DNA of 36,047 nucleotides from NCBI GenBank assembly GCA_021791275.1, contig JAJYWX010000020.1:1-36047 (forward strand), in the 5' to 3' direction. A program made the translations under genes and the position numbers. The stretch comes from a bacterium (GTDB taxonomy: Bacteria > Patescibacteriota > Dojkabacteria > JAKAPS01 > JAJZLI01). Below the pieces are notes generated by a model. The model had not been told where the DNA came from, searched no databases, and saw only the letters and a program-made list of their open reading frames with translations. Position 1 is the first letter of the stretch. Each line of letters opens with the position of its first letter. This document shows positions 1 through 36,047 of the stretch, piece by piece.

Positions 1-196
1 TATATATTTTTTTACTAATTAATTTATTTTTTTCTAAATCCTTCAATCTTAAAGATAAAGTTTTAGGAGATATGCCTTCCAATGAAGAGAGAAGTTCTCC
101 AAATCTTTTCTTGTCATTAAAAATGTCGCGCAAAATTAGGACTGTCCATTTACGACCTATAATTTTCATTGTTTTCTCTATTCCACAGTCTTTCAT
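1..196 (-). CDS. HxlR-family winged-helix regulator (3' end outside window)
   Basis: The first 65 codons are present and the gene runs off the left edge. The reading begins MKDCGIEKTMKIIGRKWTVL and continues with LRDIFNDKKRFGELLSSL, the N-terminal helices and helix-turn-helix of HxlR/MarR-like regulators: a Cys near the N-terminus, then the IGxKWTxLILRD signature. In studied HxlR proteins (HypR, YodB, QorR) that N-terminal Cys senses disulfide stress, quinones or aldehydes. Here Cys4 is in the right place, so redox sensing is a reasonable inference. It is divergent from an FMN reductase gene, the usual arrangement for this family, with a perfect dyad between them. The ATG at 194-196 is supported by a TATAAT box seven bases upstream on the minus strand. 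Confidence 0.85.
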   Translation of the reverse strand, partial: MKDCGIEKTMKIIGRKWTVLILRDIFNDKKRFGELLSSLEGISPKTLSLRLKDLEKNKLISKKIY

Positions 197-203
197 ATAC
201 CTT

Positions 204-209
204 ATTATA
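204..209 (-). promoter_or_regulatory. -10 hexamer of the HxlR gene, leaderless type
   Basis: On the minus strand TATAAT ends seven bases before the ATG at 196, so transcription should begin at or next to the start codon. No SD is present. The -35 region is weak. Confidence 0.5.
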
Positions 210-248
210 CAACATTAAAAGAAAAATTAATACTATCTATTCGGAAAT

Positions 249-267
249 TACTTTACAAAGTAAAGTA
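249..267. promoter_or_regulatory. Perfect dyad TACTTTAC-AAA-GTAAAGTA, candidate HxlR operator
   Basis: An 8-bp perfect inverted repeat with a 3-base centre lies in the 115-bp gap between the divergent HxlR and FMN reductase genes. HxlR proteins are dimers that bind dyads next to their own gene and a divergent target. Binding here is inferred from position and symmetry only. Confidence 0.45.
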
Positions 268-311
268 TGAGGTATATACTGTTAATACTTATTTTAGATT
301 TATAAAAACAT

Positions 312-893
312 ATGGCAAAAATAAAAGTTATATTAGGAACAACGAGAGATGCAAGAGTAGGGAAAAAAATTGCAGATTGGGTAATAGATTCTTCAAAAGA
401 AATAAAAGATTCAGAATTTGAACTAATAGATCTTAAAGATTACAATATACCTTTTTTTAACCTTCCAATATCACCTGCGTATAAAGAGCCAGAGTACAAT
501 ACTAATCAAAAAGCATTACAAGAAAAGATAAATGAGGCCGACGGATTCGTATTTGTGACACCAGAATATAACCATGGATATACATCGGTATTAAAAAATG
601 TTCTTGATACATACTACAATGAATGGAGGATAAAACCTGCAACATTTGTCTCATATGGAGGTATATCAGGAGGTATAAGAGCCGTAGAGTCACTCAGATT
701 GGTCTTGATAGAACTTCAAATGGTACCAATAAGATCTTCTGTACACATACCTTTCATATTTAACCAATTTAATGAAGATGGATTATTAAAAGAAGAAACC
801 AAAGAAGCTTCTAACCTAAAAACAACTTTAGAGGATATATCTTGGTGGAGTAACATACTAAAAAATCCAAGAAGTGATAGACTAAAAGTTTAA
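312..893 (+). CDS. NAD(P)H-dependent FMN reductase
   Basis: A 193-residue flavodoxin-fold protein of the NADPH-dependent FMN reductase family (SsuE/azoreductase-like). The N-terminal strand-loop VILGTTRDARVGKKIADW binds the FMN phosphate; TPEYNHGYTSVLKNVLD (about residues 83-99) and YGGISGG (about 115-121) are the isoalloxazine-side loops of the family. It is cytoplasmic and full length. It probably reduces flavin or quinone-type substrates with NAD(P)H; the substrate cannot be read from sequence. It is divergent from an HxlR regulator and followed 19 bases later by nickel superoxide dismutase, so the context is oxidative or electrophile stress. A TATAAA box ends five bases before the ATG and there is no SD. 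Confidence 0.9.
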   Translation: MAKIKVILGTTRDARVGKKIADWVIDSSKEIKDSEFELIDLKDYNIPFFNLPISPAYKEPEYNTNQKALQEKINEADGFVFVTPEYNHGYTSVLKNVLDTYYNEWRIKPATFVSYGGISGGIRAVESLRLVLIELQMVPIRSSVHIPFIFNQFNEDGLLKEETKEASNLKTTLEDISWWSNILKNPRSDRLKV

Positions 894-900
894 TTTTATA

Positions 901-906
901 TATAAT
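901..906 (+). promoter_or_regulatory. -10 hexamer of sodN, leaderless type
   Basis: TATAAT is followed by exactly six bases and the sodN ATG, so the expected first transcribed base is the A of the start codon. It sits directly after the FMN reductase stop, so sodN has its own promoter. Confidence 0.55.
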
Positions 907-912
907 AATTAT

Positions 913-1353
913 ATGTTCAAGAAGATATTTAAAATAGAAAATGTTTATGCTCATTGCGATGTACCTTGTGGACTCTATGATCCACAACAAGCACTTATGG
1001 CAGCAAATACTGTTAGAGTAATGGTCAAACAATTAAAAGATATTGAAAGTGATCCAGAATATAAAGATCATAAAGATGATTTAAAATTTAAAAATTATAT
1101 TGTAAGAAGAATTACCACAAAAGAAAATCATGCAGAACTATGTAAAAGGGAAGTATTAATCCTTTGGACAGACTACTTCAAAGATGATGATTTAAAAACT
1201 GTACCAGATTTACATGAACAGATCTGGAAAACAGTAAAATTAGCATCATACAACAAACAAAATGTCGATTCAGAAAAGGCAGAAGAATTATATAAACAAG
1301 TTGAAGTAATAAAAGACATCTTTGATAAAGTTGTTGAAGCAAGAAAAAAATAA
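913..1353 (+). CDS. sodN: Nickel superoxide dismutase, proenzyme
   Basis: A 146-residue NiSOD precursor. The diagnostic nickel hook HCDVPCGLYDP starts at residue 14, after a 13-residue propeptide MFKKIFKIENVYA. In known NiSOD, cleavage just before His1 frees the N-terminal amine and His1, which together with Cys2 and Cys6 bind nickel; Tyr9 is retained. The remainder is the expected four-helix bundle, which forms a hexamer. It converts superoxide to oxygen and hydrogen peroxide, probably in the cytoplasm because the propeptide is too short and polar for export. The next gene overlaps its 3' end and encodes the matching S26-type maturation peptidase. Confidence 0.96.
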   Translation: MFKKIFKIENVYAHCDVPCGLYDPQQALMAANTVRVMVKQLKDIESDPEYKDHKDDLKFKNYIVRRITTKENHAELCKREVLILWTDYFKDDDLKTVPDLHEQIWKTVKLASYNKQNVDSEKAEELYKQVEVIKDIFDKVVEARKK

Positions 1354-1663
1354 AAAAATATATTTTAAAATAGTTAATGTTGTAGGAGATAGTATGTCTC
1401 CTACATTTTTTAATGGAGATAAAATATTGATATCATACATTCCATATCTAGTTAAAAATATAAAGGAAGGCGATATTGTAATCGCAAAATCTCCCAAAGA
1501 TAATATAAATATTATAAAAAGAATTACAAAAATAAAAGATGACCTTTATTATATTGAAGGTGATAATAAAAAATTTAGCAAGGATAGTAATAATTTTGGG
1601 TACATAAAAAAGGATAATATATTATCAAAATATATACTAAGAATAAGAAAAATTAAACCCTAA
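1322..1663 (+). CDS. sodX: S26-family peptidase, NiSOD maturation protease (SodX-like)
   Basis: A short signal-peptidase-like protein with the catalytic serine in GDSMSPTF and a downstream lysine region (IIKRI) that matches the S26 Ser/Lys dyad. There is no membrane segment, unlike LepB, which suits a soluble protease that removes the NiSOD propeptide. The start is uncertain. No ATG lies in frame before the catalytic Met; the first candidates are TTG codons at 1322, 1331 and 1334, all inside the end of sodN, so translation is probably coupled. The 3' end overlaps the convergent YbjQ-like gene by 11 bases. Position next to sodN is the classic sodN-sodX order. Confidence 0.85.
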   Translation: MIKLLKQEKNKKIYFKIVNVVGDSMSPTFFNGDKILISYIPYLVKNIKEGDIVIAKSPKDNINIIKRITKIKDDLYYIEGDNKKFSKDSNNFGYIKKDNILSKYILRIRKIKP

Positions 1664-2783
1664 ATTGAAATCCCAACCTTGTATTATCAATGAAAGTATT
1701 TCTATTATATGTAACTGCTTGAGTTAGAAGAGTATCCGAAAAAGTTTTTACTCCTTGATATTTCTTAATAGCAGTCCCAATTGCTAAAAATTCTAATAAT
1801 CCAGAACCTAAATCATATATATATGTTTTTACATTTATAACATCATCAGCACCAATACTTGAAGCTTCATCTCTAATTTTTTGTAAAGAACTTTCTCTTG
1901 CATCATATATAAGAGTTGTTAATTCAGATATTTCTCCCTTGACTAGTGATTTTAATGCAGACGTAATTCCTCCTCTTATTCCAAGGGAATATATAGATGT
2001 TCCTAACATCAATTTTAATGGAATATATCCCATATTTGTAATATTCCAAATTTCTTCTGAAGATAGATTTCCAGATATCGGATTATTTATAAATTCTTGA
2101 GGCAAATAACTATTATATGATGCAGTACCAACCATGAGCATTTCTTGTATTCCAATATTATTTTCTAATGACAAAATAGAGGTATTTATTCCCACAACGG
2201 AATTAGCATTAAACTGTTTCGCCTCATTAACTATTCTTTCTAATGCCAAATTTCTTGTTTTTGTAAATACTTCTGTATACTCTTTAACTTCACCTCTAAC
2301 AAAAGATTTCAAGTTACCAACTAAACCCTTACCCACACCAATAGAATATGCAACATTTCCAAAGACAAAACTTTTTGGAACATAATTAGAATCAATTTGA
2401 GAATATAGCTCTTGTCCAGAAGAAGAAGTAGAAAAAAACTCTATGTTAGTATTATCTGATCTTACTGATGATCCAACAGATAAAAACTCTATATTTTCAA
2501 GATGAAATATTAACTCATTCGTAACACCTGTAATACCTATATTATTATTTTTTTTAGACTCATTTACCATTCTTTCAAAACCCAACCTTCTGCCTTCTTG
2601 GAAAATAGTCGTTAATTGAGAAACTTCACCTCCTAAAAACATCCTTACATTTGAAGTAAATCCACCTAAGAAACCTAAGGAATAAACAGAATTACCAATA
2701 CATATATCAGAGGGGTAGAGTCCCTTCTTAGAGAGACAGTATATTTCATTTGCAGATAAACCAGATGTTACCATTAATACCAT
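1653..2783 (-). CDS. Protein with three tandem YbjQ/DUF74-like units
   Basis: A 376-residue protein built from three related units of about 100 residues (about 10-110, 122-222, 240-342). Each unit has an N-terminal segment (for example SSEEIWNITNMGYIPLK), a glycine-rich strand (IYSLG), and the YbjQ core with GE, a conserved helix and an (N/G)A-V segment: GGEVSQLTTIFQEGRRLGFE, RGEVKEYTEVFTKTRNLALE and KGEISELTTLIYDARESSLQ. The YbjQ family normally has one such core of about 105 residues and forms pentamers; its role is unclear, although it is often labelled heavy-metal binding. No signal peptide or membrane segment is seen. The most C-terminal unit has the best-preserved GADDVINV segment. ATG 2783 is used; an in-frame ATG at 2774 is an alternative. 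Confidence 0.75.
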   Translation of the reverse strand: MVLMVTSGLSANEIYCLSKKGLYPSDICIGNSVYSLGFLGGFTSNVRMFLGGEVSQLTTIFQEGRRLGFERMVNESKKNNNIGITGVTNELIFHLENIEFLSVGSSVRSDNTNIEFFSTSSSGQELYSQIDSNYVPKSFVFGNVAYSIGVGKGLVGNLKSFVRGEVKEYTEVFTKTRNLALERIVNEAKQFNANSVVGINTSILSLENNIGIQEMLMVGTASYNSYLPQEFINNPISGNLSSEEIWNITNMGYIPLKLMLGTSIYSLGIRGGITSALKSLVKGEISELTTLIYDARESSLQKIRDEASSIGADDVINVKTYIYDLGSGLLEFLAIGTAIKKYQGVKTFSDTLLTQAVTYNRNTFIDNTRLGFQFRV

Positions 2784-2856
2784 TGTATCAATATTTAATA
2801 GTAAATAAAATATAGGGATATATTATATAAATAAAATTGATGCTACATTAGATATA

Positions 2857-2865
2857 TGCTAATAT
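2857..2865 (+). promoter_or_regulatory. Extended -10 of the dienelactone hydrolase gene
   Basis: TGCTAATAT matches the TGn-plus-hexamer pattern and ends seven bases before the ATG at 2873. There is no SD. Confidence 0.45.
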
Positions 2866-2872
2866 ATATATT

Positions 2873-3604
2873 ATGAAAAAAGATATAAACATACCACAAA
2901 CAAACTATCCAGCTTACCTTTCATTACCTGATAACAAAGAAAAGTTATCTTCAATAATTATTATCCATGAAATATGGGGATTAAATGATCATATAAAAGA
3001 TGTTGCCGATAGATTCGCAAATCAAGGCTATGCAACTGTTGCTGTAGATCTTTTTTCTGATGAAAACTTAGGCAAAATTGATCAAAGTATTTTATTAGAA
3101 ATGCAAGATCCAAATAAAAAAGATGAAGCACAAAAGAAAATGAGACTTGCTCTTACTCCAATGAACTCTCCAGAATTTTCTGAGAGAATGAGGAAAAAAT
3201 TAAAAGAGGCATATGAATATATTCTTAATCAAGATTTCTCTAATGGAAAAGTTGGAGTAATTGGATTTTGTTTCGGAGGAACATATTCTTACCAATTAGC
3301 AATTGATGAGCCTAATCTAGCTTTTTCTGTTCCTTTTTATGGACATGCTCCAAAAGATTTAAATGAACTTAAAAAAATAAATTGTCCTGTATTAGCTTTT
3401 TATGGGGAAGAGGATACTCAACTTGCAGAAGAAGCACCTAAAATAAAAGAAATAATGGACAATAACAATAAAGAATTTGAATATGTAATCTATCCTAATA
3501 CTGGACATGCATTCTTTAACGATACTAATAAAAATATGTATAGAAAAGAATCTGCGGAAGATGCTTGGAAAAGAGTATTGGAATTTCTTAAAAATAAAGC
3601 ATAA
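2873..3604 (+). CDS. Dienelactone hydrolase family protein
   Basis: A 243-residue alpha/beta hydrolase, full length for the family. The nucleophile elbow GFCFGG places Cys133 as the nucleophile, which is the hallmark of dienelactone hydrolases rather than serine esterases. The rest of the triad is Asp181 (YGEED) and His212 (NTGHAFF). HEIWGL near residues 32-37 is the family oxyanion and substrate loop. No signal peptide, so cytoplasmic. Family members hydrolyse dienelactones or related esters; no ring-cleavage pathway is visible here, so a detoxification or general ester hydrolase role is as likely. It is a single gene with its own promoter. Confidence 0.9.
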   Translation: MKKDINIPQTNYPAYLSLPDNKEKLSSIIIIHEIWGLNDHIKDVADRFANQGYATVAVDLFSDENLGKIDQSILLEMQDPNKKDEAQKKMRLALTPMNSPEFSERMRKKLKEAYEYILNQDFSNGKVGVIGFCFGGTYSYQLAIDEPNLAFSVPFYGHAPKDLNELKKINCPVLAFYGEEDTQLAEEAPKIKEIMDNNNKEFEYVIYPNTGHAFFNDTNKNMYRKESAEDAWKRVLEFLKNKA

Positions 3605-3616
3605 ATTAACTGTATC

Positions 3617-3644
3617 ATGACAAAAATTTTCATTGTGATATAAT
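3617..3644 (+). promoter_or_regulatory. Promoter of the GlsB-like gene
   Basis: ATGACA at 3617-3622, a 16-base spacer, and an extended -10 TGATATAAT ending at 3644. Unlike most promoters in this window it leaves a leader of about 25 bases that holds a strong SD. Confidence 0.6.
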
Positions 3645-3660
3645 TGTAAAATATATACTA

Positions 3661-3669
3661 AGGGGGTGA
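3661..3669 (+). promoter_or_regulatory. Strong ribosome binding site deciding the start at 3675
   Basis: AGGGGGTGA ends five bases before ATG 3675. A GTG inside this site (3666) is in frame but would place the SD within the coding sequence, so ATG 3675 is the start. It is one of only two clear SD sequences in the window. Confidence 0.75.
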
Positions 3670-3674
3670 GATTT

Positions 3675-3938
3675 ATGGGATTAATAGTATATTTAATATT
3701 AGGAATCGTAGTAGGTTGGTTAGCAAGCGTTGTAGTCAAGGAAGCAAAACCTAATGTAGTAAAAGATATTATTTTAGGATTTGTCGGTGCAATAATCGGT
3801 GATCTTATAATGAAATATCTATTCCAGCAACCAGGCTTAAATGAAGTTACAGTAGTAGGATTTATAGGTGTGTTAGTAGTATCTATAATTGTCATTGCTA
3901 TTGGAAGAGCCTTTAAAGGATCAGAAGAGAAAAAATAA
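3675..3938 (+). CDS. GlsB/YeaQ/YmgE family stress-associated membrane protein
   Basis: An 87-residue, three-helix membrane protein of the transglycosylase-associated (GlsB/YeaQ/YmgE) family. The first helix IVYLILGIVVGWLAS, the glycine-rich middle helix (DIILGFVGAIIGDLI) and a final helix VVGFIGVLVVSIIVIAIG match the family in order and length. The C-terminus is basic and cytoplasmic. Members are induced in stress or stationary phase in several bacteria; the molecular role is not settled. The strong promoter, strong SD and two-hairpin terminator suggest one of the most highly expressed genes of the window. Confidence 0.88.
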   Translation: MGLIVYLILGIVVGWLASVVVKEAKPNVVKDIILGFVGAIIGDLIMKYLFQQPGLNEVTVVGFIGVLVVSIIVIAIGRAFKGSEEKK

Positions 3939-3962
3939 GTATATTAGAAATATACTTTTTAT
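3937..3962 (+). terminator. Rho-independent terminator of the GlsB-like gene
   Basis: A perfect 9-bp stem AAGTATATT / AATATACTT around the loop AGA, followed by a run of T. The stem begins within the stop codon. Confidence 0.75.
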
Positions 3963-3985
3963 AAGGGAGTACACTACTCCCTTAT
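3961..3985. repeat. Perfect 11-bp inverted repeat, second hairpin
   Basis: ATAAGGGAGTA-CAC-TACTCCCTTAT is a perfect 11-bp stem with a 3-base loop directly after the first terminator and 17 bases before the exonuclease III ATG. It may be a back-up terminator (the following TATTATT is only partly T-rich) or a protein site for the next gene. Confidence 0.7.
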
Positions 3986-4002
3986 ATTATTAAAAATAAA
4001 TT

Positions 4003-4776
4003 ATGAAAAAATACAAAATAATATCATGGAATGTGAATGGTCTTAGAGCAATAATATCTAAAGGTCTAGGAGATTTTTTAAATACACATAATCCAGCTAT
4101 CCTATGTCTACAAGAGATAAAGGCAACAGAGGAGCAAGTATCAAAAATATTGCCTGATGCCTTAGATGAATATAATAAAGTATATAGTTCCGGAGTAAGA
4201 AAAGGATATAGTGGAGTAGCAACATTTTCAAAAGAAACTCCCAATAGTACATCTATAGGATTAGAGAATAATATAGACGATGAGGGCAGAGTAATTAAAA
4301 GTATATATTCTGAATTTATACTATATAATATATATTTTCCTAATGGTAAAAAAGATAAAGATAGACTAGATTATAAAATTAATTTCTATAAAAATCTAAT
4401 AGAGATATTAAAAAATCATAAGAAAAATAATGATAAAGTAATAATACTTGGTGATTATAATACTGCACATAAAGAAATAGACCTTGCAAGACCTAAAGAA
4501 AATAGTAAAATATCTGGATTTCTTCCCGAAGAAAGGATACTAATCGACGAGATACTAAATTTAGGATACATAGATACTTTGAGAGAATTTAATAGTCAAG
4601 AGAATATTTATACTTGGTGGGATCCTATAACTAAAGCAAGAGAGAGAAATGTAGGGTGGAGAATAGACTATATCTTTGTATCTTCAAACCTTAAAAAAAA
4701 CTTAATATCATCAGATGTACTTGATAAAGTTTACGGTTCAGATCATTGCCCAGTATCAATAGATATTGAAATATAA
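4003..4776 (+). CDS. xth: Exodeoxyribonuclease III (AP endonuclease)
   Basis: A 257-residue EEP-fold nuclease of the Xth/ExoA family, full length. Visible motifs in order: WNVNGLRAI (Asn metal ligand), LQEIKA (catalytic Glu), GDYNTAHKEIDLARP, WRIDYIF, and GSDHCPV (catalytic Asp-His). It cuts the DNA backbone 5' to abasic sites and trims 3' blocks in base-excision repair, in the cytoplasm. It would work with the endonuclease III gene at 22048. It is monocistronic, with its stop three bases from the end of the convergent molybdoenzyme gene. No SD is seen. Confidence 0.95.
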   Translation: MKKYKIISWNVNGLRAIISKGLGDFLNTHNPAILCLQEIKATEEQVSKILPDALDEYNKVYSSGVRKGYSGVATFSKETPNSTSIGLENNIDDEGRVIKSIYSEFILYNIYFPNGKKDKDRLDYKINFYKNLIEILKNHKKNNDKVIILGDYNTAHKEIDLARPKENSKISGFLPEERILIDEILNLGYIDTLREFNSQENIYTWWDPITKARERNVGWRIDYIFVSSNLKKNLISSDVLDKVYGSDHCPVSIDIEI

Positions 4777-4779
4777 TAC

Positions 4780-5409
4780 TCAAGAATACCTTTCCTCCTT
4801 TAGAAAGTCTCCATTATTGTTATAGCCTCTAACTTCCCAAAATCCAGGGCTATCTTCTTTTAAAAAATTTATACCTGATAAAAATTTTGAGCCTTTCCAC
4901 CCATATCTTGATGGAACAATCATCCTAACTAATCCCCCATGAAGTCTGGGAATATCTTCTCCAAAAAGTTTATATGCCAATATAACATTCTCTTGTACCA
5001 TTGCATCTATTGGAAGATTTGTTGTATATGAATCATAGCCTTCTTGCAAAACAAACCTAGTATCACTAAGAGGTTTCACAAGATCCTTTATGTAATTGAA
5101 TTTTACTCCACGCCATAAAACATTCTTTTTACTCCAGTGAGTTACACAATGAAAATCCTCATCTATATCAACATATGGCATTTTTACAAGATCTTCATAT
5201 TTTATATCTATTACATTTTCAACATTCCCATAAACCTTTATAACCCACTTATCTTTTGGAATATTAGGTCTTACACCTAAATCTAATACAGGGAAACCAT
5301 ATGTTAATGTCTGTCCAGCTGGAAGGCCAGGGTCCCCAGCCTTACTTGGATTTTTAAGTGAAGCAATATATTCTTTAGCTTTTATAAAATTATCATTGAA
5401 TTTGCTCAT
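4780..5409 (-). CDS. Sulfite-oxidase-fold molybdopterin-dependent oxidoreductase (cytoplasmic form)
   Basis: A 209-residue SUOX/YedY-like catalytic domain. The molybdenum-ligating cysteine is Cys88 in DFHCVTHWS, and the pterin-binding strands WRGVKF, IVPSRYGWKGSKF and the C-terminal FWEVRGYNNNGDFLKEER are all present. There is no Tat or Sec signal, whereas YedY/MsrP is exported, so this is a cytoplasmic member of unknown substrate. The family uses molybdopterin cofactor; no cofactor-synthesis gene is visible in the window. It is divergent from a rhodanese with only 27 bases between the starts, which suggests linked sulfur chemistry. Confidence 0.88.
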   Translation of the reverse strand: MSKFNDNFIKAKEYIASLKNPSKAGDPGLPAGQTLTYGFPVLDLGVRPNIPKDKWVIKVYGNVENVIDIKYEDLVKMPYVDIDEDFHCVTHWSKKNVLWRGVKFNYIKDLVKPLSDTRFVLQEGYDSYTTNLPIDAMVQENVILAYKLFGEDIPRLHGGLVRMIVPSRYGWKGSKFLSGINFLKEDSPGFWEVRGYNNNGDFLKEERYS

Positions 5410-5415
5410 ATTTAA

Positions 5416-5430
5416 ATTATATATTACAAT
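5416..5430. promoter_or_regulatory. Back-to-back -10 boxes of the divergent molybdoenzyme and rhodanese genes
   Basis: On the minus strand TATAAT (5421-5416) is six bases from ATG 5409. On the plus strand TACAAT (5425-5430) is six bases from ATG 5437. Both mRNAs would be leaderless, and each -35 region must lie inside the other gene. Confidence 0.6.
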
Positions 5431-5436
5431 ATTAAT

Positions 5437-5769
5437 ATGAATAGTATAACAGTAGATGAGCTAAAAAAGAATAAAAATGCCTATGTAATATTAGATGTAC
5501 GAGAAAAATTTGAAAGAGAAAAGGATGGATTTATAAAAGATTCCCACCATATACCAAGCTCAGAAATAGATGAATATGTTATTATAGATTTTCTGAAAAA
5601 ATTCGAAGATCAAGGAATTGTAATATACTGTAACTCAGGAAGAAGATCTTCATCATTAATAGAAGTTCTGGTAATAAATAAAATAGGAAAAAAAGAAAAA
5701 CTTTTTAATCTTAATGGTGGATTCCAACTATGGAAGGGATCTCAATATGAAGTTGAATACCCAAAATAA
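5437..5769 (+). CDS. Rhodanese-like single-domain sulfurtransferase
   Basis: A 110-residue single rhodanese domain. The active-site loop is YCNSGRRS with Cys65 as the persulfide-carrying residue; LDVREKFE and the CH2B-like HHIPSSEI are the conserved flanks. It is cytoplasmic, with no second domain. It transfers sulfane sulfur from an unknown donor. The divergent molybdoenzyme is a plausible partner for sulfur oxidation or cofactor sulfuration. Its 3' end overlaps the start of the downstream glycosyltransferase, so the two are probably co-transcribed, though functionally unrelated. Confidence 0.9.
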   Translation: MNSITVDELKKNKNAYVILDVREKFEREKDGFIKDSHHIPSSEIDEYVIIDFLKKFEDQGIVIYCNSGRRSSSLIEVLVINKIGKKEKLFNLNGGFQLWKGSQYEVEYPK

Positions 5770-6604
5770 ATTTGCCATATTAATAACTACTAAAGGAAAA
5801 GAAAACATTCTTTTATCTCTTGAAAAGTTAAAAGGAGTTAATATCCCTATATATATTGTTACCCCTGAAGATTATTCATCAATAAAAGGAGTGAAAATCA
5901 TAAAAGATAAAGGAAAAGGTAAACCCGAAGCTTTAAATGTTGCATTTAAAGAAATAAAAGAAGATATATTAATATTAACTGACGGAGACGTATATACGGA
6001 TAAAAAATCAATAGACAATATAATAAAAAATTTTGATTCGCAAACAGGACTTATCACAGGGAAAGTAATATCATTAAATAAAAAGGATAATATGATTGGA
6101 TACTGGTCTCATTTCTTAACATATGCTGCAAATACTATGAGAGCTAAGAAATATAAAAATGGAGAATTTTTCGAAGGGTCTGGATACCTTCTTGCAATAA
6201 GAAAAAATTTAATAAAAAATATAGATCCGAATGCTTTAGCTGATGATGGGGTAATATCAAAAATAATTTATGATTCAAAATATAAAGAAAAGTATTTAGA
6301 AAATTCTAAGGTTTATGTGAAATATCCAGACAACTTCAAAGATTGGATAAAACAGAAGAAAAGATCTGCAGGGGGATATAAACAGAACATAACTGAAAAA
6401 ACATATGGGAATAGATCATTTTTAAAGGAAGCTCGTTACGGTATAAAAATATTTTTCACATACCCTAAAAGCTTTAAAGAATTTTTTTATACACTAGTTC
6501 TTTTTATTGCAAGAGTATATCTTTGGATTTTGATAGAAATTGATATAAAGATACTTAGGAAGAATCCTAATGACATTTGGGTAAGAGTAGAAAGTACTAA
6601 ATAA
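5747..6604 (+). CDS. Family 2 glycosyltransferase with C-terminal membrane helix
   Basis: About 285 residues with a GT-A fold. ILITTKGKEN begins the nucleotide-binding region, LTDGDVYTD holds the metal-binding DxD-type motif (DGD at 79-81), EGSGYLLAI is the acceptor loop, and ADDG plus KQKKRSAGG resembles the (E/D)D and QxxRW-like regions of processive GT2 enzymes. A C-terminal hydrophobic segment (FYTLVLFIARVYLWIL) should anchor it. It probably adds sugars to a surface polysaccharide or lipid on the inner membrane face. The ATG at 5747 is chosen; ATG 5714 is possible but would overlap the rhodanese gene by 56 bases. Confidence 0.82.
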   Translation: MKLNTQNKFAILITTKGKENILLSLEKLKGVNIPIYIVTPEDYSSIKGVKIIKDKGKGKPEALNVAFKEIKEDILILTDGDVYTDKKSIDNIIKNFDSQTGLITGKVISLNKKDNMIGYWSHFLTYAANTMRAKKYKNGEFFEGSGYLLAIRKNLIKNIDPNALADDGVISKIIYDSKYKEKYLENSKVYVKYPDNFKDWIKQKKRSAGGYKQNITEKTYGNRSFLKEARYGIKIFFTYPKSFKEFFYTLVLFIARVYLWILIEIDIKILRKNPNDIWVRVESTK

Positions 6605-6607
6605 TTA

Positions 6608-7645
6608 ATGTACAATTGGCAAATTATGAAAAATAATATAGAAAAAGCTATAAAGAGAATAGATGAATCTCAAAAAATACTTATTCTAATATCTCCCCCT
6701 GATGGTGATAGTGTCGGAACATCAGTAGTTTTAAAAAGATATCTGGAAAGCAGAAAAAAATTTGTATCTTTATATTCAAATAAACCGATAAATTCAATAT
6801 TTGAAAAACTACCAATATTAAAAGATGAAATTCAAGTCACTGATGTTACTAAAATAGATTTTTATAACTATGATCTGCTTATAACTATAGATACAGGTAA
6901 TATAACTCAGCTTTATAATGATCAAAAATATAAAAAATTTAAATTTCCAGATAATTTAGATATATTGTGCATAGATCATCATTCTTCTAATACCAACTAT
7001 GCAAAATATAATATCTATGAAAAAATTTCCTCAACTGCAGAAGTTTTGTATAAATATTTATTAAGAAATAAATTTGAAATAAATAAAGATGAAGCAGAAT
7101 TATTATACTTTGCTATTGCTTGGGATACAGGTTTTTTCCGATGGGAAATAAATCCAGATACCTTAAAATATGCAGGAGAATTACTCTCTTATGAAATAGA
7201 TTATAATAAATTATCAGATATATATTTTAGAAATCTTCCTGACAATTTTTCAAAAATATTTAAAAAATTTATAACAAGAGTAAAATTCAATAAAAGATTA
7301 AAATATACTCTACTTTATATTGATAAAGATTTCATAAATAAACTTAAAATCGAAAGAAATGATTTAAAATTATATCTCGATAATTTTAGACTAAATTTCC
7401 TTTTATCCTTATCTGATTATGACATATCTATAATAATAAGAGAGATAGATGATTTCCATGTTATATCTTTTAGAGGAAATGCATATACAAATAAAATTGA
7501 TTTAACTCAAATAAAAAATTATTACGATTTTAAAGGTGGTGGACATAAAAATGCTTGTAGTTTTGCTTCGAATGGTTCCTATGACGATATTGTAAAAAAT
7601 ATTAATATAGCTATAAAAGATTTATCAAAAAAATATAATTTATGA
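6608..7645 (+). CDS. DHH-family phosphoesterase (NrnA-like)
   Basis: A 345-residue DHH/DHHA1 protein of the NrnA/RecJ-like superfamily. Seen in order: PPDGDSVGTS (motif I, about 30-39), IDTGN (about 94-98), DHH (123-125), WDTGFFRW, and the C-terminal DHHA1 motif GGGHKNA. Family members degrade nanoRNA, pAp or cyclic dinucleotide products with manganese. Motif I in NrnA proteins is HxxPDGD; here the His position reads Ile (LISPPDGD), so one metal ligand may be replaced. Start is ATG 6608 or ATG 6626; TACAAT between them could be a -10 for the second. Its stop overlaps the next ATG. Confidence 0.85.
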   Translation: MYNWQIMKNNIEKAIKRIDESQKILILISPPDGDSVGTSVVLKRYLESRKKFVSLYSNKPINSIFEKLPILKDEIQVTDVTKIDFYNYDLLITIDTGNITQLYNDQKYKKFKFPDNLDILCIDHHSSNTNYAKYNIYEKISSTAEVLYKYLLRNKFEINKDEAELLYFAIAWDTGFFRWEINPDTLKYAGELLSYEIDYNKLSDIYFRNLPDNFSKIFKKFITRVKFNKRLKYTLLYIDKDFINKLKIERNDLKLYLDNFRLNFLLSLSDYDISIIIREIDDFHVISFRGNAYTNKIDLTQIKNYYDFKGGGHKNACSFASNGSYDDIVKNINIAIKDLSKKYNL

Positions 7646-8346
7646 GAGATATAACTGTACAAAAAGATAAATTATTAAGACCAGACTGGTATTTATATTT
7701 CTACAATCAACTTGATGAATATTTTTATCATTATGATGAAAATAAGATTGGGAAAGAAAAGGAATGGTCTGAAAAAAAGAAAAGTATAGTAGAAACCATT
7801 ATAGATTCTCGCTTAAAAAATAAAATTTATTTGGGAGATAAGGGCAATGACTTTGACTCTGAAAGAAAAAAGATAGATACCATTGTTATCCACTCAACAA
7901 GTACAAACCCAGAAAATGATTATACAAATAAAATAGAATATTTAGATTCTTTAACTTTAATAAGACTATATTGTAGGGAATATAGTTCAAAACAAAGAGA
8001 TTATTATGGAAAGCCAATATATTCAGGCCATTATTTTAATAATAAACAAGTATTTATACCATACCATTATTTAATAGAAAAAAATGGAAAAATCTATCAC
8101 ATACTAAAAGACAAATATATCGGTTGGCATGCAGGTAATTGGGATATAAATTGTAGAAGTATATCAATAGCTTTTATAGGTAGCTTTAAAGATTCAGAAC
8201 CCACAGAGATAGCTTTGCTATCAGCAAGAAAAATTATACAAAAATATCCTAATTCAAAAGTCATTGGACATCCAGAAATAGTTCAAACAAATTGTTTAGG
8301 AAATAATTTTCTAAATAACACTCAATGGAAAAATAAGCTTATTTAA
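7642..8346 (+). CDS. N-acetylmuramoyl-L-alanine amidase, family 2 (PGRP/T7 lysozyme-like)
   Basis: A 234-residue protein with an amidase_2 domain from about residue 78. Zinc ligands are recognisable as His84 (VIHST), His210 and Cys218 (GHPEIVQTNC), the H-x7-C spacing of T7 lysozyme and PGRPs. GWHAGNWDINCRSISIAFIG is the conserved core strand. It cleaves the bond between muramic acid and L-Ala in peptidoglycan. No signal peptide is seen; the first 75 residues are charged and aromatic and of unknown role, so it may act on recycled muropeptides in the cytoplasm or leave by another route. ATG overlaps the DHH stop (ATGA), so the pair is translationally coupled. Confidence 0.88.
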   Translation: MRDITVQKDKLLRPDWYLYFYNQLDEYFYHYDENKIGKEKEWSEKKKSIVETIIDSRLKNKIYLGDKGNDFDSERKKIDTIVIHSTSTNPENDYTNKIEYLDSLTLIRLYCREYSSKQRDYYGKPIYSGHYFNNKQVFIPYHYLIEKNGKIYHILKDKYIGWHAGNWDINCRSISIAFIGSFKDSEPTEIALLSARKIIQKYPNSKVIGHPEIVQTNCLGNNFLNNTQWKNKLI

Positions 8347-8357
8347 ATTTTTAAAAA

Positions 8358-9245
8358 TTATTTGAAAGTTTCTATAAAATGTTCTAAAATATAGCTTTTC
8401 ACTAAATCAGTATTTCTCTCCTTGGTGAATGAAACTACCTTTAAAATATAGGTATTAAGAGATGTTTCATCTATATATATCTCCACACTATCTTTTTCAA
8501 AAGGAGATTTTTCTATAATGTCATTTACTTTATTTTGTGCATCTTCAAATTTAATTTTTTTATCTAATTCATACTTTATTTGTGTTCTAAAGCTCTTTAC
8601 TTTATCCAACTTTTGCACTGCAGCCTGAATTAATATACTATTTGGTATTTTTATTGGATATCCTTCATCTAATTTTATATCCGTATAAAATATTCCAACA
8701 TTATATATAACTCCACTATAACCTGGAGTAAGGATATCTGATGAAAAAAATTTATTGGCATAACTTGGAAGTAAAAAATCATACTGCCATGTTGATATTT
8801 TAACCCGCTCTCCAATCTCAAATTGATTAAATATCAAAATCACAGCCCCTGCAAAAAGATTTGTCAAAAGATTTTGAGATGCAAGTCCAGCTATAACTCC
8901 TATAAATGCTCCACCTAATAATATGTTTGTTATATCTATATTTAATACCTTTAGAACTACAAGTACAAGAATAAAATACGCAAAGGTCAAAAAGAGAAAA
9001 TTTATAAGATTTTGCTCTCTTCTTCTTTTCATTTTAACAACCTTGTATATATTCTTTATAAATCTATTCTCAATAAAATTTATAATAAAAGTTCCTGCAA
9101 TAAGAACTACAATTGATAAAACTAAATCATGTATAGAAGATGATAGTTTAAGATAAGATAAAATTTTATTTGCAAAGGCAAATAAAACTATTATAAATAC
9201 AATAAAAACTGATATTGAAAATATTAAATTTTTTTTACTTTTCAT
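8358..9245 (-). CDS. MscS-family mechanosensitive channel
   Basis: A 295-residue small-conductance channel. Two N-terminal membrane helices (about 8-30 and 40-60) and a third hydrophobic stretch (about 83-105) precede the pore helix NILLGGAFIGVIAGLASQNL and the family segment NLFAGAVILIFNQFEIGERV. The cytoplasmic beta domain and C-terminal alpha/beta domain follow. It should open on membrane tension to release solutes after hypo-osmotic shock. A 25-residue insertion-like region (about 155-180) lengthens the beta domain. It has its own promoter and converges with the amidase gene with 11 bases between stops. Confidence 0.9.
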   Translation of the reverse strand: MKSKKNLIFSISVFIVFIIVLFAFANKILSYLKLSSSIHDLVLSIVVLIAGTFIINFIENRFIKNIYKVVKMKRRREQNLINFLFLTFAYFILVLVVLKVLNIDITNILLGGAFIGVIAGLASQNLLTNLFAGAVILIFNQFEIGERVKISTWQYDFLLPSYANKFFSSDILTPGYSGVIYNVGIFYTDIKLDEGYPIKIPNSILIQAAVQKLDKVKSFRTQIKYELDKKIKFEDAQNKVNDIIEKSPFEKDSVEIYIDETSLNTYILKVVSFTKERNTDLVKSYILEHFIETFK

Positions 9246-9252
9246 ATCATTA

Positions 9253-9261
9253 TGTATAGCA
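9253..9261 (-). promoter_or_regulatory. Extended -10 of the MscS gene
   Basis: On the minus strand TGCTATACA ends seven bases before the ATG at 9245; leaderless type. Confidence 0.4.
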
Positions 9262-9266
9262 TAAAA

Positions 9267-9893
9267 TTAATTTAATATAAAATAATGATTATCCTCCATA
9301 ACAAATTCATCATAGATTTTAAAATGAGAATTTTCTATTATATCCATAATTTCTTCTTGAGAATATAAATGAACATATCTTACATTATTATCATCTTTCC
9401 AATTCATCAGGAAATCATTATCTCCAATATTTGTTAGCTCTTTTTTATAACCAAAATCCCAACAAGAAAATATGAAAAATCCCTTTTTTTTAAGAATCTT
9501 ATAAACATCTTGAAAGAATTTTAACCTTAAATCATATGAAGGTATATGATGTATTACTGCTATAGCAAATATTTTATTAAATCTACCTATATCATCAAAC
9601 CATCTATTATCTGTTATATCCTTTAATAAAAACTTCTTATCCCTATATTTACTTTGAGCTATTTTTATAAGATTTTGAGAAAAATCAATTCCCAAATATT
9701 CATTTTTATCAAAAATACTCGCTAACCTTCCATTTCCACAACCTATATCTAATACACTATCATTTTTATCTACATAATCTTTTAGCTTATGAAAACTTTT
9801 CCAAACTTTATTTCTGCTTTTAGAAAAATCTTCTGCATAATTGTTATAAAAAGATTTATTAATATATAATAATTCCTTTTTAGTCAGATTCAT
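9267..9893 (-). CDS. Trm9/ALKBH8-like class I SAM methyltransferase
   Basis: A 208-residue methyltransferase. VLDIGCGNGRLASIF (about 47-61) is SAM motif I and LGIDFSQNLI is motif II. Its flanks match the tRNA methyltransferase Trm9 closely: the N-terminal FYNNYAEDFSKSRNKVWKSF corresponds to the Trm9 pattern F-x-x-hA-x-x-FS-x-(T/S)R-x-x-x-W, and the C-terminal VRYVHLYSQEEI and EDNHYFIL correspond to RYYHxFxxGEL and the final N-W/Y strand. In yeast Trm9 methylates cm5U34 to mcm5U in tRNA, directly after the Elongator/Elp3 step. The divergent neighbour here is Elp3. A small-molecule methyltransferase remains possible. Confidence 0.7.
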   Translation of the reverse strand: MNLTKKELLYINKSFYNNYAEDFSKSRNKVWKSFHKLKDYVDKNDSVLDIGCGNGRLASIFDKNEYLGIDFSQNLIKIAQSKYRDKKFLLKDITDNRWFDDIGRFNKIFAIAVIHHIPSYDLRLKFFQDVYKILKKKGFFIFSCWDFGYKKELTNIGDNDFLMNWKDDNNVRYVHLYSQEEIMDIIENSHFKIYDEFVMEDNHYFILN

Positions 9894-9895
9894 AA

Positions 9896-9905
9896 TATAA
9901 TTATA
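9896..9905. promoter_or_regulatory. Overlapping divergent -10 boxes of the Trm9-like and elp3 genes
   Basis: In the 17-base gap the minus-strand TATAAT (9905-9900) lies six bases from ATG 9893, and the plus-strand TATAAT (9896-9901) lies nine bases from ATG 9911. The two hexamers share two bases, so polymerase should not occupy both at once. Confidence 0.55.
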
Positions 9906-9910
9906 CTATT

Positions 9911-11497
9911 ATGATTCCCAATAAAGATAGTAAAATAAAAATAGAAGAGATATTGAATGATAAAAACCTATCTCGTTCACAAATAATCTTGGAGTATAGA
10001 AAATATTGTAAGAATAATAATATCAAAGAAGATTTGTCATTTATTGATAAGTTAAAGACAAAACCAATAAGGACACTCTCTGGAGTTGTACCTATAACTG
10101 TATTAACAAAACCTTTTCCTTGTCCAGGGAAATGCATATTTTGTCCTGATGATGTGATGATGCCTAAAAGTTATTTGACTTTAGAACCTGGTGCACAAAG
10201 AGCTCTAATGAATAAATTTGATCCTTACCTACAAGTAAAAAACAGAATGCAAGCATTACAAAATATTGGTCACAAAACTGAAAAAATAGAATTACTTGTT
10301 TTAGGAGGAACATGGAGTGTATATCCTAGACATTACCAAGAGTGGTTTATAAAAAGATGTTTAGATGCAATGAATGAATTTCAATATAAAGAATATAAAT
10401 ATGAAAAAAATAGAATAAATTTTGATACAAAAATATCTGAAGAAGAACCATCTTTAAAAGATTGGAATATAGAACTACTAAAAAAAGCTCAAAAAAAGAA
10501 TGAAAAAGGGAAATATAGATGTATAGGAATAACATTAGAAACAAGACCCGATAGGATATCTAAAAATGAAGTAATTCATCTAAGAGAACTAGGTGCAACA
10601 AAAATACAACTTGGAATACAAAATACCAATGATTATATATTGAATGAAAATAAAAGAGGAGAAAATTCAGAAGATCAAAAAAAAGCAATAAATCTATTAA
10701 GAAGAGCAGGCTTTAAAATCCAAATTCACTGGATGCCCAATTTATATAAATCTACACCTAAAACAGATAAAGAAGATATAGAGGTTATATATTCTAACGG
10801 ATCATATATGCCTGATGAGATAAAAATATATCCATGCTCTGTAATTGAAAGTGCTGAACTATATACGTATTGGAAAAATAAAAAATATCAATCATATACA
10901 GAAAAAGATTTAATGGATGTACTTATTCATGCAAAACTTATAGTTCCTGAGTATTCTAGAATCAATAGATTGATAAGAGATATACCATCTACATATATAG
11001 AGACTGGTAATAAAAAAACCAACTTTAGACAAATTGTTCAAGAAGAAATGAAAAGAAGGAATCTTCAATGCAGGTGTATTAGATGTAGAGAAATTAGGAA
11101 TGAAAAAATAGAGGAGATAAAATTTAAAAAATATCAATATGAAACAAGTGTTTCAAAAGAATTTTTCTTATCCTTTAATTCAAAAGATAAAATATTAGGA
11201 TTTTTGAGATTATCAATACCAAAAGACAGTGTAGGATATATCAAAGAAATAGAAAATTGTAGCATAATAAGAGAAGTACATGTTTATGGGAAAGCTTTAG
11301 GTATAAAAGATAAATCTGATTCCACTCAACATTTAGGATTAGGGTCAAGACTTATAAAAGAGGCAGAAAAAATATCTAAAAAGGAAAATTTTTCTAAAAT
11401 TGCAGTAATCTCGGGTATTGGAACGAGAGAATATTACAAAAAAAGAGGATTTAAATTAGATAATCTTTATCAGATTAAAATACTTACTAATGGATGA
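9911..11497 (+). CDS. elp3: Elp3-type radical SAM / acetyltransferase, tRNA wobble-uridine modification
   Basis: A 528-residue Elp3 protein. The radical SAM cluster is CPGKCIFCP (Cys71, Cys75, Cys78), followed by the Elp3 signatures SYLTLEPGAQRA, LVLGGTWSVYP and IGITLETRPD. From about residue 395 comes the GNAT domain with REVHVYG, QHLGLGSRLIKEAE and VISGIGTREYYKKRGF. Elp3 uses a SAM radical and acetyl-CoA to make carboxymethyl-type groups on U34 of tRNA. Bacterial and archaeal Elp3 proteins work without the other Elongator subunits. Slightly short of the usual 540-550 residues but domain-complete. Its stop overlaps the xseA start by eight bases. Confidence 0.93.
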   Translation: MIPNKDSKIKIEEILNDKNLSRSQIILEYRKYCKNNNIKEDLSFIDKLKTKPIRTLSGVVPITVLTKPFPCPGKCIFCPDDVMMPKSYLTLEPGAQRALMNKFDPYLQVKNRMQALQNIGHKTEKIELLVLGGTWSVYPRHYQEWFIKRCLDAMNEFQYKEYKYEKNRINFDTKISEEEPSLKDWNIELLKKAQKKNEKGKYRCIGITLETRPDRISKNEVIHLRELGATKIQLGIQNTNDYILNENKRGENSEDQKKAINLLRRAGFKIQIHWMPNLYKSTPKTDKEDIEVIYSNGSYMPDEIKIYPCSVIESAELYTYWKNKKYQSYTEKDLMDVLIHAKLIVPEYSRINRLIRDIPSTYIETGNKKTNFRQIVQEEMKRRNLQCRCIRCREIRNEKIEEIKFKKYQYETSVSKEFFLSFNSKDKILGFLRLSIPKDSVGYIKEIENCSIIREVHVYGKALGIKDKSDSTQHLGLGSRLIKEAEKISKKENFSKIAVISGIGTREYYKKRGFKLDNLYQIKILTNG

Positions 11498-12752
11498 GAA
11501 AAATATATTTACTGTAAAACAAATAAATAGTTTATCTTCACAAATATTAAGAGAAACATTTTCCAATATATACATACGAGGTGAGATCTCTGGGTTATCA
11601 CATAGAGATGAAAGGTGGACATTTTTTGATCTCAAAGATGAAGACTCAATTATAAAATGTGTGAACTTTTCAGGATCTATATACAAGTATAAAGATATCT
11701 TATCTGATGGAATGGAAATAATTGTTAATGGATATTTAAATGTATATGAGAAAAGAGGAACATATCAGTGCAATATAGAAGATATAATTGTTTTAGGAAA
11801 TGGTGAAATATATCAAAAAATTGAAGAAATTAAGGCAAAACTATTAAAAGAAGGTCTCTTTAATGAAGAAAATAAAAAATCACTTGGATATATTCCTGAA
11901 TCAGTAGGAGTTATTACCTCACTTGAGGATAGCTCAATGGCATATAAAGATTTTATAAAAACTCTACACCAAAGATTCCCTCCAATAGATATTTATTTGT
12001 ATGATGCAAAGGTACAAGGAATAAATGCAGAAAAAACAATTATAGAAGGAATAAAATATTTTAATAACCAAGATAATATAGATTTAATTGTGATAACAAG
12101 AGGAGGAGGTTCAATAGAGGATTTAATGCCATTTAACAGTGAAGAACTTGTAAGAGAAATATATAAATCAAAAAAAATAATAGTCTCTGCAATTGGACAT
12201 GAAGGCAATACATCTATATCAGATTTAGTCTCAGACATTTATGCATTCACACCTACACATGCTGCAACACTGATAGTTCCAGATCACAATGAGCTTTATA
12301 ACTATTTTAACAAAACTTTAATGAAAATTGTTCAAAATTCAGAATTAATTATTGATTCTAAAATTTATTACTTAGAATCAAATTATAATTCTATAAAACA
12401 GATATCTGAATATAGAATTGAACAAAAAATACAATTTTTAAAAGAAGGTTTATTTATGCTTAAAGAGAAAGCATTAAGTATCTTATCTTTAAAAGAAAAT
12501 TTTGATTATAAAATGAAGGCAATTTTGGATAAAGTAAAAAATAGGGAAGAGAATAAAAAAAATGAACTAAAGGGGAAAATGAAACTAATTGAATCATATA
12601 ACCCAATAAACCTTTTATCAAAGGGGTATTCAATAGTTTACAAAAATGGAAAAATACTAAAGGACATAGAAAGTTTAAATATAAATGATATAATAAAAAT
12701 AAGATTATCAAAAGGTACATTAAAATCTAAAATTATCGGTAAAAATGAGTAA
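11490..12752 (+). CDS. xseA: Exodeoxyribonuclease VII large subunit
   Basis: A 420-residue XseA. The N-terminal OB-fold (IYIRGEISGLSHR to about residue 100) binds single-stranded DNA, followed by the catalytic domain with SVGVITS, the diagnostic RGGGSIEDLMPFNSEELVR, SAIGHEGNTSISDLVSD and TPTHAA. Long C-terminal helices form the XseB-binding stalk, and the last part NPINLLSKGYSIVY is the usual C-terminal signature. With XseB it degrades single-stranded DNA to oligonucleotides. It overlaps elp3 upstream and xseB downstream by eight bases each, so translation is coupled. Confidence 0.95.
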   Translation: MDEKNIFTVKQINSLSSQILRETFSNIYIRGEISGLSHRDERWTFFDLKDEDSIIKCVNFSGSIYKYKDILSDGMEIIVNGYLNVYEKRGTYQCNIEDIIVLGNGEIYQKIEEIKAKLLKEGLFNEENKKSLGYIPESVGVITSLEDSSMAYKDFIKTLHQRFPPIDIYLYDAKVQGINAEKTIIEGIKYFNNQDNIDLIVITRGGGSIEDLMPFNSEELVREIYKSKKIIVSAIGHEGNTSISDLVSDIYAFTPTHAATLIVPDHNELYNYFNKTLMKIVQNSELIIDSKIYYLESNYNSIKQISEYRIEQKIQFLKEGLFMLKEKALSILSLKENFDYKMKAILDKVKNREENKKNELKGKMKLIESYNPINLLSKGYSIVYKNGKILKDIESLNINDIIKIRLSKGTLKSKIIGKNE

Positions 12753-12957
12753 TAAAAAAGTTTCATTTACAGAGGCGTATAGAAGGTTTGAGTCAATTTC
12801 AAAAGAGATAGAGGAAGGAGACAATTTGTCAATAGAGGATCAATTAAAAAAAATAGAAGAGGCAACAGAACTTTACAAACTATGTATTAAATACCTAGAA
12901 GAAACAAAAGGGAAAATAATGAGTATAAATAAAAGTATAGAAAAAGTTAAAATATGA
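12745..12957 (+). CDS. xseB: Exodeoxyribonuclease VII small subunit
   Basis: A 70-residue helical hairpin protein of normal XseB length. FTEAYRRFESISKEIEEGDN and the following SIEDQLKKIEEATELYKLC match the family core. It wraps the XseA stalk in several copies and is needed for stable activity. It starts inside the xseA end and its TGA overlaps the ATG of the penicillin-binding gene. Confidence 0.92.
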   Translation: MSNKKVSFTEAYRRFESISKEIEEGDNLSIEDQLKKIEEATELYKLCIKYLEETKGKIMSINKSIEKVKI

Positions 12958-14489
12958 AAAAATATATAATCGGAGAAATAATAGCTTTTATAGTAATATT
13001 AATAATAATGATAGCAATATCATTTATATATCCAACGCTCACAAGTAATAATTTATACCAAAATTTAAATATCTCTGGAAAAAATCCAAAAGTAATAATT
13101 GCAAATTCTGCACCAACAGCTTCAACTACCATCTATGCTTCAAATGGAGAGGTAATAGGTTATATATATAACTCAGAGATGCAAGGTTATCAGTATGCAG
13201 AAAATCCTTCACTATACCAAGGAAAATCTATATTATATAATCTTATAAATGTTCCTCCATATACTAAAAATACTAATGATCTTTATCTTGCAGTAAAAAC
13301 AAAGAAATATTTTTTGAAATTTTTAGAGGGAAATAATGTAATAACTTCAAGTCAATATAATCAAGCTATTAATAATTTTGATACTCCATATTTCCAAGTA
13401 CTCCATACTCCATATTTTACTGAATATACAATTAATAAATTAATGGAAAAATATCAAAAATATGTGTTTGCAGGTGGATTAAAAGTATACACTACAGTAT
13501 CTCCTTACTGGAACTCGGTTGCACAATCAATTGTTACTGCAGATATACAGAAATATATAGTCCCTGTAGGAGGATCAGACGCTGCGTTTGTTGCAGATAA
13601 TCCTCAAACAGGAGCAATAATTGCAATGGTAGGAGGTGGAAATTATGCACAAGAGCAAATAAATATGGCAGATGTTCCAGAACAACAAGGATCTGCTATG
13701 AAACCCTTAATATATATTAAAGCTTTTGAAATGGGATATTCTCAAAATACTCAAATTGATGATTCTCCGGTTTGTTATGGAAATTATTGTCCAACAGATT
13801 ATGAGGGATATACTGTAGGATGGGTAACTATCGCTAGAGCTATTAACCAATCAATTAATATTCCTGCAATTAAAATGCTTGCAAGAATAGGCTATCAAAA
13901 CGGTCTTGATATGCTACTAAAGGAAGGTATAAAGCTTAATACTAAAATTTACTATGGATTACCTCTAGTTTTAGGTGCAGCAGGAATACCTGTTGTAAGA
14001 ATGGTAGGGGCATATAATGCACTTAATAATGGTGGTCTTTATGCACAATCAACACCTTTTCAAAAAATAGTTTATAAAGGGCAGGTTTTATATGATATAA
14101 CTAAGATTCCACATCCTAGAATTATTAATGCAAATGATGCAGCAGAGATGGATACAGTATTAGGTGATACTGCACTAAAACAACCTCTATATGGATACTA
14201 TACATACTATTATTCTGTACAGGGAAGACCTTATGGTTCTAAAGATGGTACCAGTAACGGTCCTAGAGATATAACAGATTATATGTTCATTCCTCAAATA
14301 ACTACTGGTGTTTGGGCTGGAAATATAAATGATTCTCTGATGGGACAAAATGCAGTAGGAGCATTTCAAACTGGGCCAATAGCACATTCATTCATAATGG
14401 ATTATATACAACAAAATAACCTTCCTGTAGTAAATTACCCATCATATACATTGCCTACACTAAATGCTGAAACCTCAAGGATCCCCTAA
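12954..14489 (+). CDS. Class A-like penicillin-binding protein lacking the GT51 core
   Basis: A 511-residue protein with one N-terminal membrane helix (about 5-27) and a transpeptidase domain of class A type. The active-site motifs are SAMK (Ser247, Lys250), SIN (300-302) and KDGT (430-433). LKVYTTVSPYWNSVA is the linker typical before the class A transpeptidase. The expected 170-residue GT51 glycosyltransferase is missing: residues 58-75 (TIYASNGEVIGYIYN) resemble its start and 108-143 (KTKKYFLKFL, NVITSSQYNQAI) its last helices, but the catalytic EDxxFxxHxG core is absent. It should crosslink peptidoglycan outside the membrane and need a separate polymerase. It ends the elp3-xseAB operon. 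Confidence 0.85.
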   Translation: MKKYIIGEIIAFIVILIIMIAISFIYPTLTSNNLYQNLNISGKNPKVIIANSAPTASTTIYASNGEVIGYIYNSEMQGYQYAENPSLYQGKSILYNLINVPPYTKNTNDLYLAVKTKKYFLKFLEGNNVITSSQYNQAINNFDTPYFQVLHTPYFTEYTINKLMEKYQKYVFAGGLKVYTTVSPYWNSVAQSIVTADIQKYIVPVGGSDAAFVADNPQTGAIIAMVGGGNYAQEQINMADVPEQQGSAMKPLIYIKAFEMGYSQNTQIDDSPVCYGNYCPTDYEGYTVGWVTIARAINQSINIPAIKMLARIGYQNGLDMLLKEGIKLNTKIYYGLPLVLGAAGIPVVRMVGAYNALNNGGLYAQSTPFQKIVYKGQVLYDITKIPHPRIINANDAAEMDTVLGDTALKQPLYGYYTYYYSVQGRPYGSKDGTSNGPRDITDYMFIPQITTGVWAGNINDSLMGQNAVGAFQTGPIAHSFIMDYIQQNNLPVVNYPSYTLPTLNAETSRIP

Positions 14490-14521
14490 TTATATAAACA
14501 ATATTCTTCATTAGATATATT

Positions 14522-14558
14522 TGAAACAATTATACTGAAGTTTGTGTATATACTACTT
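14522..14558 (+). promoter_or_regulatory. Putative ECF-type promoter of the GNAT gene
   Basis: TGAAACAATTATA at 14522-14534, ten bases, TGTATATA at 14545-14552, six bases, ATG. The same elements at the same spacing occur before the gene at 19016, and TGAAACAA-N15-TGTATA occurs before the ECF sigma gene itself. Confidence 0.65.
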
Positions 14559-15098
14559 ATGAGTGGTTATGCAATTTTAAGTATAGATAAAAATTCTATT
14601 CAAAAACTAGATAAATATATTCCAGAGATTTCAAAATTAAGAAGAAATATATGGATTAAAACATATGTAAATAATGATCTTGGTATTACAGAAAATAAAG
14701 TTATCGAAAATTTTAGAGAATTTAATGAAGAGGTTGAAAAATATAAAGAATATATATATAAAATAAAAAATTTCTCTTATTTTTTTATTGCACTAGATAA
14801 TAACAAATTAATAGGATTTTCTATAGCTAAAAAAAGATTCTATAAAAAATCTATAGATACATTATTTGTAGATGATCAATATCAGGGGAATGGATTAGGT
14901 TCAAAACTTATGGATAAAATGATAAAAAAACTAAATTCTCCCAAAATTTATGTCGATGTTATTTCATATAACAAAAAAGCCATAAATTTCTACAAAAAAC
15001 ATGGGTTTTCTTATTTAAATAAACACAGACCAATAATACTGGATAGAATAACCCCATGGATATTTGTCCCCCAGATAAGAATGAGGCGAACTATTTAA
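14559..15098 (+). CDS. GNAT-family N-acetyltransferase
   Basis: A 179-residue single GNAT domain. Motif A is DDQYQGNGLGSKLMDKM, which holds the acetyl-CoA pyrophosphate loop; DVISYNKKAINFYKKHGF is the motif B region. The substrate cannot be read; the family covers small molecules, antibiotics and protein N-termini. Helical N-terminal residues (about 15-75) precede the core. The start is ATG 14559, because the promoter places the first transcribed base there; a GTG at 14544 overlaps promoter elements. It is predicted to be controlled by the ECF sigma factor of 18412-18927. Confidence 0.88.
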   Translation: MSGYAILSIDKNSIQKLDKYIPEISKLRRNIWIKTYVNNDLGITENKVIENFREFNEEVEKYKEYIYKIKNFSYFFIALDNNKLIGFSIAKKRFYKKSIDTLFVDDQYQGNGLGSKLMDKMIKKLNSPKIYVDVISYNKKAINFYKKHGFSYLNKHRPIILDRITPWIFVPQIRMRRTI

Positions 15099-15129
15099 AT
15101 GGTTTTAATTAAAAGTATAAAATATTTTA

Positions 15130-16632
15130 TTAACCTTTTAGTTTATACAATTTTGCTCCATATTCATATTTATAAAGGGAATAATTTTTTTTCAGGAAGG
15201 AATCAAAACCCTTAATTGTATAGCCATCATTATAAAAAAGTATTACATATGGCCTATTTTTTTCTAAACTTAATAAAAGTTCCCTTTTATCATTATTACT
15301 ACTACCATAAATAAAGTCCGCTGTATAGAAATGAGTTGTATAGGATCCTGTCATATAATATACCCAAGGAAAATTTGCAGCTATAAATATATCCTTATTC
15401 TTAACATTAAGAGTATCTAAAAGACTTGCCATTTTATAATTGATATTCGCAGTATATATTCTCTTTTCATGTACAACATTTGTATTGTATGGGAAAGTAT
15501 CAAAATATTGAGTTCTTGTTATACTTCCTAGGGAATACTCTATAAAGTTAGAATAAAAAGGGAATGTATTTGAGAAATTATCATATACTTGCCAAGATAA
15601 CTCATTTCTGAAAAAATATTCTCCTAATAAAAATACTACAAAAATCGTGCTTAAAGATATTATTAATGATTTTTTTAAATTCCAATTTCTGAAATTATAT
15701 ATAATATAGGCAAAAAAGATTGATACAGCCGGAAGAATCTGTATTATATAATGAATATATGGTCTTCCTGTAAGAAGGATAACAAATAGATCAGAAGACA
15801 GCCAAAGAGTGAAAAATATATAATCAATATTTATTTTCCCCTTTTTATATAAAGAATAGGATGCCAATAATATTATAAAATATACCAATAGATTTATATA
15901 TGTATATGATATTCCATAGAAATGATTAAATATTGCTACATAAGAAAAATTTGAAGTAAAGGTATATTTTATTGTATTTCCGATATTTCCAATTGAAATC
16001 TCATATAACAGAAATAATACTACTGGAGTTATTATCCCTAGTCCATAGATAAAACTTTTTTTGAAAAAGTCCAAGAATTTGTATGTAAATAACATATAAA
16101 ATATTAGAAAAATTCCATCAAATATTACAGGGACTTTAATTAAAAATCCTATACCTAGAATAATACCTGCCAAATATATATATTTATAAATATTCTCTTT
16201 TAAAAAAAATATGTATATAGATAAGGTTGAAAATAGAATAAATATTGTCTCTACATTAGCACCATTACTATGTATAAAATCTGTTCCCAATAGTATAGTT
16301 AGTACAAACATTGAAATCAATCCAATATCTCTATTAAACCTAATTTCACAAATCTTATAAATCAGGTATTCTGTTATTAAGGCACATACTAAGGAGATAA
16401 ATTGAATTGAGAACATTAATGATAAGGGTAATTTTTCAAGAAGAGCATATAGGTAATATATAATTAGAGGTTTATTATCTATTATTGTTTTATATAATAT
16501 ACCTCCATGATTTATAGATTCTCCAATTGCTGAATATATGCCTGTATCCGTATACCAATATGGTTGGAAAAAATCTGGAATTCTTAAAATAATAGTTAGT
16601 ATGAAGGGTAAGAATTTAAAATATTTTTTCAT
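15130..16632 (-). CDS. Polytopic membrane glycosyltransferase, PMT/ArnT-like (GT39/GT83 type)
   Basis: A 500-residue membrane protein with about ten to twelve hydrophobic segments in residues 5-340 and a soluble C-terminal part of about 150 residues. The first loop, with TDTGIYSAIGESINHGG and then YKTIIDNKPLIIYYLYAL, matches the acidic loop and (K)PPL motif of dolichyl- or undecaprenyl-phosphate-sugar dependent GT-C enzymes. It probably moves a sugar from a lipid carrier to a protein or lipid on the outer membrane face. No operon partner: the GNAT gene converges with it, and trxB is divergent. Confidence 0.75.
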   Translation of the reverse strand: MKKYFKFLPFILTIILRIPDFFQPYWYTDTGIYSAIGESINHGGILYKTIIDNKPLIIYYLYALLEKLPLSLMFSIQFISLVCALITEYLIYKICEIRFNRDIGLISMFVLTILLGTDFIHSNGANVETIFILFSTLSIYIFFLKENIYKYIYLAGIILGIGFLIKVPVIFDGIFLIFYMLFTYKFLDFFKKSFIYGLGIITPVVLFLLYEISIGNIGNTIKYTFTSNFSYVAIFNHFYGISYTYINLLVYFIILLASYSLYKKGKINIDYIFFTLWLSSDLFVILLTGRPYIHYIIQILPAVSIFFAYIIYNFRNWNLKKSLIISLSTIFVVFLLGEYFFRNELSWQVYDNFSNTFPFYSNFIEYSLGSITRTQYFDTFPYNTNVVHEKRIYTANINYKMASLLDTLNVKNKDIFIAANFPWVYYMTGSYTTHFYTADFIYGSSNNDKRELLLSLEKNRPYVILFYNDGYTIKGFDSFLKKNYSLYKYEYGAKLYKLKG

Positions 16633-16681
16633 TAGTAGTTTATTTTACTATAAACAGAGAAGAATCTTCAATAAATAAGGA

Positions 16682-16704
16682 AAGGAGCCAATTTATGGCT
16701 CCTT
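16682..16704. repeat. Perfect 9-bp hairpin AAGGAGCCA / TGGCTCCTT
   Basis: The stem with loop ATTTA lies about 50 bases before the GT-C start on the minus strand. On that strand the stem is followed by a partly T-rich stretch, so it could be a weak attenuator in the leader of that gene; on the plus strand no T-run follows. Confidence 0.55.
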
Positions 16705-16840
16705 ATAAAATTATATAACTCTTCTAATCTCCGTAACTTAACATTAAAATCTTGCATAAACATAGATTTAAAATAATAAAATATTTTTTCGAGTTATACC
16801 GGTTTACTCTTAATTAAGATACTAGTTCTTATAAATTAAA

Positions 16841-16869
16841 TTAACATTAAAAATTCAATATGTTATACT
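16841..16869 (+). promoter_or_regulatory. Promoter of trxB
   Basis: TTAACA, a 17-base spacer, and TATACT with an upstream TG (extended -10). The hexamer ends nine bases before the ATG, giving a leader of about two or three bases. Confidence 0.7.
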
Positions 16870-16878
16870 GTCTTTGAA

Positions 16879-17811
16879 ATGAGTAATAATACATATAATA
16901 CAATAATATTAGGTTCCGGCCCTGCAGGATTAACAGCTTCTATATATGCATCTAGATCAAATCTCAATCCTTTACTTTTAGAGGGAGATACCCCTGGAGG
17001 TCAGCTTACTATTACAACATTAGTAGAAAATTTCCCTGGATTTAAGAATGGAATAATGGGGCCTCAACTTATGATGGATATGAGGGATCAGGCAAAAAAT
17101 GTTGGAGTTGAAATACGTACAGAAAAAGTAGTAAAGGTTAATCTATCAATATATCCATTTTCAATACAAACAGAAAAGGAAGAATATTTTACTAAATCTC
17201 TTATAATATCAACAGGAGCAAGTACCCGTTGGCTTAATGTTGATGGAGAAGAAAGATTAATGGGGAAAGGTGTATCTGGATGTGCTACGTGTGATGGACC
17301 ATTTTTTAAAGATAAACAGTTAATAGTTGTAGGTGGTGGTGATTCAGCTATGGAGGAAGCTTTATTCCTTACAAAGTTTGCATCAAAAGTAACCTTAGTC
17401 CACAGGAGAGATGAATTTAGAGCTTCTAGTGTAATGCAAGATAGAGTAAAGAAAAATCCCAAAATAGAAATTCTATTCAATTCAGAAATTAAAAAAATTA
17501 ATGGAACAGAAAAAGTCGAAAGTGTAGATTTATTTAATAATAAAGATAACAAAGAATATAAATTAGGAATTGATGGAGTATTTATTGCAATAGGACATAA
17601 CCCTAATACCGAAATTTTTAAAGACCAAATAGATATAGATGATAATGGTTATATAAAAGTAAAAAATTTTACAGAGACAAGTAAGGAAGGTGTATTCGCT
17701 GCAGGAGATGTCTCTGATCCAAAATATAAACAAGCTATCTCTTCAGCAGGAATAGGCTGTATTGCAGCAATCGATGCACTACATTTCTTAGAAGATAGAA
17801 ATCTTTTATAA
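16879..17811 (+). CDS. trxB: Thioredoxin reductase
   Basis: A 310-residue flavoenzyme of normal TrxB length. The FAD-binding LGSGPAGLTA is at 11-20, the redox pair CATC at 135-138, the NADPH-binding VGGGDSAMEE at 151-160 with the HRR phosphate clamp (VHRRDEFRAS), and GVFAAGDVSD near the C-terminus. It reduces thioredoxin with NADPH in the cytoplasm. The last six bases overlap the convergent membrane-protein gene of the ECF locus. The neighbourhood suggests, but does not prove, a thiol-redox stimulus for that locus. Confidence 0.96.
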   Translation: MSNNTYNTIILGSGPAGLTASIYASRSNLNPLLLEGDTPGGQLTITTLVENFPGFKNGIMGPQLMMDMRDQAKNVGVEIRTEKVVKVNLSIYPFSIQTEKEEYFTKSLIISTGASTRWLNVDGEERLMGKGVSGCATCDGPFFKDKQLIVVGGGDSAMEEALFLTKFASKVTLVHRRDEFRASSVMQDRVKKNPKIEILFNSEIKKINGTEKVESVDLFNNKDNKEYKLGIDGVFIAIGHNPNTEIFKDQIDIDDNGYIKVKNFTETSKEGVFAAGDVSDPKYKQAISSAGIGCIAAIDALHFLEDRNLL

Positions 17812-18177
17812 ATATCTTAATATGTAATGATTCTTAAATTTCCTTAAAACTACAGGAATTTTATCTTTCAAACTTTTTTCCGAAAGTGGCTTCCCAGAAA
17901 ATGAAATTACTTTTATTTTAGATTTATTAAAAGTATATATTTTCTTATTTACACCCAAAACTTTTATATTATTACCAGAAACAGATTTCACAATTCCAAT
18001 AATTGGAGCAATATATTTATCTTTATGATGCAGAGATTCAGATAAATTGTGCCTATAACCATAAAATCTTAAATGAGATCCATATATAGACCCTAGTGAG
18101 AATGCCACAAAAATAATTAATGCCAGTACTATTCCTGCTAGAAGTGATATTATAAAAATTTTATCTTGTTTTTCCAT
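17806..18177 (-). CDS. Single-pass membrane protein with beta-rich C-terminal domain (ECF locus)
   Basis: A 123-residue protein of unknown function. One membrane helix (about 8-31, IFIISLLAGIVLALIIFVAF), a His/Tyr-rich linker (LRFYGYRHNLSESLHHKDKY), then a domain of about 65 residues starting IIGIVKSVSGNNIKVLG that looks like the small barrel of DUF5666-type proteins. The protein at 19016 has the same plan. Its start overlaps the 94-residue gene by 28 bases, so it is the third gene of the sigma operon. A role as the outer sensor or as an envelope target is inference. Confidence 0.65.
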   Translation of the reverse strand: MEKQDKIFIISLLAGIVLALIIFVAFSLGSIYGSHLRFYGYRHNLSESLHHKDKYIAPIIGIVKSVSGNNIKVLGVNKKIYTFNKSKIKVISFSGKPLSEKSLKDKIPVVLRKFKNHYILRYL

Positions 18178-18434
18178 AATCCTTTTATTTTTAATAAATC
18201 AAATATAATTATTGCCCCTGAAATTAATATTAAAATATAAGATATATTAGAGCTTATTTGAAATATTGCAATTAAGATAATAAAGAATGAAATTGCAGCT
18301 AAAAGACCCCCTAAAAAAGGATATATATATAAATAATATTTTCTATTTTTATCAATTTTAGATAAAACATGAATATTAAAATCATTTTTAACTTTAAATT
18401 TTTCTAAATTTTTAAATATAATCTTTAATTTCAT
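18150..18434 (-). CDS. Two-helix membrane protein, candidate anti-sigma partner
   Basis: A 94-residue protein not recognised by family. A basic N-terminal part of about 35 residues is followed by two hydrophobic helices (about 37-58 and 63-80) and a short basic tail. It starts inside the end of the ECF sigma gene (23-base overlap), the normal place for an anti-sigma factor. It has no visible zinc (HxxxCxxC) motif and its cytoplasmic part is short, so the anti-sigma role is inferred from position only. Confidence 0.6.
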   Translation of the reverse strand: MKLKIIFKNLEKFKVKNDFNIHVLSKIDKNRKYYLYIYPFLGGLLAAISFFIILIAIFQISSNISYILILISGAIIIFDLLKIKGLWKNKIKFL

Positions 18435-18927
18435 TTTTTAAAAATTCCTTTGCTCTTTTTATTCTTGTCTTAACTGTATTTATTGGGATTTTTAGTATTT
18501 GAGAGATTTCTTCATACTTAAAACCCTCCATATAATACATTAAAAGAACTATTCTATATTTTTTATCTAATTTATTTAATCCTTCTTGTACAATATCATC
18601 ATAATCATTATTAATCATCCTATCGTCAACAACATCATAATTTAAACTAATAAGTTTCCTTTCCTTAAGCTTATTATATACTGAATTCTTTGCTATTGTA
18701 AAAATCCAAGTAGAAAATTTAGCTTTTGAGGGATTAAATGAAGATATCTTAAAATAAACTTTTACAAAAACATCTTCCGTTATATCTTCACAATCTTCTC
18801 TTTGTGATAGATACCTCATAACAAAATTATATATTCTGTCTTTATATCTATCCATTAAAATTTCAAAGAACTTGACATCTCCAGTCTCTTTAAATTTTAG
18901 AGTGAGCTCTTCATCCGATAAATCCAT
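18412..18927 (-). CDS. ECF-type RNA polymerase sigma factor
   Basis: A 171-residue sigma-70 family protein with regions 2 and 4 only. Region 2 spans about 12-85 (FFEILMDRYKDRIYNFVMRY, EDITEDVFVKVY, FSTWIFTIAKNSVYNKLKER). Region 4 spans about 112-165 (LDKKYRIVLLMYYMEGFKYE, EISQILKIPINTVKTRIKRA), including the helix-turn-helix that reads the -35 element. The gene opens a three-gene overlapping operon with two membrane proteins. The start is ATG 18927 (MDLSDEEL); ATG 18933 and TTG 18945 are in frame but fall within its own promoter. That promoter resembles two others in the window, so it probably drives itself. Confidence 0.93.
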   Translation of the reverse strand: MDLSDEELTLKFKETGDVKFFEILMDRYKDRIYNFVMRYLSQREDCEDITEDVFVKVYFKISSFNPSKAKFSTWIFTIAKNSVYNKLKERKLISLNYDVVDDRMINNDYDDIVQEGLNKLDKKYRIVLLMYYMEGFKYEEISQILKIPINTVKTRIKRAKEFLKNEIKDYI

Positions 18928-18930
18928 GTA

Positions 18931-18967
18931 CATATATCTATACAATAAAAAAAAGATTTTTGTTTCA
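18931..18967 (-). promoter_or_regulatory. Putative autoregulatory promoter of the ECF sigma gene
   Basis: On the minus strand TGAAACAA (18967-18960), 15 bases, then TGTATAGA (18944-18937), six bases, then TACATG with the ATG at 18927. It uses the same elements and spacing as the promoters at 14522 and 18979. Confidence 0.6.
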
Positions 18968-18978
18968 AAATAAAAATA

Positions 18979-19015
18979 TGAAACAATTATAACTTATTAA
19001 TTGTATATAGTTAAT
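18979..19015 (+). promoter_or_regulatory. Putative ECF-type promoter of the 138-residue membrane protein gene
   Basis: TGAAACAATTATA (18979-18991), ten bases, TGTATATA (19002-19009), six bases, ATG 19016. Its TGAAACAA and that of the sigma promoter form a perfect inverted repeat (18960-18967 and 18979-18986) with an 11-base centre. Confidence 0.65.
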
Positions 19016-19432
19016 ATGGAAAATAAAAAAGAAATAACAAACAAAGAACCTAAGATAAGTAAAGATTTAAAAATCATCATCTTCCTAATATATGTTATAG
19101 TAGCAATAGTTTTTCTATTGATTGGATATTTTGTCCATGGAATAGGGAATAAAAACTATTACTATATATATAGAAGGAATATGCAATCTCACAAAAGATT
19201 GCATAAAAATACAAAAAAGAATATTGCAATATCTGATTTGAAAGGTAATATATCCAATTTAAAAAATGGAACATTTAATATAGGAAGCACTACTGTATTA
19301 ATGAACAAATTTACAAAAGTTTATAACAATGGCAATTTAGTAAAAATAAGTACTCTTGCAAATTCAGATACGGTTAATGTTATTGGTGAAAAATTAAATG
19401 GTAAGTTTATAGCAAGATTTATTATACTTTAA
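19016..19432 (+). CDS. Single-pass membrane protein, paralogue of the ECF-operon protein
   Basis: A 138-residue protein of unknown function. After a charged cytoplasmic start (ENKKEITNKEPKISKDLK) there is one membrane helix (about 19-43), a Tyr/His-rich linker (YYYIYRRNMQSHKRLHKN), and a C-terminal domain of about 70 residues ending in GKFIARFIIL. The plan matches the protein at 17806-18177: helix, aromatic/His-rich linker, small beta domain with GN-x-I and a final I-x-R-x-x-x-L. The ATG at 19016 is fixed by the promoter; a TTG at 19001 would lie in the spacer. It is divergent from the sigma gene and overlaps the convergent gene by four bases. Confidence 0.65.
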   Translation: MENKKEITNKEPKISKDLKIIIFLIYVIVAIVFLLIGYFVHGIGNKNYYYIYRRNMQSHKRLHKNTKKNIAISDLKGNISNLKNGTFNIGSTTVLMNKFTKVYNNGNLVKISTLANSDTVNVIGEKLNGKFIARFIIL

Positions 19433-19836
19433 TTCGTTTCACTACTAATTGAAATCATTCTTCTAGAAATTGTTTTTTCGGGATCCTGTATTGTTAGAAC
19501 GCCGTAATAGATTCCATCAATAGATACAAGTACTCTAAATTCATATTTAACAATTTTTCCTCCAATATGATATGCGCAATCTGAACTCCATAAATAATCT
19601 TTACCTGGTTCTTTCTTTAAATCTATGGTTTTACTATTTATCTTTCCAACAACACCTGGGGTTAAAAAGAATTCTGGCCCGATTTGTCCCATAAATTTTC
19701 TGTCTTGATCTTGAGAAGTTACTTCTTCTGATATACAGGAGACTTGATATGTTTCGCCTCCTACTTCAACTAATATCTGTCCATCCTTATCAAATGGATA
19801 TATACCTTCCTGTTGTTGATCAATTTCAATAAACAT
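19429..19836 (-). CDS. Hypothetical protein, 135 residues
   Basis: Not recognised. Acidic, soluble, with many short predicted strands (GQILVEVGGETYQVSCIS, GKINSKTIDL, IVKYEFRVLVSIDGIYYGVL), and no signal or membrane segment; it looks like a small beta-sandwich or barrel. Two cysteines (about 34 and 87) are far apart in sequence. It starts 25 bases after the stop of the beta-propeller gene on the same strand, so the two may be co-transcribed. Confidence 0.6.
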   Translation of the reverse strand: MFIEIDQQQEGIYPFDKDGQILVEVGGETYQVSCISEEVTSQDQDRKFMGQIGPEFFLTPGVVGKINSKTIDLKKEPGKDYLWSSDCAYHIGGKIVKYEFRVLVSIDGIYYGVLTIQDPEKTISRRMISISSETN

Positions 19837-19861
19837 AATTTATAATATGGAATAAAATTTT

Positions 19862-21265
19862 TTAATATCTAAAACCTAAAACCTTATAAAACAGAGTCCA
19901 AAGATTAAACTTCAAAAATTCTAGATTATAATTATAGAGGTAAGTTACAGGAAATGCATATAAAGTTCCATTAGCTGTACCTATATATATCTCATTATCT
20001 ACTAAAGCAGGATTAGCACCTGAAAATTGAGCCATTTTTCCAACACCGAATCTATGAACTCCTAATACATCTCCATTTGATGCTTTTACTGCATAAAAAT
20101 TTTCAAATTCATCCCCGAAATACAGAATACCATGAGAATAAACTGCTCCATCTTTTACTGCTCCATAAACTTTTATTACCCAGTTAATTTTTCCATTATT
20201 AATATTAAATGAATAAAATTTTCCTCCTCCAATTGGATCTCCTACATATATAGATTTTCCTACTATTATTGAATTTGCAGTTTCCATTGCCATAGGATTT
20301 GATCCAAACCCTATTATATGATCCCAAATAATTTCCCCAGTTCTTTTTGATAAAACATATAGCACTTCATAAAATTTATTTGGAGTAGGGGATAATGCTT
20401 CTCCTGATATTACTAGATACTTTGAATTAGATGATGGAGAACAATCTGTAATACCTCCGTAAGATTGAGGCATTGCCCTTTGCCATAATATCTTTTTGGT
20501 AACAACATTTATAGCTGCAACATACTGTGTTTGCATCGGAAGACCTTCTCCAAAGTATGCGACATTTCCAGAAAGATTTATTGATGACATAGATACGTAT
20601 CCTTTAATATTATCTACCCAGTTAACTGATCCTGTTTTCGCATTTATAGAATAAAAATGTTTTCCTCCATTAGCCACATATATACTACCCTTTTTATATG
20701 CAAAAGATGGCATATCTTCTCCCAAAGTTGGTTTCATCCAAATAACCTTTCCTGTAGACGCACTTAATGCATAAATTCCATTACTACCAGATCCCCTAGC
20801 TATACTATTAATCCCGGTTTTACTTACAGATTTTGATGTAGTTTTGAATAAATTATTTCCAGTTCCAACATAAACCATTCCATGGACAACTAAAGGTTGA
20901 GTCATAACTGAATTATTAGTTTTTGTCTTCCAGATAAGTTTACCTGTTTTTGCATTAAGAGCATAAACATAAAAATTATTATCTCCGAAATAAACTACCC
21001 CGTTAACAACTGTAGGTGTTGATATTATCATATTCTGTGCACCTTTTACCATATCTGTATATTGAAAGTATTTATTTATTACACCATTTCCATATACATA
21101 ATTACGAGAACTATTCATTCCTTGTTCTTTAAGTGAATTATTAAAAGATACTATTGTATTAGTATCAGGATAATATCTATAAGAAGCGATTTTTATTATG
21201 ATTGCAAGAAGCAGTAATACTATAAATGCTACTATATATTTCAATGCCCTAATTTGACTTTTCAT
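19862..21265 (-). CDS. Membrane-anchored PQQ-type beta-propeller protein
   Basis: A 467-residue protein with one N-terminal membrane helix (about 9-27) and about seven or eight PQQ-like blades, each ending in a pattern such as YALNAKTGKLIW: YALNAKTGKLIW, YALSASTGKVIW, YSINAKTGSVNW, AAINVVTKKILW, YVLSKRTGEIIW, YSFNINNGKINW, YAVKASNGDVLG. The blades bind PQQ in alcohol dehydrogenases, but dehydrogenase catalytic residues are not evident, so a scaffold or binding role on the outer membrane face (as in BamB-like or WD-like propellers) is more likely. Its -10 lies eight bases before the ATG. Confidence 0.82.
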   Translation of the reverse strand: MKSQIRALKYIVAFIVLLLLAIIIKIASYRYYPDTNTIVSFNNSLKEQGMNSSRNYVYGNGVINKYFQYTDMVKGAQNMIISTPTVVNGVVYFGDNNFYVYALNAKTGKLIWKTKTNNSVMTQPLVVHGMVYVGTGNNLFKTTSKSVSKTGINSIARGSGSNGIYALSASTGKVIWMKPTLGEDMPSFAYKKGSIYVANGGKHFYSINAKTGSVNWVDNIKGYVSMSSINLSGNVAYFGEGLPMQTQYVAAINVVTKKILWQRAMPQSYGGITDCSPSSNSKYLVISGEALSPTPNKFYEVLYVLSKRTGEIIWDHIIGFGSNPMAMETANSIIVGKSIYVGDPIGGGKFYSFNINNGKINWVIKVYGAVKDGAVYSHGILYFGDEFENFYAVKASNGDVLGVHRFGVGKMAQFSGANPALVDNEIYIGTANGTLYAFPVTYLYNYNLEFLKFNLWTLFYKVLGFRY

Positions 21266-21273
21266 TATGTGGT

Positions 21274-21279
21274 ATTATA
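21274..21279 (-). promoter_or_regulatory. -10 hexamer of the beta-propeller gene
   Basis: TATAAT on the minus strand ends eight bases before ATG 21265. Confidence 0.45.
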
Positions 21280-21339
21280 TAGATATACATTAAAAAAATC
21301 AATATATAACATTACTATATCAATAAATATTTTTAATTT

Positions 21340-21543
21340 ATGGGCAAACAGATAATAATTATAGGACTTATAATTGTTTTATTGGGAATAATAATTTTAA
21401 TATTCCAAAAATTAAATATAACTAATATTCCTGGAAATTTTTACTTCAAAAAAGGGAACTTTTCTTTCTATTTTCCCCTTACATTCTCAATTATTGCATC
21501 AATTATTATATCAATAATAATATACCTTATTTCAAAACGTTGA
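21340..21543 (+). CDS. DUF2905 family small membrane protein
   Basis: A 67-residue protein with two hydrophobic helices (about 4-22 and 46-64) separated by NIPGNFYFKKGNFSFYFPL, which is the family signature (PGD/N-x-x-x-x-x-x-N-x-x-x-x-FPL). The family is widespread and uncharacterised. It is probably an integral inner-membrane protein. No SD is seen. The stop is TGA at 21541-21543. Confidence 0.85.
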   Translation: MGKQIIIIGLIIVLLGIIILIFQKLNITNIPGNFYFKKGNFSFYFPLTFSIIASIIISIIIYLISKR

Positions 21544-21593
21544 TTTTAATAGATTGAATAAATTCTAAAATATAGCTATAATATGTCCCAATA

Positions 21594-22055
21594 ATGAATA
21601 AGGTAGAAGTAGAAAATAATACAACACAAGATCTTATAGAACTATTTGATAATACTGTAGAATCTATACTGTCTGGAGAATATTCCGGGTTTGGTGTAAT
21701 AATAGAGAATAGACCTGAAGGTAAAGTTATAGTTTATCAAAATCCTCACACACCCAATAGAGTAGTAGTATCAAAAATTGAATCTGGGACAAAAGAGGAG
21801 TCATTAATTCGCATAGGTGAAATGAATAATGCCCATCCATTTGAAAGAGACCCTCTTTTTGAAGCAGTTATTGATCCTCGAGGAGATTTAATTGAATTTA
21901 CTAAATGTGGTATCAGAATAGCACCAGATAATATACCCAAATCTATTCAAATTTTTATTCAAATTTTAGAAAAACAAAGGCAAAACTTACCTAAAGATGA
22001 TTTAATAAGCAAATTTATTCCCTATTTAAAAAGATACGCTCCACAAAGTGAATAA
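21594..22055 (+). CDS. Hypothetical protein, 153 residues
   Basis: Not recognised. A soluble mixed alpha/beta protein, acidic at the N-terminus (MNKVEVENNTTQDLIELFDN) and ending in helices. Central strands (GFGVIIENRPEGKVIVYQNP, HTPNRVVVSKIE) and FEAVIDPRGDLIEFT give no catalytic signature. A TATAAT box lies 11 bases before the ATG. It overlaps nth by eight bases, so the two are an operon. Confidence 0.6.
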   Translation: MNKVEVENNTTQDLIELFDNTVESILSGEYSGFGVIIENRPEGKVIVYQNPHTPNRVVVSKIESGTKEESLIRIGEMNNAHPFERDPLFEAVIDPRGDLIEFTKCGIRIAPDNIPKSIQIFIQILEKQRQNLPKDDLISKFIPYLKRYAPQSE

Positions 22056-22701
22056 AAAGATCTATTCAAAAGAGATAATTAGAAGATTAAAAATAAAATA
22101 CCCTGAATCAAAAATTGCACTAAAATACACTACTCCGTTTGAGCTTCTTGTTGCAACAATTTTATCAGCTCAATGTACTGATAAACGGGTAAACGAAGTA
22201 ACAAAAAATTTATTTAATAAATATAAAAGTATAGAAGATTATGCCAATTGTGATATAAGAGAACTTGAAAAAGATATATACTCAACAGGTTTTTACAGAA
22301 ATAAAGCAAAAAATATTAAAAAATTAGCTCAGGAGATAATAGAAAAACATAATAAGAATTTTCCAGATGACATAAATAGTCTTATAAAGCTTCCAGGAAT
22401 AGGAAGAAAAACTGCTAATGTATTTCTATCAAATTATCATAATAAAAATATAGGGGTCATAGTTGACACTCATATGATACGAATTTCAAATCTTTTGGGA
22501 CTTGTAAAAAATAAAAGAAATGCAGAAATAATTGAAAAAGAACTAAATGATATAATTCCTAAAAAAGATTATCTTGTATTCTCTAACTTAATAATATCTT
22601 TGGGAAGGGATATTTGTATTGCAAGAAAGCCAAAATGTGAAATATGTCCTCTAAATGATATTTGTCCATCTTCAAAAACAAAAAAAACCTTACTAAGCTA
22701 G
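22048..22701 (+). CDS. nth: Endonuclease III (DNA glycosylase/AP lyase)
   Basis: A 217-residue Nth, full length. The helix-hairpin-helix LPGIGRKTAN holds the catalytic Lys121; VDTHMIRISN holds Asp140. The C-terminal [4Fe-4S] ligands are Cys190, Cys197, Cys200 and Cys206 (C-x6-C-x2-C-x5-C). It removes oxidised pyrimidines and cuts the abasic strand, working with the exonuclease III at 4003. The start is GTG at 22048, inside the end of the previous gene. The last four codons form one arm of a 12-bp hairpin. Confidence 0.95.
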   Translation: MNKKIYSKEIIRRLKIKYPESKIALKYTTPFELLVATILSAQCTDKRVNEVTKNLFNKYKSIEDYANCDIRELEKDIYSTGFYRNKAKNIKKLAQEIIEKHNKNFPDDINSLIKLPGIGRKTANVFLSNYHNKNIGVIVDTHMIRISNLLGLVKNKRNAEIIEKELNDIIPKKDYLVFSNLIISLGRDICIARKPKCEICPLNDICPSSKTKKTLLS

Positions 22702-22725
22702 AGGGTGAGGAAAAGCTTAGTAAGG
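22681..22725 (-). terminator. Intrinsic terminator facing the minus strand, no gene assigned
   Basis: A perfect 12-bp stem, CCTTACTAAGCT (22688-22699) and AGCTTAGTAAGG (22714-22725), with a 14-base loop. On the minus strand it is followed by TTTTTTTGTTTTT; on the plus strand by AAGATTTG. Its polarity is therefore minus, although no minus-strand gene ends here. The left arm is the end of nth. Confidence 0.65.
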
Positions 22726-22743
22726 AAGATTTGAAAAATCCTC
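22681..22743 (-). ncRNA. Candidate C-rich small RNA
   Basis: A minus-strand TATACT (22755-22750) followed by seven bases and then about 62 bases ending at the terminator would make a small RNA. Its hairpin loop reads TTTCCTCACCCTCT, C-rich like loops that pair with SD sequences. The -35 is weak, so the promoter is uncertain. Confidence 0.25.
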
Positions 22744-22761
22744 TTTAAGAGTATACCCCAT

Positions 22762-22783
22762 AGATTAAAATAAGATTAAAATA
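22762..22783 (+). repeat. Perfect tandem repeat of AGATTAAAATA (2 x 11 bp)
   Basis: Two identical 11-mers in direct contact end one base before the -35 of the glucan operon. One helical turn per unit and this position are what a direct-repeat activator site would show. Confidence 0.6.
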
Positions 22784-22784
22784 T

Positions 22785-22826
22785 TTGCACAAAAATTTCT
22801 AATCTGTTACATTGATAAAAGAGGTG
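22785..22826 (+). promoter_or_regulatory. Promoter and SD of the glucan operon
   Basis: TTGCAC (22785-22790), 17 bases, TACATT (22808-22813). The short leader carries AGAGGTG (22820-22826), four bases before ATG 22831, one of two clear SD sequences in the window. Confidence 0.65.
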
Positions 22827-22830
22827 TAAT

Positions 22831-23931
22831 ATGATTAAAACAATAGATAAAAATTTACAAACAAATTATATTCCTTTCTTAAATTATATCCCTCAGTCTT
22901 TAGTTATAGAGAATAAAATTCCATATTTCCTAGAATTCGAATATAAGACAGAAGAGAGAGTAGAACTCCAAGATACAGTCATATCAGATACTTTTAAAGA
23001 AAGAGTTGATCCATATGCAGGACATTCAACATTAATTTCTAAAAGAAGAAGTCTTCGGCCTCAGCCAGATTTGGAAAAAGGAGAATATGAAAAATCTCAA
23101 TCATGCCTTTTTGATGATTTGGAAAAAGTTGCACATCCATACAGAGAATTTAGTGAAATAAAAACTCTGATAGCACCTAACCCTTTTGCCTTTAATCCAG
23201 GATTTCATGATATTGTATTTACTAAAGATCATATAGAAATGATTGAAGAGATAGAAGAGGCACATATATATGGTATATTAAAAACACTCAGAATGAGAGC
23301 TCAAGAAATAAAAAAGAATAAAGGTATAGATCAGCTTGATATGGGAATGAATTTTGGTACCAGTAAACTTAAATATTCTTCAGGTGCATCTCAACCTCAT
23401 CTTCATGCACAAATTGGAGCTGTATATAAAAACGGATTTATGCCTACATCAGATAGAATCAGTTATGTAAATAAAAAATTCTTAGAAATAGGTATTGATT
23501 ATGAAGAGTTATATATGGAAGCAAGTGAAAAATCAGAGCTTTTCATATTAAAAAATGATGATTTTATACTATTCGCTCCATTCTCACCAAGATTTAAAGA
23601 TGAAATTCATATAATATCAAAAGATAGGAATATTCCTAATATAACAGTTTTAACAGATTCTCAACTTAATAGTTTATCTCAGCTCTTATTCAAAGCAATA
23701 AAAGGACTTAGAGAATTAAAATTCGAAAATGAAAAAGGAGAATTAACAGATGCAGGAATAGATAGTTTTAATATTGAGTTTTTAGGGTTAAGGTTTCAAG
23801 AAGAAAGCGGAAGGATGTTAATACAGATTATACCAAGAGAAAGTGAAATTGCTTATTCAGAACTTTTGGAGAGATTCATAATTGATAGAACTCCAGAAGT
23901 TACATCAAAATATTTAAGAACAATAATATAA
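22831..23931 (+). CDS. GalT/HIT-superfamily nucleotidyltransferase or phosphorylase
   Basis: A 366-residue protein of the galactose-1-phosphate uridylyltransferase superfamily. The catalytic triad segment QPHLHAQ holds the H-x-H-x-Q core (His190, His192, Gln194), where the second His would carry the nucleotide. NPFAFNPGFHDIVF (117-130) matches the GalT region that precedes it. Both GalT and the related ADP-glucose phosphorylase have this fold. As first gene of an operon with two glycogen synthases it may make or break an NDP-glucose donor; no GlgC or galactose gene is visible here. The exact substrate is inference. Confidence 0.75.
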   Translation: MIKTIDKNLQTNYIPFLNYIPQSLVIENKIPYFLEFEYKTEERVELQDTVISDTFKERVDPYAGHSTLISKRRSLRPQPDLEKGEYEKSQSCLFDDLEKVAHPYREFSEIKTLIAPNPFAFNPGFHDIVFTKDHIEMIEEIEEAHIYGILKTLRMRAQEIKKNKGIDQLDMGMNFGTSKLKYSSGASQPHLHAQIGAVYKNGFMPTSDRISYVNKKFLEIGIDYEELYMEASEKSELFILKNDDFILFAPFSPRFKDEIHIISKDRNIPNITVLTDSQLNSLSQLLFKAIKGLRELKFENEKGELTDAGIDSFNIEFLGLRFQEESGRMLIQIIPRESEIAYSELLERFIIDRTPEVTSKYLRTII

Positions 23932-23932
23932 T

Positions 23933-25450
23933 ATGAACAAATTAAAAATATTATACGTAGCAGCTGAAGTATATCCATATGCAGGAGTAGGTGGACTTGG
24001 CCAGGTAGCATATTTTTTAACAAAGCAATTAAAAAAACAGGGATCTGATGTAAGAATAATGATGCCAAAATACGGAAGTATTGATGAAGAGACATACCCT
24101 ATGGAAATGCTTTATGAAGGAGTAAAAATTCCAACAGAATCTGGAAGAGAAGTAATTTGTAATATAAAAGAATATAAAGATCCAAAAGATAAAGATTCAC
24201 CTATCGTATACTTTTTAGAAAATATGGAATTCTATGAGAAAAGATCTAATGTATATGGATACATGGATGATGACATAAGATTTTTGCTTCTTTCAAAGGG
24301 AGTAATAGAATTTTTAAAAAAATCAGACTGGATTCCAGATGTAATCAATTGTGCCGATTGGCATACAGGACATATACCTAATATACTAAAATCTGACTAC
24401 AGTAAAGATAAAAAATTAAGAAATATTGCTACAGTATTTAGTATTCACAATATAATGCACCAGGGAATGATTGATCACAGGAATGCTACTGATCTTGATT
24501 TTGATAATGGAAAAGATGATATAGCAGACCTATTTGACCCAAAACTTAAAAAACAAAATTTTGTAAGGAGAGCAATAATCTACTCAGATATAGTAACAAC
24601 TGTATCTGAAACATACTCAAGGGAAATATTAACAGAAGAATATGGAGAAGGACTAGAACATCTTTTAAGAGAAGTTAGAACTAAGCTTGTTGGAATCTTA
24701 AATGGAATTGATTACACATATATGAACCCGGAAACTGATACAAACATCATAGCAAACTATAACTCCAAGACATTTATAAGAAGGCAAATAAACAAAGAGG
24801 ATTTACAAAAAGAATTTAATCTAGAAGTATGTAATAAGCCTGTGGTTGGTATGGTAACAAGGTTAGATAACCAAAAGGGATTAGATTTAGTTATGGATAT
24901 TATTGAAACTGCGATAAAAGAGCTAAATATACAATTCATAATAATTGGAGGAGGCGATTCAAAATATATAAGATACTTCTCTGATCTTGAAAGAGAATAT
25001 CCCAAAGTAGTTGGAACTCATTTGATGATGGATTTCACTCTTCCTAAAAAAGTTTTTTCTGGTGCTGATCTTGTACTTCTTCCTTCAAAATTTGAACCTT
25101 CAGGAATAACACAGATGGAAGCAATGAGGTATGGATGTATTCCTGTTGCAAGAGCAGTAGGGGGACTCTCCGATTCCATAGAAAATTTCGATATGATTTC
25201 TAAAAAAGGAAATGGCTTTCTATTCCATGAATATAATCCATATGCATTAATGATGGCACTTACAAGAGCTATCGAGAATTATAAAAATGAAGAAATCTGG
25301 AAAGAGATTGTGCAATCTGCAATGGAAAAAGATTTCTCGTGGGAACAGTCATCTTTGAAGTACATAGATGTTTACAGAAGAGCAATTAATAGGCATAATG
25401 GAAAAGAGGAAACTAAAGAAGATGTAATTTATCATATGTATATGTTATGA
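23933..25450 (+). CDS. glgA: Glycogen synthase-like GT5 protein, copy 1 (altered donor loop)
   Basis: A 505-residue GT-B protein of the GlgA family. The N-terminal domain starts ILYVAAEVYPYAGVGGLGQV; the His-containing SIHNIMHQGM, the RLDNQKG donor motif and the C-terminal FEPSGITQMEAMRYG are retained. In canonical GlgA the first loop reads K-(T/V)-GGL-(A/G)-(D/E); here the lysine position is Gly18 and the acidic position is Gln. That lysine contacts the ADP-glucose phosphate, so donor choice or activity may differ from copy 2. The C-terminus has about 20 extra residues. One base separates it from the GalT-like gene, and its stop overlaps the next ATG. Confidence 0.85.
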   Translation: MNKLKILYVAAEVYPYAGVGGLGQVAYFLTKQLKKQGSDVRIMMPKYGSIDEETYPMEMLYEGVKIPTESGREVICNIKEYKDPKDKDSPIVYFLENMEFYEKRSNVYGYMDDDIRFLLLSKGVIEFLKKSDWIPDVINCADWHTGHIPNILKSDYSKDKKLRNIATVFSIHNIMHQGMIDHRNATDLDFDNGKDDIADLFDPKLKKQNFVRRAIIYSDIVTTVSETYSREILTEEYGEGLEHLLREVRTKLVGILNGIDYTYMNPETDTNIIANYNSKTFIRRQINKEDLQKEFNLEVCNKPVVGMVTRLDNQKGLDLVMDIIETAIKELNIQFIIIGGGDSKYIRYFSDLEREYPKVVGTHLMMDFTLPKKVFSGADLVLLPSKFEPSGITQMEAMRYGCIPVARAVGGLSDSIENFDMISKKGNGFLFHEYNPYALMMALTRAIENYKNEEIWKEIVQSAMEKDFSWEQSSLKYIDVYRRAINRHNGKEETKEDVIYHMYML

Positions 25451-26838
25451 ATTGGGTAAACTATATTTATATATACCAACCCCCCACACAAAAAAAAGAT
25501 ATCCTAGAAAAAGTTATGGATCAAAGTTATAGACCTATACTTAATCTATTATTAGAAAATCCTCAATCACATATAAATATTAATGTAAATGCAGGGTTAA
25601 TAGAAATGTTCTCAAGAAATAATGGAGACGACATCATAGAAAAATTAAAAGCTCTTCTTAATAGAGGGCAAATAGAGATTTCTGAAACATCTGCATATCA
25701 GGCTTTTCTCCCTATGATACCTAAAGATGAAATAAAAAGACAGATTCAAAGAAACCACAGTATAATGAAATCCTTTTTAGGAGATAATTACCAGCCTCAA
25801 GGTTTTTTCTCTCCATCAATGGCATATACAGATACAATCTTTAATATAGTTAAGGAATTTGGATATAAATGGATTATACTTGATGAGAATGTTCTGAAAG
25901 ATAGATATATACTTAAACATGATCGAATTTATACTCACGATGGGTTAAACATTTTTATAAGAGACAGAGCTCAAAGTTTTAAAATAATGTCATATAACAT
26001 TGATAATAACCAAGAATTAATCACAGACCTTAATAAAACATTTTCTCAAGAAGAATTTTTGATAACAGCAATAGATGGAGAAACATTTGGACACCATAGA
26101 GTAGGGTATGAGAGAATACTTTTTTATATATATAACTCTAATAAAATCAACTCCTACCTTCTCTCAGACATACCTGACATAATAGATAAAAAGGAAGAAA
26201 TACAACTTCAAGAAAGTAGTTGGATACTTCCATCAAAAAATGAAAGAATATTTGAAAGATGGTATTCTAAAAATAATTTAATACAGAAAAAGCAATATGA
26301 ACTCTTGAATCTAGCTATTAAAACAATTCAAGGATCAAAATATAGAATTGATGATCCTCAAATTGTAAATAAAGATATTCGAAATATAAAGACAAGTGAG
26401 AAAACATGGTTACAATCAAGATATTTATTAGATGAAGCAATGTATCAAGATCAATTTTTCTTCTCTTCTGCAAGACCAGCTTGGAGCATGGATCTTATAG
26501 AAAAAGGAGCCTATCTTCTATCTGAAGTAGTGAGATTAACTCCAGATGCAGATAAATTTGATAAAAATAAAAGTAGAAAACTCTATCAAGATATAGTACT
26601 CACTGGAATAAAGTGGCAAAAGGAAAACACTATTACAAAAATGGTAAAACAATTCTTTGAGGATGAAAGGCCTGAACAAGGGGAATCCTTAGCTCCTAAG
26701 CTTTCTCATGAAGAATATTTAAAAGTATTAAAAAGATTGACTATAAACATGAAAAATTCTGCAAAAGCAGAAGACTATGATATAGCTCAAAGCTTTAAAG
26801 AAAGAATAAATGAACTTAAAAAGAATCAAGAAAGTTAG
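25447..26838 (+). CDS. GH57-like protein, copy 1, predicted catalytically inactive
   Basis: A 463-residue GH57 domain protein co-linear with copy 2 through the first 150 residues. The GH57 regions are: YIYQPP (copy 2: HIYQPP; His8 replaced by Tyr), GQIEISETSAYQAFLP (His85 replaced by Gln), GFFSPS (the nucleophile Glu124 of copy 2 is Ser124), and AIDGETFGHH (Asp210 acid/base retained). Loss of nucleophile and two His argues against hydrolysis or transfer. The fold could still bind glucan. Residues about 425-463 (VLKRLTINMKNSAKAEDYDI, AQSFKERINELKK) resemble a UVR motif. The start overlaps the glgA stop (ATGA). Confidence 0.82.
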   Translation: MNWVNYIYIYQPPTQKKDILEKVMDQSYRPILNLLLENPQSHININVNAGLIEMFSRNNGDDIIEKLKALLNRGQIEISETSAYQAFLPMIPKDEIKRQIQRNHSIMKSFLGDNYQPQGFFSPSMAYTDTIFNIVKEFGYKWIILDENVLKDRYILKHDRIYTHDGLNIFIRDRAQSFKIMSYNIDNNQELITDLNKTFSQEEFLITAIDGETFGHHRVGYERILFYIYNSNKINSYLLSDIPDIIDKKEEIQLQESSWILPSKNERIFERWYSKNNLIQKKQYELLNLAIKTIQGSKYRIDDPQIVNKDIRNIKTSEKTWLQSRYLLDEAMYQDQFFFSSARPAWSMDLIEKGAYLLSEVVRLTPDADKFDKNKSRKLYQDIVLTGIKWQKENTITKMVKQFFEDERPEQGESLAPKLSHEEYLKVLKRLTINMKNSAKAEDYDIAQSFKERINELKKNQES

Positions 26839-26844
26839 TATAAT
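26839..26844 (+). promoter_or_regulatory. Internal -10 before GH57 copy 2
   Basis: TATAAT starts one base after the copy-1 stop and is followed by exactly six bases and ATG 26851. The second half of the operon could therefore be expressed separately. Confidence 0.45.
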
Positions 26845-26850
26845 AAAAAT

Positions 26851-28284
26851 ATGATATGGGCTAATTTATTACATATATACCAACCTCCGACTCAAGACAA
26901 AGATATGCTTGATAGGATAACAGAAGAATCTTACAAGAAGATTATCTCAGGGTTGAAAGAAAATCCAAGAGGTAAACTTACTATCAATATGAATGCCTCT
27001 TTAACTGAGCTTTTTGAAAAATATAAATACAATGATGTATTAGATGATATAAAATATCTTCTTTCAAATGGCCAAATAGAGATAACAGAATCTGCAGCTT
27101 ATCATGCATTTCTGCCTCTTATTCCAAAAGAAGAAGTAATAAGGCAAATAAATCTAAACCATATAATTAATAAACGAATTTTAGGTGATGTATATAACCC
27201 CACAGGATTTTTTGCTCCTGAATTAGGTGTATCTCCTGCTGTAGCTAAAATAGTTTCAGATATGGGATATAAATGGATGCTTTTTGATGAACTTGCATTT
27301 GACCAAAAGAAGGGAAAAATAAAATACGACAGAATATATTATGTAGATGGGACAAATCTCATTGGATACTTTAGAGAAAGAGAGATAAGTTTTAAAATAC
27401 TATCTGCCCAAGTTGAAAGTGGAGATATATTTTTATCAGAAATAAAGGATATAATCTCTGATAAAAGATTCCTTGCAACAGCAATGGATGGAGAAACTTT
27501 TGGGCATCATAGACCAGGACTAGAACTTTTACTCTACGATATATTCAAATCTAGAGCAATACAATGTGAAGAATATCAAAATTTAGATCAATTTTTCCAC
27601 AAAAAAGATACAGTTAATATAAATGAATCCACTTGGGCACTTATACCAATAGAGCTAACAAGAAGCCAACCTTACGAAAGATGGTTTAACAAAAGCAATG
27701 AAATACATGTAAAACAATGGACTCTAACCTACTTTGCTATAGATATGGTAAATAAATCTAAATATAAAGTAGATGATCCTATGTTTACAAATAAAAAAGG
27801 AAAATTAAATAAAAATCAAAAACAGTGGTTGAAAGCAAGGTATATGCTTGATAAATCTCTACATTCTGATCAATATTGGTGGGCATCAGCAAGACCTTGG
27901 TGGAGTATAGACATGATAGAAAGAGGTGCAAATGAGCTAATGACAAGTATTTTGCTTCTTCCAGAAGTTGATGCTAAAATAAAAAATAAAGCTGAAGATA
28001 TATATAAAGATATAGTATTTTCTGCATTTAGATGGGAAAGAGAAGATATTGTAGGTCAAACTGTAGCTAACTATGATGAAGAGACCACCGAGATGATACA
28101 AACGAAATCTTTAGATGCTGATCCTAAGGAATATGATAAAGTAATAAATCATTTAAGAAAACAAATGCTTGAAGCATCAGATAAGGAAAATTACATAAAA
28201 GCCTTAGAGTATAGAAAAAGAATAGAATCGTTAAGGCAAAAACAAAAAGAAATAATAAAGAATAAACATGGAAAGAAAAATTAA
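26851..28284 (+). CDS. GH57 alpha-glucan enzyme, copy 2
   Basis: A 477-residue GH57 protein with the catalytic set intact: LLHIYQPP (His8), GQIEITESAAYHAFLP (His85), GFFAPELGV (nucleophile Glu124) and AMDGETFGHHRPG (acid/base Asp213). The family contains alpha-amylases, 4-alpha-glucanotransferases, amylopullulanases and branching enzymes. The short length and the absence of other domains do not decide among them; next to glycogen synthases, branching or disproportionation is most plausible. The C-terminal helices (INHLRKQMLEASDKENYIKA, LEYRKRIESL) resemble the UVR motif of UvrB/ClpC. Its 3' end overlaps glgA copy 2 by 17 bases. Confidence 0.87.
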   Translation: MIWANLLHIYQPPTQDKDMLDRITEESYKKIISGLKENPRGKLTINMNASLTELFEKYKYNDVLDDIKYLLSNGQIEITESAAYHAFLPLIPKEEVIRQINLNHIINKRILGDVYNPTGFFAPELGVSPAVAKIVSDMGYKWMLFDELAFDQKKGKIKYDRIYYVDGTNLIGYFREREISFKILSAQVESGDIFLSEIKDIISDKRFLATAMDGETFGHHRPGLELLLYDIFKSRAIQCEEYQNLDQFFHKKDTVNINESTWALIPIELTRSQPYERWFNKSNEIHVKQWTLTYFAIDMVNKSKYKVDDPMFTNKKGKLNKNQKQWLKARYMLDKSLHSDQYWWASARPWWSIDMIERGANELMTSILLLPEVDAKIKNKAEDIYKDIVFSAFRWEREDIVGQTVANYDEETTEMIQTKSLDADPKEYDKVINHLRKQMLEASDKENYIKALEYRKRIESLRQKQKEIIKNKHGKKN

Positions 28285-29614
28285 GGTATTATTTATAGCA
28301 TCTGAGTTAACTCCTATTGTAAAAGTTGGAGGCCTTGGAGACGTAGCAGGATCATTGCCCAAATATCTCAAAAAGTATATAGATATTGAACTTGTTATAC
28401 CTAGCTATAAAAGTATTTCAGAAAAGTTACCTACACTTCCAGATTCAGATGTAAAAATTAATTATATCGATATTCCAGAATTTTTCTCATCTAGGGATAA
28501 TATTTATGGATATCAAGATGACCCAATTCGTTTTGCAAATTTCTCAAGAGAAGTTGTTGAAAGAATAGAAAAAAAAGAATTTGGAGAAGTTGATATAGTA
28601 CATGTAAATGATTATCATACATCCTTAATACCTTTACTTATAAAAGATAAAAAATTAAAAATAAAATCAATTCTTTCTATACATAACCTGGGCCCTGCAT
28701 ACCAAGGAAGGTACTCTCTAGATTTATTGGATCATTTAAATTTGAAACTAGACCACTTAACAATAGATATAGATAAGTCAGATAATGAAATAAACCCTCT
28801 ATTACAAGGGATACTAAATTCAGATATAGTATCCACAGTATCACCTACATACGCTAAAGAGATTCTTACAAAAGAATATGGAGGTGAACTGAATGATTTC
28901 CTAGAACTTAGAAAAAACAAGCTTTTTGGAATACTCAACGGAATAGATTATGAGTTTTTTAATCCTGAAACAGACAAAAACATTTATTGTAACTACAACT
29001 TAGAAAATTACAAAATGGGTAAAATGGAAAATAAAACAAAGCTAATATCTGAACTCCATTTAAATTTTAATCCAGAAAACCCTTTATTTTCATTTGTAGC
29101 AAGATTAGACTACCAAAAAGGTATAGATATTTTAATATCTTCAATAAAAACATTAAAAAACAAGAATATACATTTTCTAATATTAGGAACAGGAGCAAAA
29201 GATTTTGAGAATGAATTGCAGACATTGGAAACTGAAGATAAAAATATGTTTGCGATGATAGCGTTTGATGCAGTTCTTGCAAATAAAATTTATGCCGGAT
29301 CTGATGGGCTTATAATACCTTCAAGATATGAGCCGTCAGGACTAACACAAATGATTGCAATGAAGTACGGAACATTGCCAGTTGTAAGGTCTACTGGAGG
29401 ATTACATGACTCAGTGTTTAATTTACAAACAGGATTTGTATTTGAAAATTATTCTGCACTAGATCTTACTAATACAATAAATGAAGCATTATCAGTATAT
29501 AACAATAGGCACCAGTGGGATGACATGATAAATAATGCTATGAAAGCAGATTTCTCATGGTACAATTCCTCGCAAAAATATATAGTGCTGTACAATAAAA
29601 TCCTAGAAGATTAA
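28268..29614 (+). CDS. glgA: Glycogen synthase (GT5), copy 2
   Basis: A 448-residue GlgA. The donor loop KVGGLGDV keeps Lys19; SIHNLGPAYQGRY carries the catalytic His; VARLDYQKGIDIL is the Arg/Lys phosphate clamp; and PSRYEPSGLTQMIAMKYG is the C-terminal donor site. It adds glucose from ADP-glucose (or another NDP-glucose) to alpha-1,4-glucan in the cytoplasm. It is shorter than the usual 475 residues but all domains are present. It closes the operon; nothing clear as a terminator follows before the next promoter. Confidence 0.93.
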   Translation: MERKIKVLFIASELTPIVKVGGLGDVAGSLPKYLKKYIDIELVIPSYKSISEKLPTLPDSDVKINYIDIPEFFSSRDNIYGYQDDPIRFANFSREVVERIEKKEFGEVDIVHVNDYHTSLIPLLIKDKKLKIKSILSIHNLGPAYQGRYSLDLLDHLNLKLDHLTIDIDKSDNEINPLLQGILNSDIVSTVSPTYAKEILTKEYGGELNDFLELRKNKLFGILNGIDYEFFNPETDKNIYCNYNLENYKMGKMENKTKLISELHLNFNPENPLFSFVARLDYQKGIDILISSIKTLKNKNIHFLILGTGAKDFENELQTLETEDKNMFAMIAFDAVLANKIYAGSDGLIIPSRYEPSGLTQMIAMKYGTLPVVRSTGGLHDSVFNLQTGFVFENYSALDLTNTINEALSVYNNRHQWDDMINNAMKADFSWYNSSQKYIVLYNKILED

Positions 29615-29638
29615 AATATTTTTTATATACATACCGAC

Positions 29639-29667
29639 TTGACCCATAGAGTTTTCTATTGTATAAT
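29639..29667 (+). promoter_or_regulatory. Promoter of the WG-repeat gene
   Basis: TTGACC (29639-29644), 17-base spacer, TATAAT (29662-29667), nine bases to ATG 29677. It is the closest to the sigma-70 consensus in this window. Confidence 0.75.
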
Positions 29668-29676
29668 TACCTGTTT

Positions 29677-30897
29677 ATGATTATAGAAAAAGATTTACAA
29701 CAACAAGAAAGACTTCCTGATGAATTAGATTTAGAAGAAAGGAATAGAATATCAAAAATGTTAGGAGCAATTTATGTTGGTCCAATAAATGATATGGGCA
29801 ATACTCTTGCCACAATAATAAACAAGGAGGGAGAAGAGGAAACAATTATGGTTAATCTTGCAGGAAGAAAGATAAATAGAGAAAAGTATACCAAAACTAT
29901 ACCTGGCAAGGATATTGGAGATCCAATATTAGTAAAACTAAAAGATGGAAAATATAGATTTTTACTCCCAGATGGATCATACCTAGAAAATCTAGAAGAT
30001 GGAAAAATACATGAGTTTGGTAGTGCATATCCTTTTGATGGACAGTATGCAAGGATAAGGATAAAAACTGAAGACAATAAACAATATGAAAGGCTGATTA
30101 GAAAGGATGGACAATTTGCATCAGGAAGCTTCAGAGAAATTTATCCTCCTTCATGTGGAATATCAAAAGCAATATTAGATACAGGAGAGGTTGTCTATAT
30201 TAATTCCAAAACAGGAAAAATTATAAGAGATGATATTGAAAGTGGAAGAGAGTACTCTGATGATGGAACAGATATGCCATTTGTAGTAATACGCAAAAGA
30301 GGGAAAGATTGGTTTATGGATAAAAATGGACATGTAAGGTATGATTTGGGTGGCTTTGAATCAGCAAAAACTGTACGTAATGGAATATCTTTAGTTAGAA
30401 TTGATGGATTATACCGTTTACTAAATCTTAATGATGGATCCTATATAAAACTTGAAAATGGTTCCACATTTTTCGATAATGCAAACTCCTTTTCAGAAGG
30501 GTTTACTGGAGTAGAAAAAAATGGACAATGGTATATTATTGATAAAAGTGGAAAAATTATAAAGAGCGGACTCAAAGGTGTAAGATCCTTTCACGAAGGA
30601 TACTGCATTATAGACAAAGGTGATGGAATCTATTTAATCAATACAGATGGCACAGAAATAGCAGGACCATATACTGATATAAATGGTATTTCCGATGGAT
30701 TTTTTGCTCTTAAAGTAGGATATTCTGAATGGAGGATCGGAAATATAGATGGCACAACTTTACCAGGGATTTTTCATGATGCGGGGAAATTTAAAAATGG
30801 TGTAATGAAAGTTGCAATAAAAAAAGAGGATGGATCAGTCTGGGGAGCATATATAAATAAAAAAGGAGAATCTGTTTTTACTCCTTATAAATTATAA
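29677..30897 (+). CDS. WG-repeat (KWG) protein
   Basis: A 406-residue protein of tandem repeats of about 40-50 residues, with a recurring pattern such as KNGQWYIIDKSGKIIKSG, RGKDWFMDKNGHVRYDLG, RIDGLYRLLNLNDGSYIKL and GDGIYLINTDGTEI, each followed by a strand with F/Y-x-(D/E/N)-G. This is the WG/KWG repeat family, whose members are beta-rich and mostly uncharacterised. No signal peptide or membrane helix. The start is ATG 29677 (MIIEKDLQQQER); an upstream in-frame TTG at 29659 overlaps the -10. It converges with lysS (6-base overlap). Confidence 0.8.
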   Translation: MIIEKDLQQQERLPDELDLEERNRISKMLGAIYVGPINDMGNTLATIINKEGEEETIMVNLAGRKINREKYTKTIPGKDIGDPILVKLKDGKYRFLLPDGSYLENLEDGKIHEFGSAYPFDGQYARIRIKTEDNKQYERLIRKDGQFASGSFREIYPPSCGISKAILDTGEVVYINSKTGKIIRDDIESGREYSDDGTDMPFVVIRKRGKDWFMDKNGHVRYDLGGFESAKTVRNGISLVRIDGLYRLLNLNDGSYIKLENGSTFFDNANSFSEGFTGVEKNGQWYIIDKSGKIIKSGLKGVRSFHEGYCIIDKGDGIYLINTDGTEIAGPYTDINGISDGFFALKVGYSEWRIGNIDGTTLPGIFHDAGKFKNGVMKVAIKKEDGSVWGAYINKKGESVFTPYKL

Positions 30898-32340
30898 TTT
30901 CTTAATTAAAGGAAAATATTCTGTTTCTCTGATATTGGATAAATTTGCAAGCAGCATAAATAATCTTTCAAACCCAATCCCGAAACCTCCTGTAGGAGGC
31001 ATACCATATTCTAGAGCTTCTATGAAATCCATATCCATCATTTGAGCCTCATTATCACCATTATCTCTCATAACCTGCTGTTCTTTAAACCTTTCATACT
31101 GATCTTGAGGATCATTTAACTCAGAAAAGGCATTCCCAAGTTCAAACCCCATTATAAGAACTTGAAATCTCTCTACTATTTTAGGATTATCACTATGTTT
31201 TTTCGCAAGAGGAGAAATTTCAATTGGATGATCAGTTAAGAAAATAGGTCCTTTTATATTAGGTCTAACTAATTTTTTATAAATTCTATCAATCCATCTG
31301 TTTTTATCAGCATACTCATCATCTTCAAGCCCTATTTCCAGACCTTTTTCTCTTAATTTTTCCTTTGTATCATATACATTAAGGTCACAACCATATTTTT
31401 TCATTAAATCAAAATACTTTTCTCTCGGCCATGGAGGAGTAAAATCTATTTCATCTTCTCTGTATTTGAATTTTAGTGTTCCAAATGTTTTCTTTAACAT
31501 ATATGTATACATCTCTTCTATAAAATCCATAAGTTTCAAATAATCTGCATATGCCCAATAAAATTCCATCTCATTGAATTCTTGTAAATGCTGCATACTC
31601 ATACCCTCATTTCTAAAAACTTTTCCTATTTCAAAAACTTTATCATAACCTGCTACAATAAGTCTTTTTAAGGGAAGTTCTAAAGATATCCTTAAATAAA
31701 GATCTTCATCTAATGAATTATGATGTGTTATAAAAGGTTCTGCTTCAGCTCCTCCAAAAACCAACTCTAAGGTTGGGGTATCCACTTCTAAAAAACCTTT
31801 TGATTTCAAAAACTCTCTACATGAATCTATAAACACAGATTTTAATCTCAATTTTTCCTTCAACTCCTTATTTGATATCAAATCTATATATCTTTTTCTT
31901 ATCTTTTCCTCTTCATCTTGAATACCAAAATATTCAGAAGGCAGAGGCCTTAAAGATTTGGATATTATTCTGTAAGATTTTACATCTATAGTTATTTCCC
32001 CGACCTTTGTTTTAAAAAGTGATCCGTAAGCTTCAATAAAATCGCCAATATCAAAGATATCTAAATTTTCGAAATCTTTGGTATTTTTACTTGATAAAAA
32101 AAGCTGTATTTTTGAAGAATCATCTTCTATATCAAAAAATGATATCTTTCCATGATCCCTAATATTAATAATTCTTCCTGTAACAAAAAAATCTTTACCT
32201 TCAAGTTTAGTGAAGTTATCTTTTAAATATTTATTCTCTTTATCTTTATTAACCCTAGCAGGATAAGGATCTATTCCTAATTTTTTAATCTTATCTAATT
32301 TTTCAAGTCTTATTTTTTTTAACTCCTCTAATGTTGCCAT
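30892..32340 (-). CDS. lysS: Lysyl-tRNA synthetase, class II
   Basis: A 482-residue LysRS with an N-terminal OB-fold anticodon domain (about 50-140, FFVTGRIINIRDHGKISFFD) and the class II catalytic core. FLEVDTPTL is motif 1, FRNEGMSMQHLQEFNEMEFY is motif 2, and GFGIGFERLFMLLANLSNIR is motif 3. It charges tRNA-Lys using ATP. Full length. The ATG at 32340 has a TATACT box seven bases upstream and no SD. Confidence 0.97.
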   Translation of the reverse strand: MATLEELKKIRLEKLDKIKKLGIDPYPARVNKDKENKYLKDNFTKLEGKDFFVTGRIINIRDHGKISFFDIEDDSSKIQLFLSSKNTKDFENLDIFDIGDFIEAYGSLFKTKVGEITIDVKSYRIISKSLRPLPSEYFGIQDEEEKIRKRYIDLISNKELKEKLRLKSVFIDSCREFLKSKGFLEVDTPTLELVFGGAEAEPFITHHNSLDEDLYLRISLELPLKRLIVAGYDKVFEIGKVFRNEGMSMQHLQEFNEMEFYWAYADYLKLMDFIEEMYTYMLKKTFGTLKFKYREDEIDFTPPWPREKYFDLMKKYGCDLNVYDTKEKLREKGLEIGLEDDEYADKNRWIDRIYKKLVRPNIKGPIFLTDHPIEISPLAKKHSDNPKIVERFQVLIMGFELGNAFSELNDPQDQYERFKEQQVMRDNGDNEAQMMDMDFIEALEYGMPPTGGFGIGFERLFMLLANLSNIRETEYFPLIKKL

Positions 32341-32347
32341 GACTACA

Positions 32348-32353
32348 AGTATA
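32348..32353 (-). promoter_or_regulatory. -10 hexamer of lysS
   Basis: TATACT on the minus strand ends seven bases before ATG 32340; TTGAAA lies 18 bases upstream. Confidence 0.5.
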
Positions 32354-32448
32354 ACTTATATCAGCTATAATTTTCAATTAAAATTATAGAAATAAAGAAT
32401 ATAATATGATATAATCAAAACTCATAGAATTAGCCTATAAACCAAAAC

Positions 32449-34041
32449 ATGTCAAAAGAATTAATTTCGCCAGAAATAACTTCTGCCTTAATAAAAGAAG
32501 AAATAACAAATCCTAAAGGAGAAGAGCCTCTTTCTAAAAGTCAGACTGAGAAAGTAAAGAGAATATTATCCTCACTATTACCAAGATTAGCTCCAGCAAT
32601 AGTAAGCCTTGGAACAGAGATTTATGGATTCGCTAAATTTACACCTCAAGAAATAAATCAAGGAGACCCATTTGTAATTGGTGCAATTACAGGCATAGCC
32701 ACAATCTTTGCTTTATTGGGATATAGACGCAATAGAGATAAAGAAGAATTAAAGTGGAATCCTCATTCATTGTTTAGAAAAATGAAGAAAGAGAAACTAA
32801 TACCCGGAGATGGTGAAATAGAGGAAGTTGACTTAGAAACCATAGAATGTGCATCAGAAATTTTAACTTATTCTGGAATAGAAGATAATCCATTTGAAGA
32901 AAAAGAAGATACTGTGCTAACCATAGTAACCCCTATTAATGATGATATTATAGAAGAATTACTTAATAATAATGATGAGCGTGAAAATCTAATAAAAATG
33001 GGGAAATTTGCAAATAAAATTTGTTTACTATATCCTTCTCGAAAAGCCAGGAAAAAAGCACTCTACCAGTATTTTAATAAAAAAGAATTGCCAAAAACAA
33101 AGATGAAGCAACAAATGATAAATATTATTTTAAATAACATAAATTTTTTTGAAAAGAAATCTTTAAAATTTAGAGAATTTATAGCTTTTGAAGATTTTTC
33201 TTTTTGTAACAACCAAGAAAAAGAAATACTCTTTGAAAGATTTATGGAAGAAATTAGACAGATTAATATACCTTATACAAATCTAGTAGATCTTTACTAT
33301 CAGGACAGAACAATCCAATCTGCCATAACTTCTCAAGATTTTATGACTGAATATTCTAAATCAGAAGGAGAAGACACTGAGGAGATTTCTTTCTTAGTTA
33401 ATAGATTATTTAGAATATACTATTATGAATATAAAAATAGAGATATAACAACATTTGAAGAATTCATAATAGATATATTAAATTCTCAACTCTTTGATGA
33501 ATACGAAGGAATATTTGAATTAAGAAGTAGAAAATCAAAAAAATTTAAAAACCTTGTAAATAACCTATTTAGTATACATAACCCAGAAGAATATGATGAT
33601 GATCATGCTTATAGAGAAGTAGTGGATGGCAATTACTTTGAAAATGCAAAAAGTGCACTTTGGGTACTATTAAATTTTGAACCCTCTCCATACCAATTAC
33701 CAGATAGAAATTCAATGAGAATTGAGAAATCTTCTCTAGAAAAAGCTCTGAAAATATTAATCATAAGGGGATATAGGTTTGAAGAAGAAGACAATTATAT
33801 ACCTTCTGGAAAAAGAATGAAATTGAATTATGCCATAAAGATTTTAAGAGAATATTGTAAAAAAGCATTAGAAGAAGATCCAGAAGCTTTTTCTGCCACT
33901 TTAAAAAATGCCATTAATAAAGCTAACAAAAGAGAGAAAAACCTTATGAAAGAAAGAATGAAGGAATTTGTATCTTCAGCAACTATAGCTGAGATTATTC
34001 AATACGCATATATTTTCCTTTCAAATATACCACACAAATAA
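32449..34041 (+). CDS. Hypothetical protein, 530 residues, two N-terminal hydrophobic helices
   Basis: Not recognised. Residues about 40-60 (ILSSLLPRLAPAIVSLGTEI) and 78-97 (FVIGAITGIATIFALLGYRR) are hydrophobic and could form a membrane hairpin, with a long charged helical cytoplasmic remainder (98-530) rich in Glu, Lys and Phe. Repeated helix pairs such as KSLKFREFIAFEDFSF and YEYKNRDITTFEEFIIDIL suggest an alpha-solenoid. No catalytic motif found. It is a single gene with TATAAA seven bases before the ATG and a hairpin terminator after it. Confidence 0.65.
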   Translation: MSKELISPEITSALIKEEITNPKGEEPLSKSQTEKVKRILSSLLPRLAPAIVSLGTEIYGFAKFTPQEINQGDPFVIGAITGIATIFALLGYRRNRDKEELKWNPHSLFRKMKKEKLIPGDGEIEEVDLETIECASEILTYSGIEDNPFEEKEDTVLTIVTPINDDIIEELLNNNDERENLIKMGKFANKICLLYPSRKARKKALYQYFNKKELPKTKMKQQMINIILNNINFFEKKSLKFREFIAFEDFSFCNNQEKEILFERFMEEIRQINIPYTNLVDLYYQDRTIQSAITSQDFMTEYSKSEGEDTEEISFLVNRLFRIYYYEYKNRDITTFEEFIIDILNSQLFDEYEGIFELRSRKSKKFKNLVNNLFSIHNPEEYDDDHAYREVVDGNYFENAKSALWVLLNFEPSPYQLPDRNSMRIEKSSLEKALKILIIRGYRFEEEDNYIPSGKRMKLNYAIKILREYCKKALEEDPEAFSATLKNAINKANKREKNLMKERMKEFVSSATIAEIIQYAYIFLSNIPHK

Positions 34042-34045
34042 TGTT

Positions 34046-34086
34046 TTATATCATAAATGATTCTATTTTATGATATAATTTTTATT
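34046..34086 (+). terminator. AT-rich intrinsic terminator of the 530-residue protein gene
   Basis: A perfect 12-bp stem TTATATCATAAA (34046-34057) / TTTATGATATAA (34067-34078), 9-base loop, then TTTTTATT. The stem has only two G-C pairs, so it may be weak. Confidence 0.5.
34071..34079 (+). promoter_or_regulatory. Extended -10 of proS, inside the terminator arm
   Basis: TGATATAAT ends seven bases before ATG 34087 and is part of the 3' arm of the preceding terminator. Confidence 0.55.
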
Positions 34087-35304
34087 ATGCAAAAATATTC
34101 TCAACTTTTTGGAAAAACTAATAAAGGATCAAAAGAATTTGATTCATTAAATGCAACACTACTTCAAAAGGCTGGATTTATATCTCAAGAAATGTCAGGA
34201 GTATACCTATTTTTACCCCTAGGGAAAAAAGTTTTAGATAAAATAGAGAATATAATAAGAGACGAGATGTTAAAAATTTCTCAAGAAGTTATCTTATCAA
34301 ATCTGTCTTCAAAAGATAAATGGGAAAAAACAGAAAGAATCAATATTGATATACTTCTAAAAGCAATCGGAGCGAATAAGGATTCTTTTAATAGAAATGA
34401 TACTGAATATATACTAAATCCTTCTCATGAAGAGGTAATAACACCACTTGCAAAAGAGATGAATGTAAGTTATAAAGACTTTCCTTTTGCTCTATTTCAA
34501 ATACAAACCAAGTTTAGAAATGAAGCAAGATCTAAATCAGGACTTTTAAGAGGTAGAGAATTTAGAATGAAAGATTTATATAGCTTCCACACCTCTGAAA
34601 AAGATTTAAAAAACTATTATGAAAAAGTTAAAATTAGCTATTTCAATATTTTTGAAAAATTAGGATTAAAAGACTATACCATTATAGCAAAAGCTTCTGG
34701 AGGAGACTTTACTAATAATTTTTCTGAAGAATTCCAGATCCTTTGTGAAAATGGAGAAGATACAATATATTTTGATGAAAAAAATGATATTTACTATAAC
34801 AAAGAAATTGCCCCTCAAAATATTTTACATAATGGTAAAAAAGCTTCAGAAGCAGGTAATATATTTATACTAAAGGATAAATATACAAAAATATTTGATT
34901 ACAAATTTAAAGATAAAAGCAATGAAGAAAATTATGTCTATATGGGGTGCTATGGAATAGGAACTACAAGAGTTATGGGTATAATAGCAGAAATTTTTAA
35001 TGATGATAAAGGTCTTATTTGGCCTGAATCTATATCTCCATATGATATACATCTGATTGGAAATAACGACTCTCAAACCAGAAAAATAATTAAAATAATT
35101 GAAGAGAATAAGCTATCAGTACTTTGGGACGAGAGAGAAAATATAGGTATAGGAGAAAAATTAAAAGATGCAGACCTTATAGGTATACCAAAGAGAATAA
35201 TAATATCAGAAAGAAGTCTTGAAAATGGTGGGGTAGAAATAAAAAGAAGAAATGAAGAATTAGGAAAAATAGTTGAAATTAGTGATTTAGCTAACTATTT
35301 ATAA
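34087..35304 (+). CDS. proS: Prolyl-tRNA synthetase, short form with much reduced insertion domain
   Basis: A 405-residue ProRS. Motif 2 is FRNEARSKSGLLRGREFRMK, followed by DLYSFH; motif 3 is GCYGIGTTRVMG. YILNPSHEEVITPLA and KASGGDFT are typical of the bacterial type. The bacterial editing insertion of about 180 residues between motifs 2 and 3 is nearly absent (about 60-70 residues remain, with YFDEKNDIYYNKE). The C-terminal anticodon domain (IHLIGNNDSQ to the end) is present. It charges tRNA-Pro; post-transfer editing of Ala-tRNA-Pro would have to come from another protein. ATG 34087 fits the promoter better than ATG 34057. Confidence 0.93.
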   Translation: MQKYSQLFGKTNKGSKEFDSLNATLLQKAGFISQEMSGVYLFLPLGKKVLDKIENIIRDEMLKISQEVILSNLSSKDKWEKTERINIDILLKAIGANKDSFNRNDTEYILNPSHEEVITPLAKEMNVSYKDFPFALFQIQTKFRNEARSKSGLLRGREFRMKDLYSFHTSEKDLKNYYEKVKISYFNIFEKLGLKDYTIIAKASGGDFTNNFSEEFQILCENGEDTIYFDEKNDIYYNKEIAPQNILHNGKKASEAGNIFILKDKYTKIFDYKFKDKSNEENYVYMGCYGIGTTRVMGIIAEIFNDDKGLIWPESISPYDIHLIGNNDSQTRKIIKIIEENKLSVLWDERENIGIGEKLKDADLIGIPKRIIISERSLENGGVEIKRRNEELGKIVEISDLANYL

Positions 35305-36047
35305 TACTCTCAACTATTTTAACATTTTTATCTAATATTTCTTGGCTTTTGGCCTCAGCATTAAGACGGAGTAGAGGCTCAGTATTAGATGCTCTAACAT
35401 TGAATCTCCAATCTTCAAACTCTACAGAGATTCCATCTAAGTATGATATTTTTCCATTTTTATCTTTAAAATATTCCTCTATTTGTTTTATCTTAGCATT
35501 TGTATCAGAAACTGTATAATTTATCTCAGGGGTTGTAAAATATTTGTTTCTATAAAAATCTAAAAGAGAAGATAACTTAACTTTTTCCCTTGAAAGTAAT
35601 TCTAATACCATTAGCATAGGAACCATCCCATTATCGGAGTAATAATTCTTCTTAAAATAGAAATGAGAAGAAATCTCTCCTCCAAAAATAGCATCTTCTT
35701 CTTTCATTTTCTTTGCAATAAAAGAGTGCCCGGTTTTTGATATTATAGATATTCCTCCCATATCTTTAACTGTATCATCTACAGCCCATATAAGCTGTGG
35801 GGAGTGCACAATCTTTCCTCCTTTATTGTTTGCCAATATATTTTTTGCAAGTATAGCTGTCATGAAGTACCCCGATGTATATCCACCTTTCTCATCTACA
35901 AATGCACACCTATCAGCATCTCCATCAAATGCTATCCCTAAATCAGCACCAGATTCTATAATTTTTCTCTCCAAATCCTTTACATTATTCTCATCCATTG
36001 GATTAGCTGGATGATTAGGAAAATTTTCGTCTGGATCAAAATATAGA
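35291..36047 (-). CDS. Phosphomannomutase/phosphoglucomutase, C-terminal part (5' end outside window)
   Basis: An alpha-D-phosphohexomutase cut by the right edge; 251 codons are visible. LYFDPDENFPNHPANPMDEN at the edge is the linker after the catalytic-serine domain, which lies outside. DGDADR (metal loop), the sugar-binding GGEISSHF and the phosphate-binding RASNTEPLLRL at the C-terminus are intact. It interconverts hexose-1- and hexose-6-phosphates; it could supply glucose-1-phosphate to the glucan operon or mannose-1-phosphate for surface sugars. The internal ATG at 35998 is not the start. Its 3' end overlaps proS by 14 bases. Confidence 0.93.
   Translation of the reverse strand, partial: LYFDPDENFPNHPANPMDENNVKDLERKIIESGADLGIAFDGDADRCAFVDEKGGYTSGYFMTAILAKNILANNKGGKIVHSPQLIWAVDDTVKDMGGISIISKTGHSFIAKKMKEEDAIFGGEISSHFYFKKNYYSDNGMVPMLMVLELLSREKVKLSSLLDFYRNKYFTTPEINYTVSDTNAKIKQIEEYFKDKNGKISYLDGISVEFEDWRFNVRASNTEPLLRLNAEAKSQEILDKNVKIVESIINS

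Follow-up and report, generated by a model that had tools for sequence, protein, structure and literature searches.

A probable GH57 pseudoenzyme encoded beside its catalytically complete paralogue, between two glycogen synthase genes, in a family of Dojkabacteria

It is proposed that the first of two tandem GH57 genes in a genome of the Dojkabacteria (Patescibacteriota) encodes a conserved pseudoenzyme, copy 1, which probably assists the product of the second gene, copy 2, as a subunit without catalysis of its own that binds glucan or acts as a scaffold. We infer that copy 1 is inactive from the residues that it has lost. The two genes lie in a window of 36,047 nucleotides (contig JAJYWX010000020.1 of assembly GCA_021791275.1), the whole stretch of DNA that was analysed, and the features of the pair are as follows.

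25447..26838, + strand: copy 1, a GH57-like protein of 463 aa lacking the nucleophile Glu (Ser124 instead) as well as His8 and His85, and keeping Asp210 of DGETFGHH
25816..25818, + strand: Ser124 codon of copy 1, at the GH57 catalytic nucleophile position, just past strand beta4 of the model
26074..26097, + strand: DGETFGHH of copy 1, retained; Asp210 ends strand beta7, the proton-donor position
26851..28284, + strand: copy 2, a GH57 protein of 477 aa with His8, His85, Glu124 and Asp213, presumed to be an active enzyme

The two proteins align end to end with 39% identity and 64% positives (E 2e-124), confirming the tandem GH57 copies of the earlier note, which had aligned them at their starts, and both score far above the cut-off of 21.2 bits for the GH57 profile PF03065 (102.8 bits for copy 1 and 110.9 for copy 2). 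The pairwise alignment likewise places Tyr8, Gln85 and Ser124 of copy 1 opposite His8, His85 and Glu124 of copy 2, with DGETFGHH common to both, just as that note had read them.

The catalytic machinery of GH57 enzymes consists of a Glu at strand beta4 and an Asp at strand beta7 (PMC6037648). Glu124 of copy 2 aligns with the catalytic Glu of the Thermococcus 4-alpha-glucanotransferase (1k1w) and with a Glu of the Staphylothermus amylopullulanase (7e1y); since the fourth strand of the copy 1 model ends at residue 121 and the seventh at residue 210, Ser124 and Asp210 would occupy the nucleophile and proton-donor positions. The nucleophile Glu is present in copy 2 and absent from copy 1, where Ser or Ala takes its place in all six orthologues, and the proton-donor Asp within DGETFGH is found in both proteins (Asp210 in copy 1, Asp213 in copy 2). 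Among the residues named at the outset, only Glu124 and the Asp of the DGE are GH57 catalytic residues; His8 and His85 are conserved residues of the active region (TLGT has no His opposite His85 of copy 2). The loss in copy 1 is also wider than first noted. Of the columns that are at least 95% invariant in 103 rows of other GH57 proteins, eight are fully lost from copy 1, F174, W290, S339, W344 and W350 (copy 2 numbering) having gone along with H8, H85 and E124, and 23 are kept, including D213, E215, G218, H219, W262, W278 and W351 (same numbering). Part of the glucan cleft may remain, because the aromatic residues W259, W272 and W346 (copy 1 numbering) are retained; the loss of W290, W344 and W350 weakens the case for glucan binding.

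Copy 1 might still be an enzyme with an altered mechanism, in which Asp210 works with another acid, or an external nucleophile takes up the vacated Ser/Ala site, to give a different reaction. The invariance of DGETFGH and of Asp146/Glu147 in copy 1, together with the strong purifying selection described below, would fit such an enzyme. However, position 124 alternates between Ser and Ala, and a comparison of the orthologue columns revealed no newly invariant acidic residue in the barrel, which leaves the possibility raised in the earlier note, that a different acid acts as nucleophile, with no candidate there. The invariant acids that copy 1 has gained, D367 and E407, sit among the C-terminal helices. 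Asp146/Glu147, which close strand beta5, occur in the active copies too and are therefore not a replacement nucleophile. We consider an altered mechanism very unlikely.

Orthologues of copy 1 were found in six of the eight genomes of the source family (G000, G001, G002, G004, G005 and G006), and copy 2 adjoins every time. Their reading frame is open in all six, which represent four genera; of the remaining two genomes, G003 has no cassette, and in G007 the first gene for a glycogen synthase of family GT5 is cut by the contig end. Position 124 reads S, S, S, A, A, A across the six orthologues, so that none retains the Glu, whose retention the earlier note had named as counting against its reading; position 85 is Gln in every case, five of the six have Tyr at position 8 and the other has Phe, and DGETFGH is invariant. 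The Ser/Gln/Tyr set is accordingly conserved at Gln85 and variable at its other two positions. An assembly or sequencing error at these sites is ruled out, since six separately assembled genomes agree.

The same type of GH57 protein is found across the Patescibacteria. With copy 2 as the query, a scan of 84,980 species genomes returned 76 loci, nearly all from this phylum, and His8, His85 and Glu124 are kept, wherever the column exists, in the 103 non-copy-1 GH57 rows. A copy 1 profile, run independently against 380 genomes of the phylum, added about 50 GH57 rows, in all of which His85, Glu124 and Asp213 are present where the column is readable (one row is gapped there). These searches found copy 1 in no genome other than the six of its family, and the same catalytic loss was seen in none of the other matches read from the 380 genomes. 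That about 150 other Patescibacteria GH57 proteins of this type are intact where readable points to a single loss, in this clade. A second tandem GH57 layout occurs at several loci (L044, L045, L048, L051, L105 and others), in which a complete, UVR-less GH57 of 400-460 aa lies just upstream of the UVR-bearing one. Orthology of copy 1 with these shorter upstream proteins, from Kerfeldbacteria and others, is ruled out, because they fall outside the clade of copies 1 and 2 and are catalytically complete. Two genomes of a sister family in the same order, G008 and G009 (L008, L016, L009 and L034), carry a different adjacent GH57 pair, one member resembling GH57 branching enzymes and the other of about 480 aa; they were rejected as instances of the same case, being other GH57 types with an intact WLPE motif in both members.

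Copies 1 and 2 form sister clades in a careful tree, with a support of 97/93, each clade being supported at 100, and a larger quick tree agrees on this sister placement. Such a topology argues for a duplication in the ancestor of the family, followed by one catalytic loss and then retention: a UVR-bearing GH57 gene duplicated there, and its upstream copy lost the nucleophile and some of its cleft a single time, ahead of the family's diversification, and has been kept by selection since. The selection analysis draws on the G005/G006 pair alone, as most other pairs have a large or saturated dS, and puts dN/dS at 0.051 in copy 1, at 0.047 in copy 2 and at 0.062 in the second GT5 gene. Copy 1 is therefore under purifying selection equal to that on copy 2 in the sole unsaturated pair. 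If copy 1 were decaying and on its way to loss, its faster evolution would be expected, with a stem of 0.67 versus 0.36 for copy 2 in the careful tree and an identity between the nearest genomes of 62-63% versus 79%; we read this faster long-range divergence, on the sequences compared, as weaker rather than absent constraint. With a dN/dS of about 0.05, the close pair argues against decay being under way in that lineage; moreover, all six genomes, from four genera, have an open frame, and the catalytic loss predates the diversification of the family. Decay is rejected on dN/dS and conservation, and is to our minds barely credible. The preference of the earlier note for a non-catalytic role over decay is well supported as far as sequences can tell, given that the Glu is gone from all six orthologues, that selection is purifying, that the fold is predicted to be intact and that copy 1 always adjoins copy 2.

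The AF2 model of copy 1 (pLDDT 87, pTM 0.83) comprises an incomplete (beta/alpha)7 barrel followed by helices, and the best solved-structure matches to it in a Foldseek search are GH57 enzymes. The closest solved sequences and folds are the Thermococcus litoralis 4-alpha-glucanotransferase (1k1w) and the GH57 amylopullulanases (7e1y), in which a nucleophile Glu stands opposite Glu124 of copy 2; they differ in sharing only 14-19% identity with copy 1 by structure search and in matching regions that exclude the C-terminal tail of the two copies. This tail carries a UVR motif in each protein.

26722..26823, + strand: C-terminal UVR motif of copy 1 (residues 426-459), from PF02151 and a hairpin in the model
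28135..28239, + strand: C-terminal UVR motif of copy 2 (residues 429-463), from PF02151

The PF02151 scores are 22.4 bits for copy 1 and 29.1 for copy 2 (cut-off 21.5), both tails are modelled as a helix hairpin, which spans residues 421-440 and 444-462 in the copy 1 model, and the motif is found in five of the six copy 1 proteins. It is also widespread in Patescibacteria, on 25 of the 26 copy-2-type GH57 proteins scanned (L039-L110, the source family included), with or without a second GH57. UVR domains are dimerisation hairpins in other proteins such as UvrB/UvrC, Clp regulators and DISC1 (PMC13273187), with which the two copies share a C-terminal antiparallel helix hairpin matching PF02151; here, by contrast, the hairpin is joined to a glycoside hydrolase domain. 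Because the motif occurs in relatives without copy 1 as well, it may serve homodimers or bind something else.

A fused copy 1-copy 2 chain, made by reading the stop codon of copy 1 as Ser, was also modelled with AF2. Both domains are confident (pLDDT 82.7, pTM 0.71); the score comes without inter-domain error values and leaves any contact unplaced. For two fully independent domains we would expect a pTM nearer 0.5, so the value is only suggestive of contact between the copies. A Foldseek search with the fused model returned GH57 and GH38 enzymes only, which has no bearing on contact. Taken with the common UVR motif and the tight coupling of the genes, the fused-chain model (pTM 0.71) would be compatible with a partner role for copy 1, of the kind that the earlier note suggested.

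The neighbouring genes place the pair in a cassette with the order GalT-like, GT5, copy 1, copy 2, GT5.

22831..23931, + strand: GalT-like nucleotidylyltransferase, whose nearest solved structure is Arabidopsis At5g18200 (ADP-glucose phosphorylase)
23933..25450, + strand: first glycogen/starch synthase of family GT5 (GlgA type), its N-terminal KxGGL motif lacking the Lys; the gene runs into the first bases of copy 1
28268..29614, + strand: second glycogen/starch synthase of family GT5 (GlgA type), its motif reading KVGGL; the gene overlaps the last bases of copy 2

The order GT5, copy 1, copy 2, GT5 is found in every genome with intact contigs, the genes overlapping or lying a few bases apart, and in all four relatives with flanks that were read a GalT-like gene neighbours the cassette. 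The model of ADP-glucose-type glycogen synthases is matched by both GT5 proteins. No match to glycogen phosphorylase was found in the family. With two GT5 glycogen synthases and a GalT-like protein present and no phosphorylase match, a role of the cassette in glycogen synthesis or remodelling is likely. No NTP transferase of GlgC size was seen in the source genome, where the NTP transferases are of 289 and 359 aa. Copy 2 may be a branching enzyme, a transferase or an amylopullulanase; its SDQYWW motif ends in two Trp, an ending linked, though not unambiguously, to amylopullulanases in a 2018 survey (PMC6037648).

We propose that copies 1 and 2, made from tightly coupled genes, associate, plausibly via their C-terminal UVR hairpins, that copy 1 would hold or position glucan or stabilise copy 2, and that both would work in one pathway with the two glycogen synthases whose genes flank theirs. 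Copy 1 could instead act alone, as a glucan-binding protein in which the whole domain serves as a carbohydrate-binding module anchoring the glycogen synthases or the glycogen particle, with no contact to copy 2. An intact barrel, the retention of Asp210 and several cleft Trp residues, and the position of the gene between glycogen synthases would all suit this; we nevertheless hold it to be unlikely, as copy 1 is never seen without copy 2, both copies bear UVR motifs, and several near-invariant aromatic positions have been lost. Nor, in our estimate, is it at all likely that copy 1 is a chaperone-like protein or regulatory switch for copy 2 that makes no contact with glucan: the coupled genes and the UVR motifs agree with such a role, but a mere scaffold would have no obvious need for DGETFGH and the part of the cleft that are conserved.

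For a non-catalytic subunit of copy 2, the plant isoamylase ISA2 would be the nearest functional analogue. Its catalytic residues are replaced, and it is needed together with ISA1 for the stability and activity of their complex (PMC3787081). Like copy 1, it is a paralogue of an alpha-glucan enzyme with replaced catalytic residues, conserved alongside an active paralogue in glucan synthesis; unlike copy 1, it is eukaryotic and belongs to GH13, and the heteromultimer has been shown for the plant pair and is only proposed for copies 1 and 2. More tentatively, the two copies may form a dead/live GH57 heteromer joined by their UVR hairpins, the dead subunit positioning glucan for its live partner in glycogen synthesis, as an independently evolved prokaryotic counterpart of ISA1-ISA2; this fuller model is possible rather than probable.

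GH57 'like' proteins with incomplete catalytic residues are an established and functionally unexplained category (Janecek and Blesak 2011; PMC6037648). Copy 1 resembles them in having the GH57 fold and conserved regions with incomplete catalytic machinery, the nucleophile being lost and the donor kept. It differs in being the sister of a neighbouring active gene, confined to one Patescibacteria family, and in having a UVR motif and a constant adjoining active partner. The literature search returned nothing that combines GH57 with a UVR domain or with a pseudoenzyme, and no UVR-bearing dead/live GH57 pair was found in the literature searched. GH57 'like' proteins without catalytic residues are therefore already known, and the new element, as far as that literature goes, is a well-delimited, UVR-bearing dead/live pair. 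Pseudo-GH57 proteins have long been listed without a role, and copy 1 offers a clear origin in the tree and a single constant active partner in its cluster; with a shared dimer-type motif and two small proteins, the role of a GH57 pseudoenzyme becomes directly testable. If the proposal is correct, even the streamlined genomes of Patescibacteria keep a non-catalytic glycogen protein.

The GT5 genes of the cassette are also unequal. The KxGGL site of the first GT5 is YPYAGVGGLGQV, and its Lys is missing from the family orthologues and from several other Patescibacteria as well (ASVGGL, VMVGGL, SAVGGL and STVGGL); the second GT5 has retained KVGGL, and the EPSG motif at the C-terminal end is present in both. 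With the first GT5 altered and the second canonical, each of the two duplicated pairs in the cassette consists of one canonical and one altered member. The GalT-like gene is upstream of the cassette in the source family; in other Patescibacteria it adjoins the second GT5. Immediately after the cassette, at 29659-30897, comes a gene for a WG-repeat protein with no homologue in the fetched loci.
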